Assembly (NCBI RefSeq): GCF_023238205.1
Contig: NZ_CP096659.1
Span: 3,427,626 to 3,491,625, forward strand
Source of the DNA: Halorussus limi
GTDB taxonomy: Archaea > Halobacteriota > Halobacteria > Halobacteriales > Haladaptataceae
Length of the DNA: 64,000 nucleotides
Direction: 5' to 3'
Part shown: one piece after another, positions 1 through 64,000 of the stretch
How the letters are laid out: each line of letters begins with the position of its first letter
Numbering within the stretch: position 1 is the first letter of the stretch
Translations under genes and position numbers: made by a program
The notes under the pieces: model-generated
The model's input: the letters and a program-made list of their open reading frames with translations, nothing else
Told to the model about the DNA's origin: nothing
Database searches by the model: none

Positions 1-411
1 GTCATGCTCCCGTGGGAGGTGTTGGCGCTCTCGGCGCTCTCCATCCTCGGACGGGCGGTGGCGACGCTCCCGTCGGCCTCGCGGGTGACAGCCTACCTCT
101 CGGTCGCGGCGCTGGCGCTCGTCGTCGCCGTCGAGTTACACGCCTTCACGCCCGTCAAGATGACCGACTGGTTCGCGGTGCTGTTCGTCGTCGTCGCCAC
201 GATAGCGACGGCGGGCGTCTGGGCGGTCGTCCAGCACCTCTCGGACGTTTACTTGGGTACGGCGTTCCTCCAGAGCGAGACGCGACTCATGTGGGACTTC
301 GTGGCCGCCACCGTCATCGGCGCGATGGCGGGCGTCGTCTTCGAGTGGTACTTCAGGCGGTTCGCACGCGTCGAGACGCGCCTGCCGGACGAACACGGTG
401 AGCGGCTATGA
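1..411 (+). CDS. Small multi-pass membrane protein, possibly 5'-truncated
   Basis: A 135-residue hydrophobic protein reads from an ATG at position 4. No in-frame stop lies between the window edge and that ATG, so the true start may lie outside. About four membrane segments are visible (around residues 5-20, 28-46, 57-77 and 97-113), followed by an Arg-rich cytoplasmic tail. The stop overlaps the next start in an ATGA arrangement, so the two genes are very likely co-translated and functionally linked. I do not recognise the family and no catalytic motif is visible. Confidence 0.6.
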
Positions 412-1067
412 GGGTCCGCGACCGACTCCACATCTCCGAGCGCCGCCAGACGCAGGTGACGCGCGCGATGGAGGTCGGACTCGTCGTCGTCCTCCTCGCG
501 GGACTCTACCGCCGGAACGTCGGCGTCGTGGTCAACTCGGCCATCGCGCTCGCGGTCACGTTCCTCCCCGCGATGCTCGAACGGGACTACGACATCCCGA
601 TGGACGCCGGTCTCACGCTCTGGATTACGGCCGCGGTGTTCCTCCACGCGGTCGGCACTCTCGGACCGTACCAGAGCGGCATGACCGTGATGGGAGTCGC
701 GTGGGACAACGTGACCCACACGCTCTCGTCGTCGCTCGTGGCGGCTATCGGCTACGCGACGACCCGCGCGCTCGACGAACACACCGAGGACATCTACTTC
801 CCGCCGCGGTTCACCTTCGTCTTCATCCTCCTGTTCGTCCTGGCGTTCGGCGTCGTCTGGGAGGTCATCGAGTTCGCGGTCGCTGGCGCGGCCTCGATTA
901 TCGGGAGCGACTCGGTCCTGACCCAGTACGGACTGGAGGACACGATACGCGACCTCATGTTCGACACGGTCGGGGGCGTCCTCGTCGCGGTCTGGGGCAC
1001 GGCCTACCTCTCGGACGTGGTCGGTGCGCTCACCGACCGCCTCGACGGGCGGGGTCGGACGGAGTAG
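408..1067 (+). CDS. Multi-pass membrane protein, YjdF/DUF2238-like
   Basis: The 219-residue protein has about six membrane segments. Conserved-looking polar positions lie inside or beside them: WDNVTH around residues 103-108, WEVIEFA around 148-154, and a late [13 protein letters not shown] segment. This pattern of Asp, His, Glu and a late Asp-rich helix resembles the YjdF/DUF2238 membrane family, whose function is unknown. The start overlaps the stop of the upstream gene (ATGA). The family call rests on motif resemblance only. Confidence 0.55.
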
Positions 1068-1225
1068 TTCGGTCCGACTCTGACAGATGCGACTCGGGCG
1101 GAGAGTCCGGGCGTCGAATCCAGCGGAGCGTCGGCGCACGCGCGCGGGCGAGCGCCGAACGCACGCCTCGCGCGGGCCGTTGGCCGTGTAGCTTTATCCG
1201 TCTCTACGTGGTACCGCGAGAGGCC

Positions 1226-1426
1226 ATGGTGTTCAAGAAAATCACGCTCATCGGAACGAGCGACGAGAGTTTCGACGCGGCCGCCGACGACGCCATCGAC
1301 CGCGCCGAGCGAACGCTGGACAATCTCAAGTGGGTCGAAGTGGACGAACTCGGGGTCGAGGTGGCCAACGCGCCGGACCGCGAGTATCAGGCCGAGGTGA
1401 CAGTCGCCTTCGAGTTGGAGGAGTAG
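1226..1426 (+). CDS. Dodecin, flavin-storage protein
   Basis: The 66-residue protein matches haloarchaeal dodecins in length and pattern. Dodecins form hollow dodecamers that bind riboflavin or lumichrome pairs between stacked tryptophans, storing flavin and quenching phototoxicity. Trp36, Glu45 and Gln55, the flavin-contacting residues known from the Halobacterium protein, are at the expected positions here. The ATG at 1226 was chosen because it gives exactly the family length; upstream in-frame sequence is Arg/Pro-rich and unlike haloarchaeal protein. The gene appears monocistronic, with about 160 nt of spacer before it and 80 nt after. Confidence 0.93.
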
Positions 1427-1508
1427 CCCGACCGAACCCGTTCGAACGTCTCGAAAGCGTTCGGTACTCGGCGTCAAGATTAACACCTCGGACGCCCAAC
1501 GGTGGGGT

Positions 1509-1877
1509 ATGAGTACCGAGACCGCACCCGACGGCGACCCCACGCCGAAGATAGAGGTGACGGCGAGCGCCGCGGACGAAGCCCTCGCGCTGCTCGAGAG
1601 CGAGGAATTAGACACCGGAATCGCGGGACTCCGACTGTTCGTCCAGCAGGGCGGTTGCGCTGGCCTGTCCTACGGCATGCGCTTCGACGAGGAACCGGAA
1701 GACGACGACACCGTCTACGAGCACCACGGGCTTCGAGTGTTCGTGGACCCCGCGAGCATGAACTACATCGAGGGGAGCGTCGTGGACTACGAGGACGGCC
1801 TGCAGGGCGCGGGCTTCCACGTCGAGAACCCGAACGTCGTCAGCGAGTGCGGGTGCGGCGAGAGCTTCCGGACGTAG
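1509..1877 (+). CDS. IscA/ErpA (HesB) family iron-sulfur carrier
   Basis: The 122-residue protein is an A-type carrier that would hold and deliver Fe-S clusters to apoproteins in the cytoplasm. The three family cysteines are present: Cys50 in QQGGCAG, and Cys114 and Cys116 in the C-terminal ECGCG motif. The acidic N-terminal 13 residues are a typical haloarchaeal extension. The following 146-nt spacer separates it from the CorC-like gene. Whether it acts more like IscA, SufA or ErpA cannot be told from sequence. Confidence 0.92.
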   Translation: MSTETAPDGDPTPKIEVTASAADEALALLESEELDTGIAGLRLFVQQGGCAGLSYGMRFDEEPEDDDTVYEHHGLRVFVDPASMNYIEGSVVDYEDGLQGAGFHVENPNVVSECGCGESFRT

Positions 1878-2023
1878 TTCGCCGTCGAGTTCGGGGGCCG
1901 TCGGGTCGCGGGGGTCATTCTTATCACATCGTGAACGCTACGTGAGAGTATGATGAGACGCGAAGCCGCGAGCCCGGTTTCGGACGGAGCCCCGCAGACG
2001 ACTGGACCCCCGCGGAGGGCCAG

Positions 2024-3409
2024 ATGGTAGACCTCGTCTTCTCGGCCGCGCGAATCGTGCTCGCGCTCTTTCTGGTGGTACTGAACGGCTTCTTCGTGGC
2101 CACGGAGTTCGCGTTCGTCCGCATCCGGTCGACCACCGTCGAATCGCTCGTCGAGGAGGGCGCGCCGGGCGCGTCCACGTTGCAGGCGGCCATCGACAAC
2201 CTCGACGACTACCTCGCGGTGACCCAACTCGGAATCACCATCGCGTCGCTGGGCCTCGGGTGGATCGGCGAACCGGCCGTGGCGGCGGTCCTCGAACCGG
2301 TTATAGGACCGTTCCTGCCGACGAATCTCGTCCACCTCGTCTCCTTCGCCGTGGGATTCGGCCTCATCACGTTCCTCCACGTCGTCTTCGGCGAACTCGC
2401 GCCCAAGACCATCGCCATCGCGCGCGCCGAGCGAGTCTCGCTGTTGGCCGCGCCGCCGATGAAGTTCTTCTATTACCTGTTCGTCCCGGGCATCATCCTG
2501 TTCAACGGCACGGCCAACGCCTTCACCCGACTACTCGGCGTCCCGCCGGTGTCCGAGACCGAAGAGAGCCTCGAAGAGGAGGAACTGCTGATGGTGTTGA
2601 CACGTTCGGGTAATCAGGGCCACATCGACAAGGCGGAGGTCGACATGATAGAGCGGGTGTTCGACCTCGACGACGTCTCGGTCCGCGAAGTGATGGTTCC
2701 CCGCCCGGACGTGGTGAGCGTCCGGTCCGACCTCCCGCTATCGGACCTCCGCGAACTGATAATCGAGTCCGGGCACACGCGCTATCCGGTCGTGGACGCC
2801 GACGACAGCGACCAGGCGGTCGGGTTCGTGGACGTGAAGGACGTGCTTCGGGCGGGCGAATCTGCGGACGCTGACGGGAGCGTCACGGCCGGCGATCTCG
2901 CGCGCGACCTGCCGGTCATCCCGGAGACCGGCCGCGTCAACGACCTCCTCACCGAGTTCCAGGACGAGCAGAGCCAGATGGCCGCGGTCATCGACGAGTG
3001 GGGGTCGTTCGAGGGCATCGTGACCGTCGAGGACCTCGTGGAGGTCGTCGTCGGCGACATCCGCGACGAGTTCGACGTGGACCACCGCGAACCCTCCATC
3101 GACCGGCGGAGCGACGGGGTCTTCTCCGTGGACGGCGGCGTCGCCGTCTCGGCGGTCAACGAGCGACTGGACGCCGACTTCGAGGTGTCGGAGTTCGACA
3201 CCGTCGGCGGACTGGTGCTGGACCGACTCGGGCGTGCGCCGGAGGTCGGCGACCGCATCGAGACCGACGGCTACTACCTCGACGTGGCCGACGTGGACGG
3301 CGCTCGGGTCTCGACGGTCGTCGTTCGGGAACGGGGACCGACGAGAGACGCGAGTAGCGAAGACGGAGACGAGCGGACGAAACCGCCGGAAGACGAACGG
3401 CCGAACTGA
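2024..3409 (+). CDS. CNNM/CorC-type (hemolysin C family) membrane transporter
   Basis: The 461-residue protein has the standard architecture of the family. An N-terminal DUF21/CNNM membrane domain (residues 1-185, about four hydrophobic segments) is followed by a CBS pair (about 200-340, with VREVMVPRPDVV and the acidic ESGHTRYPVV stretch) and a C-terminal CorC/HlyC transporter-associated domain (about 355-435). Family members are linked to Mg2+ or other divalent-cation and Na+ transport, with nucleotide binding at the CBS pair; the substrate here is not shown by sequence. The final 25 residues are a disordered acidic tail. It ends tail-to-tail with hisD, 6 nt apart. Confidence 0.88.
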   Translation: MVDLVFSAARIVLALFLVVLNGFFVATEFAFVRIRSTTVESLVEEGAPGASTLQAAIDNLDDYLAVTQLGITIASLGLGWIGEPAVAAVLEPVIGPFLPTNLVHLVSFAVGFGLITFLHVVFGELAPKTIAIARAERVSLLAAPPMKFFYYLFVPGIILFNGTANAFTRLLGVPPVSETEESLEEEELLMVLTRSGNQGHIDKAEVDMIERVFDLDDVSVREVMVPRPDVVSVRSDLPLSDLRELIIESGHTRYPVVDADDSDQAVGFVDVKDVLRAGESADADGSVTAGDLARDLPVIPETGRVNDLLTEFQDEQSQMAAVIDEWGSFEGIVTVEDLVEVVVGDIRDEFDVDHREPSIDRRSDGVFSVDGGVAVSAVNERLDADFEVSEFDTVGGLVLDRLGRAPEVGDRIETDGYYLDVADVDGARVSTVVVRERGPTRDASSEDGDERTKPPEDERPN

Positions 3410-3415
3410 CCGGCC

Positions 3416-4690
3416 TCAGTCCTCGAATCGCTTTCGCACGCTCTCGGCGTGCGCCTCCAACCCCTCGGCCTCCGCAAGCGTCGTAATCGTCTCCGAGAGG
3501 TCGCCGAGCGCGCCCTCGTCGAGTCGCTGGACGGTCGTCTCTCGCAGGAAGGTGTCGACCGACAGGCCGCCCGTTATCTTCGCTCCGCCGTTGGTCGGGA
3601 GAACGTGGTTGGTACCGCTGGCGTAGTCGCCCGCCGCGACCGGGGTGTAGGGACCGAGGAAGACGCTCCCGGCGCTGTCGATGCGGTCTAAAATCTCCTC
3701 GTCGTCGTCGGCCTGAATCGAGAGGTGTTCGGCGGCGTACTCCTCGGCGAACAGGATGGCCTCGCTGGGCGAGCGCGCGAGCAAGACGCCGCTCTCGTCG
3801 CCGTCGAGGGCCTTTCGGGCGACGTCCGCGCGCTCACGGTTCTCGACCTGCGACTCGACTTCTTCGGCGATAGCCTCGGCGGTGTCCTCGTCGTCGGTGA
3901 CGGCCACGACCGACGCCTCGGGGTCGTGTTCGGCCTGCGCCACGAGGTCCGCGGCCACGAGTCGAGGGTCAGCGGTGTCGTCGGCGACGACGAGAACCTC
4001 GCTCGGTCCCGCGAGGAAGTCGATGGCCACGTCGCCCTGCACCTCGGCCTTCGCCGCCGTGACCCACTTGTTGCCCGGTCCGACGACCTTCTGGACCCGG
4101 TCGACCTGCTCGGTGCCGTAGGCAAGCGCGGCCACCGCCTGCGCGCCGCCGACGTTGAACACCGCGTCCGCGCCCGCGACGTGGATGGCCGCGAGCGTCA
4201 CCGGGTTCATCTCCTCGGCGGGCGGGGTCGCCACCGCGACCTGCTCGACGCCGGCCACCTTCGCGGGAATCACGCCCATCAGCGCGCTGGAGGGGTAGGC
4301 CGCGGCCCCGCCGGGGACGTAGACCCCGACGCGTTCGAGCGGTCTGAACCGGCGACCCAACTCGCGGCCGTCGGCGAACTCCCGGCGCCAGTCGTCGGGG
4401 AGTTGGGCCTCGTGGAACTCCCGGACGTTCTCGGCGGCAGTCTCGATGGCCTCCCGAATCCCGTCGTCTATCTCGTCGTAGGCGCGTTCGGCCTCGTCGG
4501 TGATGTCCAAGTTGCCGACCGAGACGCCGTCGAACTCCTCGCAGAACTCCCGGACCGCCACGTCGCCCTCCTCACGGACGCGCGAGACGATGTCGCGCAC
4601 GTCCTCGCGGACGCCTTCGATACCGGCGTCGCGGTCGAACAGCGCCCGCCGGTCGTCGGGGCCGAGGTCCGCAAGCTTTCGTACGTTCAT
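3416..4690 (-). CDS. hisD: Histidinol dehydrogenase
   Basis: HisD carries out the last two oxidations of histidine biosynthesis, L-histidinol to L-histidine with two NAD+. The 424-residue length is standard. Zinc ligands are visible as Gln252 and His255 (AQAEHDP), Asp355 and the C-terminal His414. The catalytic Glu321-His322 pair lies in AAEHLS, and the GPSEV and GTNHVLPT signatures are present. The ATG at 4690 gives the canonical N-terminus; further upstream the frame is Arg-rich non-coding sequence. No other his genes are nearby, as is common in haloarchaea where his genes are scattered. Confidence 0.96.
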   Translation of the reverse strand: MNVRKLADLGPDDRRALFDRDAGIEGVREDVRDIVSRVREEGDVAVREFCEEFDGVSVGNLDITDEAERAYDEIDDGIREAIETAAENVREFHEAQLPDDWRREFADGRELGRRFRPLERVGVYVPGGAAAYPSSALMGVIPAKVAGVEQVAVATPPAEEMNPVTLAAIHVAGADAVFNVGGAQAVAALAYGTEQVDRVQKVVGPGNKWVTAAKAEVQGDVAIDFLAGPSEVLVVADDTADPRLVAADLVAQAEHDPEASVVAVTDDEDTAEAIAEEVESQVENRERADVARKALDGDESGVLLARSPSEAILFAEEYAAEHLSIQADDDEEILDRIDSAGSVFLGPYTPVAAGDYASGTNHVLPTNGGAKITGGLSVDTFLRETTVQRLDEGALGDLSETITTLAEAEGLEAHAESVRKRFED

Positions 4691-4880
4691 GGGGAGTGTT
4701 TCGGAACGCGGGCGAAAAACGATTGTCCTTCGGGCGAGGCGTCGGTCTCGCGGCCGAAACGGACGGCTTCCTAACCGAATTCGGTGTTCGCGCGAACCGC
4801 TCGGCGTCCGGCACGTCGACGTGCCGCTGACTGACGGCGGGTTTGGCGCGGGATTCGGGAGGCCGACGAGTAGGACCAGC

Positions 4881-4890
4881 GGATTTATTC
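4881..4890 (+). promoter_or_regulatory. TATA box of the flippase gene
   Basis: GATTTATTCG lies about 28 nt ahead of the GTG start at 4913. This is the spacing expected for a leaderless haloarchaeal transcript, and it supports GTG as the start codon. Confidence 0.6.
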
Positions 4891-4912
4891 GACGCTTGGA
4901 GCAAGTCGAACC

Positions 4913-6589
4913 GTGACCTCCGAATCGACCGACCCGCGCGGTTCGACCGCCGGGCGCGAGTCGGGTCGGACGAAGGACGACCCGACTCGCAGCGACGCCG
5001 CCGATTCGACTGTGCCTGACTCCCACGTCTCTGGCGCGAGCGAGGAGTCGCCGACGGGCGACGCGACCGGTCGCGACCCGGCGGAGGCCCGCCTCGAAGA
5101 CGCGCTAGAGCGGGTCGCCCACGGCGCGACCGTCTCGGTGCCGAGCATCCTCCTCCAGCGCGGACTGACGCTGGCCTTCACCGCAGTTCTGACGAACGGG
5201 TTCTCCGCCGGGGCGTACGGCGTGTTCGCGCTGGCCCGACGACTCCAGCGGTATCTGCTCCGACTCACGCTCGGTTTCCGGCGCGGACTGAGCCGGTTCC
5301 TGCCGAACGCCGACTCGAACGCCGAGCGCGACGCGCTCGCCACGTTCGCGGGTCTGTTGCTGGTCGGCGTCGCCACTGCGTTCGGCGTCGCGCTGTTCGC
5401 CGCCGCGCCGCTGGTGACGCGAGTCGCCGACGAAGGCGCACAGTTCGAACTCTTCCTGCGCATCTTCGCGGTCGGTCTCCCGGCGGGCGTCTGGCTGTTC
5501 ACCGTGACCGAGGTGCTGCGCGGTCTCGAAGCCGTCGGCCCGCTGAACCTCACCCTCCGGGTCTGCTTCCCGACGGCCCAACTCGGGGTGGGCGCGGTCG
5601 CCACCTTCGTCTTCCACGACCTCGCGCTCGCCGCCGCGGGCGTCCTGCTCGTCATGGGACTGTCGGGCGTCGGCGCGGCCGTCTGGCTGGTCCGCGAACG
5701 CGACTTCCGTCCCCGACTCCGGGGCGGCGACGCCGCGCGACTCCGACGGAAGTACCTCTCGTTCACCCTCCCGCTGTTCGTCGGCGGGTTCGCCACCACG
5801 ACTCAGCGACTCGGGTTCTACCCGCTCATCGCGATGTTCCTGTCGAGCGTCGCGGGCGGCGTGTTCGCGGTGGGCGTCCTCGTCGGCACGCTGGTCCGCC
5901 TGCCGCTGCTGGGCATCAACCAGTTCATCCCGCCGGTCGCGGCCGCGCTCCACGAGGAGGGCCACCGGGACGCGCTCGCGAGACTCTACCACGTGACGAG
6001 TCGGCTAGTGCTGGTCGGCGTGACGGGGCTCGCGATTCCGGTCGTGGTCTACCGAAAGTCCGTGATGAGTCTGTTCGGTCCGACGTTCGTCGAGTACGCA
6101 CCGCTCCTGCCGGGATTCGTCGTCGCGCAGTACGCCGCCTGCGCCGCGGGGAGCGTCGGCATCCTGCTGACGATGACCGACCACCAGCGGGCGCTGCTCG
6201 TCGTCAACGTCGTCATCACCGCGTTTCTGACCGTGACGGCGATTCCGCTGACCACGGAGTTCGGACTCCCGGGGTTGGTGGGGAGTTACGTGCTGATGCT
6301 GACCATCAACAACGGTCTGGAGGTGGCGGTGCTGTACTACCTCGAAGGACTCCAGCCGTTCACGCGCCTCCACGCGAAGCCGTTGGTCGCGGGGCTACCG
6401 TTAGCACTGGTCGCGCTGACCGTCAGGTTCGCGCTGCCGGACACCGTCGCGTTCGTAGTCGGAACCGCACTGGGACTGCTCGCGTACGCGGTGTCGCTCC
6501 GACGCCTCAAGTTCACGACGGTCGAGCGGCGACTGGGCGCGACGCTGGTCGAACGCTACCGAGACGCGTTTCCAACGTCGCTCCGGTAA
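4913..6589 (+). CDS. Polysaccharide/oligosaccharide flippase (Wzx/MATE-like)
   Basis: The 558-residue protein has a disordered acidic N-terminus of about 70 residues. About 12-14 hydrophobic segments follow with the repeated layout of the polysaccharide-transport (Wzx, MOP) superfamily, which flips lipid-linked glycans across the membrane. The GTG start is favoured by a TATA-like element at -28. It stands alone, separated from the main polysaccharide region by the rRNA operon, and a second flippase of the same superfamily lies at 53126-54592. The lipid-linked substrate cannot be inferred. Confidence 0.82.
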   Translation: MTSESTDPRGSTAGRESGRTKDDPTRSDAADSTVPDSHVSGASEESPTGDATGRDPAEARLEDALERVAHGATVSVPSILLQRGLTLAFTAVLTNGFSAGAYGVFALARRLQRYLLRLTLGFRRGLSRFLPNADSNAERDALATFAGLLLVGVATAFGVALFAAAPLVTRVADEGAQFELFLRIFAVGLPAGVWLFTVTEVLRGLEAVGPLNLTLRVCFPTAQLGVGAVATFVFHDLALAAAGVLLVMGLSGVGAAVWLVRERDFRPRLRGGDAARLRRKYLSFTLPLFVGGFATTTQRLGFYPLIAMFLSSVAGGVFAVGVLVGTLVRLPLLGINQFIPPVAAALHEEGHRDALARLYHVTSRLVLVGVTGLAIPVVVYRKSVMSLFGPTFVEYAPLLPGFVVAQYAACAAGSVGILLTMTDHQRALLVVNVVITAFLTVTAIPLTTEFGLPGLVGSYVLMLTINNGLEVAVLYYLEGLQPFTRLHAKPLVAGLPLALVALTVRFALPDTVAFVVGTALGLLAYAVSLRRLKFTTVERRLGATLVERYRDAFPTSLR

Positions 6590-6630
6590 CGACTCGTTTC
6601 TCTTCGCGATTGGGCGAGGTCCGCGACTTC

Positions 6631-6782
6631 CGGCGCGGCCGCTATCGAGCGTTGAGTTCGAAATGAAGCGACCCCGTCCGGCGCGGCCGCTATCGAGCGT
6701 TGAGTTCGAAATGAAGCGACCCCGTCCGGCGCGGCCGCTATCGAGCGTTGAGTTCGAAATGAAGCGACCCCGTCCGGCGCGG
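6631..6782 (-). repeat. 48-bp tandem repeat (3 full copies plus 8 bp) after the 5S rRNA gene
   Basis: Three identical 48-bp units occupy 6631-6678, 6679-6726 and 6727-6774, followed by an 8-bp partial unit. Read in the rRNA direction, each unit begins with ACGGGGTC, then a T-rich GCTTCATTTCG, then a small CGCT/AGCG hairpin and a GCGGCCGC palindrome. The first part matches the 3' half and downstream flank of the terminator-like hairpin beside 5S, so the array looks like serial duplication of the terminator region. A plus-strand open frame through it is a by-product of 48 being divisible by three. Confidence 0.93.
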
Positions 6783-6796
6783 TGCCGAACGGGGTC
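6766..6796 (-). terminator. Terminator-like hairpin downstream of 5S rRNA
   Basis: In the transcribed direction GACCCCGT pairs perfectly with ACGGGGTC across a short GC-rich loop and is followed by GCTTCATTTCG. It lies about 12 nt beyond the 5S 3' end. No tRNA-Cys, which many haloarchaeal rRNA operons carry here, was found. Confidence 0.6.
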
Positions 6797-6807
6797 GGAG
6801 TATGAGT

Positions 6808-6930
6808 GGGAGGCGGCGAATCGGATTTCCCAGAGGCTCGCGCACTCCAGTACTCGCCGAAACGCAGGCGGGCTTATCTTCCGTGTTCGGGATGGGTACG
6901 GGAGTCGCCCCGCCGCTGTGGCCGCCTTAA
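6808..6930 (-). rRNA. rrf: 5S ribosomal RNA
   Basis: On the minus strand the gene begins TTAAGGCGGCC at 6930 and ends after the complementary GCCGCCTCCC near 6808, closing helix I. The internal CCCGAACACGGAAGATAAGC segment is the typical archaeal 5S loop region. The length, about 122 nt, is standard. The exact 3' end is uncertain by a few bases. Confidence 0.93.
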
Positions 6931-7006
6931 CGCCGACTCGCGGAATCGAACCGCGATACTGGTCCACCGTCGGTGATTCGATGGTCGTTGTGACCGTATG
7001 TAGTGT

Positions 7007-7036
7007 GTGCAATCCAGTTTGCGCCTGGACCCGATG
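7007..7036 (-). other. 3' arm of the 23S processing stem (bulge-helix-bulge)
   Basis: GTGCAATCCAG, bulge TTT, helix GCGC, then CTGGACCCGATG. These pair with 10028-10057 (CATCGGATCCAG, bulge TGG, ACGC, CTGGATTGCAC), with G-U wobbles in the RNA. The two 3-nt bulges on opposite strands flanking a 4-bp helix form the archaeal splicing endonuclease target. Confidence 0.88.
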
Positions 7037-7064
7037 AGTGTGTGTCAATCGGGCGCAGTGCGGT

Positions 7065-9985
<2,921 letters not shown>

Positions 9986-10027
9986 CTGTTGGTATACATC
10001 GCACTGTGACCCGGATTGACTGCTACG

Positions 10028-10057
10028 CATCGGATCCAGTGGACGCCTGGATTGCAC
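10028..10057 (-). other. 5' arm of the 23S processing stem (bulge-helix-bulge)
   Basis: Partner of 7007-7036. An 11-bp perfect helix and a 12-bp helix with one wobble flank the 4-bp core and its two opposed 3-nt bulges. Confidence 0.88.
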
Positions 10058-10217
10058 GTACATACGGTCGTCATTGCCACGTCCTACAGGTGGTGTAGGA
10101 GCGTGCATCGAACCCTTCCTACACGCGCTTTCACGGTGTAGTGCATCGGTTAGTTCGGACTCGAACGTTGCTCCGTCTCCCACTTAAGGGACACGGTTCA
10201 CGTTCCAGCCCGAGACA

Positions 10218-10289
10218 TGGACCCACTAGGAGTCGAACCTAGGGCTTCCTCCTTGCAAAGGAGGCGCTCTGCCACTGAGCTATGGGCCC
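10218..10289 (-). tRNA. tRNA-Ala(UGC)
   Basis: A 72-nt gene in the 16S-23S spacer begins GGGCCCA and ends TGGGTCC plus discriminator A. The D arm (GCTCAGTGGCAGAGC), the anticodon arm CCTCCTTTGCAAGGAGG with anticodon TGC, and a T arm with GTTCGACTC all fold correctly. CCA is not encoded. Its position in the rRNA spacer is typical for Euryarchaeota. Confidence 0.98.
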
Positions 10290-10312
10290 TTCCCCCGGAC
10301 GGGGAATGTAGT

Positions 10313-10345
10313 GTAGCCCTGGTAGTTCAAAGGTGCTCGGTCGGT
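10313..10345 (-). other. 3' arm of the 16S processing stem (bulge-helix-bulge)
   Basis: GTAGCCCTGGTAGTTC, bulge AAA, helix GGTG, then CTCGGTCGGT. These pair with 12010-12042 (ACCGACCGAG, bulge TGT, CACC, GAACTACCAGGGCT). This is a textbook bulge-helix-bulge: 4-bp core and two opposed 3-nt bulges. Confidence 0.93.
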
Positions 10346-10442
10346 AATACGAACGCGTCGTCGAGGAACCCTCGCGTGTGTTCGTCGTATGGTGGTGACG
10401 AACGGGTGTGTGAGCCAGGTCGTCGACCTGGTCTCGTGCGTT

Positions 10443-11914
<1,472 letters not shown>

Positions 11915-12009
11915 GGTTGCCGAGCGCGTAATGGCTCGGTGGGTTTCTGGCGGAGACACATGTATCGTGTCTATCTTCTATGGTCCGTTAGTTCGACGAC
12001 ACGGTCGTA

Positions 12010-12042
12010 ACCGACCGAGTGTCACCGAACTACCAGGGCTAA
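12010..12042 (-). other. 5' arm of the 16S processing stem (bulge-helix-bulge)
   Basis: Partner of 10313-10345, in the leader about 100 nt upstream of the mature 16S 5' end. The pairing is nearly perfect over 26 bp around the bulge-helix-bulge core. Confidence 0.93.
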
Positions 12043-12228
12043 CATCAGATTCCATCGTGTACGGCGGACCGCAGGGGTGGAATCCTCATTTCCTTCGGAC
12101 CTGAACGTTTGCGTCGATTGGGCTTAAACCCATCGAAGCGTGTTCGTGGTCCGAGACTGCGAGACGGGTTGAACGTCTCGCGAATCACGTCGCGTCTTTC
12201 TCTGCGTAACGGTTCAATGCGCCCCTAT

Positions 12229-12236
12229 CATTTAAG
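12229..12236 (-). promoter_or_regulatory. rRNA operon promoter, TATA element nearest to 16S
   Basis: Minus-strand CTTAAATG follows GGTGCC. It is the nearest to 16S of three similar elements spaced about 80 nt apart, the tandem arrangement known for haloarchaeal rRNA operons. Confidence 0.75.
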
Positions 12237-12310
12237 GGCACCGAACCGCGGTCGTCCTTCGGTGGGAAGACCCCCGAAGGCTCGTCACATCCAATCCGAG
12301 TACCCTGTTA

Positions 12311-12318
12311 CACTTAAG
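12311..12318 (-). promoter_or_regulatory. rRNA operon promoter, middle TATA element
   Basis: Minus-strand CTTAAGTG preceded by CCGATGCC, closely matching the other two promoter copies in sequence and flanks. Confidence 0.75.
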
Positions 12319-12391
12319 GGCATCGGATCGGGCGTGGTGCGAACGTCCCGAATCGCAGGACGCCGCTCACATCACTACGAAACACCCGGAT

Positions 12392-12400
12392 AGATTTAAG
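12392..12400 (-). promoter_or_regulatory. rRNA operon promoter, distal TATA element
   Basis: Minus-strand CTTAAATCT preceded by TTCGACGGC, the outermost of the three tandem promoter elements. Confidence 0.75.
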
Positions 12401-12646
12401 GCCGTCGAATCGAGCGTCCATTGCGTAACGTTTCCATGGGTAAGAGCAACGGCCCCTCGCCGACTAGTAATCGACTCTTATCGAACGGCGTGCCCAGTCC
12501 GTGTTAGACTGTAAGTTGTTTTGGTGAGGCGATTTATCGGGTGGTTTATCGGGTTGTTGTTCGCGCCTGCGCACTCGAGGGCGGGCCTCCACATCCTCCG
12601 TGCGAGCCGGGACGGTCGGCAAAGAAGAGACTGAACTACCGTCGTG
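12401..12646. other. Upstream region of the rRNA operon, no gene seen
   Basis: This spacer separates the rRNA promoters from the end of the UDP-glucose dehydrogenase gene. It contains TTTATCGGG twice, at 12533-12541 and 12545-12553, a 12-bp-period direct repeat that could be a further weak promoter or an upstream regulatory site. No coding sequence is supported. Confidence 0.5.
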
Positions 12647-13933
12647 TTACCACGTGAGGCCCTCGTAGGTCAGGCCGTCGCGATGCTCCACGACGTGACG
12701 GCCGTCCACGACGACGGGACGGGCCATCTCGTCGAACTCCGAATTGAGCGCCTCGAACTCGTCCCAACCGGTGACGACCAGTGCGCCGTGCGCTCCTCGA
12801 AGTGCGTCGGCCGCGTCGTCCGCGTACGTCACGTCGGGGAATCGCTCGCGCATGTTGTCGGCTGCGACCGGGTCGTAGGCGACGACCTCGGCCCCGAGGT
12901 CGTCGAGTCGTTCGATGACCGGGATAGCCCGCGAGTTTCGAATGTCGCCGGTACCGGGTTTGAACGACAACCCGAGGACGGCGACGGTTCGTCCCTCCAC
13001 GTCCACGTGGTCGGTGAGCAACTCGACCATCCGGTGGGGTTGGCCGTCGTTGACCGAGACGACCGCTTCGAGCAGTTCCGGTTCGTATCCCGACTCGCGA
13101 GCGGTGTCGATGAGCGCGGCCGTGTCCTTGGGGAAACACGACCCGCCCCACCCGACGCCCGACCGGAGGAAGCGCTCGCCGATGCGGTCGTCCATCCCGA
13201 TGGCGTCCGCGACCTCGTAGGCGTCGATGCCGAACTCCTTGCAGACGTTCCCGAGTTCGTTTATCAGGCTGATCTTCGACGCGAGGAAGACGTTGTTAGC
13301 GTACTTCACCATCATCGCCGTCTCGGGGTCTGTCTCGACCACTCGGGCGTCCGTGTCCGCGACCAGCGGCGCGTACACTGCCCGTAGCCTGTCGGTCGCC
13401 CAGTCCGAGTCGGTGCCGAAGACTATCTTCTGTGGGTGGAGGAAGTCCTCGACCGCCGACCCCTCGCGCTGGAACTCGGGGTTCGCTGCCACCTCGAGGA
13501 AGTCGCGCGCGTCGCCAGCACCGTCGAGGACGGCGTCGCGAAGCGCTCCGACGTTCGGCGGCGTGACCGTACTCTTGACGACGACGAGGTGACGCTCCTC
13601 GGTGTCCCGCAACGCCTCGCCCGCCATCTCGGCCGCGCTCAGGAGCGGCCCGGTGTCGATACTCCCGTCCGGGCGGGAAGGCGTCTGCACGGCGAGAATG
13701 GTAACGTCGGCGTCCGCGAGGCCCTCGTAGGAAGTCGTCGCGGTGAGGTTCCCGCCCACGTGTTCCGCCAGCAAGTCGTCGAGACCGGGTTCGTGTATCG
13801 GCGACTCGCCAGCGTTGATAGCGTCGACGACGTCCTCGTCGATGTCGATAGCCGTGACCTCGTGGCCGAGGTCGGCGAGACACGCCCCCACCGTCGTCCC
13901 GACGTACCCGCTACCGATGATGTTGATTTGCAC
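12647..13933 (-). CDS. UDP-glucose 6-dehydrogenase family (AglM-like)
   Basis: The enzyme oxidises UDP-glucose to UDP-glucuronate with two NAD+, supplying hexuronic acids for N-glycans and polysaccharides. The Rossmann motif GSGYVG is at residues 7-12, the conserved Lys210 is in KYANN, and the catalytic Cys266 is in GGSCFPKD. The C-terminal UDP-binding domain is complete (428 residues). The GTG at 13933 is preferred over a GTG at 13945: a GAGGTG ribosome-binding site at 13943-13948 is 9 nt upstream of it and overlaps the alternative start. It follows the ABC exporter genes by about 90 nt on the same strand. Specificity for UDP-glucose rather than UDP-GlcNAc or UDP-ManNAc is inferred. Confidence 0.88.
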   Translation of the reverse strand: MQINIIGSGYVGTTVGACLADLGHEVTAIDIDEDVVDAINAGESPIHEPGLDDLLAEHVGGNLTATTSYEGLADADVTILAVQTPSRPDGSIDTGPLLSAAEMAGEALRDTEERHLVVVKSTVTPPNVGALRDAVLDGAGDARDFLEVAANPEFQREGSAVEDFLHPQKIVFGTDSDWATDRLRAVYAPLVADTDARVVETDPETAMMVKYANNVFLASKISLINELGNVCKEFGIDAYEVADAIGMDDRIGERFLRSGVGWGGSCFPKDTAALIDTARESGYEPELLEAVVSVNDGQPHRMVELLTDHVDVEGRTVAVLGLSFKPGTGDIRNSRAIPVIERLDDLGAEVVAYDPVAADNMRERFPDVTYADDAADALRGAHGALVVTGWDEFEALNSEFDEMARPVVVDGRHVVEHRDGLTYEGLTW

Positions 13934-14023
13934 GTTTGACAGCACCTCGGCCCGTCACATGAGCATTACGGGTACGCCACGGACGAGCCAGCGCCGAACA
14001 CCGCCGAGACGACGTCGGCCGAA

Positions 14024-14854
14024 TCAGTAGTCGCCGAGAACGCCGAGCCGTCGCGCCCGCCGGGTCGCGTACTCGAAGACGGCGTACCCGAGCGCCACGT
14101 AGCCGACCGCCGTTCCCGAGAGGACGGCGAGGTCGGCCAGCGGGAACTCCCAGAGCCGGGTCCCGTCGACCATCGCGCGCTGGAGCATCGAACTTCCGAG
14201 CGCGAGGGGGAGGAACTTCGTCCACCCCACCCCGAACGCCGGTGCCGAGATGAGGACGACGAAGCCGAACTGGAGGAGGTTGAGCCAACTGCCGATTCGC
14301 TTGTAGAGGACCGTGACGCCCCCGGCCGCGAAGCCCAGACCCAGCACCGAGGCGACGCTGAGGACTGCGACCGGGACGATAGTGAGAACGTCGAGCGCGA
14401 GCGTCGTCCCGGTCACGAGCAGCATCGCGGCCAAGATGACCGTCGAGGTGACGAACGTCCGAACCAGTTTCGCGACTCCCTTGAGGAAGGCGACCGGCGC
14501 GAACCCGAACGGCGTCATGACGTGGCGTTCGAGCGTCCCCCACTGGACCTCGCTTCCGATGTCGTTGGAGATGGCCGAGTAGGCGCCTACCGACAGCGTC
14601 CACAGAAAGTATCCGACGATGATGCCCTCGATGGAATCGGTCAGCGCCCGCCCCGCGAGCATCTTCCCGCCGTAAAACAGCAGGCCGAAGAAGAACAGCG
14701 AGACGACGATGCCGCCGATGGCGTTGGCGGGATAGCGCACGAAGATGAGGTACTCCCGGTAGAGGACCGCTTGCGCGAGTTGCAGGTAGCCCGCCCGGCG
14801 CGGCGCGTCCGGTTCGCGTCGAGAGTCGGGCGAGTCGAGGTGCGAGTCCGTCAT
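14024..14854 (-). CDS. ABC-2 type transporter permease
   Basis: The 276-residue protein has six predicted membrane segments in the ABC-2 permease layout, with a short charged N-terminus. Its start overlaps the stop of the upstream ATPase gene (ATGA at 14851-14854), so the two form a translationally coupled exporter. The substrate is not shown by sequence; a nearby UDP-glucose dehydrogenase makes polysaccharide or glycolipid export possible but unproven. Confidence 0.88.
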   Translation of the reverse strand: MTDSHLDSPDSRREPDAPRRAGYLQLAQAVLYREYLIFVRYPANAIGGIVVSLFFFGLLFYGGKMLAGRALTDSIEGIIVGYFLWTLSVGAYSAISNDIGSEVQWGTLERHVMTPFGFAPVAFLKGVAKLVRTFVTSTVILAAMLLVTGTTLALDVLTIVPVAVLSVASVLGLGFAAGGVTVLYKRIGSWLNLLQFGFVVLISAPAFGVGWTKFLPLALGSSMLQRAMVDGTRLWEFPLADLAVLSGTAVGYVALGYAVFEYATRRARRLGVLGDY

Positions 14855-15915
14855 CGGTCCTTCCCTCCGGTCAACTCCACGAACACGTCTTCGAGGTCCC
14901 AATCGACGGTGTCGACCGCGTCGAGGGTCACGTCGCGACTTCGGAGGAACGCCGTCAGCGCGTAGAACCCGTCGCTGTCGGTCGCCACCTCCACGCGGGT
15001 CCGGTCGCCGAGGCGCTCGACGCCGACGACCTCGAAACGGTCGCGCAAGTCCGCGACCAGCGACTCGTCGAAGTCGGGGCTGGTGACGCGGTACCCTCGC
15101 GCGTCGAAGCCGCGGAGCAGGTTCTCGACGGTGTCGTCGGCGATGACTCGTCCCTCGTTCATGATGACGACGCGGTCGCAGATGTCCTCGATGACGTCCA
15201 TGTCGTGACTGCTCACTATGACGGTCAGGTTGCGCTCGGCGACGATACGCCGGAGTTCGCGCCGGAGCGTCAGCGAACTCTCCACGTCGAGACCGAGCGT
15301 CGGTTCGTCGAGGAATATCACGTCCGCCTCGCCGGCGAGGACGCTGGCCAGCGAGACCTTCTGTTTCATCCCCCGCGAGAGGTTCCGGACCGGTTGGTCG
15401 GCCACGTCCGCGAGGTCGAGTTTGTCGAGAAGTCGGTCGTGGCGGTCGGCTATCGAGTCGGGGTCGACCCCGCCGATGGTGGCGAAGTACCGCAGGTTCT
15501 CCCGGACGGTCAGCCGCCAGTAGTCGTTGCGGGCACCCTCCAGCATTGCGTCGACGTGGGCGTAGGCCCGCCGGGGGTTCGCGTACACGTCGGTGCCGTG
15601 AATCCGGACCGACCCGGCGTCGGGAAGGACCATCCCCAAAATCGACTTGATAGTCGTCGTCTTCCCCGCGCCGTTGGGACCGAGCAGGCCGACGACCGAC
15701 CCCCGTTCGACCGTGAACGAGACTCCGTCGACCGCAGTGACCGCCTCGGAACCGCTTCCGAACCGCTTTCGAAGCCCCTCGACGGCGATGGCGGGCGACT
15801 CGGCAAGTTGCGAGTCGTCCGCCGACCCCGAGGACTGCTCTTCCGAGGAGTGCTCCTCTGCGGACTGTTCTTCCGCAGACTGCCCGGGACGCTCCCGCCT
15901 CTCCTGAATCGTCAT
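14851..15915 (-). CDS. ABC transporter ATP-binding protein
   Basis: The 354-residue ATPase has Walker A GPNGAGKTT at 79-87, a signature LSRGM at 179-183 (a variant of LSGGQ), Walker B VIFLDEP near 199-205 and an H-loop SSHD. A roughly 90-residue C-terminal accessory domain follows. The N-terminus (residues 10-35) is an unusual repeat of S-A-E-E/S-S-E-E units. ATG at 15915 is chosen because sequence upstream is hydrophobic and non-conserved in style. It drives the permease at 14024-14854 and belongs to the NatA/CcmA-like export class. Confidence 0.9.
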   Translation of the reverse strand: MTIQERRERPGQSAEEQSAEEHSSEEQSSGSADDSQLAESPAIAVEGLRKRFGSGSEAVTAVDGVSFTVERGSVVGLLGPNGAGKTTTIKSILGMVLPDAGSVRIHGTDVYANPRRAYAHVDAMLEGARNDYWRLTVRENLRYFATIGGVDPDSIADRHDRLLDKLDLADVADQPVRNLSRGMKQKVSLASVLAGEADVIFLDEPTLGLDVESSLTLRRELRRIVAERNLTVIVSSHDMDVIEDICDRVVIMNEGRVIADDTVENLLRGFDARGYRVTSPDFDESLVADLRDRFEVVGVERLGDRTRVEVATDSDGFYALTAFLRSRDVTLDAVDTVDWDLEDVFVELTGGKDR

Positions 15916-16462
15916 TACCAGCGATAGGGGCCTGACGAGTAAAAGCGCAGTCACCGGTAGTGACGGTAGTAGCGACGAAGTACGGAAATGTCGCCCGGAA
16001 CACTAACCTCCAGCGTCATCCCGTGGCGGCGTGCCGAGTCTGCTGGCAAACCCTCGTGCCGGGCGGGTGCTACTACGTAGCACCACGTGGCGAGTCGGTG
16101 AGACCGACCGGCCGTGCGTGGCGCGAAGCGCCACGACTCTATGTCGCGCACCCGGGTTCTCCGCGCTGTCATCGCTCCCGTATGGGACTGCTCGGGCGGG
16201 GACTTGAGGTACGCACTCGGCGATAGACGCTCCGGGGATTAAGAGGTTCCGACGGGGCCGCGCCGACGGTTCGTGTGCCCCGCGAGGTGAACTGCCAACG
16301 CCGCGAGAAAGCGGACCGTAATCGGCCGTCTCGACCCGACGCCCTCCGTCGAATTGGTCGGTTGATATGACCGGGAAACACAGACACGCCCCGCTTCGAG
16401 AGGGCACCACCTAATCCTTTAGGTACCGTGCTTTTTGCCCCGGAGTTTGGAGTAGGAATTGC
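15916..16462. other. Intergenic region with clustered hairpins, no gene seen
   Basis: About 550 nt between the divergent ABC ATPase and winged-helix genes. Three perfect hairpins lie close together: GGTGCTA/TAGCACC (16066-16084), GTCGGT/ACCGAC (about 16095-16109) and CGTGGCGC/GCGCCACG (16117-16135). An A/T-rich stretch at about 16410-16440 probably contains the promoter for the gene at 16463. Open frames here are Arg-rich and not credible. Confidence 0.5.
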
Positions 16463-16834
16463 ATGATGGATACGGATGCTCCGGACGTGACCGACGGCCG
16501 CGCAGGGGGAAGCCGTGGCATCTCTCCCGCACTCGACGCCACGCTCGATATTCTCTCGAACCAGCGGCGCCGGTACGTCCTCTATTCGCTTCGAAAACAG
16601 GGTGGCGCGATGTCGGTCGAGGAACTGGCCGACCAGATCGTGTCGTGGGAGAACGACGACGCGGACCGCCAGCGCGTTCTCGCCGACCTCTATCACAGTC
16701 AACTCCCCCGCTTGGACGAAGCGGGCGCAGTCGCGTTCGACGCCGACGAGAGTTACGTGGCGCTGACCGAAGCCGACGAGATGCCGCTCGCGGAGTACCT
16801 CGACCTCGCCGCCGCCGAGGAGAACGTCGTCTGA
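16463..16834 (+). CDS. Winged-helix DNA-binding protein, DUF7344-like
   Basis: The 123-residue protein carries a haloarchaeal winged-helix domain at about residues 25-105. Typical features are a helix ending LSNQRRRYVLYSLRK, an acidic SVEELADQI helix, and a YHSQLPRLDEAG recognition region. Such single-domain proteins are thought to be transcription regulators. It shares the RRRY-LYSLR and LYHSQLP/LYQTHLP motifs with the membrane-bound protein at 42096-42656. The target is unknown. A second ATG directly follows the first, so the start is ambiguous by one codon. Confidence 0.8.
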   Translation: MMDTDAPDVTDGRAGGSRGISPALDATLDILSNQRRRYVLYSLRKQGGAMSVEELADQIVSWENDDADRQRVLADLYHSQLPRLDEAGAVAFDADESYVALTEADEMPLAEYLDLAAAEENVV

Positions 16835-17054
16835 CATTGGGACGCCGTCCGACCAGAGGAGTTTCCCGCCGAAACGCTCCGACCGTTCGCCGAACAGCTT
16901 CCGAAGGATTCGGCCTCTACTGTCCCGCTGACGGTCACTTCGAGTAGGACTTCCCGGGACTCTCGGCCCTCCGAACCGCCCGTCCGCTAGCCGTCTCGAC
17001 TTTCCTCCCCCGAACACGCTCGCCGCTCCGCCTACTTCCCGCGCTCGAACCGAG

Positions 17055-17666
17055 TTAGTCCTGCGTCACTTCGCCGACGCTCTCGGTGATGTCCTCGTCG
17101 GCCCGCCAGAGGTAGAGGCTGGCGTAGCTTCGGTACGGCGCCCACCGCTCGGCGGTCTCGACCATCTCGGCGCGGGTCATCTCGGCGTCGAAGAGGCGGT
17201 CCATCCCCTTCCGGATGCCGAGGTCGCCGACCGGGAACACGTCGGGCCGCCCGAGCGAGAACATGAGTTGCATCTCGGCGGTCCACTCCCCGACGCCCTT
17301 GATGGACGTGAGTTCGGCCACCACCTCCTCGTCGGGGACGCCGGCGAAGTACGCCTGCGAGTAGCCCTCTTCGAGGAACGCCTCGGCGACGTTCCGAACG
17401 TACTCGGTCTTCTGCCGGGAGAGGCCGGCGTCCCGAAGGACCTCGGGGTCGGCCGCGAGCATCGCCTCCGGCGTCGGTTCGACCCGGTCGAACAGTCGCT
17501 CTCGGGTCGCCGCGGCCGACGCCATCGACACCTGCTGGCGGAGGATGGACACGACGAACCGCTCGTAGAAGTTCTCGGCGGGTTCGATGGTCATCGGCCC
17601 GTACTCGGCGACCAGCGGTCCGAGGTACTCGTCGCCGCGGAGCGCGGCGATGGCTTCGTCGGTCAT
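17055..17666 (-). CDS. DNA-3-methyladenine glycosylase II (AlkA-like)
   Basis: This is a base-excision repair enzyme of the HhH-GPD superfamily. Of its 203 residues, the helix-hairpin-helix is at 121-133 (SIKGVGEWTAEMQ) and the catalytic aspartate is Asp148 in FPVGDLGIRKG. It is shorter than E. coli AlkA because the N-terminal beta domain is missing, as in many archaeal members. The ATG at 17666 is chosen because upstream sequence in the frame is Arg/Pro-rich. Substrate range is inferred from family. Confidence 0.88.
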   Translation of the reverse strand: MTDEAIAALRGDEYLGPLVAEYGPMTIEPAENFYERFVVSILRQQVSMASAAATRERLFDRVEPTPEAMLAADPEVLRDAGLSRQKTEYVRNVAEAFLEEGYSQAYFAGVPDEEVVAELTSIKGVGEWTAEMQLMFSLGRPDVFPVGDLGIRKGMDRLFDAEMTRAEMVETAERWAPYRSYASLYLWRADEDITESVGEVTQD

Positions 17667-18064
17667 TCGACGCGAGGTAGGTGCCGGAGATAGATGAGCG
17701 TGTGGCTTCCGGTCGCCTCCGACTGTCGCGTACCAGTCGTTTCCCCGCTCCCGAGACGTCGCCGCGTCCGTGAAGCGTCGACTCGCCGTGGCATTTTTCG
17801 CCGGTCTAGGACCTAGAAGAATATAATCACAATTTCCGGATGGATTTATCGTGGTTCTCCGCCGCGTTCGAATCGGCTTGCGGCCCTCCCGAGTCCGGCC
17901 GACCGCGGGAAGCGCGATGTCGGTCACCTCCGAGTCGCGGCGGAGGCCCGACCGGAAGCGCGTGCGGCCGGCCGGCGACACGGCGAGTACCGGCCGCCCC
18001 ACCGGGAAACTGTGGACCAGAACCGGGAGTACACCGTGTCGAGGCAGCCCAAGCCGGGATACCT
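17667..18064. other. Intergenic region between divergent genes, no gene seen
   Basis: About 400 nt separate alkA (minus) and the secreted acidic protein (plus). An AATATAATC TATA-like element at about 17818-17826 is the only clear AT-rich signal. A longer in-frame start for the downstream gene at 17840 is possible, but it would bury the signal peptide. Confidence 0.45.
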
Positions 18065-18541
18065 ATGAAACGAGCGACACAGCTCCTGCTCGCGTTCGCG
18101 GTGGTGTTGAGCCTGACGACCCCCGTCGCCGCCGGGTCCGACGCCGTACCGGCGCGCGACGCCCGACCGGTCGCCGACTGGGACGACGACGGTTGGGGAG
18201 AGGACGACAGCGACGACGGTTGGGGCGGAGACGACGGGAACGACTGCGAGAACGAGGAGATGGGATACGACCACCATCCGACGTGCATCGACACCGACCC
18301 CGACACCGACTTCGGAACGAACGACGGCGCCGAAGTCGACGGCGCGATGATCGCCGGGTCGCCGTCGTCGGACGACGACATCTCGAACTGCCGGAGCCTC
18401 GGCGAGAAGATGGCCTCGTACCGGAACGGCGACACTGCGGTCGAGGTCGGAACGAAGTGGCACGCCGTGGTCGCCTACGGTGACTGCGTGCGGCAGAACA
18501 CCGACGACGACGAGGAAGACGGCTTGTACTACAACGACTGA
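18065..18541 (+). CDS. Small secreted, extremely acidic protein
   Basis: The 158-residue protein begins with a Sec-type signal peptide (MKR, a hydrophobic core, and a likely cleavage after TPVAAG near residue 24). The mature part is mostly Asp/Glu with two near-repeats of DDGWGEDD/DDGWGGDD at about residues 41-56. It holds four cysteines that could form two disulfides. No domain is recognised. The Asp-rich repeats suggest divalent-cation binding, but that is inference. A strong terminator-like hairpin follows. Confidence 0.75.
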   Translation: MKRATQLLLAFAVVLSLTTPVAAGSDAVPARDARPVADWDDDGWGEDDSDDGWGGDDGNDCENEEMGYDHHPTCIDTDPDTDFGTNDGAEVDGAMIAGSPSSDDDISNCRSLGEKMASYRNGDTAVEVGTKWHAVVAYGDCVRQNTDDDEEDGLYYND

Positions 18542-18543
18542 CG

Positions 18544-18566
18544 GCGCGGTTCCCGCGCATCTTTTT
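18544..18566 (+). terminator. Hairpin plus T-tract terminator
   Basis: GCGCGG pairs perfectly with CCGCGC across a TTC loop and is followed by ATC and five T residues, right after the stop of the secreted acidic protein gene. Confidence 0.7.
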
Positions 18567-18709
18567 CGAGTCGAGCGACCGACGCGAAACCGAGTAGCGC
18601 CGACTCGACATTGCTCTCGGAAATATTCTTGTTGTTTTCGCAAGTACAGAGAATTGTCACGTTCGACTCCCGTCCGTCACGCCGCCACGTTCACAGTCTG
18701 GGACGACGC

Positions 18710-19240
18710 TCACCCCGCCACGGCACCGTAGAACGACTCGGCGACGCGGGGGAACAGCGCGGCCGCGAGCGCCCCGACGGCGAACGCGAACCCGACGGTC
18801 GCCAGCGAGGGCCACTGCGGTCCGACCGTCGACGACGCCTCGCCGAGCGCCCGGCCGCCGTAGGCCGCCAGCGCGAGCGCCGCGTTGTAGTAGAACACTC
18901 GCAGGGCGACCAGCCACGGCGTCAACGCCACCCATCCCGGCGCGTCGGTGGCCAGCGGCGTGACCCATCCGCCGCGAATCAGCGCCCCGACCGCCACCGT
19001 CGTCAGCCACGCGACCAGCGCCGCGGTCTTGACGCCCACCCACTCGTTCGTCCCGCCGACGAGGACGGTCCAGAGAATCGGGAGGCTCAGGGCCGAGACG
19101 TCCGCGAAGACGTAGGTCACGTCGTCTAAGAACACGCCGATGCCGTCCTTCTCGTCCACGGTTCCCTCGCCCCACCCGGACCACGACTGGCGACGACGGC
19201 TCTCGGCCGCGCGAGTCTGTCTGGCGGGCCGGTCGGTCAT
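18710..19240 (-). CDS. Membrane protein of unknown function
   Basis: The 176-residue protein has a charged N-terminus of about 30 residues and then four hydrophobic segments (about 45-62, 68-85, 95-118 and 140-165). No catalytic motif or known family is recognised. ATG at 19240 gives a typical start; the upstream in-frame sequence contains short low-complexity stretches. Its role cannot be inferred from neighbours. Confidence 0.65.
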   Translation of the reverse strand: MTDRPARQTRAAESRRRQSWSGWGEGTVDEKDGIGVFLDDVTYVFADVSALSLPILWTVLVGGTNEWVGVKTAALVAWLTTVAVGALIRGGWVTPLATDAPGWVALTPWLVALRVFYYNAALALAAYGGRALGEASSTVGPQWPSLATVGFAFAVGALAAALFPRVAESFYGAVAG

Positions 19241-19396
19241 GACGGTGGTGCTGACGACGCCTACGGCCAAAAATCTGGGGTTGAACCGAGTCGTGTCGGG
19301 ACAGGTCAGGTCGAAACCTCGGGGGTCGAGCGCGGATAAAGTCCCACCGGCAGCGGACGGCGACCGCCCCACCGAGAGACGCCGAGTCCGCGCGAG

Positions 19397-20740
19397 TTAC
19401 TCCTCCTCTTCTTCAGTCTCTTCCTCGGCGTCCACGCGCTTCTGGACGTTGACTTGGTAGTGCTTCAGGATGTCCCGGCCGAGCAAGACCGGGTAGTCCA
19501 TGTGGCTGCGGTCCTCGATGCTGGCCGTGACCGTGTGTCGGTTCCCGCCGACGCCGACCACCACGTCCACGACCGGACGCGACCGACTCGACTTGCTGCT
19601 GCCGGACTTGACCTTGGCGATGCTCTTGATGGGTCCCGCCCCGATTTCCGCCGCGAGTTTGGTGTCGATGCTGGTCCGCGTCGCGCCCGTGTCGGACTTG
19701 GCGACGACCGTCTCGGAACCGCTGGTCCCGCTCAGGATGACCTCCTCGGTGTAGCCGATGGTTACCGGCTCGCTCGACCCCGTCTCTTTGGGCATCGGCT
19801 TGCAGGCGGGAACCGAGTCGTCCAGCGAGGCGGTCAGGTTCTCGACTCTCCCCTCGTCCACCGTGCCGCCCGCGCGTTCGATTGCGAGTTGGGCGATGTA
19901 CGGCGCGGCGCTCCTGCCGGTCGCCTTGAACAGGCCCTTGAAGCCCGCGGTGGGGTTGACTTCGAGGACGTACCAGCCGTCGTGACCCTCGATGAGGTCC
20001 ACACCGGCGTAGTCGAGACCGATGACATCCGTGGCCTCGCGGGCGATGGATGCCACTTCTCGCGGGAGGGTGTCGCTCGCGTCCTCCACGTCGCCGCCAA
20101 GTGCCACGTTCGTCCGCCAGTCGTTCTCGGGCGCGTAGCGGTTCATCGCGCCGACGATGCGGTCGCCGACAACGTACACCCGCAGGTCGCGGTGTCGGGC
20201 GTCGTCGCGTTCGATGAGTTCCTGCAGGAACGCCTGCCGGTCGCCGACCCGGGGGTTGACGAGTTCGTCCGGGCCGACCTTCCACGTCCCGCCGCCGTGG
20301 GTCCCGATGGCGGTCTTGTACACCGCCTCGTCGCCGAAGCCGTCGCGGCCGTCGTTGAGTCGGTCGTTCGACAGCGCCAACAGCGCGTCGGGCACCGCGA
20401 TGCCCGCGTCGGCCAGCGCGGTCGCAGTCGAGAACTTGTGGATGGCGGTCATCACGGAACTCGGGTCGTTGAGGACCGGCCGGACCGAGTCGTAAATCTT
20501 GGCGAGACCGAGCGCCTCCGACGGTTGTTCGGTGTTCGAGAGCAACAGTCGGTTCGCCACCGCGTCGACCTCGGGTTCGAGTTCGACGGAACTGTCCCGG
20601 AGTTGCACCGCCGTGTTCTCCTCGCGAAGCCAGAAGGGTTCGTGACCGAGATCCTCGATAGCATTCAGAATCGCCTTCGTTTCTTTGCTGTTGTGAAGAC
20701 TGAGTACACCCACGCGCACACCGGAACCGTCAGCAGTCAT
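19397..20740 (-). CDS. RimK-like ATP-grasp ligase fused to a retropepsin-like domain
   Basis: Residues 1-300 form a RimK-type ATP-grasp ligase, which joins glutamate or a similar amino acid to a carboxyl substrate using ATP. The Mg-binding Glu260 and Asn262 are in VLEVNPTAG. Residues about 325-435 match the RimB-like COG4067 domain with retropepsin signature DTGA at 350-353 and LLGRDIL at 419-425. Bacteria usually encode these as separate adjacent genes. ATG at 20740 is chosen over 20764 because a TATA element at 20767-20775 places the transcription start next to it. The Glu-rich tail is notable. It is divergent from an AstE-like gene. Confidence 0.87.
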   Translation of the reverse strand: MTADGSGVRVGVLSLHNSKETKAILNAIEDLGHEPFWLREENTAVQLRDSSVELEPEVDAVANRLLLSNTEQPSEALGLAKIYDSVRPVLNDPSSVMTAIHKFSTATALADAGIAVPDALLALSNDRLNDGRDGFGDEAVYKTAIGTHGGGTWKVGPDELVNPRVGDRQAFLQELIERDDARHRDLRVYVVGDRIVGAMNRYAPENDWRTNVALGGDVEDASDTLPREVASIAREATDVIGLDYAGVDLIEGHDGWYVLEVNPTAGFKGLFKATGRSAAPYIAQLAIERAGGTVDEGRVENLTASLDDSVPACKPMPKETGSSEPVTIGYTEEVILSGTSGSETVVAKSDTGATRTSIDTKLAAEIGAGPIKSIAKVKSGSSKSSRSRPVVDVVVGVGGNRHTVTASIEDRSHMDYPVLLGRDILKHYQVNVQKRVDAEEETEEEEE

Positions 20741-20766
20741 TGATAGTAACGTATTGGACGCCATCG

Positions 20767-20775
20767 CTTAAAAAG
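20767..20775 (-). promoter_or_regulatory. TATA box of the RimK-fusion gene
   Basis: Minus-strand CTTTTTAAG lies about 30 nt upstream of the ATG at 20740, indicating a leaderless or near-leaderless transcript. Confidence 0.6.
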
Positions 20776-20810
20776 CCGAACGTTGGGCGAGACTGGCCGT
20801 CTGCCGCGCC

Positions 20811-20818
20811 TTTATATA
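20811..20818 (+). promoter_or_regulatory. TATA box of the AstE-like gene
   Basis: TTTATATA is centred about 25 nt upstream of the ATG at 20840. It is a near-consensus archaeal TATA box and fixes the start of a leaderless gene. Confidence 0.75.
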
Positions 20819-20839
20819 CGGCGGGGTCCGAGTGGGCAC

Positions 20840-21907
20840 ATGACCGGTTCGGAGGCTGACCCGGACGCGTTTACGTACAACGGCGGAATCGTCGAGCCGG
20901 GTGAGACCCAGAACGTTCGCTACGGCATCAGCGAGACGTATCTCGGCGACCCGGTTCGCATCCCCGTCACCATCGTCAACGGGGCCGAACCCGGCCCGAC
21001 GGTGTTCCTCACGGCCGCGGCCCACGGCGACGAACTCAACGGCATCGAGGTGGTCCGCGAAGTCGCTCACGGCTGGAACCACGACGACCTCTGTGGCACG
21101 CTGGTCTGTATGCCCGTCCTGAACGTCCCCGGCTTCCTCGCCCAAGAGCGCTACCTCCCCATCTACGACCGGGACCTGAACCGGTCGTTCCCCGGTCGGC
21201 AGGGGTCGACCAGCGCCAAGCGGATGGCCTTCCAGATTTTCCGGAACTTCATCGCGCCCTGTGACATCGGTCTCGACTTTCACACGTCCACGCGCGGGCG
21301 CACGAACATGCTACACGTGCGGGCGGACATGGCCGACCCCGAGGTTTCGAGACTCGCCAAGTCGTTCGGTTCGAACGTCATCATCTCCTCGGAGGGACCG
21401 ACCGGCACGCTCCGCCGGGAGGCGACCGACTACGGCATCCCGACCATCACCATCGAGATGGGCGAGGCCCACCGGTTCCAGCGGGAGTTCATCGACCGTG
21501 GACTGGAGGGGGTAGAGAGCGTCCTCTCGGAGTACGGCGCCCACCGCACCCCGTCGGTGAAGTGGCCCGGTTGGCGGACCGTCATCGACGACGCCAAGGA
21601 GAAGACGTGGATTCGGGCCGACGCGGGCGGACTGGTGGACATGCACCACGACCGCGGGTCGCTGGTCTATGAGGGCGACACCATCTGCACCATCACCAAC
21701 CCGTTCAAGACCGACCGGGAACCCGTCGAGGCGCCTTTCACGGGCCTGCTGGTCGGAGTGCTGGAGAACCCGGTCGTCTACCCGGGCAACCCGCTCTGTC
21801 ACATGGTCGAACTCTCGGCCAAGACCCGGAAGGCGCTCAAGCGAGAGCGCGCCCGGAGCGAGTCGGTCGAGAACACGCCGACGCCCGCGAGTCCGAGTCG
21901 TCGGTGA
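20840..21907 (+). CDS. Succinylglutamate desuccinylase/aspartoacylase (AstE-like) M14 peptidase
   Basis: The 355-residue zinc-dependent deacylase/carboxypeptidase has His62 and Glu65 in AAHGDELNG, a third ligand His in GLDFHTS near residue 146, and a catalytic Glu in TIEMGE near 213. A barrel-sandwich C-terminal domain follows and the last 30 residues are disordered. AstE-like enzymes are recurrent genomic partners of RimK/COG4067, where they may trim or release the amino acid conjugates the ligase makes. Here the two are divergent with about 100 nt between starts and overlapping promoter space, which suggests co-regulation. Confidence 0.85.
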   Translation: MTGSEADPDAFTYNGGIVEPGETQNVRYGISETYLGDPVRIPVTIVNGAEPGPTVFLTAAAHGDELNGIEVVREVAHGWNHDDLCGTLVCMPVLNVPGFLAQERYLPIYDRDLNRSFPGRQGSTSAKRMAFQIFRNFIAPCDIGLDFHTSTRGRTNMLHVRADMADPEVSRLAKSFGSNVIISSEGPTGTLRREATDYGIPTITIEMGEAHRFQREFIDRGLEGVESVLSEYGAHRTPSVKWPGWRTVIDDAKEKTWIRADAGGLVDMHHDRGSLVYEGDTICTITNPFKTDREPVEAPFTGLLVGVLENPVVYPGNPLCHMVELSAKTRKALKRERARSESVENTPTPASPSRR

Positions 21908-22015
21908 ACGTGTTCGGCCGGCGTCTCCGAAAATCAGACGCCGATAACGGTTTGGAGTACGGCAGTAGGTAGAAACTTCTATTTGCCCACAGTCCAACCC
22001 TCCGAACGGACAAGT

Positions 22016-22408
22016 ATGAGTCAATCGTACAATCGAGGCCTCGTCGAAGACTTCGGCCGGTGGCGGGAGTTCACGGCCGGGATGTGGGCCTGGATATTCC
22101 ACAAGTTCACCGGGTGGGTACTCGTCGGCTACCTGTTCACTCACATCGCCGTACTGAGTACCGCAATCTCCGGTGCCAACGCTTACACGGACACGATTCA
22201 GGGGCTCGAAAGCCTGCTCGTGGTCCGCGTCATGGAGGTCGGCCTGCTGGCGGTCGCCGTCTTCCACATCTTGAACGGGGTCCGCCTGCTGTTCGTGGAC
22301 CTCGGACTCGGACTCGAATCGCAGGACAAGAGCTTCTACGCATCGCTGATAGTCACGGGTGTCATCGTGCTGGCGAGCATCCCGACGTTCCTGGAGGGGG
22401 CGTTCTAA
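22016..22408 (+). CDS. sdhC: Succinate dehydrogenase cytochrome b subunit
   Basis: The 130-residue membrane anchor has three hydrophobic helices. A conserved HKFTGW motif sits at the start of helix 1, and a histidine in FHILNG is the likely heme axial ligand. The genes follow in the order sdhC, sdhD, sdhB, sdhA with tight spacing. The ATG at 22016 is selected because the helix-1 motif follows at the usual distance. The complex oxidises succinate and reduces quinone. Confidence 0.93.
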
Positions 22409-22409
22409 G

Positions 22410-22775
22410 ATGGCCGAGCGTTACTCCTCGTTCCAGAGCGGGAGCGCGTCGTGGCTCCTCCAGCGAGTCACGGCGGCGTTCCTCGTCGTGGTGCTGGCGT
22501 TCCACTTCTTCCTCCTGCACTTCCTGAACCACGCGTCGGAGGTGACGTTCGCCGGGACGACCGCTCGCATGAGCGAGTGGGGCTATCTCGTCACGATGGT
22601 TCTGTTCCTGCTGACCGCGACGTTCCACGGCGTCAACGGCGTCTACGCCGCACTGCTGAATCAAGGCCTGACGGGCACGAAGAAGACAGTGGTCAAGGGC
22701 GTCCTCGCTATCGCCGGTCTCGCGCTGGCGGCGCAGGGCACCTACCTCGCACTCGTCATGAACGGAATGGTGTAA
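22410..22775 (+). CDS. sdhD: Succinate dehydrogenase hydrophobic membrane anchor subunit
   Basis: The 121-residue second anchor has three hydrophobic helices and conserved histidines in HFFLLHFLNH and TFHGVNGVY. Its ATG begins 1 nt after the sdhC stop, and a GGAGGGG ribosome-binding sequence sits about 15 nt upstream inside sdhC. With SdhC it holds the complex in the membrane and forms the quinone site. Confidence 0.92.
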   Translation: MAERYSSFQSGSASWLLQRVTAAFLVVVLAFHFFLLHFLNHASEVTFAGTTARMSEWGYLVTMVLFLLTATFHGVNGVYAALLNQGLTGTKKTVVKGVLAIAGLALAAQGTYLALVMNGMV

Positions 22776-22777
22776 AC

Positions 22778-23674
22778 ATGAGCACGCAAGTACCAGAAGA
22801 GAAAGAGCAGAGCGAGACCGAACAGGAGGTCAACGCCGAGACCGAGGCCGAGATTACCGAAGGCGCCTCGTACGGCGACCAACGACGCTCCCAGCGAGAC
22901 GCTCAGCGCCGGGAGTCGGTGTCCGGCGCACCCGTCGACATCGAGGGCGAGTCCTTCGAGTTGAAGGTGTTCCGCTACGACCCCGAGGTCGAGGGGAAGA
23001 TGGAGCCGCGGTTCGACGACTTCGCCGTCCCCAAGCAGAAGGGGATGACGGTCCTCGACGCGCTCATCTACGCCCGCGACCGCTACGACACCACGCTGAC
23101 CTTCCGGCACTCGTGCCGACAGGCGGTCTGCGGGTCGGACGCGCTGTTCATCAACGGCCGCCAGCGACTCGGCTGTCAGACCCAGATTTCGGACCTCGAA
23201 GAACCGGTCCGGGTCGAACCGCTCCCGCATCAGGACGTGGTGAAGGACCTCGTCGTGGACATGGAACACTTCTACGACCAGATGCACGCGGTCGAGCCGT
23301 TCTTCCAACCCGACGAGGAACCGGACGGCGACCTCGAAGAGTACCGACAGACCCGCGAGAACCGCGAGAACATCAAGATGTCCACGCGGTGCATCTGGTG
23401 CGGTGCCTGCATGTCCTCGTGTAACATCGCGGCCGAGGACAACCAGTACCTCGGTCCGGCGGCCATCAACAAGGCCTACCGGTTCGCCATGGACGAGCGC
23501 GAAGGCGAGGACATGAAGGAACACCGGCTCAACGTGATGGACCAGGAACACGGCGTCTGGCGGTGCCAGACCCAGTTCTCCTGCACCAACGTCTGTCCGA
23601 AGGACATCCCGTTGACCGAACACATCCAGGAACTCAAGCGAGAGGCGGTCAAGCAGAACCTCAAGTTCTGGTAA
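22778..23674 (+). CDS. sdhB: Succinate dehydrogenase iron-sulfur subunit
   Basis: The 298-residue subunit carries the three Fe-S centres. The 2Fe-2S ligands lie in the SCRQAVCGSDA region plus a later GCQT, the 4Fe-4S in CIWCGACMSSC, and the 3Fe-4S/4Fe-4S ligands in CTNVCPKD. An extra acidic N-terminus of about 55 residues is a haloarchaeal trait. The ATG starts 2 nt after the sdhD stop. Confidence 0.96.
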   Translation: MSTQVPEEKEQSETEQEVNAETEAEITEGASYGDQRRSQRDAQRRESVSGAPVDIEGESFELKVFRYDPEVEGKMEPRFDDFAVPKQKGMTVLDALIYARDRYDTTLTFRHSCRQAVCGSDALFINGRQRLGCQTQISDLEEPVRVEPLPHQDVVKDLVVDMEHFYDQMHAVEPFFQPDEEPDGDLEEYRQTRENRENIKMSTRCIWCGACMSSCNIAAEDNQYLGPAAINKAYRFAMDEREGEDMKEHRLNVMDQEHGVWRCQTQFSCTNVCPKDIPLTEHIQELKREAVKQNLKFW

Positions 23675-23695
23675 CAACGGACGAGATTCAAAACT

Positions 23696-25555
23696 ATGCA
23701 CGAACACGACGTTCTGGTAATCGGCGGCGGCGGTGCCGGACTTCGCGCGGCCATCGCGGCCCACGAGGAGGGCGCGGACGTGGCTATCGTCACGAAGCTC
23801 CACCCCGTGCGAAGCCACACCGGCGCGGCCGAAGGCGGTATCAACGCGGCGATTCGCGAGGGCGACGACTGGGAACTCCACGCCTACGACACGATGAAGG
23901 GGTCGGACTACCTCGGCGACGCCCCCGCAATCGAGACCCTCGCGCAGGACAGCCCCGAGGAGACGGTCCAACTCGAACACTGGGGGATGCCGTTCTCCCG
24001 CGAGGACGACGGCAGAGTCTCTCAGCGACCGTTCGGCGGACTCTCCTTCCCGCGGACGACCTACGCCGGGGCCGAGACCGGCCATCACCTGCTCCACACG
24101 ATGTACGAGCAGGTCGTCAAGCGCGGGATTCAGGTGTACGACGAGTGGTACGTCTCGAACCTCGCGGTCACCGACCACGACGACCCCGCCGACCGGGAGT
24201 GTCACGGCGTCGTCGCCTACGACATCAAGACCGGGCAGGTCGAGGGCTTCAAGGCTCGAAACGGCGTCATCCTCGCGACGGGCGGCACCGGACAGGTGTA
24301 CGACCACACGACCAACGCCGTCGCCAACACCGGCGACGGCGCGGCGATGGCCTACCGGGCGGGCGTCCCGCTCGAAGACATGGAGTTCGTCCAGTTCCAC
24401 CCGACGACGCTCCCCTCGACGGGCGTCCTCATCTCCGAGGGCGTCCGCGGCGAAGGCGGCATCCTCTACAACAGCGAGGGCGAGCGGTTCATGTTCGAGT
24501 ACGGCTACGCCAAAAACGACGGGGAACTGGCCTCCCGCGACGTGGTGTCGCGCGCGGAACTCACGGAGGTCAACGAGGGCCGCGGCGTCGAGGACGAGTA
24601 CGTCTACCTCGACATGCGTCACCTCGGCGAGGAGCGCATCACCGACCGACTGGAGAACATCCTCCACCTCGCGCGGGACTTCGAGGGCGTCGACGGTCTC
24701 GAAGAGCCGATGCCGGTCAAGCCCGGCCAGCACTACGAGATGGGCGGCATCGAGACCGACGAGAACGGCGAGACCCTCATCGACGGGCTCTACGCCGCGG
24801 GCGAGTGTGCCTGCGTCTCGGTCCACGGGTCGAACCGCCTCGGCGGCAACGCCCTGCCGGAACTCATCGTCTTCGGCGCGCGCGCCGGTCGCCACGCCGC
24901 TGGCGCCGACGTAAGCGAGGCGGAGATTACGACGGGCAAGACCGCCGAAATCGAGGAAGAGGACGGTCTCGAAACGCCGGTCGAACCCGGTGCGGTCGCC
25001 ACCGACGACGAGGACGTTGCGGCCGACGGCGGCGACGTTTCGGCCGACGGCGGCGCGGCGGTCGTGGAACCCGACGAGACGGTCCGCAGCGCGGTCGAGC
25101 GCGAGCGCACCCGCATCGAACGGCTGATGGAGAAAGACGACGGCATCCAGCACGCCGAGTTGCGGGCCGACCTCCAGAAGTCGATGACCGAGAACGTCAA
25201 CGTCTTCCGAAACGAGGAGGGCCTCAAGCAGGCGCTCGAAGACATCCGTGAGGTCCGCGAGGCGTATCAGGACGTGTACGTCAACGACCCGTCGCGGACG
25301 TTCAACACGGACCTCATCCACACCATCGAGACCCGCAACCTCATCGACCTCGCGGAGGCCATCACGCTCGGCGCGCTTGCCCGAGACGAGTTCCGCGGCG
25401 CCCACTGGCGTCAGGAACACCAGGAGCGCAAGGACGACGAGTGGCTCAAGCACACGATGCTGTCGTGGAACGACGGCACGCCGGAACTCTGGTACAAGCC
25501 GGTCATCCTCGAAGGGCAGGACAAGACCTACGAACCGAAGGAACGCTCGTACTGA
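23696..25555 (+). CDS. sdhA: Succinate dehydrogenase flavoprotein subunit
   Basis: The 619-residue FAD subunit has the dinucleotide-binding GGGGAGLRAA near the N-terminus and the covalent-flavin His in RSHTGAAEGG near residue 43. The catalytic QFHPTTLP and GIETDENGE regions are present. Between about residues 402 and 465 it carries a low-complexity Asp/Gly/Ala-rich stretch (several ADGG repeats) between the capping and C-terminal helical domains. It is the last gene of the sdhCDBA operon, and a T-tract follows the stop. Confidence 0.97.
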   Translation: MHEHDVLVIGGGGAGLRAAIAAHEEGADVAIVTKLHPVRSHTGAAEGGINAAIREGDDWELHAYDTMKGSDYLGDAPAIETLAQDSPEETVQLEHWGMPFSREDDGRVSQRPFGGLSFPRTTYAGAETGHHLLHTMYEQVVKRGIQVYDEWYVSNLAVTDHDDPADRECHGVVAYDIKTGQVEGFKARNGVILATGGTGQVYDHTTNAVANTGDGAAMAYRAGVPLEDMEFVQFHPTTLPSTGVLISEGVRGEGGILYNSEGERFMFEYGYAKNDGELASRDVVSRAELTEVNEGRGVEDEYVYLDMRHLGEERITDRLENILHLARDFEGVDGLEEPMPVKPGQHYEMGGIETDENGETLIDGLYAAGECACVSVHGSNRLGGNALPELIVFGARAGRHAAGADVSEAEITTGKTAEIEEEDGLETPVEPGAVATDDEDVAADGGDVSADGGAAVVEPDETVRSAVERERTRIERLMEKDDGIQHAELRADLQKSMTENVNVFRNEEGLKQALEDIREVREAYQDVYVNDPSRTFNTDLIHTIETRNLIDLAEAITLGALARDEFRGAHWRQEHQERKDDEWLKHTMLSWNDGTPELWYKPVILEGQDKTYEPKERSY

Positions 25556-25569
25556 GCGCCGCCCCGTAC

Positions 25570-25582
25570 GCGCCTCGTTTTT
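25570..25582 (+). terminator. T-tract terminator after sdhA
   Basis: A GC-rich stretch followed by TTTTT at 25578-25582, about 25 nt beyond the sdhA stop, is a typical archaeal U-tract terminator. Confidence 0.5.
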
Positions 25583-25730
25583 CTGGTCTCTCCGACCCCG
25601 CAGAGCCGTAGCAAAACGAGTAGTCCGGGACTTCCGCTCGACCCACCGCTCCGTTCGACCTACCCGCTGACTTCGAGCGGCGAGACGGGTGACGGAACGT
25701 CTCCCGACCGTCGGCCACCGGGCCGTCCCG

Positions 25731-26171
25731 TCAGGCCTTCACGACGTAGGTCCCGGCGAAGTTGTCGAAGACCCGCCGGTTGTGGTCGTCTATCGCTATC
25801 GCGGCGAGCGCGACCGCGCTGGTGAGCCAACTGAACAGGATGACCGCGGGGACGTTCCGAACGAACGCTTGGCCGACCGACGCCGCCTCGCCGGTCCGGT
25901 TCACGACTCTGATACCGGCCACACGCTTGCCGATAGTCTGGCCGTTCCAGAACCCTTCGAGGAGACCGCCGTAGAGCGGGAGGGTGAGGAAGGCGATTCC
26001 GACGTACCCCTCGACGGCGGCCTCGCTCTCGGGGCGGACCAGAGCCGCGAGGCCGACGGCGACGACCATCACCTGCACGAACAGCAAAACGAGGTCGACG
26101 ACTTGGGCACCGATTCGGGCACCGACCACGTCGGTCGACGAGCGGTCGGGTCTGTGGTAGCGGGAGGGCAT
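25731..26171 (-). CDS. RDD family membrane protein
   Basis: The 146-residue protein has three to four membrane segments and the RDD-family features. An Arg and an Asp (GARIGAQVVDLVLL) begin helix 1. The GQTIGKRVAGIRVV motif sits before helix 3, and a C-terminal DDHNRRVFDNFAGTYVV follows. RDD proteins are of largely unknown function; some act in ion or metabolite transport. Sequence gives no specific role here. Confidence 0.85.
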   Translation of the reverse strand: MPSRYHRPDRSSTDVVGARIGAQVVDLVLLFVQVMVVAVGLAALVRPESEAAVEGYVGIAFLTLPLYGGLLEGFWNGQTIGKRVAGIRVVNRTGEAASVGQAFVRNVPAVILFSWLTSAVALAAIAIDDHNRRVFDNFAGTYVVKA

Positions 26172-26249
26172 CGACGGAGACCTTTCGCTGGCGGTTTGTA
26201 ATCCCGTCGGTCGCGTGTCGTCTTTCGGCCGACTCGCAGAGCGGTCCCG

Positions 26250-26450
26250 TCAGCCCGCCAGTCCGAGCGCCGCCAGCAGGTCGATGCCCGCGCCGAAGTA
26301 CTCGACCGTCTTGTAGCCGACGTAAATGCCGACGATGCCGACCAGACCGGGGAGCCGTGGCGGTGCGGGCAGCGGAATGCCGAGGAAGGTGAACAGCGCG
26401 CCCGTGACGAACCCCGTCAGGAGCGCGAGGAGCGTGAGTGTCACGTTCAT
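26250..26450 (-). CDS. XapX domain membrane protein
   Basis: The 66-residue protein has two hydrophobic helices with the XapX-type pattern, an N-terminal GFVTGALFTFLGIPLPAPP motif followed by a Gly-rich second helix. The family is small and its function is unknown. It lies about 80 nt upstream of the RDD gene on the same strand and may be co-transcribed. Confidence 0.82.
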   Translation of the reverse strand: MNVTLTLLALLTGFVTGALFTFLGIPLPAPPRLPGLVGIVGIYVGYKTVEYFGAGIDLLAALGLAG

Positions 26451-26651
26451 GGATGGGTGGATTAGCCCGGGAGTTAGAAGCAGTTTCGGATTCCCGGTTC
26501 CGGGGTCTCGTGTCGCCGAGCGCGCCGCCGGCAGTCCGTGCCGCCGGAAATCCGTGCCGTGCCGCCAAACGACTTCGGGGAAGGCGTCGCTCGGCGGTCG
26601 ACACCGGAGCGCCTGGAATCGGTCGAGGCGAAAAGAGGGCCGTCTACCGCG

Positions 26652-26771
26652 TCAGCGCCACTGCGATAGCGTGTTCGATTCCTCGAAGGGCATCGCGATG
26701 TACGCCTCGTCGTTCGACACGTCGGCGATGACGGTCGTGCGCTCGTCGTCCGTCTCGTCGACCGCGAACAT
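26652..26771 (-). CDS. Very small acidic protein or remnant, haloarchaeal type
   Basis: From an ATG at 26771 a 39-residue acidic peptide reads through VIADVSNDEAYIAMP and ends TLSQWR. That ending resembles short haloarchaeal proteins of unknown function ending in similar WLS/W-R patterns. The same frame is open further upstream to about 26835 and stays acidic (TAELDESFEDGE) but has no usual start codon there. A GTG at 26838 in the neighbouring frame would fit if one frameshift had occurred. The true start or integrity is therefore uncertain. Confidence 0.4.
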   Translation of the reverse strand: MFAVDETDDERTTVIADVSNDEAYIAMPFEESNTLSQWR

Positions 26772-26896
26772 GATTTCGCCGTCCTCGAACGATTCGTCCA
26801 GTTCTGCGGTGGGGAGTGTCCAGCTCAGGGTAGATCACCGTAGTTCGGTTTCGGTACTCCAGTTTTAGTCGCGAGAGGGTCTTTAGTATACGCCAC

Positions 26897-26917
26897 CCTC
26901 CCGCTCGTAACGGGAGG
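26897..26917 (-). terminator. Hairpin downstream of the PGF-CTERM gene
   Basis: CCTCCCG and CGGGAGG form a perfect 7-bp stem with a 7-nt loop, about 65 nt past the stop of the surface protein gene. It is followed in that direction by an A/T-rich stretch. Confidence 0.5.
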
Positions 26918-26981
26918 TTACGGCCACCGTACCGCCGCAAAACGGTGCGAAACGGAAAGCAACTGACACTGCTTCGGGAGG

Positions 26982-29207
26982 TCAGTCGCGCAGGCGGACC
27001 GCGACCAGCGCGGCCGCGACCAGCGCGACCAGCGTCACGCTGACGCCGAATCCGGGGACGCCGCCGTCGGCGTCGGTCTGCGTCGTACCGGTCGTCGCCT
27101 GCTGGCCCTGCGCGGCCACCTCGACCTTCACCTTCTTCGTCACCGTCGCGCCGTACTCGTCTTTCGCGACCACAGTGACGGTCCGAGTGCCGGGCGACCC
27201 GAAGCTGTGTTCGACCGATTCGCCGGTGACCGCTCCGTCGCCGAACCGCCACGTCACGGTCACGTTGCCGACATCGTCGGACACGTCGGCCGAGAACTCG
27301 CCGGCCTTGCCGACCGTCATCGAGTCGGGCGTCTCGACGTTAATCTCGGGTCGGTCGTTGACCACCAGCGTCTTCGTCGCGGTGTCGCGAAGGCCGTGCT
27401 GGTCAGTGACCGTCAGGTTCACCGTGCGCTTGCCCGGCGAGTCGAAGCTGAAGTTCGCGGCCTCGCCGGTCGCGGACTTCGCGCCCACCGACCACTCGTA
27501 GGCGGTCAGGCTCCCGTTCTCCGCGGTCGAACCGCTGGCGGAGAGCGCGACCGATTCGCCGACCGGAACCGCCGTCCGGGCGTCGATGCTCGCGGAGGGC
27601 GCGGGCACGCTCGTCACCGCCAGCGTGCCGGTTCCCCCGACGTCGGCCGAGAGGACGGCCGTGCCGTTCGAGTCGGAGACGACGGTCGTCTCCAGCAGCG
27701 ACCACCCGTCCGCGGTCCGCTGGGCGACGCGCACGTCCGAGAGGTCCGACTCGACCGCGCCGGTTCGGACCGCGAACTCGACCGTCGCCGACCCGTTTTC
27801 CAGCGCCGGGGGACCGTTCATCTCGACGGCGTAGAGCGCGTCGCCCGGCGGCGAGAGCGCCGACGCGTTGGTCCGTTCGGCGACCGCGAGGACGCCCGAG
27901 ACGTTCGAGTCCGCGAGCGTGACCGCTCGGACCGGCGACCCGTCGAGGGTCACGGTCGTTCCGGTCCGGTTCGCGTCGGCGTCCTCGATGGCGGCCACCG
28001 AGGGGCCGCCGACCCGGACGACCCATCCGTCACGGCTCTCGCCGTAACTCGTCGATTCTCCGACGGCGAGGAAGCCGCCGCCGTGGCCTTCGACGACCGG
28101 CCAGAACTTGTCCCAGTAGCTGTCGCCGTAGGTCTTGCCCCAGTCGCGTTTGCCCGAACTGGCGGTCTTCACGATCCATCCGTCGGCGCCCTCGTCGCCG
28201 AGGACGTGCTTGGTGCCCGAGACGACGTAGCCGCCGTCGGGGTCGTTGTGGATGCCGTAGAACGCGTCCGACCGCTCGGTGCCGAACGTCCGGCCCCACT
28301 GTCGCTCGCCGTCGCCGTCGATCTTGAGCATCCAGCCGTCCTGTTCGCCCGCGCCCTGACTGGCGGTCCGTCCCGCGAGGACGAACCCGCCGTCGGAGGC
28401 GACCGTCGCGTCGTGAATCCGGTCGTACTCCGCGCCGCCGTAGGTCTTGCTCCAGTCGCGTTCGCCGTCGCCTTCGACCTTCAGCACCCACGCGTCGGCG
28501 GGGTCGGCCCGGTCGCTCGTCGTCGTACCGGTCATCAGGAGGTGGCCCCCGTCGGTCACGAAGATGGAGTTGACGTACTCGTCGGACCCCGCGCGGGGCG
28601 TGTCGTAGGTCTCGCTCCAGACCTTGTCGCCGCCGCGGGTCAGTTGCATCGTCCACGCCTCGGCCGACCCGTCGTCGTCGGTCCAGCCCGAGACGTAGAT
28701 GTTACCGGCGGACTTCGCCAGCGACCAGAACTCCTCGGGGCCGCGCTCGCCGTAGGTCTTCGACCAGCGCTTCTCGCCCTCGGGACCGACTTTCAGCACC
28801 CAGCCGTCCCACGCGTCGCCGGACGACTCGGCCGACATCCCGGCGAGCAGGTAGCCGTCCTCGACCTTCTCCACGTCGTAGATGCGGTCGACGCCGGACT
28901 CGCCGTAGCTTCGCTCCCACTTCGTCTGGCCGGCCCGGTCGAGCATGGCGACGTAGCCGTCGTGGGCACCCTCGGTCGAACTGTTCGACCAGCCGACGAC
29001 GAGGTAGCCGCCGTCGACCTTCACGCCGGTGGCCAGTTTGTCGTCGTCGCCGCCGCCGACCGTCTGAGACCACCGCGCGGACGGACCCGGCGCGTTGGCC
29101 GCCTCGTCGGGTGCGCTCGCGTTCGCACCCCCGGCCGCCACCGGACCCGCAATCGGGGCCGCGGCTATCAGCACCGCGAAGACCGCGGCAACCACCGTTC
29201 GTCTCAC
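26982..29207 (-). CDS. Secreted surface protein with beta-propeller-like repeats, PKD domains and PGF-CTERM anchor
   Basis: The 741-residue protein begins with a signal peptide (residues 1-25). Residues 40-400 contain seven or so repeats of about 52 residues (GGG-DGWVLK-GEKRWSKTYGE pattern), consistent with a beta-propeller. A spacer and two PKD-like domains (about 535-700) follow. The end has GVPGFG, a hydrophobic helix and basic residues, the PGF-CTERM signal processed by archaeosortase A and replaced by a lipid. The GTG start at 29207 has a GGAGG ribosome-binding site 8 nt upstream. The long leader contains the promoter motif at 29355-29385 and a 7-bp hairpin at 29300-29321. Confidence 0.88.
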   Translation of the reverse strand: MRRTVVAAVFAVLIAAAPIAGPVAAGGANASAPDEAANAPGPSARWSQTVGGGDDDKLATGVKVDGGYLVVGWSNSSTEGAHDGYVAMLDRAGQTKWERSYGESGVDRIYDVEKVEDGYLLAGMSAESSGDAWDGWVLKVGPEGEKRWSKTYGERGPEEFWSLAKSAGNIYVSGWTDDDGSAEAWTMQLTRGGDKVWSETYDTPRAGSDEYVNSIFVTDGGHLLMTGTTTSDRADPADAWVLKVEGDGERDWSKTYGGAEYDRIHDATVASDGGFVLAGRTASQGAGEQDGWMLKIDGDGERQWGRTFGTERSDAFYGIHNDPDGGYVVSGTKHVLGDEGADGWIVKTASSGKRDWGKTYGDSYWDKFWPVVEGHGGGFLAVGESTSYGESRDGWVVRVGGPSVAAIEDADANRTGTTVTLDGSPVRAVTLADSNVSGVLAVAERTNASALSPPGDALYAVEMNGPPALENGSATVEFAVRTGAVESDLSDVRVAQRTADGWSLLETTVVSDSNGTAVLSADVGGTGTLAVTSVPAPSASIDARTAVPVGESVALSASGSTAENGSLTAYEWSVGAKSATGEAANFSFDSPGKRTVNLTVTDQHGLRDTATKTLVVNDRPEINVETPDSMTVGKAGEFSADVSDDVGNVTVTWRFGDGAVTGESVEHSFGSPGTRTVTVVAKDEYGATVTKKVKVEVAAQGQQATTGTTQTDADGGVPGFGVSVTLVALVAAALVAVRLRD

Positions 29208-29354
29208 GACTCGTTCCTCCCGTCCAGAACCGTTGTTTCGCGTTTCGAGAGCATAGTATCGACCCGTTGTCCCGATTATCCCGGGATTATCGCTGTTCTC
29301 CCCGGCCAGAGAGCGCCGGGGCGAACGTTACTCCACATATGGCCGCGTTCCGGT

Positions 29355-29385
29355 CTTTGTTATACGCGGACTGACGGTCTCGAAG
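29355..29385 (-). promoter_or_regulatory. TAACAAAG promoter element, copy a (PGF-CTERM gene)
   Basis: Minus-strand CTTC (29385-29382), 19-nt spacer, TAACAAAG (29362-29355), with CA exactly 9 nt before TAAC. A transcription start about 25 nt downstream would give a leader of about 120 nt for the gene starting at 29207. Confidence 0.6.
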
Positions 29386-29478
29386 CCCCGACCTGACGCG
29401 GTTCCGGCGGGCGTCGCGAACGGACGAGCGAAGCCGAGAAACGGGGCGTCGCCGTTTCACACCGACAGTAAGCTCGGC

Positions 29479-29508
29479 TTACCGCCCGACACTCGGGAGA
29501 TAACAAAG
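29479..29508 (+). promoter_or_regulatory. TAACAAAG promoter element, copy b (DUF1616 operon)
   Basis: TTAC, 18-nt spacer, TAACAAAG, with CA 9 nt before TAAC. An ATG lies 27 nt downstream of the element (29535), opening a 21-codon frame that overlaps the DUF1616 start. Confidence 0.65.
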
Positions 29509-29534
29509 TGGCAATCCTGCGTTGGAGTGGGGTA

Positions 29535-29600
29535 ATGAGCCGTCGAACCAGCTTCGATAGCCGCCGAACCGGCACGGAGGCGATGTCGGTCGAACCATGA
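29535..29600 (+). CDS. Putative 21-residue leader peptide coupled to the DUF1616 gene
   Basis: The ATG is positioned as a leaderless start 27 nt after promoter element b. The frame encodes a short Arg/Ser-rich peptide, and its TGA overlaps the ATG of the next gene in an ATGA arrangement at 29597-29600. This is the coupling seen between genuine genes in this window. The peptide itself has no recognisable domain; it may exist mainly to deliver ribosomes to the next start. Confidence 0.4.
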   Translation: MSRRTSFDSRRTGTEAMSVEP

Positions 29601-30613
29601 GTCACGAAACGCCCGCCGACACGTGGGTCGACCGCCTCGCGCGCCCCGCGCTCCCGGTCGACCTCCTCGCGGTCGTCGGCTACGTCGCGGTCGCGGTCGT
29701 CGTCCTCTCGCAACCCGGCGTCTACGGGACGCCGCTGGCGGCCGCCATCGGGCTTCCGCTCCTGTTCTTCGCGCCGGGGTACGCGCTCGTCTCGGCGCTG
29801 TTCCCCGGCGCGACCCCCGACGACGCCCGGGCCGACGTGACCCTCGCCGACGTGCGCCAGCACGGCCTCTCGGGCAACGAGCGCGCCGCGCTCGGCTTCG
29901 GGGTCAGCCTCGCACTGCTCCCGGTGTTGGGCGTCGCGGTCGCGGTCTCGCCGTGGACCATCGCGCCCGCGACCGTCTTGCTGTCGGTGGCGCTCGCGAC
30001 GGTCGCGTTCGCGGTCGTCGGGGCGGGCCGACGACTCCGCCGACCCGCGGACCGCCGGTTCTCGCTCCCGGTCGGGGCGTGGCTCGACGACGCCCGGCGG
30101 TCGGTTTCGACCGGGCCGCTCTCCGACCGCGTCCTGAACGTCGGTCTCGCCGTCGGGGTCCTGCTGGCGGTCGGCGCGATGGGCTACGCGGTCGCCTCGC
30201 CCGGGCCGGGCCAGAGCTACACGAGCATCGCGCTGCTCTCCCAGAACGAGACGGGCGAACTCGTCGCGGACGACTACCCCCGGACGTTCGAGCGCGGGCA
30301 GAGCAAACCGCTGGTCGTCGAGTTGACCAACCACGCGAGCCAGCCGACCGACTACTCGGTGGTGGCCGAACTCCAGCGCGTCCGGAAGGCCGACGACGGG
30401 GGCGCGAAGGTGGTGCAGGACCAGCAGATGGCGACGTTCACGCCCACCGTGGGACCGGGCCAGACGTGGCAGACCACCCACGAGGTCACGCCGACGATGA
30501 CCGGCGAGAACCTGCGTCTGACCTACCTCGTCTACGAGGGCGACCCGCCGAAGAACCCGACCACGGAGAACGCGTACGACCACGTCCACATCTGGGTGAA
30601 CGTGACGGCATGA
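29597..30613 (+). CDS. DUF1616 membrane protein
   Basis: The 338-residue protein has four N-terminal membrane helices, a long cytoplasmic loop, a further helix near 180-200, and a C-terminal extracellular beta domain with FERGQSKPLVVELTNH and QVGPG-like turns. This is the DUF1616 arrangement, common beside archaeal glycosylation and polysaccharide genes; its biochemical role is unknown. It heads a likely operon with the YdjM-like and beta-helix genes and is driven from promoter element b. Confidence 0.85.
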   Translation: MSHETPADTWVDRLARPALPVDLLAVVGYVAVAVVVLSQPGVYGTPLAAAIGLPLLFFAPGYALVSALFPGATPDDARADVTLADVRQHGLSGNERAALGFGVSLALLPVLGVAVAVSPWTIAPATVLLSVALATVAFAVVGAGRRLRRPADRRFSLPVGAWLDDARRSVSTGPLSDRVLNVGLAVGVLLAVGAMGYAVASPGPGQSYTSIALLSQNETGELVADDYPRTFERGQSKPLVVELTNHASQPTDYSVVAELQRVRKADDGGAKVVQDQQMATFTPTVGPGQTWQTTHEVTPTMTGENLRLTYLVYEGDPPKNPTTENAYDHVHIWVNVTA

Positions 30614-30651
30614 CCGGCGACCGGACTCCGGGGGCGAGACACCGCTAACCT

Positions 30652-31260
30652 ATGTGGCCGTGGGAACACCTCGCGGTCGGCTACCTCTGTTACTCGCTTC
30701 TGGTCCGACTCTCCGGTCGGGGAGCGCCCCGGCCGTGGCCGGTCGTCGCGCTCGCGGTCGGCACGCAGTTCCCCGACCTCGTGGACAAGCCGCTGGCGTG
30801 GACGGTCGGCGTCCTGCCGTCGGGCCACTCGCTGGCCCACTCGCTGTTCGCGGCGCTCCCGGTCGCGGCGCTCGCGGTGACGGTCGGGGCGGCGCTCGGA
30901 CGCCGGCGAGACGGGAGCGAGCGCGTCGGCGCGGCGTTCGCGCTCGGCTACCTCAGCCACCTGCCGGCCGACGTGTTCTACCCGGCGCTGGTCGGCGGCG
31001 AACCCAACTACGGCTTCCTGTTCTGGCCGGTCGTTCCGGCGGCGGAGACCGAAGTCGGCGTCGGGTTCGCCGAGATGGTCCGACTGCTGTTGGGCCGGTA
31101 CGTCCGGCGGTTGGCCCGCGGCGAGGTGTCGCCGTACCTCGCGGTCGAACTCGGCCTGCTGGCGTCGGTGTTCGGACTCTGGGTACTCGACGGCCTGCCG
31201 CCGCTCCGATGGGTCTGGTCGCGGGTCGTCCTCGGTCGGCCCGCCGAAGAAGCGTCGTAG
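30652..31260 (+). CDS. YdjM-type membrane-bound metal-dependent hydrolase
   Basis: The 202-residue membrane protein carries the family metal-binding pattern: His6 in WEHLAVG, the FPDLVDKP motif near residues 42-49, GHSLAHS near 62-68, and HLPADVFYP near 103-111. YdjM-like proteins are predicted zinc-dependent phospholipase-like hydrolases that act at the membrane. It lies 38 nt after the DUF1616 gene. The substrate is unknown. Confidence 0.82.
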   Translation: MWPWEHLAVGYLCYSLLVRLSGRGAPRPWPVVALAVGTQFPDLVDKPLAWTVGVLPSGHSLAHSLFAALPVAALAVTVGAALGRRRDGSERVGAAFALGYLSHLPADVFYPALVGGEPNYGFLFWPVVPAAETEVGVGFAEMVRLLLGRYVRRLARGEVSPYLAVELGLLASVFGLWVLDGLPPLRWVWSRVVLGRPAEEAS

Positions 31261-31283
31261 AAACTATCAGGACGAACATAACA

Positions 31284-32732
31284 ATGGTTCGAGGAGACGG
31301 AGACGACGACGTGAACGGTGACGAGCGGACGGCGACGAGACGCGCGTACCTCCGGACCGCCGGGACCGCCGCGGCGGTCAGCGCGCTCGCGGGGTGCGGC
31401 CAGCGGGACCGCGGGTCGACGACGAGAGAGTCGACCGCCGCGACGGCGACCGAATCGACGACGGGCGAGACCGCGAATCCGACCGAAACCGGCGAATCGA
31501 CCGCGTCGCCGACGCCGAGCGAACTGGTCGAGCGGCGCGGCTACGAGTCGGTCGTGAACGTCGTGGACGCCGGGGCCGACCCCAACGCCGAGGAGTCGAT
31601 TCGGCCCGTCCTCGAAGCCAACGCCGGGGACGACACCCTGCTGTACTTCCCGACCGGGCGCTACCGACTCGACGAGTGGCGCGCGACCGACTACCGGAAC
31701 CTCGGCGTGGTCGGCGACGACGCCGTCCTCGTCCCGCCCAAGGGCGTCAACTACTGGCTGATGTGGGGCGGGTTGAGCGACCTCCTCTTCGAGGGGTTCA
31801 CCGTCGACTGTCGGCCCAACGACGTCGCTCCGGTCGCCCACGTCGGCACCGCCGGCGGCAAGAGCGTCGTCCGAGACGTGGCGGTCCGGGGCCACCGCCA
31901 CGCGCCGCGGACAGCCTTCGAAATCGAAGTGACCGACCCCGAGGGCGAGTTGACCTTCGAGAACGTCTCGCTCCCCGACGGGTCCACGACCGGCCACGCG
32001 ATGTACGTCTTCCCCCAGAGCGTGGGGAAACTGACGTTCCGGAACTGCCGCCTCGAACACTGGAAGGAGGGACTGTACGCCGCCTACCACCGCGGCCCGC
32101 TCCGTATTCTGGGCGGTTACTACGCCAACAACGGCATCGAGCAGGTTCGCGTCGGCGGCGGAACCAGCGGTGCGCTCGTCCGAGGCGTGACCGTGCGCGT
32201 GGACAATCCCAAGCAACCCCAGCACAAGCCGAACATGCGGGGAATCTGGGCCGAGGAGGGCGGTCACGTCCGCATCGAGGACTGCGACATCGCCATCACC
32301 GACCTGACCGGCACCTACAGTTCCGGCGGTATCGTCGTCGGCCAGCAGTTCGGCGAGGTGACGGTGACCGACACCGAAATCCGGACGGACGTCGACGCGT
32401 ACGCCGTCAGCGTCCGGGACCCCATCGAGAGCATGGCCGGCCAGACCGTCCCGAGCATGGACCGCCTCCCGAAGCGCACGCGGGTCACGGTGCGGGACCT
32501 CCGCGTTTCCGGGAGCGCGAAGACCGGAACCGCGGTCCGCGCGGTCAGACGGGACGACTGCCGGTTCGAGCGGGTCTGCATCCAGCACGGCGGGTCGCGC
32601 GACGGCATGGCCTTCGCGGACGCGGAGGGGTGTGCGGTCCGGAACTCGACCATCGACGTGGGCGGCGAGGCCATCCGGACCGAGAACGCGACGGTGACCA
32701 AGCGCAGCGTCCGGACCGACGGGTCGTGCTGA
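31284..32732 (+). CDS. Tat-exported lipoprotein with right-handed beta-helix domain
   Basis: The 482-residue protein has a twin-arginine signal (TRRAYLRT), a hydrophobic stretch and a lipobox ending ALAGC near residue 37, so it should be Tat-exported and lipid-anchored. A Thr/Ser/Glu-rich linker follows. Residues about 90-470 form a pectate-lyase-like beta-helix that begins with the VVDAGADPN motif typical of these folds. Such proteins bind or cleave polysaccharides. A GIW-EE/EQ-G/CDI motif and overall layout are shared with the protein at 38156-39679, so the two look paralogous. It ends the DUF1616 operon. Confidence 0.85.
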   Translation: MVRGDGDDDVNGDERTATRRAYLRTAGTAAAVSALAGCGQRDRGSTTRESTAATATESTTGETANPTETGESTASPTPSELVERRGYESVVNVVDAGADPNAEESIRPVLEANAGDDTLLYFPTGRYRLDEWRATDYRNLGVVGDDAVLVPPKGVNYWLMWGGLSDLLFEGFTVDCRPNDVAPVAHVGTAGGKSVVRDVAVRGHRHAPRTAFEIEVTDPEGELTFENVSLPDGSTTGHAMYVFPQSVGKLTFRNCRLEHWKEGLYAAYHRGPLRILGGYYANNGIEQVRVGGGTSGALVRGVTVRVDNPKQPQHKPNMRGIWAEEGGHVRIEDCDIAITDLTGTYSSGGIVVGQQFGEVTVTDTEIRTDVDAYAVSVRDPIESMAGQTVPSMDRLPKRTRVTVRDLRVSGSAKTGTAVRAVRRDDCRFERVCIQHGGSRDGMAFADAEGCAVRNSTIDVGGEAIRTENATVTKRSVRTDGSC

Positions 32733-32844
32733 TTCGGCGTCGAGAAGTGACTGTAGCCACTTCTTCCATCCCTAAATAATTCCAACATAACGAAATACAT
32801 TGCTCTCGGCGTGGGTTTTTGCGTCTGCACGCCGAGCGGTCGGT

Positions 32845-33243
32845 ATGCCACGCGTCGCACTCATCGCGCACGACGACGAGAAGCCCGTGATAATCGACCT
32901 CGCTCGGGAGTACGAGTCGCTGCTCTCGACGTTCGACCTCGTGGCGACCGGCACGACCGGCGAGCGAATCGCCGAGGAGACCGGTCTCTCCGTCGAGCGC
33001 AAGGAGTCGGGACCCATCGGCGGCGACACCCAAATCGGCGCGGAGGTCGTCGAGGAGCGACTCGACGGTATCGTCTTCCTCCGGGACCCGCTGACCGCCC
33101 AACCGCACGAACCCGACATCACCGCGCTCCTCCGCATCTGCGACGTTCACGACGTGCCGATGGCGACCACCCGGACCTCCGCGGAGTTCCTGCTCGACGG
33201 ACTCGCCGCCGAAACCGGCGAGTCGGCCCGCGGTCAGATGTAG
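32845..33243 (+). CDS. mgsA: Methylglyoxal synthase
   Basis: MgsA converts dihydroxyacetone phosphate to methylglyoxal and phosphate, a bypass that relieves sugar-phosphate stress. The 132-residue protein has His9 in IAHDD, the phosphate-binding TGTTG at 35-39, GPIGGD with catalytic Asp61, and the PHEPD motif with His88 and Asp91, all matching the bacterial enzyme. A T-rich element (about 32816-32820) lies at TATA distance from the ATG at 32845, so it may be leaderless. Its 3' end overlaps the phosphodiesterase gene on the opposite strand by 10 nt. Confidence 0.93.
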
Positions 33244-34913
33244 CCGAGGTCTTCGAGTCGCTGTTCGACCGACCCGTCGTCGCCGGCGTCGGACCGGTCG
33301 CTCCCGAAGGGGACCTCGCCGTAGTCGGCCCGCGGCGGGTCGTCGGTCAGCAGGCCGTCGGGGACTTCGCCGGTCACGCGCGCGGGCACGTCGAGGCCCG
33401 CCGCGGCCATCGCGACGGGTGCCACGTCGGTCAGCGAGAGCGCGCCGGGCCGGGAACCGTCCGCGTCGAGCGCGGCGTCGGCCGCCCCGTCCGCGAACGC
33501 CGGACCGTCGGCGATGAAGACGCCGTCGCGCTTGTGGTCGTGGGCCTCGGTCGCCACGAACTCCTGGCCGATGAGGTTGGTGCTGAGCGTGTGGTTCATC
33601 TCCGCGGGCATGAACAGCACGTCGCAGGCGCGCTCGGTGAAGGGGCCGTCGTACACCTCCTCGCGCCGCCGGACCCACTCGAACACCGGGTCGCCGTCGG
33701 GAGTCCGGAGGTCCGAGAGCGTCCGAATCAACTCGTCGCGCACGCCCTCGTACTCCTCGGGCGTGACCACGCCGGAGGGTTCCCGGCCCACGAGGTTGAC
33801 CCGGACGCCGAGTTCGACGCTCCGGCAGTAGGCCTTCGAGTTGGCCCAGTCGACGCCCTCGCTGGCGGCCGACACCGCCTCGTAAGGCAGGACGTCGGTC
33901 AGCAGGTCGCCCACGCCGAGTCGCGTGGCCAGCGAGTAGGCGTCGCCCGGCGTCACGCCGACCGTGTCGAGCGCCGTCGTCGCGGCCGAGACGACCTGCC
34001 CAGTGACGGACGGACCGCTCGCGCCCTCCGGCCCGCCCGCGGCCCCGTCCGCCGCGCCGGTCAGCGTCGCCTTCTCGGTCATCAGACTCGGCCCCGACGA
34101 CTCGGTCGTCGTCTCCACGAACCCGGCGTTCCGGAGGACCTCGTTGAGGTAGACGGTGTAGCCGTCGAGTTCGCCCATCCCGTGGTCCGAACAGACCACG
34201 ACGTTGGCGTCGCCCGCGGCCTCGCGGACCCGACCGAGGACCTCGTCCGCGCGCTCGTACGCGCGACGGAACGTCTCTCGGTCGTCGAAGTCGTGGAAGA
34301 CGGTGTCGGTCTTCTGGACCTGCACGATTGCGACCCGCCAGTCGTACTCGGTCAGGAGGTACTCGGCGGCCTCGCCGCGCGTCCGAATCAGGTCGAGGTA
34401 GCCCTCGCGCTTGCGGTCGCGGTCGTCGCTCGACTCGGCCTCGGAGTAGATTCGGTACTCGCCCTCGACCGCCTCGGAGAGCTCGTCCCGGATGCCCTCG
34501 GGATACCCCGAGTCCGTCTCGCGGGCGAGGTATCCCGGCACGAGGACGCCCGCGACCGGTTCCGCGGGGTGGGTCACGGGCACGTTGCAGACCACGACCG
34601 GTTCGTCGAGCGCGGTCAGGTAGTTCCACACCGCGGGCCGGCGGACGCGGTTCCGCGAGACGAGTTCGGCCTCGTCGGGGTAGCCCCCAGTGCGGTGGAA
34701 GAAGCCGTAAGTGCCGTGGTGGCTCGGGTCCGTTCCCGTGTACATCGAGGGCCACGCGCTCCCGGTCCACGGCGGGAACGTCGATTCGAGGGGAGCCTCG
34801 ACGCCCTCGCTCCGGAGGCGGGCGAACTCGGGGAGCGACGACTCGAACTCGTCGAGGTATCTGAAATCCATCGCGTCGAAGCCGACGACCACGGTTTTGT
34901 GTTTGCTCGACAT
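33234..34913 (-). CDS. Alkaline phosphatase superfamily phosphodiesterase, first copy
   Basis: The 559-residue protein belongs to the type I phosphodiesterase/nucleotide pyrophosphatase group. Metal-binding Asp is in VVGFDAMD, the nucleophile region is [14 protein letters not shown], further metal ligands are VVCSDHGMG and HDHKRDG, and the C-terminus ends LEDLGYI. No signal peptide is seen, so it probably acts in the cytoplasm. A second member with the same motifs and ending lies at 36282-37916, and a FemAB-like gene sits between them. Its likely substrates are nucleotide sugars, lipid phosphates or phosphoglycans; sequence does not decide. Confidence 0.85.
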
Positions 34914-35260
34914 CGGTGTCTCACGGTCGATTCGTTCGACCGCTCTCGGCGAGACCCACGTCCGCTCCCGGTATTGTTCTCGGGCGCTTAGCCCGGCGGC
35001 ACCGAGCGTCTAACCCGCTCTGACGCCTCGTTAACGCGGCCGGCGACAGGCGGTGCCTGCGGCTAACCCCGCCGAGCGCACGCGGTGCCTGCGCGGCGAC
35101 CGGTCGAGAGAACGCCGTTCCTATCGGTCCGTCGAGCGTGCGAACGCGACGACTGACGCTCGGCGCGCGGTTTTACGCCGGACTTGACCGACTGCGCAGG
35201 CGGAGGCTATCGCCCGGAGGGTCGGAGAGAAGGAGTGCGGCCGAACCGAGCGACGCCGGC
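34914..35260. other. Intergenic region upstream of the first phosphodiesterase gene
   Basis: About 350 nt between two minus-strand genes. It must hold the promoter of the phosphodiesterase at 34913, but no clear TATA box or TAACAAAG element is visible. The interval 35040-35100 contains GCGGTGCCTGCG-like sequence twice in a hairpin-prone stretch, perhaps a terminator for the upstream FemAB gene. Confidence 0.45.
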
Positions 35261-36280
35261 CTACCGGAACTTCTTGTAGACGCTCGACAGCGCGTTGGTG
35301 ACGGCGGTTCCGGTCTCCATCGTGTAGTACGACCGGAGTTCGGGCGCGAACTTGGCCTTGTAGCCACAGAGGCGTTCCTCGTTCGCGCCCACGAGGTCGT
35401 AGTTCTCGATACCGCGGTCCATCGCGTCGGTCATGATGGCCCAGTCCACGAGGTCGTTGACCGGCAGGTCGTGGTCGTGCTTCGCGCCGCCCTGCCACCG
35501 GTAGACGGTGTCGCCGAACTCCAGCGCGACCATCCCGCCGGCGACCTCGCCGTCGATTTCACAGGCGTACGGCCGGACCGAGCCCTCGGGCAGGCGGTCG
35601 TAGAGGTCGGTCACGAACCGGGGCGTCACGCCGTAGCTCTCGTCCTGTTCGTCGTGGCGGGCCCGGACCTGCGAGATGATCGTCCGAATCTCGTCGGTAC
35701 CGCCCTCGTAGACGCGGTAGTCGCCGTCGGTCCGGATGTTGTTCCGGGCGTCGCTCGAGAACGACATCAGCACGTCCTCCTCGCCCGGCGTCAGGTCGAC
35801 CGAGTAGGTGTGGCGCACGTCGATTTCGAAGTCGTTCCACTCGAAGGGCCGCACATCTCGGTAGTCGGGACCCGGCCGAATCTGAGTGTGCTTCGGGCCG
35901 AGTTCGCGCTCGACCCAGTCGAGACACCCCTGCACGAACCGCTTGTTCCGGCGCTCGCGCTTCCGGCGCTTGAGCTTCCGGTGGTTCAGAAGGGCGGGGC
36001 CGAGATACGTGACCCACAGGCCGGGTGCGGGCGAGAACGCCATCGACATCCCGCCCTTTCGCTTCTCGAAGACCGGAAGGATACCGACCGGTTCGTGACC
36101 CTTGTAGCCCGCGAGGAGATGGAGGTCGGCGTCGGCGTGGTCGGCCTGCACCGCCAGCGACTCCCGGTAGTGGAACGGGGTCGCCTGCGGCGACCGCTCG
36201 ACGAGGTCGTTCCACTCGTGGTGTCCGAATTCCGCCGCGCGTCCGATACTGATGCCTTGTCGCTCGATAGTTACGCTCAT
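35261..36280 (-). CDS. FemAB-like GNAT acyltransferase, first copy
   Basis: The 339-residue protein has the two-domain GNAT layout of the FemAB/FemX family, which transfers amino acids from aminoacyl-tRNA onto peptidoglycan precursors in bacteria. The strand-and-turn motif YRWQGGAKHDHD and the C-terminal YDLVGANEERLCGYKAKF region are the clearest signature. Archaea lack murein, so the acceptor here is probably a glycan or lipid. The ATG is 1 nt after the stop of the phosphodiesterase gene (TAATATG). A paralogue with the same motifs lies at 49674-50762. Confidence 0.82.
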   Translation of the reverse strand: MSVTIERQGISIGRAAEFGHHEWNDLVERSPQATPFHYRESLAVQADHADADLHLLAGYKGHEPVGILPVFEKRKGGMSMAFSPAPGLWVTYLGPALLNHRKLKRRKRERRNKRFVQGCLDWVERELGPKHTQIRPGPDYRDVRPFEWNDFEIDVRHTYSVDLTPGEEDVLMSFSSDARNNIRTDGDYRVYEGGTDEIRTIISQVRARHDEQDESYGVTPRFVTDLYDRLPEGSVRPYACEIDGEVAGGMVALEFGDTVYRWQGGAKHDHDLPVNDLVDWAIMTDAMDRGIENYDLVGANEERLCGYKAKFAPELRSYYTMETGTAVTNALSSVYKKFR

Positions 36281-36281
36281 A

Positions 36282-37916
36282 TTATTCGAGATATCCGAGG
36301 TCCGCGAGTCTCGCTTCGACTTCGTCGTCGTCCGTCGCTTCCTGTTCGCCCGCGTCGAACGCGGGGTACGACTCGATGCCGGCCGACCCGACCGCAGGGA
36401 GGACCGACCCGTCCATGCGGTCGCCCGCCGGAAGCCCCATCGTCGCCAGCACCGTCGGGGCCACGTCGAAGAGGTGTGCGCCCGAGAGGTCGGCGCTCGG
36501 GGTCGCTCCGTCGCCGGAAATCGCCACGATACCGTCCCGCTTGTGGTTGTAGGGTTCGCTGGGCGGACCGAACTCCCCGTCGCCCACGCGGGTCGAGAGG
36601 AACTCGTCGTACTCCCGAGGGACCGTGATTACGTCGGGCGCTTCCTCGACGTAGGGCCCCGAGAACACCTCCTCGCGGCGGGCCACGCGCTCGAACACGG
36701 GGTTCCCGTCGGGCGTCGTCACCTCCGACAGCGCGTCCACGAGGTCGTCGCAGAGCCGGTCGTACTCGCGTTCCGGAACGACGCCCTCGGGTTCCCGTCC
36801 CGCGAGGTTGACCCGGACGCCGAGTTCGATTCGGTCGCGCATGTACGCCTTCGAGGCCGGGAAATCGACCTGTTCGGACCCCGCGCGGGCCACTTCGGTC
36901 GGGACGCGTCGGGCCGCGAACTCCGCCAGTCCCACCGCGTCGAGCGCGTTGTAGACGCGCTGGCTTGTGAGACCGACACCGGCGAGTCCGGCCACGGCCC
37001 GTTCGAGGAGACCCGTCCCGTCGTCGGCCTCGTCTCTCCCCTGCTTGCCGTCCTGTAGCTGATTGTCGGCGATGGTCGACCACGTCGGCATCCCCTCGCC
37101 CTCGGTGGTCGTCTCGACCAGTCCCCGCTCGCGGAGGTACTCGTTGGGCCGGAACTCGTGGCCCGCGTACTCTCCCATCCCGTGGTCGCTGGCGACGACG
37201 ACGGTGTCGGGGTCGCACTCCTCGAGAATCGTGCCGAGCTGTCGGTCCACCGCCTCGTAGACGGCCCGGACCTTGCCGTGGTCGCCGGGGAACTCGTGGA
37301 AGACGGTATCGGTCTGCTGGAACTGGACGAACCCGAAGTCCGGGTCGAACCGGTCGGCGAGGTAGCGAAACGCCGACCCCCGCATCCCGACCAGTCGCTC
37401 GTACCACTCGACCTTCTCCTTACCGTCGGCGTCGCGGGGCGCGTACACCCGGTACTCGCCGATTTCCTCGCGTATCTCGTCCAGCAGTCCGTCGGGGTGA
37501 CAGTCGGGGTTCTCGGGCGCGGTGTAACCCGGCACTATCGCGCCGTCGATTTCGTCGGGCGGGTGCGTGACCGGGGCGTTGACCACGACGCTCGACTTGC
37601 CGTGGTAGTCCAGCAGTTCCCAGAGGGTCCGCTCGCGGACGTGAGTCGCGTTCACCACGTCCCACTCGTAGCCGTCGAACGTGAGGAACCCGAACACGCC
37701 GTGTTTCCCGGGGTTGACGCCGGTGTACAGCGAGGGCCACGCGCTCGGGGTCCACGGCGGAATCTGAGACTCCAGCGGCCCGGCCGCCCCCGACTCGAAG
37801 ACCGACGCCAGATTGGGGAGCGCGCCGGCCTCGAACAGCGGGTCGAGGACCGGCCGACACCCCGCGTCCAACCCGACGAGGAGAGTCTCCATGTTCGTCT
37901 GCGGGCGGTCAGCCAT
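36282..37916 (-). CDS. Alkaline phosphatase superfamily phosphodiesterase, second copy
   Basis: The 544-residue protein has the same motif set as the copy at 33234-34913: LVGLDAGC, PPWTPSAWPSLYTG, VVVASDHGMG, YNHKRDGIV and the C-terminal LADLGYLE. It probably hydrolyses phosphodiester or pyrophosphate bonds of nucleotide sugars or polymer precursors. Its ATG is 27 nt downstream of the TAACAAAG element c at 37943-37972, fitting a leaderless transcript. It is followed directly by a FemAB-like gene, with which it forms an operon. Confidence 0.86.
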   Translation of the reverse strand: MADRPQTNMETLLVGLDAGCRPVLDPLFEAGALPNLASVFESGAAGPLESQIPPWTPSAWPSLYTGVNPGKHGVFGFLTFDGYEWDVVNATHVRERTLWELLDYHGKSSVVVNAPVTHPPDEIDGAIVPGYTAPENPDCHPDGLLDEIREEIGEYRVYAPRDADGKEKVEWYERLVGMRGSAFRYLADRFDPDFGFVQFQQTDTVFHEFPGDHGKVRAVYEAVDRQLGTILEECDPDTVVVASDHGMGEYAGHEFRPNEYLRERGLVETTTEGEGMPTWSTIADNQLQDGKQGRDEADDGTGLLERAVAGLAGVGLTSQRVYNALDAVGLAEFAARRVPTEVARAGSEQVDFPASKAYMRDRIELGVRVNLAGREPEGVVPEREYDRLCDDLVDALSEVTTPDGNPVFERVARREEVFSGPYVEEAPDVITVPREYDEFLSTRVGDGEFGPPSEPYNHKRDGIVAISGDGATPSADLSGAHLFDVAPTVLATMGLPAGDRMDGSVLPAVGSAGIESYPAFDAGEQEATDDDEVEARLADLGYLE

Positions 37917-37942
37917 GTACCACGTTCCACCGTCCGGCCGGC

Positions 37943-37972
37943 CTTTGTTATGGGCTGTTTGTCACCGCGAAG
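37943..37972 (-). promoter_or_regulatory. TAACAAAG promoter element, copy c (phosphodiesterase-FemAB operon)
   Basis: Minus-strand CTTC (37972-37969), 18-nt spacer, TAACAAAG (37950-37943), with CA 9 nt before TAAC. The start codon at 37916 is exactly 27 nt downstream. Confidence 0.7.
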
Positions 37973-38088
37973 ACACGTCCTACGGCCGGTTTTCCGGGTT
38001 AAGCTCGCGTTACTCGGCGGAAACCGAGCGTTTCGCCGGTTGCGGACCGTTCCGTTCCGACCGTTCCACCCCCGGCCATAACACTTAA

Positions 38089-38155
38089 ATCAGTAATGTA
38101 GCATTGAATCGAAGTCGGTAGGTTTATGAATAGGTAGTCTCGCATTGAGAAATAC
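38089..38155 (+). promoter_or_regulatory. Promoter region of the Tat beta-helix gene, duplicated at 40.2 kb
   Basis: The region contains ACTTAAATC, GCATTGAATCGAAGTCGGTA, a TATA-like GGTTTATGAA about 28 nt before the ATG, and a second GCATTGA 41 nt after the first. All of these elements recur in the same order and spacing at 40213-40292, the only other place they are found here. Confidence 0.6.
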
Positions 38156-39679
38156 ATGGCACGCGACGATACGGCACGCGACCGCAGTTCGGACGATTCA
38201 CTGCTCGACCGACGCTCGTACCTCAAGATGGCCGGTGCGGCGGCCGCGACGGTCGGGGCGGCAGGCGTCTCCGCCAACTCCGCGGAGGCGGCGTCCTACG
38301 ACACCATCAAGGTTCCCGCGAACACGAAGAAGGTAATCGACGTGAACGGCGGCGAGACCTTCGAGAACAAACTCATCGACATCACGGCCGACGGCGCGCA
38401 CGTGAAGTTGATGACTCACGGCAGCGGGTGGACGGTCCGGAACGTCGGAGTCAAGGGCGAGAACAACAACATGGACGGTACCTACGGTACCTTCTACCTC
38501 CGCTGCACCGAGGACGGCGAGGCGCTCGCGGAGAACATCTACATGGGCGACGGCGCGGCCGACCGGTGCGGGCACGCGGCGGTCTCGGACTGGGCCAACG
38601 CCGGCACCGTCACCATCCGGAACATCCACGTTCAGGGCTGGGCGGCCGACGGGATGTACATGTCCCACGCGGGCAACCACGTCAAGCAGACGATGGGCGT
38701 CACGCAGGTCGAGAACGCCTACCTCAAGAACAACAACATCGAGAACTGTCGGCTCGGCACGCCCGGCAGTTACATCAAGGACAGCGTCGTCCACGTCGAG
38801 AGCCAGGACGCCGTCCCGTCCAACGAGTCGGGCCAGACCAACGCCCGCGGCATCTGGTTCAAGGAGCAGTCGGGCCTGAAGGCCATCAACTGCGACATCT
38901 CTGTCAAGGGCTCTCACGCGGTCTTCGCCAGCAACGAGGGCGAGGGCACGCTGGAGAACTGCCGAGTCGAAGGCCCCGTCACCGGCCCGGTCGAGCAGGT
39001 AAACGTCTCGGGCAGCCCCGACGTCACGCCGCCCGCGAGCGTCCCGATGTCGGCCGAGGAGGCCGCCTCGGGCGAAATCGACTCGTCGTCGAACACGTCC
39101 TCGCCCGCGAACGAGACCACCCAGTCGGACGGCACCAGCGACTCGCAGGGTAGCCTCTTCGAACTCGTCGCCGCGGAAGGCCACAAGAACGTGAAGTACG
39201 AGTTCACCGTCGAGGGGAGCGTCCGCAAGCGCACCTCCGGCGACGGCCCCAACTCCGAGAGCAGCGATAGCGTGACCGACAACGGCGACGGCACGGTGAC
39301 GGTGTCCGGCGTCGCGGGCAACGGCTTCGGCGACGCCTACTACGTGGACGGAGCCATCACGTCGGTGAATCTGGACGAGAGCGTCTGGACGCTCCGACTC
39401 GACGGTAGCGAGGTGACTCCCGACGACCTGACGCTCCCGAACAAACTGGTCATCGACGGCAGCAACCGCCCGCGCGTCGCGGCCGACTACACCTTCGAGG
39501 TCAGCGGTGCGGCGCGCAAGAGCACCGAACTCGGTTCGGTCCAGAAGAACGACAGCGTCTCGGCCGGCGAGATAACCGGGTCGGTCTTCGGCGGTAAGGA
39601 CGGCTACCGGTTCTCCGGCGAGGTCACCGGCTTCAGCCTCGACGGTGCCGCGAACGTCCGCGTCGAAGACGGGTCCTGA
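38156..39679 (+). CDS. Tat-exported beta-helix protein
   Basis: The 507-residue protein has a Tat signal (LLDRRSYLKMAG, then an Ala-rich core and likely cleavage near SAEAAS, about residue 45). It has no lipobox cysteine, so it is probably released or S-layer-associated. Residues 50-290 form beta-helix-like turns with short repeats (N-I-x-N/D-C-x-I). A Ser/Thr-rich linker (about 300-335) and two related C-terminal beta domains follow (about 338-420 and 425-507; both have YEFTVEG/YTFEVSG and a late VTGFSLD/ITSVNLD element). It likely binds or processes surface polysaccharide; function is inferred. Similar to the lipoprotein at 31284-32732. Confidence 0.8.
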   Translation: MARDDTARDRSSDDSLLDRRSYLKMAGAAAATVGAAGVSANSAEAASYDTIKVPANTKKVIDVNGGETFENKLIDITADGAHVKLMTHGSGWTVRNVGVKGENNNMDGTYGTFYLRCTEDGEALAENIYMGDGAADRCGHAAVSDWANAGTVTIRNIHVQGWAADGMYMSHAGNHVKQTMGVTQVENAYLKNNNIENCRLGTPGSYIKDSVVHVESQDAVPSNESGQTNARGIWFKEQSGLKAINCDISVKGSHAVFASNEGEGTLENCRVEGPVTGPVEQVNVSGSPDVTPPASVPMSAEEAASGEIDSSSNTSSPANETTQSDGTSDSQGSLFELVAAEGHKNVKYEFTVEGSVRKRTSGDGPNSESSDSVTDNGDGTVTVSGVAGNGFGDAYYVDGAITSVNLDESVWTLRLDGSEVTPDDLTLPNKLVIDGSNRPRVAADYTFEVSGAARKSTELGSVQKNDSVSAGEITGSVFGGKDGYRFSGEVTGFSLDGAANVRVEDGS

Positions 39680-40212
39680 GTCGGTTCCCCCGACGGCGCG
39701 CACTCCGCGGTCGTCCCCCTCTCCGATGCGGCCCGTGACCTTCCCCCAGCGTGGTCCGCGACCTCCCCTCTCGCCCGTCGATTCCGCCCTCCGTTCCCGG
39801 TTCGACTCCCTCATCGCCCTCCACGACGGCCGCTTCGCACCCGCTAACCGCTCTCCCCACGTCTCGATTTCCTCTCTTCCTCTCTACTCCCTCATTTTAC
39901 CCCCTCGACACTACTTTCTCTTCTTGACCTTCGTCCCTCCGTTGCGACGCTCTCCTTCTCTCGACAGTTCGTCGGAGTCACTCTTCGTCTCGACCGACAT
40001 CTCTCGTCCGGCGCCTCTCGTCCGACTCCTGACGGAGGGCCGACGACCTGCTCGAACCGTCGTTCCGGCCACTGTTTCACTCCGTTCCGCCATCCGTTCC
40101 CCGGAAATGCCGAATTACGCGCCGCTTTCGGCGAGCGATGACTTATAACGGAGTCGCACGTCGGCCCGAACGGCGGCGAGTCGGCCGGAAGCCAGCGACC
40201 GGCATCGTTCGG
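39680..40212. other. Gene-free region with a pyrimidine-rich plus strand
   Basis: About 530 nt contain no credible gene. From about 39700 to 40085 the plus strand is strongly biased to C and T, with many CTCT, CCCTC and TTCC runs. Open frames here are Ser/Arg/Pro-rich and do not look haloarchaeal. Confidence 0.6.
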
Positions 40213-40292
40213 CCATTATACTTAAATCGGCAAGCTAGCATTGAACAGAAGTCGGTACCTTTTTCAAGTGGTAATGACGCATTGAAGACTGC
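40213..40292 (+). promoter_or_regulatory. Duplicate of the Tat beta-helix gene promoter
   Basis: ACTTAAATC, TAGCATTGAAC, GAAGTCGGTA, a T-rich TATA-like element about 28 nt before the ATG, and a second GCATTGA 41 nt after the first match the 38.1 kb copy closely. Confidence 0.6.
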
Positions 40293-40514
40293 ATGGCACG
40301 CGACGTTACGGCACGCGACTCGAAGTCCGAAACGACCCTCCTCGACCGTCGTTCGGCCCGCTGGCACGCCGGGTCGACTTCGACGGCGACCGACGGGCGC
40401 GAGACTGCGACCTCGCCCGGAGCGAACCCCGCTGACGAGACCACTCCCGCTGGCACACCGACGCTCTGCCCTCCCGGCCGCGCGTCCGGCGCGGAGGTGC
40501 GCGATGGCTCCTGA
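40293..40514 (+). pseudogene. Truncated 5' copy of the Tat beta-helix gene
   Basis: The first 20 codons (MARDVTARDSKSETTLLDRRS) closely match the N-terminus of the intact gene (MARDDTARDRSSDDSLLDRRS), and the upstream region matches too. After the twin-arginine motif the similarity stops. The rest of the 73-codon frame is Thr/Pro/Gly-rich with no hydrophobic core, so it cannot be a working signal peptide. The frame ends by overlapping the start of the small gene at 40504 by 11 nt, so this promoter may now drive that gene. Confidence 0.7.
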
Positions 40515-40731
40515 GAACGCCCACTCCGAGACCGAGGGCTGGCAGGACGCGCCCCGCGACCCGGACCCCTCCGACCTCGGGTACGAACTGGACGACTGGG
40601 AAGTCATCCGCGCCCGGAAGGACGACCGCGGCCACCTGATGTTCCTCCCCGAAGAAGAAGAGATGCTCCGCGACGAGGCGTTCATCGTCGCCGACGCCCG
40701 CTCGGTCTGCGACGTCGTCGACCGAATCTAA
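40504..40731 (+). CDS. Small acidic haloarchaeal protein of unknown function
   Basis: The 75-residue soluble protein is very acidic, with a conserved-looking core DLGYELDDWEVIRARKDD and LMFLPEEEEMLRDEAFIVADA. I recognise the style of a small conserved haloarchaeal protein but not a named family. It starts inside the end of the truncated Tat fragment and ends with a 4-nt overlap against the GlmM gene on the opposite strand. No catalytic motif is visible. Confidence 0.7.
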   Translation: MAPENAHSETEGWQDAPRDPDPSDLGYELDDWEVIRARKDDRGHLMFLPEEEEMLRDEAFIVADARSVCDVVDRI

Positions 40732-42095
40732 CCGCTTCGCTCTACACGTTCCGCCTCGCCTCCGACGCCGGCGCGTTCGACCGCGCGACTCGCCTCCTCC
40801 ACCGCGTTTCTGGCTTCTCCGAACAACCGGTCGGCCCGTCCCTCGCTTCTTGCTTCTGCAGTGACCCGGACCAGCGGTTGAGTCCCGCTCGCGCGCACGA
40901 GGAACCACCCGTCGTCGGTTCCGACGCGCACGCCGTCGAGCGCGTTCACGTCGTCGTACTCCGCGAAGACGCGCTCGCGGACTCGCTCCATCACGGCCGC
41001 CTTCTCGTCGGTCTCGACGCTGCCGCGCCGGAGCGGGTAGCTCTCGACCTCGCCCACGAGCGCGTCGAGCGACCCGCGCCGGGCGACCAGTCCCGCCAGC
41101 CGACACGCCGCCAGCGGACCGTCGGGGCAGAGCGTCTCGTCGGGCCAAATCCACGCGCCGCTGGGTTCGCCGCCGAACGCGACGCCCCCGTCGGTCGCGC
41201 GCTCGGCCACGTACACGTCGCCGACCCGCGTCCGGGAGACCGACGCGCCCTGTCGTTCGAGCGTGTCGGCGACCGTCAGACTGGTGTCGACCGGGACCGC
41301 GACCTCGTCGCCGGGGTTGGCGGCCTCCCGAGCGAACAGCGCGAGCAGCACGTCGCCCGAGACGAACTCGCCGGACTCGGTGGCGGCCCGCATCCGGTCG
41401 GCGTCGCCGTCGTGGGCGATACCGAGGTCGGCGTCGGTCGCCGCGACGAACTCCGAGAGCGCCCGGCAGTTCTCCGCGGTGGGTTCGCTCGGGCGCGCGG
41501 GGAACGACCCGTCGGGTCGGTCGTTGAGCGTCCGCACGTCGTGGCCGAGTCGGCGCAGCGCCTCGGCCGTGACCTGCCCGACGCCGTTGCCCGCGTCCAC
41601 GACTATCGAGAGGTCGCCCGGCGCGGCCGCGCGCTCCAGCGCCCGCGCGTGGCGCTCCTCGGCCCCGTCCCACGACGACTCTTCGCCGAGGCCGTCCCAT
41701 TCTCGGAGGTCGTAGTTCTCTTCGCGCACGCGAGCGGCGACGGCCTCGCGCTGGCGCTCGTCGAACGCCTGCCCCGAGGGGTTCCAGAGCTTCAGGCCGT
41801 TGTCGGGGGCCGGGTTGTGGCTGGCCGTCACCATCAGGCCCGCGTCGGCGTCTCGCCAGCCGACGCTCCGGGCGACCGTGGGCGTGGCGGCCTCGCCGAG
41901 GCGAATCGCGTCCGCGCCGCACTCTCGGAGGCCCGAGACCGCGGCGTCGGCCAGCATCCGGCCGCTTTCGCGGGCGTCTCTGCCGACCACAACTCGGTCG
42001 TAGCCCTCGCTCGCGAGAGCGCGCCCCACCGCGAGCGCGAGGTCGCAGGTCACTTCGTCGCCGATTCGTCCGCGGATGCCGCTGGTTCCGAACAT
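40728..42095 (-). CDS. glmM: Phosphoglucosamine mutase / phosphohexomutase (GlmM-like)
   Basis: The 455-residue alpha-D-phosphohexomutase would interconvert glucosamine 6-phosphate and 1-phosphate for UDP-GlcNAc synthesis. The phosphoserine Ser92 lies in TASHNP, the Mg loop is DGDADR, the sugar-binding motif GEPSG, and the phosphate-binding loop RASGTQPLVRV. Archaeal members can also act on mannose or glucose phosphates, so specificity is inferred. Here glmS and glmU occur in the same window and share the promoter element. Its ATG abuts the stop of the upstream winged-helix gene (no spacer), so both come from promoter element d. Confidence 0.87.
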   Translation of the reverse strand: MFGTSGIRGRIGDEVTCDLALAVGRALASEGYDRVVVGRDARESGRMLADAAVSGLRECGADAIRLGEAATPTVARSVGWRDADAGLMVTASHNPAPDNGLKLWNPSGQAFDERQREAVAARVREENYDLREWDGLGEESSWDGAEERHARALERAAAPGDLSIVVDAGNGVGQVTAEALRRLGHDVRTLNDRPDGSFPARPSEPTAENCRALSEFVAATDADLGIAHDGDADRMRAATESGEFVSGDVLLALFAREAANPGDEVAVPVDTSLTVADTLERQGASVSRTRVGDVYVAERATDGGVAFGGEPSGAWIWPDETLCPDGPLAACRLAGLVARRGSLDALVGEVESYPLRRGSVETDEKAAVMERVRERVFAEYDDVNALDGVRVGTDDGWFLVRASGTQPLVRVTAEARSEGRADRLFGEARNAVEEASRAVERAGVGGEAERVERSG

Positions 42096-42656
42096 CTAAT
42101 TTTCCTGTCCGTTGACGTGGTGCAGTTCAGGCGGCGTGCCGACCTTGCCGCCGCGCCTGTACGAGAAGTAGTGGACGACCGCCGAGACGCCGAACACCGC
42201 GAGGATGAGCGTCGCCAACACGAGACCGGGAATCATTCCGAAAGGAGGGACGCCGATCCAGACCGCCGCGACCAGCAGCGAACTGGCCCCGACGAGTCCG
42301 AGGTAGTATCTGTCCCACGGGAATTCCTCGCGGGAGACGTCGCCCAGATAGAGGTCGAGGTCCGAGGCCCGGTCGCCGAGTCGGACGATACCCTCGTCGC
42401 GGTCGTACTCGACGATGTCCGCCTCGTCGAGTTTCGGCAGATGGGTCTGATAGAGGGAGATGTACACGCGCTTGCGCTGTTCGGTGGAGAGGGCCGCGGG
42501 AGTCGTCTCGTTCTCCCACGCCGCGACCTGTTCGGTCAGGTCCGAGAGTTCGGTCTCGCCGCCCTCCTGTCGGAGGTAGTACAGCGCGTATCGACGTCGA
42601 GGACTCTTCAGAACCTCGAACACCTCGTCCTGAGAGAGTCCGTCAGCGCGAGACAT
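42096..42656 (-). CDS. Membrane-bound winged-helix protein
   Basis: The 186-residue protein joins an N-terminal winged-helix domain (about residues 8-100, with SPRRRYALYYLRQ and YQTHLPKLDEADIVEYD) to two C-terminal membrane helices (about 120-140 and 143-165). It resembles the soluble protein at 16463-16834. A membrane-tethered DNA-binding protein at the head of the glmM operon is a candidate envelope-sensing regulator, but that is inference. ATG at 42656 is preceded by a GGGGGAG ribosome-binding sequence and by a short upstream open frame (42643-42744) that overlaps it. Confidence 0.8.
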   Translation of the reverse strand: MSRADGLSQDEVFEVLKSPRRRYALYYLRQEGGETELSDLTEQVAAWENETTPAALSTEQRKRVYISLYQTHLPKLDEADIVEYDRDEGIVRLGDRASDLDLYLGDVSREEFPWDRYYLGLVGASSLLVAAVWIGVPPFGMIPGLVLATLILAVFGVSAVVHYFSYRRGGKVGTPPELHHVNGQEN

Positions 42657-42744
42657 GCTCCCCCGGAACTCGGCAGGTCGTCGGAGGCGATACGCGCTCG
42701 GAGCCACCGGGTCGGGAGGATGTCCGCAGGTGAGACCGCCGCAT
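42643..42744 (-). CDS. Putative 33-34 residue upstream peptide overlapping the winged-helix gene
   Basis: Its ATG at 42744 is exactly 25 nt downstream of TAACAAAG element d, as expected for a leaderless start. The peptide is Arg/Ser/Pro-rich, has no recognisable domain, and its stop lies about 14 nt inside the winged-helix gene. Whether it is translated cannot be decided from sequence. Confidence 0.35.
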   Translation of the reverse strand: MRRSHLRTSSRPGGSERVSPPTTCRVPGEHVSR

Positions 42745-42768
42745 ACCCTCGATATTGGCGCATTGGCA

Positions 42769-42798
42769 CTTTGTTACCCACCTACTGCCGACGGGTAG
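42769..42798 (-). promoter_or_regulatory. TAACAAAG promoter element, copy d (winged-helix-glmM operon)
   Basis: Minus-strand CTAC (42798-42795), 18-nt spacer, TAACAAAG (42776-42769), with CA 9 nt before TAAC. The next 13 bases also match the flank of copy b, TGSCAATSC. Confidence 0.7.
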
Positions 42799-42927
42799 TC
42801 CGACGGTACGACGGGTCTCGTCGGCGATACGGGGACAGTAACGCTCCCGATGGGGTCGGCGTACCGGCAGGTTCCCTCGCGGGCGCTATCCGGCGAAAAA
42901 CCCGCCGAGAGCGTCGATAAGAGCGGT

Positions 42928-42958
42928 CTACCCGAAATCAAGGCGCCATATAACAAAG
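42928..42958 (+). promoter_or_regulatory. TAACAAAG promoter element, copy e (wbp-like operon)
   Basis: CTAC, 19-nt spacer, TAACAAAG. The internal CA is 10 nt rather than 9 nt before TAAC. It lies about 140 nt upstream of the first gene of the nucleotide-sugar operon and is divergent from copy d. Between it and that gene is a 23-codon open frame (43034-43105). Confidence 0.65.
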
Positions 42959-43033
42959 AGGAACACAGGTCATTGAGTCGATAACGCCCGGCCCGCCGTC
43001 AGGCGATGCGGCCGGGCAATCGACTAACTGACT

Positions 43034-43105
43034 ATGATTCCGTTACTGACTGCGAACGATACGCTGGGTTCCCGCTCCCCCGGGGAGGTGAGCCAGCGTG
43101 GCTAA
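43034..43105 (+). CDS. Putative 23-residue peptide overlapping the first gene of the wbp-like operon
   Basis: An ATG at 43034 opens a 23-codon frame whose stop overlaps the GTG start at 43098 by 8 nt. The GGAGGTG ribosome-binding site of the following gene lies within it. The peptide shows no domain. It is listed because similar short frames precede two other units with the same promoter element. Confidence 0.3.
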   Translation: MIPLLTANDTLGSRSPGEVSQRG

Positions 43106-43718
43106 GGCCGACACGCGGTCCGAGCGCGACGACCGAATCGCTCCCGAACTCGGCGACGACTGCGAGGTGTCGCCGAGCGCCACGGTCGGCCACCGCCACC
43201 GCGAGGACGCCGCCCCGCCCAGAATCGGCGACCGAGCGACCATTCGCTCGGGCACCGTCGTCTACGCCGACGTGGAGATCGGCGACGACTTCACCACCGG
43301 CCACGACGTGCTGGTCCGGGAGGACACCCGCGCCGGCGACGACGTGGTGGTCGGCACGAACACCGTCATCGACGGGACCACGACCGTCGGTTCCCACGTC
43401 AGCCTCCAGACGGGCGTCTACGTCCCGACGAACACGACCATCGGCGACGAGGTGTTCGTCGGTCCCAACGCGGTGCTGACCAACGACGCCTACCCCATCC
43501 GCGAGGAGTACGACCTCGAGGGACCGACGCTCGAAGACCACGTCTCTGTCGGCGCAAACGCGACGCTCCTCCCCGGCGTGACCGTCGGTGAAGGCTCGTT
43601 CGTCGCGGCCGGAGCGGTCGTGACCGAGGACGTGCCGCCCGAGACGCTGGCGGTGGGTGCGCCCGCCGAGTTCCGGGACCTGCCCGAGGAGTTGCGAGGG
43701 GGGAACCGGATAGCATGA
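43098..43718 (+). CDS. Left-handed beta-helix N-acetyltransferase (WbpD-like)
   Basis: The 206-residue protein is built of hexapeptide repeats (I/V-G-D-x-x-x), typical of acyltransferases that N-acetylate 3-amino sugars. By context it would acetylate UDP-GlcNAc(3NH2)A, the WbpD step. The GTG start at 43098 is preceded by GGAGGTG at 7-nt spacing, a clear ribosome-binding site. It is the first gene of a chain in which almost every neighbouring pair overlaps by 4-11 nt. Confidence 0.85.
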   Translation: MAKADTRSERDDRIAPELGDDCEVSPSATVGHRHREDAAPPRIGDRATIRSGTVVYADVEIGDDFTTGHDVLVREDTRAGDDVVVGTNTVIDGTTTVGSHVSLQTGVYVPTNTTIGDEVFVGPNAVLTNDAYPIREEYDLEGPTLEDHVSVGANATLLPGVTVGEGSFVAAGAVVTEDVPPETLAVGAPAEFRDLPEELRGGNRIA

Positions 43719-44800
43719 GCGTCCCCATCGCCGACCCGGAGATGGGCGAGCGCGAAATCGAGCGCGTCCGCGAGGTCATGGAGTCGGGTCGCATCGCCGA
43801 CGGGCCCGAGGTCCGGGCCTTCGAGGACGAGTTCGCGGCCCTCTGCGGAACCGACCACGGCGTCGCCACGAGCAACGGGACGACCGCGCTCCACACCGCC
43901 TTCGAGGCACTCGGCGTCGGGCCGGGCGACAAGGTGGTGACGACGCCGTTCTCGTTCGTCGCCAGCGCGAACGCGATTCGACTCGCGGGCGCGCAACCGG
44001 TCTTCGCCGACGTGGACCCCGAGACGTACAACCTCGACCCGGTCGCGGTCGAGGAGGTCGTCCGGCGCGAGGACGACGTGTCCGCGGTCCTGCCGGTCCA
44101 CCTCTACGGCCTGCCCGCCGAGATGGACCACCTGCTCGACGTGGCCGACGACTACGACCTCGCGGTCATCGAGGACGCCGCGCAGGCCCACGGCGCGCAG
44201 TTCCGAGGTCAACCCGTCGGGTCGCTCGGCGACGCGGCCTGCTTCTCGATGTACCCGACGAAGAACATGACCACGGGCGAGGGCGGCGTCGTGACGACCG
44301 ACCGCGACGACGTGGCCGAGAAGGCCGCGAGTTTCGTCAACCACGGTCGCCCGCCGGAGGGCGGCTATCGCCACGTCAGGGTCGGCCACAACTTCCGCAT
44401 GACCTCCATCGCGGCCGCCATCGGCCGAGTCCAGTTGGACCGCCTGCCCGACTACAACGAGGCCCGGCGGTCGAACGCGGCCTACCTCACCGACTCGCTG
44501 GCCGACGCCGACGTGGTGACCCCGACCGAACCCGACGACCGGACCCACGTCTACCATCAGTACACGATTCGGACCGAGGACCGGGACGGTCTGGCCGACT
44601 ACCTCGACGAGGCGGGCGTCGGCACGGGCGTCTACTACCCGACGCCGATTCACGAACAGCCAGCGTACGACGACGTGAGCCACGACGCGCCGGTCGCCGA
44701 GCGGGCGGCCGACGAGGCGCTCTCGCTCCCGGTGCATCCGAACGTCTCCGAACAGGACCTCCGAACCATCGCCTCCGCAATTCAAGAGTATGAACGCTGA
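43715..44800 (+). CDS. DegT/DnrJ/EryC1/StrS aminotransferase (WbpE-like)
   Basis: The 361-residue PLP-dependent aminotransferase has Asp154 in VIEDAAQAHG and Lys183 in YPTKNMTTGEGG as the PLP lysine. By context it aminates the 3-keto group of a UDP-GlcNAc-derived uronic acid, the WbpE step. The start overlaps the acetyltransferase stop (ATGA). Enzymes of this fold act on many keto-sugars, so the substrate rests on operon context. Confidence 0.87.
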   Translation: MSVPIADPEMGEREIERVREVMESGRIADGPEVRAFEDEFAALCGTDHGVATSNGTTALHTAFEALGVGPGDKVVTTPFSFVASANAIRLAGAQPVFADVDPETYNLDPVAVEEVVRREDDVSAVLPVHLYGLPAEMDHLLDVADDYDLAVIEDAAQAHGAQFRGQPVGSLGDAACFSMYPTKNMTTGEGGVVTTDRDDVAEKAASFVNHGRPPEGGYRHVRVGHNFRMTSIAAAIGRVQLDRLPDYNEARRSNAAYLTDSLADADVVTPTEPDDRTHVYHQYTIRTEDRDGLADYLDEAGVGTGVYYPTPIHEQPAYDDVSHDAPVAERAADEALSLPVHPNVSEQDLRTIASAIQEYER

Positions 44801-45788
44801 ACCGACAGACGAACCGACGAACGCCGCGGTCATCGGCGTCGGAAGCATGGGCCGCCACCACGCGCGAGTGTACAGCGAACTGCCGGACGTGAACCTCGTC
44901 GGCGTCTTCGACGTGAACGACGAGCAGGCCCGCGAGGTCGCCGCCGACCACGGTTCGACCGCGATGGAGATGGACGCGCTCCTCCGAGCGGCCGACGTGG
45001 CCTCCGTCGCGGTGCCGACCCAGTTCCACGCCGACATCGCGCGCGACTGCATCGACCACGGCGTGGACGTGCTGGTCGAGAAGCCATTCGTGGACGACGC
45101 GGCGGTCGGCCGCGAACTGATAGACCGGGCCGACGACGCGGGCGTGACGATACAGGTCGGCCACGTCGAGCGGTTCAACCCCGCGATTCGGGCGCTCGCC
45201 GACATCGTGGCCGACCTCGACGTCATCGCCGTCGACGCCCAGCGACTCGGCCCGCCGCCGGAGGGCCGGCAGGTGGACGAGAGCGCGGTGATGGACCTGA
45301 TGATTCACGACATCGACGTGGTGCTGGCGATGCTCGGTGAGTCGCCCGAGACCGTCACTGCCCACGGCGTCAGGAACAACCAGTACGCGACCGCGGACCT
45401 CACGTTCGACGACGGGACCGTCGCCTCGCTGACCGCGAGCAGAGTGACCCAACAGCGCGTCCGGAAACTCGCCATCACGGCCGAGAGCTGTCGGGTCAAC
45501 GTCGATTACATCGACCGGTCGGTCGAGATTCACCGCCACTCGCTGCCCGAGTACATCGAGGACAACGGCGACGTGCGCTACCGCCACGAGAGCATCGTGG
45601 AGCGCCCGACCGTCCAGACCGGCGAACCGCTCAAGAACGAGTTGGAGTCGTTCGTCTCGGCGGCCACCGGCGACGGCGACCCGGTGGTCTCCGGCGAGGA
45701 CGGCCTCCGAGTACTCGAAGTCGCGCGCGAGATTCACGACGCGGCCGCCGCGGACGAGCGCCCCGAAGCGGAGGTGAGCGCCCGGTGA
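44790..45788 (+). CDS. Gfo/Idh/MocA oxidoreductase (WbpB-like)
   Basis: The 332-residue oxidoreductase has an N-terminal Rossmann fold (GVGSMGRHHARVY) and the family EKPF motif near residue 95. The GfoIdhMocA C-terminal domain contains the HDIDVVL segment. It would oxidise the C3 hydroxyl of UDP-GlcNAcA with NAD+, the WbpB step that feeds the aminotransferase. It overlaps both neighbours (11 nt upstream, 4 nt downstream). Confidence 0.85.
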   Translation: MNAEPTDEPTNAAVIGVGSMGRHHARVYSELPDVNLVGVFDVNDEQAREVAADHGSTAMEMDALLRAADVASVAVPTQFHADIARDCIDHGVDVLVEKPFVDDAAVGRELIDRADDAGVTIQVGHVERFNPAIRALADIVADLDVIAVDAQRLGPPPEGRQVDESAVMDLMIHDIDVVLAMLGESPETVTAHGVRNNQYATADLTFDDGTVASLTASRVTQQRVRKLAITAESCRVNVDYIDRSVEIHRHSLPEYIEDNGDVRYRHESIVERPTVQTGEPLKNELESFVSAATGDGDPVVSGEDGLRVLEVAREIHDAAAADERPEAEVSAR

Positions 45789-47140
45789 GCCTACAGGAAG
45801 TCGTCCACCTGTACGGCAACGACGCCCCCGAGGCCGAACAGCGCGAGGCGTTCCGGTCGGGCCGGGTCCCCGTCGCGGTGTACGGTCTCGGCAAGATGGG
45901 CCTGCCGCTCGCGGCGGTGTACGCCGACGCGTCCGGCAACGTCGTGGGCGCGGACGTGGACCCGGAGGTGGCCGAGACCGTCGACGCCGGGGAGTGCCAC
46001 GTCAAACGCGAACCGGGCCTGTCGGAACTGGTCGCCGACACCGTCGAGCACGGCGCGTTGGAGGCGACCGACGACCCCGCCGAGGCCGCCGACGAGGCGG
46101 CGGTCCACGTCGTCATCGTGCCGACGCCCATCACCGACGAGAAGGAGGCCGACCTATCCATCCTGCGGTCGGTCGCCGAGGACGTCGGCGCGGGTCTCGA
46201 CCCCGGCGACCTGGTGGTCGTGGAGTGTACGGTCCCGCCGCGGACCTGCGCCGACCTGCTCGAACCCCTGCTGGCCGACGCCGCGGGCCACGACGAGTTC
46301 GGCCTCGCGTTCTGCCCCGAGCGAACGTCGAGCGGTCGAGCGCTCGAAGACATCCGCGGGGCCTACCCGAAGGTCGTCGGCGGGACGGACGACGAGGCCA
46401 CCCGCGTCGCCGAACTCGTCTACGGCGAGATTACGGACAACGACGTGCTGGCGGTCTCGGACGCGACCACCGCGGAGGCCGTGAAGGTGTTCGAGGGCCT
46501 CTACCGCGACGTGAACATCGCGCTGGCCAACGAACTCGCCACGCTGACCGACGAGTTGGGTATCGACGTGAACGAGGCCATCGAGACGGCCAACACCCAG
46601 CCGTTCTGCGAGATTCACTCGCCCGGTCCCGGCGTCGGCGGCCACTGCATCCCCTACTACCCGTACTTCGTCATCAACGGCTTCGAGACGGAGTCGCCGC
46701 TGCTCGAAACCGCCCGCGAGGTCAACGACTCGATGCCGGCGTTCACCGTCGAGACGCTGACCCGCGAACTCGACGCCGAGGGGAAATCGCCCGAGGAGAC
46801 CACCGTCGCGCTGTTGGGTCTGACCTACCGGCCGGGCGTCGAGGAGACCCGCGCGACGCCCGCCGAACCCATCGCTGAGCGCCTCTCGGCGCTCGGCGCG
46901 TCGGTCCTCGCGGTGGATCCGATGCTGGACGACGCCGAGGGGTTCGACGCCAAAAAGATATCGCAACATGAGATTTACGATCGAGATATCGACGCGGTCG
47001 TGTTGGTGACGCCGCACAGCGAGTTCGAGCGCATCGAGTGGGACCGGTTCGACCCGCTGGTGGTCGTGGACGGCCGCCAGAGCCTCGAACTCGACGCGAC
47101 CGACCACCGCGTCTACACCATCGGGAGCGGACAGCGATGA
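45785..47140 (+). CDS. UDP-N-acetyl-D-glucosamine/mannosamine 6-dehydrogenase (WbpA/WecC-like)
   Basis: The 451-residue UDP-sugar dehydrogenase oxidises C6 of UDP-GlcNAc (or UDP-ManNAc) to a uronate. The Rossmann motif YGLGKMGLP lies at residues 33-41, and Cys288 in GVGGHCIPYYPYF is the catalytic cysteine. The GGHCIPYYPYF form separates it from the UDP-glucose type (GGSCFPKD) at 12647-13933. The GTG start overlaps the preceding stop (GTGA). Confidence 0.87.
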   Translation: MSLQEVVHLYGNDAPEAEQREAFRSGRVPVAVYGLGKMGLPLAAVYADASGNVVGADVDPEVAETVDAGECHVKREPGLSELVADTVEHGALEATDDPAEAADEAAVHVVIVPTPITDEKEADLSILRSVAEDVGAGLDPGDLVVVECTVPPRTCADLLEPLLADAAGHDEFGLAFCPERTSSGRALEDIRGAYPKVVGGTDDEATRVAELVYGEITDNDVLAVSDATTAEAVKVFEGLYRDVNIALANELATLTDELGIDVNEAIETANTQPFCEIHSPGPGVGGHCIPYYPYFVINGFETESPLLETAREVNDSMPAFTVETLTRELDAEGKSPEETTVALLGLTYRPGVEETRATPAEPIAERLSALGASVLAVDPMLDDAEGFDAKKISQHEIYDRDIDAVVLVTPHSEFERIEWDRFDPLVVVDGRQSLELDATDHRVYTIGSGQR

Positions 47141-47325
47141 GTCGAGCGCGCTCCCGTCGCATCGGGGCGCCTCCGGCGGTCGAGCGAGCGTCGCGGACCG
47201 ACTCGGCGAGTCGGTCCACACCCGCGAAGCGGGAGGCCGTTCGAGCGACCGGCGGCCGCATCCCCGGCCCGGACTTCGACCGGACGCAATCGAGTCCAAG
47301 AAACAGAAAACCACCTCAAAAAAGT

Positions 47326-47502
47326 ATGAATACGGTTACAAGAAACGTAGATGATTCCCAGCGCGGACGAACGACCGGCGGCGACCCCCTGACGACGCTG
47401 GCCGAACGACTCGGTCGGAGGCTGAACGCGGACGCCGCCGAGAGCGAACCGCTCGTCGTCGGCGCGGACTCCGGCGACGCCGACACGGAGGGCGAACCGT
47501 GA
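47326..47502 (+). CDS. Small protein of unknown function within the nucleotide-sugar operon
   Basis: From ATG 47326 it encodes 58 residues, acidic at the C-terminus (SEPLVVGADSGDADTEGEP). An alternative ATG at 47137 overlaps the WbpA-like stop (ATGA) and would give 121 residues, but the added part is Arg/Ser/Pro-rich and unlike haloarchaeal protein, and it crosses an A-rich stretch at 47296-47330. The stop overlaps the next start (GTGA). No domain is recognised. The start choice is uncertain. Confidence 0.5.
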   Translation: MNTVTRNVDDSQRGRTTGGDPLTTLAERLGRRLNADAAESEPLVVGADSGDADTEGEP

Positions 47503-48560
47503 AGGTCCTCACCGTCGTCGGCGCGCGGCCCCAGTTCATCAAGGCCGCCGCCGTCTCGCGCGAACTCCGCCGCCGCCACGAGGAAGTACTGATTCACACC
47601 GGCCAGCACTACGACGAGGAGATGTCCGACGTGTTCTTCGAGGAGTTGGGCATCCCCGAACCCGACGACAACCTCGGCGTCGGGTCGTCGAGCCACGGCG
47701 CACAGACCGCCGAGATGCTCGCCGGGTTGGAGGAGCGAATCGAGGCCGAAGACCCCGACGCGGTGTTGGTCTACGGCGACACCAACTCCACCCTCGCGGC
47801 CGCCATCGCGGCCTCGAAGGTCGACACCCGACTCGCGCACGTCGAAGCGGGCCTCCGGAGTTACAACCGGGAGATGCCCGAGGAGATAAACCGGGTCCTG
47901 ACCGACCACGCCGCCGACCTGCTGTTCGCGCCCTCCCGGCGCGCAGTAGCGAACCTCCGCGAGGAGTCGGTGCCGGGCGCGGTCCACAACACGGGCGACG
48001 TGATGTGCGACGCGGTCCGCTGGGCGCGCGACCGGGCCGAGGACCACTCCGAGATTCTGTCCGAGGTGGGCGTCGAGTCCGGGGAGTACGTGCTGGCGAC
48101 CGTCCACCGCGCGAGCAACACCGACGACCCCGAGCGACTCGCGGCCATCTTGGACGCCCTCGCCGGCGACCCCCGCGAGGTCGTCTTGCCCGCCCACCCG
48201 CGGACGATAAACCGTATGCGGGAATACGAAATGTACGAGGAGGCCAGCGAACGGCTGACGCTCGTGGACCCGGTGGGCTATCTCGACTTCGTGCGACTGC
48301 AGGACCGCGCCGACGCGGTGGCGACCGACTCGGGCGGCGTCCAGAAGGAGGCGTTCTTCCTCGACACGCCGTGCGTGACGATGCGCGAGGAGACCGAGTG
48401 GCGCGAGACGGTCGAAGCCGGGTGGAACGAACTGGTCGGCGCGAACGAGACGGCCATCCGCCGGGCGCTGGCCGACGCCGACCCGCCGGGCGACAAGCCC
48501 CGGCCGTACGGCGACGGCGACGCCGCGGCCAGAATCACCGAGCTGTTGGACGATGCCTGA
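47499..48560 (+). CDS. UDP-GlcNAc 2-epimerase family (WecB/WbpI-like)
   Basis: The 353-residue enzyme has the family features VGARPQFIKA, HTGQHYDEEMSD, HVEAGLRSY and TDSGGVQKEA. In this context it is most like WbpI, epimerising UDP-2,3-diacetamido-glucuronate to the manno form. WecB activity (UDP-GlcNAc to UDP-ManNAc) is the alternative. The GTG start overlaps the stop of the small gene upstream. It completes the five enzymes of the WbpA/B/E/D/I route in one operon. Confidence 0.87.
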   Translation: MKVLTVVGARPQFIKAAAVSRELRRRHEEVLIHTGQHYDEEMSDVFFEELGIPEPDDNLGVGSSSHGAQTAEMLAGLEERIEAEDPDAVLVYGDTNSTLAAAIAASKVDTRLAHVEAGLRSYNREMPEEINRVLTDHAADLLFAPSRRAVANLREESVPGAVHNTGDVMCDAVRWARDRAEDHSEILSEVGVESGEYVLATVHRASNTDDPERLAAILDALAGDPREVVLPAHPRTINRMREYEMYEEASERLTLVDPVGYLDFVRLQDRADAVATDSGGVQKEAFFLDTPCVTMREETEWRETVEAGWNELVGANETAIRRALADADPPGDKPRPYGDGDAAARITELLDDA

Positions 48561-49677
48561 CGAATGTGACTTCGAACGCGACAGCGAGGACGATGTGTAC
48601 GCGGACCCCCGCGTCGCCGGGTCGCCACGTGCGGTCGCGGACAGCGAGTTCGCGCTCCTGCTGACCCACGACGTGGACCGGCCGTACAAGACGGTTCAGT
48701 CGGCGTACCACGCGATAGAACACCGCGACCCCCGGCAACTGACCGACCTGCTCCCCGGCAACAACCCGTGGTGGCAGTTCGAGGAGATGATGGAGTTAGA
48801 GGAGTCGCTCGGCGTCCGGTCGGCGTTCTACTTCTTGCGTGAGAAGCACCTCCTCGAACGGCCGCCGAGCGACTGGCTCGACCCCTTCTACTGGGTCGAG
48901 CAGTTCGGGCGCTACGAGATAGAGACGCCGGAGATGCTCGACGTGCTTGACCGCCTCCACGAGGGCGGGTGGGAAGTCGGTCTCCACGGGTCGTACGACT
49001 CCTACGACGACCCCGACCGCCTCCGCACGGAGAAGACGGCGCTGGAGGCCGCGCTCGGCCGGGAGGTGGTCGGCGGCCGCCAGCACCACCTCAACCGCGG
49101 GCCCGAGACGTGGGACCACCACCGCGACATCGGCCTGCGGTACGACGCCAGCCCCGGTTCGAGCGAGACGTTCGGCTTCGACCGTTACCTGCCCGCCCGC
49201 CCGTTCGGCGACGACTTCGTCGTCTTCCCGCTGACCGTGATGGAGTGTGCGCTCCCGGACCCCGGCGAGGAGTTCGCGGCGGCGTGGGCCGAGTGCGAGG
49301 CCCTGCTCTCGGAGGCGGCCGAGAACGGCGCGGTGATGTCGGCGCTCTGGCACCCGCGGCTGTTCACCGAGGCCGACTTCCCGGGCTACCGCCGACTCTA
49401 CCGCGAACTGGTCGAGAGCGCGCTGGAGATGGGCGCGTGGGTCGGCGCGCCCCGCGACTACTACGAACTCATGGCCCACCCCGACCCCGACGGCGCGGCC
49501 GAATCGGACGCCGATGGAGCGAGCGCCGACCGGCGTGACGGCGACCCGCCGACCGGCCGCGGAGGTTCGCAGTCGGTCGATTTCACCGCCGGACCCGGCG
49601 ACAGGACCGACCTACGCCCGCGTCAGGTGGGGGATAACAAAGTGAAAACCGGCACCAACACCGAGTCAACAGGATGA
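48553..49677 (+). CDS. Polysaccharide deacetylase-like protein
   Basis: The 374-residue protein has the NodB-homology start LLLTHDVDRPYKT and a histidine-containing GLHGSYDSYDD, with late RYDASPGS and LWHPRLF motifs typical of this fold. It would remove N-acetyl groups from a glycan using a divalent metal. The last 55 residues are disordered, Asp/Gly/Ala-rich, and contain promoter element f within the coding sequence. No signal peptide is seen. It overlaps the epimerase by 8 nt and the FemAB gene by 4 nt. Confidence 0.83.
   Translation: MPDECDFERDSEDDVYADPRVAGSPRAVADSEFALLLTHDVDRPYKTVQSAYHAIEHRDPRQLTDLLPGNNPWWQFEEMMELEESLGVRSAFYFLREKHLLERPPSDWLDPFYWVEQFGRYEIETPEMLDVLDRLHEGGWEVGLHGSYDSYDDPDRLRTEKTALEAALGREVVGGRQHHLNRGPETWDHHRDIGLRYDASPGSSETFGFDRYLPARPFGDDFVVFPLTVMECALPDPGEEFAAAWAECEALLSEAAENGAVMSALWHPRLFTEADFPGYRRLYRELVESALEMGAWVGAPRDYYELMAHPDPDGAAESDADGASADRRDGDPPTGRGGSQSVDFTAGPGDRTDLRPRQVGDNKVKTGTNTESTG
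49612..49642 (+). promoter_or_regulatory. TAACAAAG promoter element, copy f (internal, before the second FemAB gene)
   Basis: CTAC, 19-nt spacer, TAACAAAG, with CA 9 nt before TAAC, lying inside the last codons of the deacetylase gene. The FemAB ATG is 32 nt further on. The upstream part is nearly identical to copy g (CCTACG...CGCGTCAGG). Confidence 0.65.
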
Positions 49678-50762
49678 GAGTCGAGCAACTCGAACTGTCG
49701 GAGTGGGAGTCGGCACTGCCGAGCGACGGCTTCGAAGTGTTCCATCTACCGGAGGCGCTGGAGGTGGTCGACAGACACACGGACGCCGAGATGAAGCTGT
49801 TCGGCGGGTTCAAGGGCCAACAGCCCATCGCGCTGTTGCCCGTCTTCGTCCAGCAGAAGTCGGTCGGCACCGCGGTCACCTCGCCGCCGCCGAGCATGGG
49901 CATCCCCCGGATGGGACCGATTCTGATGCCGACCAGTCCCAAGCGACGCAAGCAGGAGAAGGTCAACAACGAGTTCACCGAGAAGGTCCTCCAGCAGGTC
50001 GGCACCGACCTCGACTTAGACGGGCGACTCGCCGAGGCCGGAGTCGAGTCGCCGACGGCCGAGCGCGTACTCGACACCTTGGACGTGGACTCGCGGCTGA
50101 CCCTCTTTCGCATGGAGTGCAACGCGGCCTACGGCGACCCCCGACCGTACGCGTGGGGCAACCTTCAGGTCGAACCGAACTTCACGTACTTCCTCGACTT
50201 GGAGGACCGCGAGACCGAGGAGGTCCGAAAGTCCTTCTCAAAGAGCCTCCGCCGGGAAATCGGCGACGCCGAGGACCTCGACGTGACCGTCGAGTGCGAG
50301 GGCGTGTCGGGTGCCCGTGACATCTACCGGGCGACCGAGGAGCGCTTCGCCGAGCAGGACGAACCGTTCGGACTCTCGTGGGCCTACGTCCGGGACCTCT
50401 TCGAGGCGCTGGCCGAGGACGACCGGGCGCGGGCCTACGTCGCCCGCGACGCCGACGGCGAGTACCTCTCGGGCATCACCGCGCTCTACTCGAACGACCA
50501 CGCCTACTTCTGGCAGGGCGGCGCGAAGTGCATCTACGAGGGCACCGCGGTCAACAGCCTCATCCACTGGCGACTCATCGAGGACGTCGTCGAGGACCCG
50601 CCGGTCGAGTCGGTCACGCAGTACGACCTGATGGGCGCGAACACCGAGCGACTCTGCCGGTACAAGGCCAAGTTCGGCGCGGACCTCGAACCGTACTACG
50701 TCGTGGAGTCGTCGGGCGCGGCGATGAACGTCGCCAAGCGAGCGTACAAGTTAGTTCAGTAG
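49674..50762 (+). CDS. FemAB-like GNAT acyltransferase, second copy
   Basis: The 362-residue protein has the same layout and motifs as the copy at 35261-36280: FWQGGAKCIYEGTAVN and YDLMGANTERLCRYKAKF. It probably transfers an acyl or aminoacyl group to a glycan or lipid-linked precursor. It is both coupled to the deacetylase gene (ATGA) and preceded by its own promoter element f. Confidence 0.82.
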   Translation: MRVEQLELSEWESALPSDGFEVFHLPEALEVVDRHTDAEMKLFGGFKGQQPIALLPVFVQQKSVGTAVTSPPPSMGIPRMGPILMPTSPKRRKQEKVNNEFTEKVLQQVGTDLDLDGRLAEAGVESPTAERVLDTLDVDSRLTLFRMECNAAYGDPRPYAWGNLQVEPNFTYFLDLEDRETEEVRKSFSKSLRREIGDAEDLDVTVECEGVSGARDIYRATEERFAEQDEPFGLSWAYVRDLFEALAEDDRARAYVARDADGEYLSGITALYSNDHAYFWQGGAKCIYEGTAVNSLIHWRLIEDVVEDPPVESVTQYDLMGANTERLCRYKAKFGADLEPYYVVESSGAAMNVAKRAYKLVQ

Positions 50763-50788
50763 TCGGTCGGAAGTCGAGTTCTCCGACG

Positions 50789-50793
50789 TTTTT
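50789..50793 (+). terminator. T-tract terminator after the operon
   Basis: CGACG, TTTTT and GGCGTCG form a small inverted repeat with a T-tract about 27 nt beyond the FemAB stop. Confidence 0.45.
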
Positions 50794-50838
50794 GGCGTCG
50801 CCCGACCCGGAGTCGGGACGAGCGACCGCGAGAAACAG

Positions 50839-51003
50839 TCAGACCATCTCTTCGACGACGACCGCCGCGTCGGACTTCATCCACGCGGCGTTGTTCTTGG
50901 TGTCGTAGACGACGACTTCGCCGGCGCCGTCGTTGAAGGCGGCGTAGCGGTCGGTCACTCGGTCGGCGTCGCGGCCGTCATCGCTTTCGTATTTTCCGGT
51001 CAT
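50839..51003 (-). CDS. Small DUF7331-like protein
   Basis: The 54-residue protein (MTGKYESDDG to the C-terminal VVVEEMV) resembles a very common small haloarchaeal family of unknown function with a DRYAAF core and a late AAWMKSD motif. ATG at 51003 gives the usual length. It is on the opposite strand between two polysaccharide units and probably unrelated to them. Confidence 0.78.
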   Translation of the reverse strand: MTGKYESDDGRDADRVTDRYAAFNDGAGEVVVYDTKNNAAWMKSDAAVVVEEMV

Positions 51004-51198
51004 TGGTCGGATCGCCCACTTTCCTACGGTAAGTGGGTTTCTACCAGTTACTCGGCGCCGTACAGTGATAAGAGTTAGCAAACCTTCCAGTAATCGGGGA
51101 CGACGAAATGAACCCGCCGACCGACCGAGTCTCGGCTGTCGCCGGTCGGAGGGTCGGCCTCCCGGGACGACAGACTGCCTGTCGTGCGTTTTCGCAAC

Positions 51199-51228
51199 CT
51201 ACGGCGCGTCAGGCGGCCCATAACAAAG
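51199..51228 (+). promoter_or_regulatory. TAACAAAG promoter element, copy g (GT-C-like and flippase genes)
   Basis: CTAC, 18-nt spacer, TAACAAAG, with CA 9 nt before TAAC. The gene starts at 51287, giving a predicted leader of about 35 nt. Confidence 0.65.
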
Positions 51229-51286
51229 CCCGAACGTGGGTTTGTCGAAGTAACGACGCGCCCGTCCGGGCGCGGTCTGATATACC

Positions 51287-53092
51287 ATGGCTTCGGACAC
51301 GCAATCCTCCCAGCGATGGGAGAAAGGCGCACTCCTCGTCGGTTTCGTCTCGCTCGCGGCGGCGGTACTCGTTGCGCACGGGTCGCCGCCGGAGGCGTAC
51401 GAACTCTCGATATACGCCGGCACGCCGCCGGCGTTCTGGCTCGGAACCGCCGCGGCGCTGCTGGTCGCGGTGTTCGTCGGACTGCGGGCGTCGGGCGGCA
51501 CCCGGCGACTCGCGCTCGTTCTCGGCGGGACGGCGATGCTCGCAGTCGCCTCGCTCCCCGTCCTGCGGTCGTACTACTTCTTCGGCGCGGGCGACTCGCT
51601 GACCCACCTCGGGTGGGCCAAGGACATCGCGTCCGGGAAGCTGGCGGTGGTGGACCTGCTCTACCCCGGGACGCACACCATCGCGGTGATGCTCGCCGAC
51701 GCGACCGGGATGGAACTCACCCGCGCGATGCTGGTGATGGTGATGGCGTTCACCGCGACGTTCCTGCTGTTCCTCCCGCTGGCGACGTGGGCGATAACCC
51801 GTGACCGGCGGGCGACCACGGTGGCGGCGCTGTCGGGACTGCTGTTCATGCCGGTGAACAACGTCAGCGTCTTCGACATGCCCCATCCGACCACGCAGGC
51901 CATCATGTTCCTGCCGCTGGTCCTCTACCTGTCGGCGCGCTACCTGACGCGGGCCGACCGCGACGGGTTGGCGGTCGGCACCCCGACCGGTGCGTTGCTG
52001 GCGCTGGCCTCGGTCGCCGTCGTGCTGGTCCACCCCCAGCAGGCCGCGAACGTCCTCGTCGTCTTCGTCGCCATCGTCGGTCTCCAACTCGTCGCCCGAT
52101 ACCTCGGCGGCGAGGCGACCGACCACCGGACGTTCGCGCTGCAAGCGGTCTTCCTCGCCGGGGTGTTCGCGGTGTGGACTCCCCGACACGAGCGCGCCTC
52201 GGGGGCCAGTTCCGCGCTGGTGAACATGCTGATGAGCGGTCTCCAGTTGGGGACCGAGACCACGCAGGCCGCGGGGTCGGTGGCCTCGGTCGGCGGGTCG
52301 CTCCAGATGCTGTTCCTGAAACTGTTCGCGGTGAGCGTGGTCTTCTGCGCGCTCGCGGGCCTCCTCGTCCTCGGGGGCGTCCTCGGGCGCATCGAGGAGT
52401 CGAACCTGACCGCGTTCTCCCGCTACTTCGGTTTCGCACTGGTTCCGCTGTTCGGACTGTTCGCGGCCTACTTCATCGTCAGCTACGAGAAACTCCACTT
52501 CCGGCAACTGGGGTTCATCATGGTGCTGGTGACGATTCTCGGGGCCGTCGCGCTCGCCCGCGGGATGGACCTGCTCTCGACGCGCTTCTCGCTCTCGCCG
52601 GCGAGCGCCCGGACGCTGGTCGGGGTCGTCCTCGTCGTCATGCTCGCGGCGACGGTCCCCACGGTGTACCAGTCGCCGTACATGTATCAGAGTTCGAGCC
52701 ACGTCACCGAGGCCCAGATGACCGGCTACGCGAACGCCATCGAACACCGCGGGTCGGCCCCGTTCGTCGGGATTCGGGGAACCGGCGAGAGATGGACCGA
52801 CGGCGTCCTCGGTTACGAGGAGAGCCGCGAACGCAAACTCGGCGCGGCGAGCCTCTACGCCTCCGAAACCCACCCCGCGGTCGGCGAGAACTTCACAGGG
52901 AGCTACATCACCCGCCACTACGACGACCGGTATCTGACGTTCACCGACCGCGTGCGCCAGCAGGAACTGCAGGTGTACGACGGGTTCCGGTTCGGCGCGG
53001 CCGGGTTCCGGTCGCTCGACGCCACGCCCGGACTCAACCGCGTGCAGGCCAACGGCGGCTTCCAGATGTACCAGATAAACGAGACGAGCTAA
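51287..53092 (+). CDS. Large multi-pass membrane protein, GT-C-like glycosyltransferase or polymerase candidate
   Basis: The 601-residue protein has about 11-12 membrane helices and a C-terminal extracytoplasmic domain of about 130 residues. An acidic GAGDSLTHLGWAKD motif in the first large loop after helix 3 resembles the acidic motif of GT-C glycosyltransferases, which use polyprenyl-phosphate sugars. No exact family is recognised. It is followed 33 nt later by a flippase, and it likely takes part in polymer assembly; that role is inferred. Confidence 0.6.
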   Translation: MASDTQSSQRWEKGALLVGFVSLAAAVLVAHGSPPEAYELSIYAGTPPAFWLGTAAALLVAVFVGLRASGGTRRLALVLGGTAMLAVASLPVLRSYYFFGAGDSLTHLGWAKDIASGKLAVVDLLYPGTHTIAVMLADATGMELTRAMLVMVMAFTATFLLFLPLATWAITRDRRATTVAALSGLLFMPVNNVSVFDMPHPTTQAIMFLPLVLYLSARYLTRADRDGLAVGTPTGALLALASVAVVLVHPQQAANVLVVFVAIVGLQLVARYLGGEATDHRTFALQAVFLAGVFAVWTPRHERASGASSALVNMLMSGLQLGTETTQAAGSVASVGGSLQMLFLKLFAVSVVFCALAGLLVLGGVLGRIEESNLTAFSRYFGFALVPLFGLFAAYFIVSYEKLHFRQLGFIMVLVTILGAVALARGMDLLSTRFSLSPASARTLVGVVLVVMLAATVPTVYQSPYMYQSSSHVTEAQMTGYANAIEHRGSAPFVGIRGTGERWTDGVLGYEESRERKLGAASLYASETHPAVGENFTGSYITRHYDDRYLTFTDRVRQQELQVYDGFRFGAAGFRSLDATPGLNRVQANGGFQMYQINETS

Positions 53093-53125
53093 CGTGACCC
53101 GCGGCAATACAGCACTTCGACAACC

Positions 53126-54592
53126 ATGGATCTGAAACGCTTCGCGCGCTCGTTCAAGGCGATGCTGAGTGCGCGCGTCCTCCACATGGCGGCCAGCGGC
53201 GTGCTGATGGTCGTCCTCGCCCGGTTCCTGCTGACCCAGGAGGAGTACGGACTCCTCGGGGCGGCGCTGGCGGTGCTGGGGGTCGTACAACTGTTCACCG
53301 ACCTCGGCCTCGCCAAGGCGGCCGCGCGCTACATCACGGAGTACCGCGAGACCGACCCCGGACAGGTGCCCCACGTCCTCCGGACGGCGGTGGTCTACCG
53401 CCTCGGGACCATCCTCGTCGTCGGCACCTTGTTCGCGCTCCTCGGGGGATACATCGCCGACCTCATCGGCCAACCCGAGATAGCGACCCTGCTGGTCGTC
53501 GGCACGGGCTACATCGCGGTCCACTCGGTGTTCACCTTCTCGCAGGTGCTGTTCCAGGGGTACAACCAGATAACGAACAGCGCGGTCATCCGGGCGGTCG
53601 GTTCGGTCGCCCGACTCGCGCTCGCGGCGACGTTCGTCCTCGTCGTCGGCGGCGCGGTCGGTGCGCTGGTCGGTTACATCGTCGGCTACGGTCTCGGCGG
53701 CCTCCTCGGACTCGCGCTGCTCTACCGGAAGTGCTACCGGGACGTGGAGAAGGCCGAACGCGCCGAGGCGGGCCTCAAGCGACGCATCGCCCGATACAGC
53801 GTCCCGCTGACCGCGACCCGCGGGGCCAACATCCTCGACAAGCGCGTGGACACCATCCTCGTGGGCTACTTCATGAACCCGGTCGCGGTGAGTTACTACT
53901 ACCTCTCGAAGCAGATTGTGGGGTTCATCCACTCGCCAGCGGCCTCGCTCGGGTTCACGCTCTCGCCCGCGTACGGCGAACACAAGGCCGAGGGCGAGAC
54001 CGACCACGCCGCCCAGATTTACGAGACCACGCTGAAGTACATCCTCCTGCTCTACGTCCCGGCCGCGGCGGGCATCGTCATCGTGGCCGAACCCGCCATC
54101 GCGCTCGTCTTCGGCGAGAAGTGGGTCGAGGCCGCGCCCGTCCTGCAGGTGTTCGCGGCCTACGTCGTCCTGCAGGCGGTGTCGTACGTCACCGGCGACA
54201 CGCTCGACTTCCTCGGACGCGCCCGCGAACGGGCCATCGCCAAGGGAGGCGGGTCGGTCGCTAACTTCCTGCTGAACCTCGTGATGATTCCCGCGTTCGG
54301 CGTGGTCGGCGCGGCCGCCGCGACGGTCGTCACCCACGCCGCGGTCCTCGGGGTCACGCTCTGGGTCATCCACGCCGAACTCTCGCTGTCGGTCGGCGAA
54401 CTCGTCCGCCACTTCGTCGCGGTCGCCGCGGTCACGGGCGCGATGTCGGCCGCGGTCCTCGCGGTTCTGGCGCAGGTCGCGGGCGCGCTCGCGGTCGTGG
54501 TCTCGATTCTGGCCGGCGTCGCCGTCTGGGCGGGCCTCTCGGTGGCCGGCGGCCTGCTCGACCTCCGGCGAGTCAGAACCATCCTCACCTGA
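53126..54592 (+). CDS. Oligosaccharide flippase (Wzx/RfbX-like)
   Basis: The 488-residue protein has 12-14 membrane helices in the polysaccharide-transport family layout. It would flip lipid-linked repeat units to the outer face of the membrane. It follows the GT-C-like gene in what is probably one transcript. A second flippase of the same superfamily is at 4913-6589. Confidence 0.85.
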   Translation: MDLKRFARSFKAMLSARVLHMAASGVLMVVLARFLLTQEEYGLLGAALAVLGVVQLFTDLGLAKAAARYITEYRETDPGQVPHVLRTAVVYRLGTILVVGTLFALLGGYIADLIGQPEIATLLVVGTGYIAVHSVFTFSQVLFQGYNQITNSAVIRAVGSVARLALAATFVLVVGGAVGALVGYIVGYGLGGLLGLALLYRKCYRDVEKAERAEAGLKRRIARYSVPLTATRGANILDKRVDTILVGYFMNPVAVSYYYLSKQIVGFIHSPAASLGFTLSPAYGEHKAEGETDHAAQIYETTLKYILLLYVPAAAGIVIVAEPAIALVFGEKWVEAAPVLQVFAAYVVLQAVSYVTGDTLDFLGRARERAIAKGGGSVANFLLNLVMIPAFGVVGAAAATVVTHAAVLGVTLWVIHAELSLSVGELVRHFVAVAAVTGAMSAAVLAVLAQVAGALAVVVSILAGVAVWAGLSVAGGLLDLRRVRTILT

Positions 54593-54677
54593 ACAGGCTA
54601 CGAACGAGACGACTCTACAACACGATGTCACGAACGAGACTCCCAGTTATTTGGCTTTCCGCGGCGAGGGTCGGAGC

Positions 54678-55658
54678 ATGAACGACGCCGACACCGACGA
54701 CTCCGACCGCTCTGCCGGCAGAGCGGACCGGACGCCCGACGTGTCGAATCGAACCGTACTGATAACCGGCGGTGCCGGCTTCATCGGAAGCCACCTCGCG
54801 GAGGCGCTGGTCGAGGACAACGAGGTCAGGGTCCTCGACGACCTCTCGGGCGGCGCGCGCGACCACGTCCCCGCGGGCGCCGACCTCGTGGAGGGCGACA
54901 TCCGCGACTCCGAAACCGTCGCCGACGCGATGGACGGCGCGGACCTCGTGTTCCACGAGGCCGCGCTGGTGTCCGTCGAGGAGTCGGTCGAGGACCCCCA
55001 GCGGAGCAACCGCATCAACGCCGCCGCGACCGTCGACCTGCTCGAACGGGCCCGCGAGGAGGACGCCCGCGTGGTGCTTGCCTCCTCCGCCGCGATATAC
55101 GGCCACCCCGACTCGGTCCCGGTCGCGGAGGCCGACTCGAAGGACCCGACCTCGCCCTACGGCATCGACAAGTTGACGCTGGACCACTACGCCCGCCGGT
55201 ACCACGACCTCTACGGACTGGAGACGGTGCCGCTGCGCTACTTCAACGTCTACGGTCCGCGCCAGAATCCCGAGTACAGCGCGGTCGTCAACGTCTTCTT
55301 CCAGCAGGCCGCCGACGGCGGTCCCCTCACGATAGAGGGCGACGGCGGCCAGACCCGCGACTTCGTCCACGTCCGCGACGTGGTGCAGGCGAACCTGCTC
55401 GCGGCGACGACCGACCGCGTGGGCCAACCGTTCAACGTCGGCACGGGCACGAGCGTCACGATATCGGAACTCGCCGAGACGGTGGTCGAGGTGACGGACT
55501 CGGACGCCGAAATCACCCACGTGGACCCGCGACCGGGCGACATCCGGCACAGCGAGGCCGACGTCTCGGCGATTCGCGAGGAGTTGGGGTACGAACCGAC
55601 GGTGTCGCTGGAGGAGGGACTCCGGGAGTTGGCGGAGGCGAAGGGACTGAGCGACTGA
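54678..55658 (+). CDS. NAD-dependent sugar epimerase/dehydratase (GalE-like)
   Basis: The 326-residue extended SDR has the Rossmann motif TGGAGFIGSHL near residue 30, an SSAAIYG segment, and the catalytic YGIDK (YxxxK). It ends with a typical nucleotide-sugar-binding domain. It probably epimerises or dehydrates a UDP- or dTDP-sugar; the exact substrate is not shown. ATG at 54678 is chosen because TTATTTGG at about 54648-54655 lies at TATA distance; an in-frame start at 54651 is less likely. Confidence 0.85.
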   Translation: MNDADTDDSDRSAGRADRTPDVSNRTVLITGGAGFIGSHLAEALVEDNEVRVLDDLSGGARDHVPAGADLVEGDIRDSETVADAMDGADLVFHEAALVSVEESVEDPQRSNRINAAATVDLLERAREEDARVVLASSAAIYGHPDSVPVAEADSKDPTSPYGIDKLTLDHYARRYHDLYGLETVPLRYFNVYGPRQNPEYSAVVNVFFQQAADGGPLTIEGDGGQTRDFVHVRDVVQANLLAATTDRVGQPFNVGTGTSVTISELAETVVEVTDSDAEITHVDPRPGDIRHSEADVSAIREELGYEPTVSLEEGLRELAEAKGLSD

Positions 55659-55879
55659 GGGCGAGCGCGTTCGGCCGATTGACGCGGTCGATGGACACGC
55701 CCAACTTCATACATAGTGTCTCGCCCGCGCACGCTCGCGCGTGACCCGAGACTCTCACCGAACGTTCACTCCGTCACTGAACGCTCACTTCGTCACCAAA
55801 AACTGTACCTCGATTCGTAGTCGGTAGAAAACGAGTTCCCTTTCCCTGAGGAACGTCTGCCCTTTCCCTGTCCGTAGCG
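55659..55879. other. Intergenic region with short tandem repeats
   Basis: A 19-bp unit, TCACYGAACGYTCACTYCG, occurs twice in tandem (55755-55773, 55774-55792), followed by TCACC. CCCTTTCCCTG occurs twice near 55838-55870. No gene is supported. Confidence 0.45.
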
Positions 55880-56749
55880 TCACTTCTCGTTGATGGACTC
55901 GCTGGCGATGTTCCGCCCGCGAGTCTTCAAACTCACTTCGCGCCGTTTGCGCACTTCCTCCAGCACGTCCACTTCGACGAGTCGCTCGAAGATGCTCTCG
56001 ACCTCGTCTACGTCCATCCCGAGGAAGTCGGGAATCTCGAACGACGAGACGCCCGAATAGAGCGCCATCAGGACCTCCTTCTCGGTCTCGTCGAGTTCGA
56101 CTCCGCCCTCGTTCTTGCGCTCGCCCTTCTTCAACAGCGATTCGAGCAGCGCGCATCGCCGGGTCTCGCCCGAGATGTAGGTCTGGACGCTGGTGTCGCC
56201 CTGCGTGTGTTCGACCTCCAGCACGGTTCGCTGTTCGCCTTTGACGGTCCTGGTCGCCCTGTCGACCCCGCCGATGTCGTCGAGTTCGATGCCGACGAAC
56301 GTGCCCGAGGCGATGGCGACGTTCACCATCTCCTCGCTAATCTTGATTCGGGCCTTCTCCCACTCGGTGTCCTGAACCACGCCGCCCTCGACCGCGGGGT
56401 GTTTGGTCAGGATCATCTTCTGGTTGAGCAGGGCCCCGTACACGTCGGTCTCGAACTCGTCGATGTCCATGCCCGTGCCGAGCAGGACGACGTTGTTCTC
56501 GAACTCGACGCTCAGATAGTCCGAGACGGAGGCGACGGCCTGATTCACGTCGTACCGACCCTTCAGGCCGTTGACCTTCGAGAGCGGAATCGACCGCTTG
56601 CCCTGGTTGCCCGCCAACACGATTCGCTTGTTCGACAGCAGGATGCGGCCGCTGGTCCAGTCGGGGTCGTTGAGTTTGCGGCCGTTCTTGACGACCTGCA
56701 GGAACTTCCCCTTCGTGTCGGTTATCTTGTGCTCGCCTTCCTTGCTCAT
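55880..56749 (-). CDS. cheF: Taxis protein CheF
   Basis: The 289-residue protein matches the archaea-specific CheF family, which in Halobacterium binds phospho-CheY and the archaellum switch and so joins the chemotaxis system to the motor. It has the conserved ILLSNKRIVLAG, LSVEFENNVVLLGTG and a C-terminal winged-helix-like part (VLMALYSGVSSFEIPDFLGM). It lies 77 nt downstream of a transducer and close to a HEAT-repeat protein. Confidence 0.9.
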   Translation of the reverse strand: MSKEGEHKITDTKGKFLQVVKNGRKLNDPDWTSGRILLSNKRIVLAGNQGKRSIPLSKVNGLKGRYDVNQAVASVSDYLSVEFENNVVLLGTGMDIDEFETDVYGALLNQKMILTKHPAVEGGVVQDTEWEKARIKISEEMVNVAIASGTFVGIELDDIGGVDRATRTVKGEQRTVLEVEHTQGDTSVQTYISGETRRCALLESLLKKGERKNEGGVELDETEKEVLMALYSGVSSFEIPDFLGMDVDEVESIFERLVEVDVLEEVRKRREVSLKTRGRNIASESINEK

Positions 56750-56826
56750 GCGTTGTGTCTACGTTCTCGGCGCAGTCGTTCGCGTCGGCGGCGTTTGGAT
56801 GCGGTCATGGCAACGGAGAGAGGTAC

Positions 56827-58770
56827 TCACTCGCTTCGCATGTCGTCGACGCGCGCCGAGAGTTCGTCGATCGCTTGGGTCTGCTCGCGGGTCGCCGCGA
56901 CGATGTCGTCGGTCGCGCTCTCGACCTGCCGGGTCTGGTCGCGCACTTCCTCGACGGTCGCCATCACCTGCTCGACGTTGGCGGCCTGCTCGTCGTTGGC
57001 CTGCGCGACCTCGGTCACGCCGGTCGCGGCCTCCTCGACCGCGTCGGCGATCTCCTCGAGGGCCACCAACGCGTCCTCTATCTCGTCGCCGGCGTACTTG
57101 ACCTGCTCGTTGGACTCCTCGACGGCGACCACGGTCTCGTTGGCCTGCGACTGAATCTCCTCGATGCGCTCGGCTATCTCCTCGGTGTGCTCGCGGGTCT
57201 CGTTGGCCAGTTGCTTGACCTCGTCGGCGACGACCTCGAACCCGCTCCCGGCCTCGCCCGCGCGCGCGGCCTCGATGTTGGCGTTGAGCGCGAGCAGGTT
57301 GGTCTGGTCGGCCACCTCGGCGATGACCTCGACCACGTCCTCTATCTCGTCCATCTGGGATTCGAGTTCGGTCACCGTGTCCACCAACTCGTCGCTCATT
57401 TCGATGACCTCGTCGGTGGCCTCGCGCGCGCCCTGACTGGACTCGAGTCCGCTGTCGGCCGACGCCTTGGCCTGTTCGGCCGCCGAGGCGACTTCGTCGG
57501 AACTGGCGGCGACCTCCTCCATGCTGGCCGAGAAGTTCTCCATCTGCGTGGCGACTTCCGAGAGCTGTTCGGTCTGGGCCGCGACGCGTTCGTCGATGGC
57601 CTGCGCCGATTCGGAGGCTTGCTCGACCGAGGTTTCGAGGTTGTCGGCCTTCTCGCCGACCCGCGCGGTCAGTCCCTCGAACCGCTCGGCCATGGCGTTG
57701 ACCTGGTCGACGACTTCGACCAGCGAGTCGTCGACCACGCCGTACTCGTCCTCGAACGACGCTCTGGCCGAGAGGTCGCCCGCCTCCATCGCGGTCAACG
57801 TGCCGATGAGTTCCTCGACCAGCGAGGTGATGCCCTCCTGTCGGTGGATGTGTTCGGTGCGGTCCCGAACCGTCTCGACTACCGCGATGAGGTCGCCGTC
57901 GTCGTACAGCGGCATCGCCGAGAACTCTATCTTCCGCTCTTGGCCGCCGCGAGTCACCATCGTCCCCTCGTCGGTGTAGAGCGTCCGGGTCGTGTCGGCC
58001 TTCTCCACGTCGAACTCGACGTGGGCCGACTCCGGGGCCTCGGCGACTTTGTCGGCCAGCGTCTTCACTCGGCGACCGTCGGGGTAGAACGCCTTACTGG
58101 CGTTTTCGAGGCCGAGCGCGTCTTCGGCCTCGACGCCGGTGAGGTCGGCCAGCGCGGAGTTCCACGCCGCGACCGTGTCGCGTTCCGTGTCGAGCATGAA
58201 CACCGGGACGCCGATGCCGTCGAGCAGGTCGTCGTCGTCCACGTTGAGTTCCTCCTCGTCTTCGTCGGCCGCGGGTCCGGACGTTCCGTAGGCGTCGAGG
58301 CCGGCCTGCATGTCGGCCATCGTGGCCGAGAGCGCGGACTGGAGTTCGTCTTCGGCCCGAGAGAGTTCCTCGGCGACCGCCTCGTTGTTCGACGCGAGTC
58401 GGTGTTCGAGTCGCTCGAACGTCTCGCTGACGAGTCGTTCGACGCCGACGCCGTAGGTGCCGGCGAACGTCCCCGCGGAGACCGACGCGTCGGCGTGGCG
58501 TCGCCCGAGGTCGGCGGCGTCGCCCGACGCGGCCTCGGGGTCGGTGAGTACCTGCCCGAGGTGAACCGCTTGGGCCTGTTGCAGGTCGTCGGCCGCGTCG
58601 GTGTCTCGATACGTACTGGCGAGTTGCGAGCGCGTGATCGTGTCCGCCGACGAGACGGACACCGCTCCGGTCTGCGTGCCGCCGTCGAACGTCACGTTCC
58701 GCTGCCGTTCGCCGTCGTTATCCACGTCACGTAAGCTCGTTAAAATTTTCAGTAACCTGTCCCGGACCAT
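56827..58770 (-). CDS. Soluble methyl-accepting taxis transducer with PAS domain
   Basis: The 647-residue transducer has no membrane segment, so it senses a cytoplasmic signal. Residues 60-165 hold a helical domain whose GRRHADASV...GTYGVGVERLV stretch resembles part of a globin-coupled sensor, possibly degenerate. A PAS domain (about 180-300), a HAMP-like linker (about 320-370) and a full signalling coiled coil follow, with the tip EVADQTNLLALNANIEAARA. ATG at 58770 is favoured by the TATA box at 58797-58806. It is followed directly by cheF. Confidence 0.88.
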   Translation of the reverse strand: MVRDRLLKILTSLRDVDNDGERQRNVTFDGGTQTGAVSVSSADTITRSQLASTYRDTDAADDLQQAQAVHLGQVLTDPEAASGDAADLGRRHADASVSAGTFAGTYGVGVERLVSETFERLEHRLASNNEAVAEELSRAEDELQSALSATMADMQAGLDAYGTSGPAADEDEEELNVDDDDLLDGIGVPVFMLDTERDTVAAWNSALADLTGVEAEDALGLENASKAFYPDGRRVKTLADKVAEAPESAHVEFDVEKADTTRTLYTDEGTMVTRGGQERKIEFSAMPLYDDGDLIAVVETVRDRTEHIHRQEGITSLVEELIGTLTAMEAGDLSARASFEDEYGVVDDSLVEVVDQVNAMAERFEGLTARVGEKADNLETSVEQASESAQAIDERVAAQTEQLSEVATQMENFSASMEEVAASSDEVASAAEQAKASADSGLESSQGAREATDEVIEMSDELVDTVTELESQMDEIEDVVEVIAEVADQTNLLALNANIEAARAGEAGSGFEVVADEVKQLANETREHTEEIAERIEEIQSQANETVVAVEESNEQVKYAGDEIEDALVALEEIADAVEEAATGVTEVAQANDEQAANVEQVMATVEEVRDQTRQVESATDDIVAATREQTQAIDELSARVDDMRSE

Positions 58771-58796
58771 CTTATGCCGGAAAGAGACACCAACCG

Positions 58797-58806
58797 GATA
58801 TAAAGC
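58797..58806 (-). promoter_or_regulatory. TATA box of the soluble transducer gene
   Basis: Minus-strand CTTTATATCC lies about 30 nt upstream of the ATG at 58770, consistent with a very short leader. Confidence 0.65.
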
Positions 58807-58837
58807 TTTACTCAAATTTCACGCGCGATAACCTCAG

Positions 58838-60058
58838 CTATCCGCGGCCTCCGAGCTTCGACAGCGCCGAAAACGCCCGTTTCCGAACTTCCTCGTCGTC
58901 GGTGTCGTCGATGATCTCGTTGAGGCGTCTGCGCGCACGCTCGCCGCCGACCTTGCCGAGGGTGAACGCGGCTTTGGCCCGCGCGTCGGTGCTCGCCTCG
59001 GGGTCGTCGAGCACGTCGAGCAGTGCGTCTTCGGCCGCTTCCCCGCCGACTTCGGCGATGCTCGTCGCGGCGAACTGTGCGGTCATCCCGTCCTTGTCGT
59101 CCAGCACCGACGCCAGCGCCCTGATTGCGGCCTCGCGGTTGTCGTCGCCCGCGACCCGACCGAGCAACCACGCCGCGTTCCGGCGCTGGTGTGGCTGGGT
59201 GCCTTGGTCGAGGATGTCGACGAGCGAGTCCACGACGCTCCGGTGGTCCGTGGCGCTCAGTTTCTCGACCATGCGCTCGCGGAGGTCGTGGCTCTGCTGG
59301 CCCGGCGCGTTCGACAGGAGTTCGATGAGCGAGAACACCGCGGCCCGCCGGACCGCCTCGTTCTCGTCCGAGAGAAGCGACACCAACGCGTCCAGCGGTT
59401 TCGCGCTCCCGAAGTTCCCGAGCGAGTTGGCCGCGATTCGCCGAACCGTCTCGCTGTCGTCGTCGAGCAGGCCCAGCAGAGCCGACAGCGCCTCGTCGCC
59501 GCCGATGCGACCGAGCGAGTCGGCGGCCTCGCGGCGGACGTCGACGCTCTCGTCCCCCAGTCGCTTCCGGAGCGCGGTGACCGCCCGCGGGTCTTCGATG
59601 CGGCCGAGCGCACGCGCGGCCCGCGCCCGAACTCGCGGGTCGGGGTCGCCGAGACGCTTGGCCAGCGCCTTCGTCCCGGCCTTGTTGCCGATGCGCCCGA
59701 GGGCGTTGGCCGACGCCATGCGGAGTTCGGGTTGGTCGGCCGAGAGCGTCTCGACCAGCGCCTCGGCCCGCGCCCACTCGGCCCCCTCGGTCGGAACCTC
59801 CTCGCCGGTCAGCGCGGCGACGAGGCGCTCGACGGCGTGGCGCTGGTCGAGCGCGTCGATGGCCGCCGCACGAACTGCCTCGCTGTCGTCGTTCTGGACG
59901 GCCGTCACCAGCGGGTCCAGCACCTCGTGGTCCTCGGCCTCCACCTCGCCGAGGATGTCGGCCGCGCGCCGACGGACTGGCTCGCTGTTGCTCTTCGCCA
60001 ACAGCGAGGTGAGTTGGTCCACGTCGCCCGTCTTCTCCAGTTCGAACAGCGAAGTCAC
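58838..60058 (-). CDS. HEAT-repeat (PBS lyase-type) taxis protein
   Basis: The 406-residue protein is made of about 11 HEAT/PBS-lyase-type repeats of about 31 residues (pattern VR-A-A-ALG-I-D-A-L-L-D). In Halobacterium a HEAT_PBS protein is encoded beside cheF and interacts with CheF proteins, affecting taxis. The same neighbourhood here supports that role. No enzymatic residues are seen, so it is probably a scaffold. Confidence 0.82.
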   Translation of the reverse strand: MTSLFELEKTGDVDQLTSLLAKSNSEPVRRRAADILGEVEAEDHEVLDPLVTAVQNDDSEAVRAAAIDALDQRHAVERLVAALTGEEVPTEGAEWARAEALVETLSADQPELRMASANALGRIGNKAGTKALAKRLGDPDPRVRARAARALGRIEDPRAVTALRKRLGDESVDVRREAADSLGRIGGDEALSALLGLLDDDSETVRRIAANSLGNFGSAKPLDALVSLLSDENEAVRRAAVFSLIELLSNAPGQQSHDLRERMVEKLSATDHRSVVDSLVDILDQGTQPHQRRNAAWLLGRVAGDDNREAAIRALASVLDDKDGMTAQFAATSIAEVGGEAAEDALLDVLDDPEASTDARAKAAFTLGKVGGERARRRLNEIIDDTDDEEVRKRAFSALSKLGGRG

Positions 60059-60143
60059 GACTGGTCGAAGGAATCGCGCCGAGAAAAAACGTTGTGTTAC
60101 GCGGTCGAAACCGAGAGGAAGGTCAGTTTGCGAGCGATGCGGC

Positions 60144-60737
60144 TTAGACCGTGACAGCGCTCTCCTGGGAGAGCGACTGTGGCACGTTGGCGCGGTACTG
60201 AGTCACTGCGCCGTACTGGGTGGTGAGCTTGAGTTTGACCTCTTCGCCTTCACCGAGCGGACTCGAAATCTCAGTTGCATTCATCGTGATCTTGAACCGG
60301 TCGTCCTGCGTGTTGAGGACGGGTTCAGATCCGTCGGGATCCTTGATGGCACTGACGTTGAACTCAGTGCCGTTGAGGTCCTTCGGTTTGGCGGTGTTGT
60401 GGACGAGCGTCCTTGCTTCCTCCGGCCCGATCCACTCGATCGTGGCCGAAGAGAGGTTGATGTCGTCCGACCCCGACCCGCGCATCACCGTCAGGTTGAT
60501 CTGTTCGACTTCCTCGTTGGCGACGTCACCGAACGCGCTGACGACCTGCACGCGGTTCGAGACCTGTGCGCTGGACTCCTGACCGGTCTGTTCGGACTTG
60601 GTCTGGAGGAATCCGGCGGTGTTGATGAGCACGCCCGCTGCGATCGCTGCGACGAGCACCATCGCGATGAACACGATGAGCGTACCGATACCGACTTGAC
60701 CTCTATCAGTTAGCCGTTCTTTGAGTTTCTCTTTCAT
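60144..60737 (-). CDS. Archaellin (archaellum filament protein)
   Basis: The 197-residue protein has a class III signal peptide. The basic leader is cleaved after Gly13 (DRG then QVGIGT), followed by a hydrophobic [22 protein letters not shown] helix. It forms the archaellum filament after processing by the prepilin peptidase. Asn-x-Ser/Thr sequons are present, suggesting N-glycosylation. A TATA box lies at 60806-60816. The remaining arl genes are not in this window. Confidence 0.93.
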
Positions 60738-60805
60738 TTTTCACGTCCTGTCCGAACGTCAATGTGACATTGACTACGGACTCTACCCGGAACGAAACGA
60801 AGCTG

Positions 60806-60816
60806 CATAATAAATG
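60806..60816 (-). promoter_or_regulatory. TATA box of the archaellin gene
   Basis: Minus-strand CATTTATTATG lies about 70 nt upstream of the start codon, predicting a leader of about 45 nt, which is common for archaellin genes. Confidence 0.55.
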
Positions 60817-60927
60817 TACGGCCTCGATTATCAGACCTGATATTGAGTAGGTGGACAGTAACGGAATCAGATACGTCCCGAGGTTGGCCGATAACCTATC
60901 TAAATAGTTTGAATCCTTTCGATCGAA

Positions 60928-61209
60928 CTATTCGTTTGCAGTTATACTATAGATGACGAACAGGTATCCGATCGTCGTGATGAGGTAGTTGACAGTCAAC
61001 AGCATGCGGGTCTGTCCGAAATGGGTCACGAAGGCGCTCACGGTCGTGGCTATCGCGGCAGCGACGATGAGCGTGAACCCCACTGAGAGGTGGAACATCG
61101 CCTGTCGGGACGTCCGGTGGTAGGCCCGGACCGCGAGTCCGACCATCGAGAGACCAGCAGTTGCTAAGGTGGCGCTGAACACGACGTACAGCAGTTCTAT
61201 CGTTTGCAT
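60928..61209 (-). CDS. Small three-helix membrane protein
   Basis: The 93-residue protein has three hydrophobic segments (about 5-27, 38-62 and 68-88). I recognise it as a type often found beside HTH regulators in haloarchaea, without known function. It follows the winged-helix gene by about 90 nt on the same strand, so the two may form a regulator-membrane-protein pair. Confidence 0.7.
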   Translation of the reverse strand: MQTIELLYVVFSATLATAGLSMVGLAVRAYHRTSRQAMFHLSVGFTLIVAAAIATTVSAFVTHFGQTRMLLTVNYLITTIGYLFVIYSITANE

Positions 61210-61297
61210 GGTTTTCCTGTGCTGAGAGGCCGCCCGCCCGCGAACGGTGGTCGACCTGACGGCGAACGCAGACGGCGGTCCCCGGGGTATGCTCGGT

Positions 61298-61636
61298 TCA
61301 TTCTGCTTTCAGGTCGCGCCACACGTCGGCCAGCGAGTTGTCCACGTCCGGGCGGTCGTCGACGGACACGTCGACGTTCTCGTCCTCGAACGAGAATTCG
61401 AGCGCGTCCACGTTACGTCGGTAGACCTTCGTGCGACGCCCTTCGTCGGAAAACTCTCTGCCCGATAGTTCGAGCAGGTCGGCCTCGGTGAGTTCCTCGA
61501 TTCGGCGATAACTGGTCGCTATCGGAATTTCGAGTTCGTCACTCAGTTCCTGAGCCGACATCGGCTCGTTCGTGGCGCGGAGTATCTCGGCGTTGTACTT
61601 GTTGCCGAGTACCCGGAGCAGTTCCACGGCCTCCAT
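61298..61636 (-). CDS. Winged-helix transcription regulator
   Basis: The 112-residue protein has an ArsR-like winged helix (residues 5-80) with MSAQELSDELEIPIATSYRRIEEL as helix-turn-helix, and an acidic C-terminus. ATG at 61636 is chosen over a TTG just before it because a TATA box at 61661-61668 lies at leaderless distance. It may regulate the neighbouring membrane or archaellin genes; that is inference. Confidence 0.82.
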   Translation of the reverse strand: MEAVELLRVLGNKYNAEILRATNEPMSAQELSDELEIPIATSYRRIEELTEADLLELSGREFSDEGRRTKVYRRNVDALEFSFEDENVDVSVDDRPDVDNSLADVWRDLKAE

Positions 61637-61660
61637 CAATTATCGCGTTTGAAAACACGG

Positions 61661-61668
61661 GTTAAAAA
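61661..61668 (-). promoter_or_regulatory. TATA box of the winged-helix regulator gene
   Basis: Minus-strand TTTTTAAC is about 28 nt upstream of the ATG at 61636. Confidence 0.6.
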
Positions 61669-61748
61669 GGTACCGTAGCCGACCCATCACGCGAAACGAA
61701 CTGGTCGGCGTCGGAACAGTAAAGTGCCCCCCGCGGGACCCACCGACT

Positions 61749-62165
61749 ATGCCAGAGACAGTCGGCGACGTTCAGGTCCTCGAATTTCGGCTCGAGGACC
61801 GGAAGTACTGCATCGACATCGCTCACGTGGACGAAATCGTGGACAAGGACGAACTGACACCGCTCCCGAACTCCGAGCCTCGTGTCGAGGGAGTGATGGA
61901 CCTCCGGGGCATCACGACCACGATAATCAACCCCAAGCAGGTGCTAGACCTCGACGAGACCGAGACCGGCGAGCGCGTGGTCGTCCTCGAAACCGAGGAC
62001 GACGAGGAGCGCAGCGTCGGATGGCTCATCGACGCCGTGAATCAGGTCGTCGGCATCGACACCGACGAGGTAGACGAGAGTGTCGAGAGCGAATCGGTCC
62101 GTGGTATCGTCCGGCAGGACGACGGCTTCGTGGTCTGGGTCAAGCCCGAAGAGATCAACAACTGA
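61749..62165 (+). CDS. cheW: Chemotaxis adaptor CheW
   Basis: The 138-residue protein has a single CheW domain: VLEFRLEDRKYCIDI at the start, VMDLRG near residue 60, and the late QDDGFVVWVKPEEI. It bridges transducers and CheA. It is divergent from the winged-helix gene, with about 110 nt between them. CheA is not in the window. Confidence 0.93.
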   Translation: MPETVGDVQVLEFRLEDRKYCIDIAHVDEIVDKDELTPLPNSEPRVEGVMDLRGITTTIINPKQVLDLDETETGERVVVLETEDDEERSVGWLIDAVNQVVGIDTDEVDESVESESVRGIVRQDDGFVVWVKPEEINN

Positions 62166-62181
62166 CCGCGCTCCGCCGTCA

Positions 62182-63378
62182 CTACTGGTCGCGCGTGACG
62201 GTCTCGCCCGGCGGGACCCCGGCGCCCGTCGAGAGTTTGGTACCCGCATTGAGCGCGACGTCGATACCGGTCTTCACGTCGTCGCCGACGACGACGCCGA
62301 ACTTCCGGCGGCCGGTGGAGACGCGCTCGCCCTTGACAGTGAGCTTCACCGCCTCGTCGTCGTGGCGGAGATTGGCGACGTTCGTCCCCGCGCCGAAGTT
62401 GACGTTCCGGCCGAGGACGCTGTCACCGACGTAGCTCAGGTGGCCGACGGTCGCGCCCGACATGAGAACGCTGTTTTTGATTTCGACGGCGTGGCCGACG
62501 TGGGCGTCCTCACCGAGGAGAGTCGCGCCGCGAACGTAGGCGTTGGGACCGACGCTCGCACCCGCCCGGACGAGTGCGGGACCTTCTATCACGACGCCCG
62601 CGTCGATGGTCGCGCCTTCTTCGACCACGACGGGGCCGCGGAGGTCGGCGTCGTCGTGGACCTCGCCCCGAACGTCGCGTTCGAGTTCGGCGAGCTTCCA
62701 CTCGTTGGCTTCCAGCAGTTCCCACGGTCGACCCACGTCCAGCCACCGGTCGATTTCGACCGCCGTGACCTCGCACTCGTCGATGGTCCGCGCCAGCACG
62801 TCGGTAATCTCTCGCTCGCCGCGTTCGCTTGCTGGCACGTCCAGCCACTCGCGGGCCTCGGCGGGGAAGACGTACGCACCGGCGTTGGCGAGGTCGGTCG
62901 GCGGGTCGGCCGGCTTCTCCACGATGTCGGTGACCGCGTCGCCCGCCGTCGAGAGCACCCCGTAGTTCGAGGGGTCGTCGACGCGGTGCGCGCCGACGCT
63001 CGGTCCCGACTCGAACAGCGCCTCGATACCGTCGGGGTCGTAGAGATTGTCGCCGTTCAGCACCGCGAACGCGCCGTCGAGATGCTCGCGGGCCGCCCGC
63101 ACCGCGTCGGCGGTCCCTGCCTGCTCGCGCTGGACCGCGTACTTCACCGGGATGCCGGCGTACTCCTCGCCGAAGTAGTCTCGGACCGCGTCGGCTTCGT
63201 AGCCGACGACGAAGAGCAGTTCGTCCGCGCCCGCGCGGACCGCGGCGTCCGCGGCGTGGGCGGCGAGCGGTCGGTCGGCGACCGGGAGCATCGGTTTCGG
63301 GAGCGACGCCGACAGCGGCCGAATTCGGGTGCCCTCGCCGGCGGCGAGGACGACTGCCTGAATCCTCTCGGCTGTCAT
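62182..63378 (-). CDS. glmU: Bifunctional glucosamine-1-phosphate acetyl/uridylyltransferase-like (GlmU)
   Basis: The 398-residue protein joins an N-terminal nucleotidylyltransferase (VLAAGEGTRIRPLSASLPKPM, with Lys28) to a C-terminal left-handed beta-helix acyltransferase. It would acetylate glucosamine-1-phosphate and add UMP to form UDP-GlcNAc; related archaeal proteins also act on other sugar-1-phosphates. ATG at 63378 is 25 nt downstream of TAACAAAG element i, fitting a leaderless transcript. It is divergent from glmS. Confidence 0.87.
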   Translation of the reverse strand: MTAERIQAVVLAAGEGTRIRPLSASLPKPMLPVADRPLAAHAADAAVRAGADELLFVVGYEADAVRDYFGEEYAGIPVKYAVQREQAGTADAVRAAREHLDGAFAVLNGDNLYDPDGIEALFESGPSVGAHRVDDPSNYGVLSTAGDAVTDIVEKPADPPTDLANAGAYVFPAEAREWLDVPASERGEREITDVLARTIDECEVTAVEIDRWLDVGRPWELLEANEWKLAELERDVRGEVHDDADLRGPVVVEEGATIDAGVVIEGPALVRAGASVGPNAYVRGATLLGEDAHVGHAVEIKNSVLMSGATVGHLSYVGDSVLGRNVNFGAGTNVANLRHDDEAVKLTVKGERVSTGRRKFGVVVGDDVKTGIDVALNAGTKLSTGAGVPPGETVTRDQ

Positions 63379-63402
63379 TGGAGGAACGACTCCGGGCGAA
63401 GC

Positions 63403-63432
63403 CTTTGTTACCACCTGCTTGCGGCGGCGTAA
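63403..63432 (-). promoter_or_regulatory. TAACAAAG promoter element, copy i (glmU)
   Basis: Minus-strand TTAC (63432-63429), 18-nt spacer, TAACAAAG (63410-63403), with CA 9 nt before TAAC. The glmU ATG is exactly 25 nt downstream. Confidence 0.7.
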
Positions 63433-63568
63433 GTGTGAGGTACGGGACCGATTTCGCGGCCTGCACCCGATTCACGCACCCCCAAAGCGTCCCGCGAACC
63501 GAGGTATGCGTCGGAAACGGTTGCGGCCGTTTCGAGATAAGTTCGGCCTACGGACGCCGTATTTCCCC

Positions 63569-63599
63569 CTACTCGGCGGTCAGCGAGCGTATAACAAAG
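63569..63599 (+). promoter_or_regulatory. TAACAAAG promoter element, copy h (glmS)
   Basis: CTAC, 19-nt spacer, TAACAAAG, with CA 9 nt before TAAC. It lies about 210 nt upstream of glmS; the leader would contain two short open frames. Confidence 0.6.
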
Positions 63600-63759
63600 G
63601 GGACCGGCCCCAATCTGTCGAACATCACCCGCTTCCCGTACGTCGGGGCGGTTAGGACGGTACAATGCTCGATGGAGTAGCCCGGACGAACGATAGGCGC
63701 GGATTATGCGACGGTCAGCGCGCCGTCCCGAACGAATATCGCACTACGACGCTCTAATC

Positions 63760-63813
63760 ATGATAAACACTAGCACGAAAATGGCGACCGAGACGACGGG
63801 GGTGTACTGCTGA
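63760..63813 (+). CDS. Putative 17-residue leader peptide of glmS
   Basis: An ATG at 63760 opens a 17-codon frame (MINTSTKMATETTGVYC) whose TGA overlaps the glmS ATG by one base (TGATG). A GAATATC element about 27 nt upstream could serve as its own TATA box. Its position suggests translational coupling or peptide-based control of glmS, which is inference. Confidence 0.4.
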   Translation: MINTSTKMATETTGVYC

Positions 63814-64000
63814 TGTGCGGAATCATCGCACGAATCGGCGGTGACGACGACAGGGCGGTCGACGAACTACTCACTGGGCTCGAAAACTTAGAGTACCGCG
63901 GGTACGACTCGGCCGGACTCGCGATCAAGAACGGCGGTGGGCCCGAAGTGTTCAAGCGGCAGGGCGAGATTTCGCACCTGAAAGACGCGCTCGCCGACGA
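63813..64000 (+). CDS. glmS: Glutamine--fructose-6-phosphate aminotransferase, 5' part
   Basis: The gene runs off the window; 62 codons are visible. It begins MCGIIARIG, giving Cys2 as the glutaminase nucleophile after Met removal, and the ENLEYRGYDSAG motif of the N-terminal glutamine amidotransferase domain follows. The enzyme makes glucosamine 6-phosphate, the entry to UDP-GlcNAc. With glmM and glmU it completes the pathway in this window. Confidence 0.95.
   Translation, partial: MCGIIARIGGDDDRAVDELLTGLENLEYRGYDSAGLAIKNGGGPEVFKRQGEISHLKDALAD

Follow-up and report, generated by a model that had tools for sequence, protein, structure and literature searches.

Results

Genes and features at the locus

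The window, by which we mean the whole stretch of 64,000 nucleotides of Halorussus limi that was analysed, contains a full-length gene of a Tat beta-helix protein (copy 1), a second copy at 40213-40514 (copy 2), which here is a short frame, and a small gene that the short frame overlaps (Table 1). The original prediction described the promoter elements and the first ~20 codons of the gene at 38156 as repeated in copy 2 in the same order and spacing, and the alignment bears this out. The local alignment of 38073-38219 with 40210-40356 scores 126, against 39 for the best of ~2000 random stretches of the window, and 88 of the 110 positions from 38073 to 38182 are identical at a constant offset of 2137 between copy 1 and copy 2. 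TTAAAT, the two GCATTGA boxes and the ATG have the same order and spacing in both copies. No further match of comparable extent was found in the own genome, where the next ones cover 64, 85, and 27 query bases. The likeness fades past codon ~21 (LLDRRS), and the short frame has lost the hydrophobic Tat segment, as had also been predicted. The window's short frame retains the RR, lacks the hydrophobic stretch and the beta-helix domain, and gives no Pfam match; it is not itself a Tat beta-helix protein. Its stop codon lies 11 nt inside the small gene, which is the overlap originally reported.

Table 1. Positions of the genes and sequence elements in the window
Feature	Position	Strand	Remarks
Copy 1, full-length Tat beta-helix protein, 507 aa	38156..39679	+	Pfam Beta_helix PF13229, E 1.6e-06
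TATA-like box TTAAAT, -71 from leader ATG, upstream promoter unit	40222..40227	+	TATA-like box at -70 to -72 in 18/18 Halorussus copy-2 promoters
Distal GCATTGA box, -55	40238..40244	+	[CTA]ATTGA box at -54/-55 in 18/18 Halorussus
Proximal GCATTGA box, -14, just 5' of start codon	40279..40285	+	Strict pattern at -13/-14 in 15/18; shared with unlinked Tat genes
Leader ORF (73 aa) left over from full-length copy 2; putative coupling leader	40293..40514	+	Open and in phase in 18/18; short (52-98 aa) in 14, long in 4
GGAGGTG, Shine-Dalgarno motif for small gene, within last codons of leader ORF	40493..40499	+	GGAGG at most 14 nt upstream of small-gene ATG in 16/18
Small conserved gene, 75 aa, overlapping leader ORF by 11 nt	40504..40731	+	Without match in Pfam or NCBIfam; changes strongly concentrated at third codon positions

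All 18 Halorussus genomes read ATGGCACGCGA at the start of copy 2. Upstream of the small gene, no promoter other than that of copy 2 is recognised. The promoters of copy 1 (38085-38148) and copy 2 (40222-40285) each look like two tandem units ~41 nt apart, every unit consisting of a TATA-like box followed by GCATTGA; both units are clearer in the sister genera.

Judging by its sequence, part of the N-terminal likeness of the two copies reflects a leader conserved at the nucleotide level in a wider set of genes, because the leader pattern recurs at unlinked Tat genes and the rare codon GCA is fixed at codon 2. Across 18 genomes, the pattern ATTGA-(4 to 10 nt)-ATGGCACG was counted 54 times and the reversed pattern twice. 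Twenty unlinked matches picked by hand all start long MARD... frames (332-516 aa); Pfam found polysaccharide lyase 14 and glycosyl hydrolase 16 in two of the four that were scanned, and five of seven further leader sites belong to Tat-like genes. GCA accounts for 3.0% of alanine codons (neighbouring gene, 10 genomes), yet it is codon 2 in 51 of 51 copy-1 and copy-2 sequences. The common leader, with its TATA box, GCATTGA box, ATGGCACGCGA, and fixed GCA (38073-38170 and 40210-40305 in the window; L099-L118 and L126-L131 elsewhere), precedes unlinked Tat-signal genes of the beta-helix, polysaccharide lyase 14, and GH16 families in Halorussus and the sister genera. It is likely to mark a regulon or a re-used promoter-plus-signal cassette.

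Of the 99 genomes searched, counting the own one, 46 contain the small gene, including every one of the 28 in the own family; its nearest records come from Halorussus species and one Halobacteriales MAG. The small protein has no relative in the PDB (best E 0.73), and its AlphaFold model has a mean pLDDT of 48, too poor for a fold search. By eye, it has no signal sequence. Among six more distant loci, four have a beta-helix relative upstream on the same strand (G060, G068, G085, and G092; not G082 and G070). Since the small protein lacks a signal sequence and is a frequent neighbour of Tat beta-helix genes, our guess is that it might be a cytoplasmic partner of this protein group.

A full-length ancestor and repeated shortening

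The search of the 99 genomes retrieved 33 loci, which were compared by a protein map and by frame-by-frame reading. Each of the 18 Halorussus genomes has the same neighbourhood, as does each of the 10 from two sister genera. In the sister genera, copy 2 is a protein of 475-505 aa in every genome and lies directly upstream of the small gene, with an overlap of -4 to +5 nt in nine; the start codon was not found in the tenth. Four of the Halorussus genomes likewise have a long copy 2 directly upstream of the small gene (G002, 429 aa; G006, 521; G007, 314; G013, 540). In the other 14 it is short, at 52, 61, 64, 65, 69, 70, 73, 75, 77, 79, 79, 83, 87, and 98 aa. The protein of G007 looks intermediate, having lost the C-terminal domain and kept the last codons, EVRDG. 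Three full-length copy-2 proteins scanned against Pfam gave no match, and the kinship of the full copy-2 proteins to the beta-helix group is drawn from their likeness to copy 1.

Since relatives (4 of the 18 Halorussus genomes and all 10 from the sister genera) carry a full-length homologue at this position, copy 2 in the window is a remnant, and a short frame without a longer ancestor was not seen in Halorussus or the sister genera. It differs from a pseudogene, whose frame is free to break, in being unbroken and in phase in all 18 Halorussus genomes. The original prediction of a fossil duplication is therefore supported as to descent from a full-length copy and unsupported as to the fossil, since the frame stays open and in phase everywhere while its middle changes freely.

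On a species tree built from the phosphodiesterase and GlmM-type mutase proteins of 25 of the 28 family genomes, the four long forms sit in three separate places. Under loss-only counting, this distribution implies at least six separate shortenings, some of the nodes being weak (55-57). The six shortened groups are G017; G009 and G011; G001 and G003; G012 and G015; G000, G005, G008, and G010; and G016, G004, and G014, and splitting the weakly supported groups would raise the count. A single shortening event is ruled out under the same counting. The four full copy-2 proteins are monophyletic (100) with the topology (G013,(G006,(G002,G007))). Because this clade branches as the species tree does, vertical descent of the long form is favoured over its regain. 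Gene conversion from copy 1 as a route back to full length is likewise unsupported, as the full copy-2 proteins form their own clade.

The protein tree places the origin of both copies before the genus Halorussus, which rules out a recent duplication in the own genome. Copy 1 has a history of its own. In G003 and G012 (L068 and L077; oriented coordinates 5726-6622 and 2786-3676), its place is taken by genes of 298 and 296 aa that branch with the copy-2 group, apart from the other Halorussus copy-1 genes, as by replacement or conversion. G011 (L076) has copy 1, together with the phosphodiesterase gene next to it, in the opposite orientation to the other genomes. Copy 1 is also shortened in G001, G005, and G016 (L066, L070, and L081), with its promoter and N-terminal codons retained and no gene overlapping its end; the frame in G016 seems shifted within ~10 codons, a small contrast to copy 2.

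Constraint on frame, phase, and the overlapping end

In every one of the 18 genomes, the distance from the copy-2 ATG to the small-gene ATG equals 1 modulo 3, although the 14 short forms take 13 different values. The spacer between copy 1 and copy 2, taken as a control, is spread over the three phases as 6/6/5 in 17 genomes. The chance of such phase retention would be (1/3)^6 = 0.0014 for six independent events and 6e-7 if each distinct length were one event; the true value lies between the two, because some changes may predate the decay. Gaps in the leader frame are multiples of three in 7 of 7 cases, against 4 of 31 in the spacer (four genome pairs that share members and are thus non-independent). 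Between the two ATGs, the true frame has stops in none of the 14 short genomes, and the other frames have them in 4 and 7. Shuffled middles stay open in 43-78% of cases, so that openness alone is weak evidence in GC-rich DNA, and we dropped the open frame by itself as proof of selection.

Changes in the middle of the short frame are even over the three codon positions (16/14/17, pooled over two sister pairs only, or 4 of the 14 short forms), and those in the small gene are 2/1/22. The peptide encoded by the middle thus appears free of amino-acid constraint in these pairs. A coupling uORF, whose peptide is irrelevant and whose frame and end position matter, would have the properties seen here, with the codon-position counts coming from those two pairs.

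In every Halorussus genome, the two genes are co-directed with overlapping stop and start, the arrangement of translational coupling. The copy-2 stop lies 11 or 14 nt inside the small gene (11 nt in G009). The C-terminus VEV(Q/H/R)DGS of three of the four long forms is encoded by the same bases as the end of the short forms, which therefore retained their last codons from the full-length gene, and these codons carry the Shine-Dalgarno (SD) motif. Such a motif before the second start is common in haloarchaeal pairs, though not essential. GGAGG occurs in 1.7% of background 14-nt windows, against 16 of 18 upstream of the small gene; the two remaining Halorussus genomes have GAGGT and GGGGGG instead. 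In a folding test of SD accessibility, the mean unpaired value was 0.37 against a background of 0.39, with no consistent pattern, which lends no support to a uniform coupling mechanism in which RNA structure would mask the SD motif.

Discussion

Our data suggest, with a probability of about 0.7, that copy 2 has repeatedly shrunk to a leader frame from which ribosomes pass to the small gene by termination-reinitiation. In Halorussus, the full-length Tat beta-helix copy 2 and the 75-aa gene form an overlapping pair, from which the coding middle of copy 2 was lost. Left in place were the tandem TATA/GCATTGA promoter, the start codon with the first ~9-20 codons, a frame that is uninterrupted and correctly phased, and, at the end, the 4-6 codons that contain the SD motif and overlap the small-gene start. 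We infer that transcription begins at the copy-2 promoter and that ribosomes translate the short frame, terminate a few nucleotides beyond the small-gene ATG, and reinitiate there with the aid of the SD motif. The short frame has probably been retained since the small gene can be translated only by ribosomes that have first crossed it. Its being open and in phase in every genome, with a freely changing middle, points to a present role.

Work on overlapping gene pairs of H. volcanii suggests why a deletion that breaks the frame would silence the small gene. A premature stop in the upstream gene abolished translation of the second gene, and haloarchaea use SD motifs for reinitiation and not for de novo starts, according to the portions of PMC6728339 drawn on here. 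In Haloferax, a stop ~22 nt upstream of the start no longer supports coupling (PMC10666635, section 5), whereas in E. coli the final 15 nt of the upstream gene are enough for it (PMC10666635, section 7). From these rules it follows that losing copy 2 while keeping the small gene would require its promoter, its start, an open frame in phase, the SD motif, and the overlap, all of which are present here. The original prediction held that the promoter had been captured by the downstream gene. This is contradicted by the 4 Halorussus and 10 sister-genus genomes in which the small gene already follows the full-length copy 2 as its adjacent or overlapping partner.

Part of the evidence would also fit a frame that is decaying junk, with the promoter alone retained for the need of the small gene. 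The middle is without amino-acid constraint, the Tat signal is lost in most forms, and GC-rich DNA easily stays open. Passive decay nevertheless leaves unexplained why phase is retained in 18 of 18 genomes when that of the spacer is random, why gaps come in threes in 7 of 7 cases against 4 of 31, and why the same promoter, start, and end were retained through at least six separate shortenings, and we regard it as unlikely. Less probable still is a role of the short frame as the gene of a functional small protein or peptide. Its openness in 18 of 18 genomes and the well-conserved N-terminal ~21 codons would suit such a product, which is however hard to reconcile with a length varying from 52 to 98 aa and with a middle lacking third-position excess. 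Moreover, the conserved N-terminal codons look like a shared cis element, because they are the same, synonymous sites included, in the long genes and in unlinked Tat genes.

An open, in-phase frame with an irrelevant peptide would be predicted equally by polarity, in which the frame is kept not for reinitiation but because transcription would end prematurely, or the mRNA decay, if the stretch went untranslated. This account does not explain the retained overlap and SD motif, and H. volcanii transcripts with long untranslated parts are stable according to the relevant part of PMC6728339; we consider it improbable to the same degree as a functional peptide.

If reinitiation is indeed the constraint, a dispensable first gene in a haloarchaeal operon could not simply be deleted, because the overlapping second gene cannot start de novo from its SD motif. 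The first gene would instead shrink, in frame, until only the minimal stretch needed to supply its neighbour with ribosomes is left. We give even odds to the broader proposal that gene loss in haloarchaeal operons is constrained in this way and that such 'coupling husks' form a general, searchable class of short ORFs. The locus would then show, as an experiment repeated by nature, what a gene must retain solely for its neighbour to be expressed, namely the promoter, the start region, the open frame, and the last codons. Many unexplained short ORFs in haloarchaeal operons would be husks of lost genes, recognisable in sequence by a retained frame and phase, a free peptide, and an SD motif at the end. 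Our searches of the open-access literature turned up the mechanism of coupling and the concept of the uORF, but no report of repeated shrinkage of a gene to a coupling leader, and those on Halorussus with beta helix or polysaccharide yielded nothing on the locus of copy 2 and the small gene.

Among known systems, the Tat-exported right-handed beta-helix proteins of haloarchaea (PF13229), which copy 1 matches, represent the ancestor of the short frame; the latter, which lacks the beta-helix and in the window also the hydrophobic Tat segment, is no longer a member. The coupled overlapping pairs of H. volcanii (Huber et al. 2019, PMC6728339; 2023, PMC10666635), as far as the cited sections describe them, are alike in being co-directed haloarchaeal overlaps with an intragenic SD motif and a stop very near the downstream start. 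They differ in that the upstream partner in Halorussus is a remnant of 52-98 codons without a conserved peptide, for which coupling is proposed from sequence patterns, and in the overlap, which is 11-14 nt here and usually 4, 1, or 8 nt there. Overlaps above 8 nt are rare in H. volcanii (PMC10666635, section 8), which counts somewhat against the Halorussus pair as a standard case of coupling, and overlaps of 11-14 nt are not among the tested cases in the sections cited here. Coupling uORFs, as characterised in the portion of a review considered (PMC12548453), share with the short frame its proposed sole role of bringing ribosomes to a downstream gene. In contrast to them, the Halorussus leader arose by the shrinkage of a full gene, apparently at least six times in one genus.
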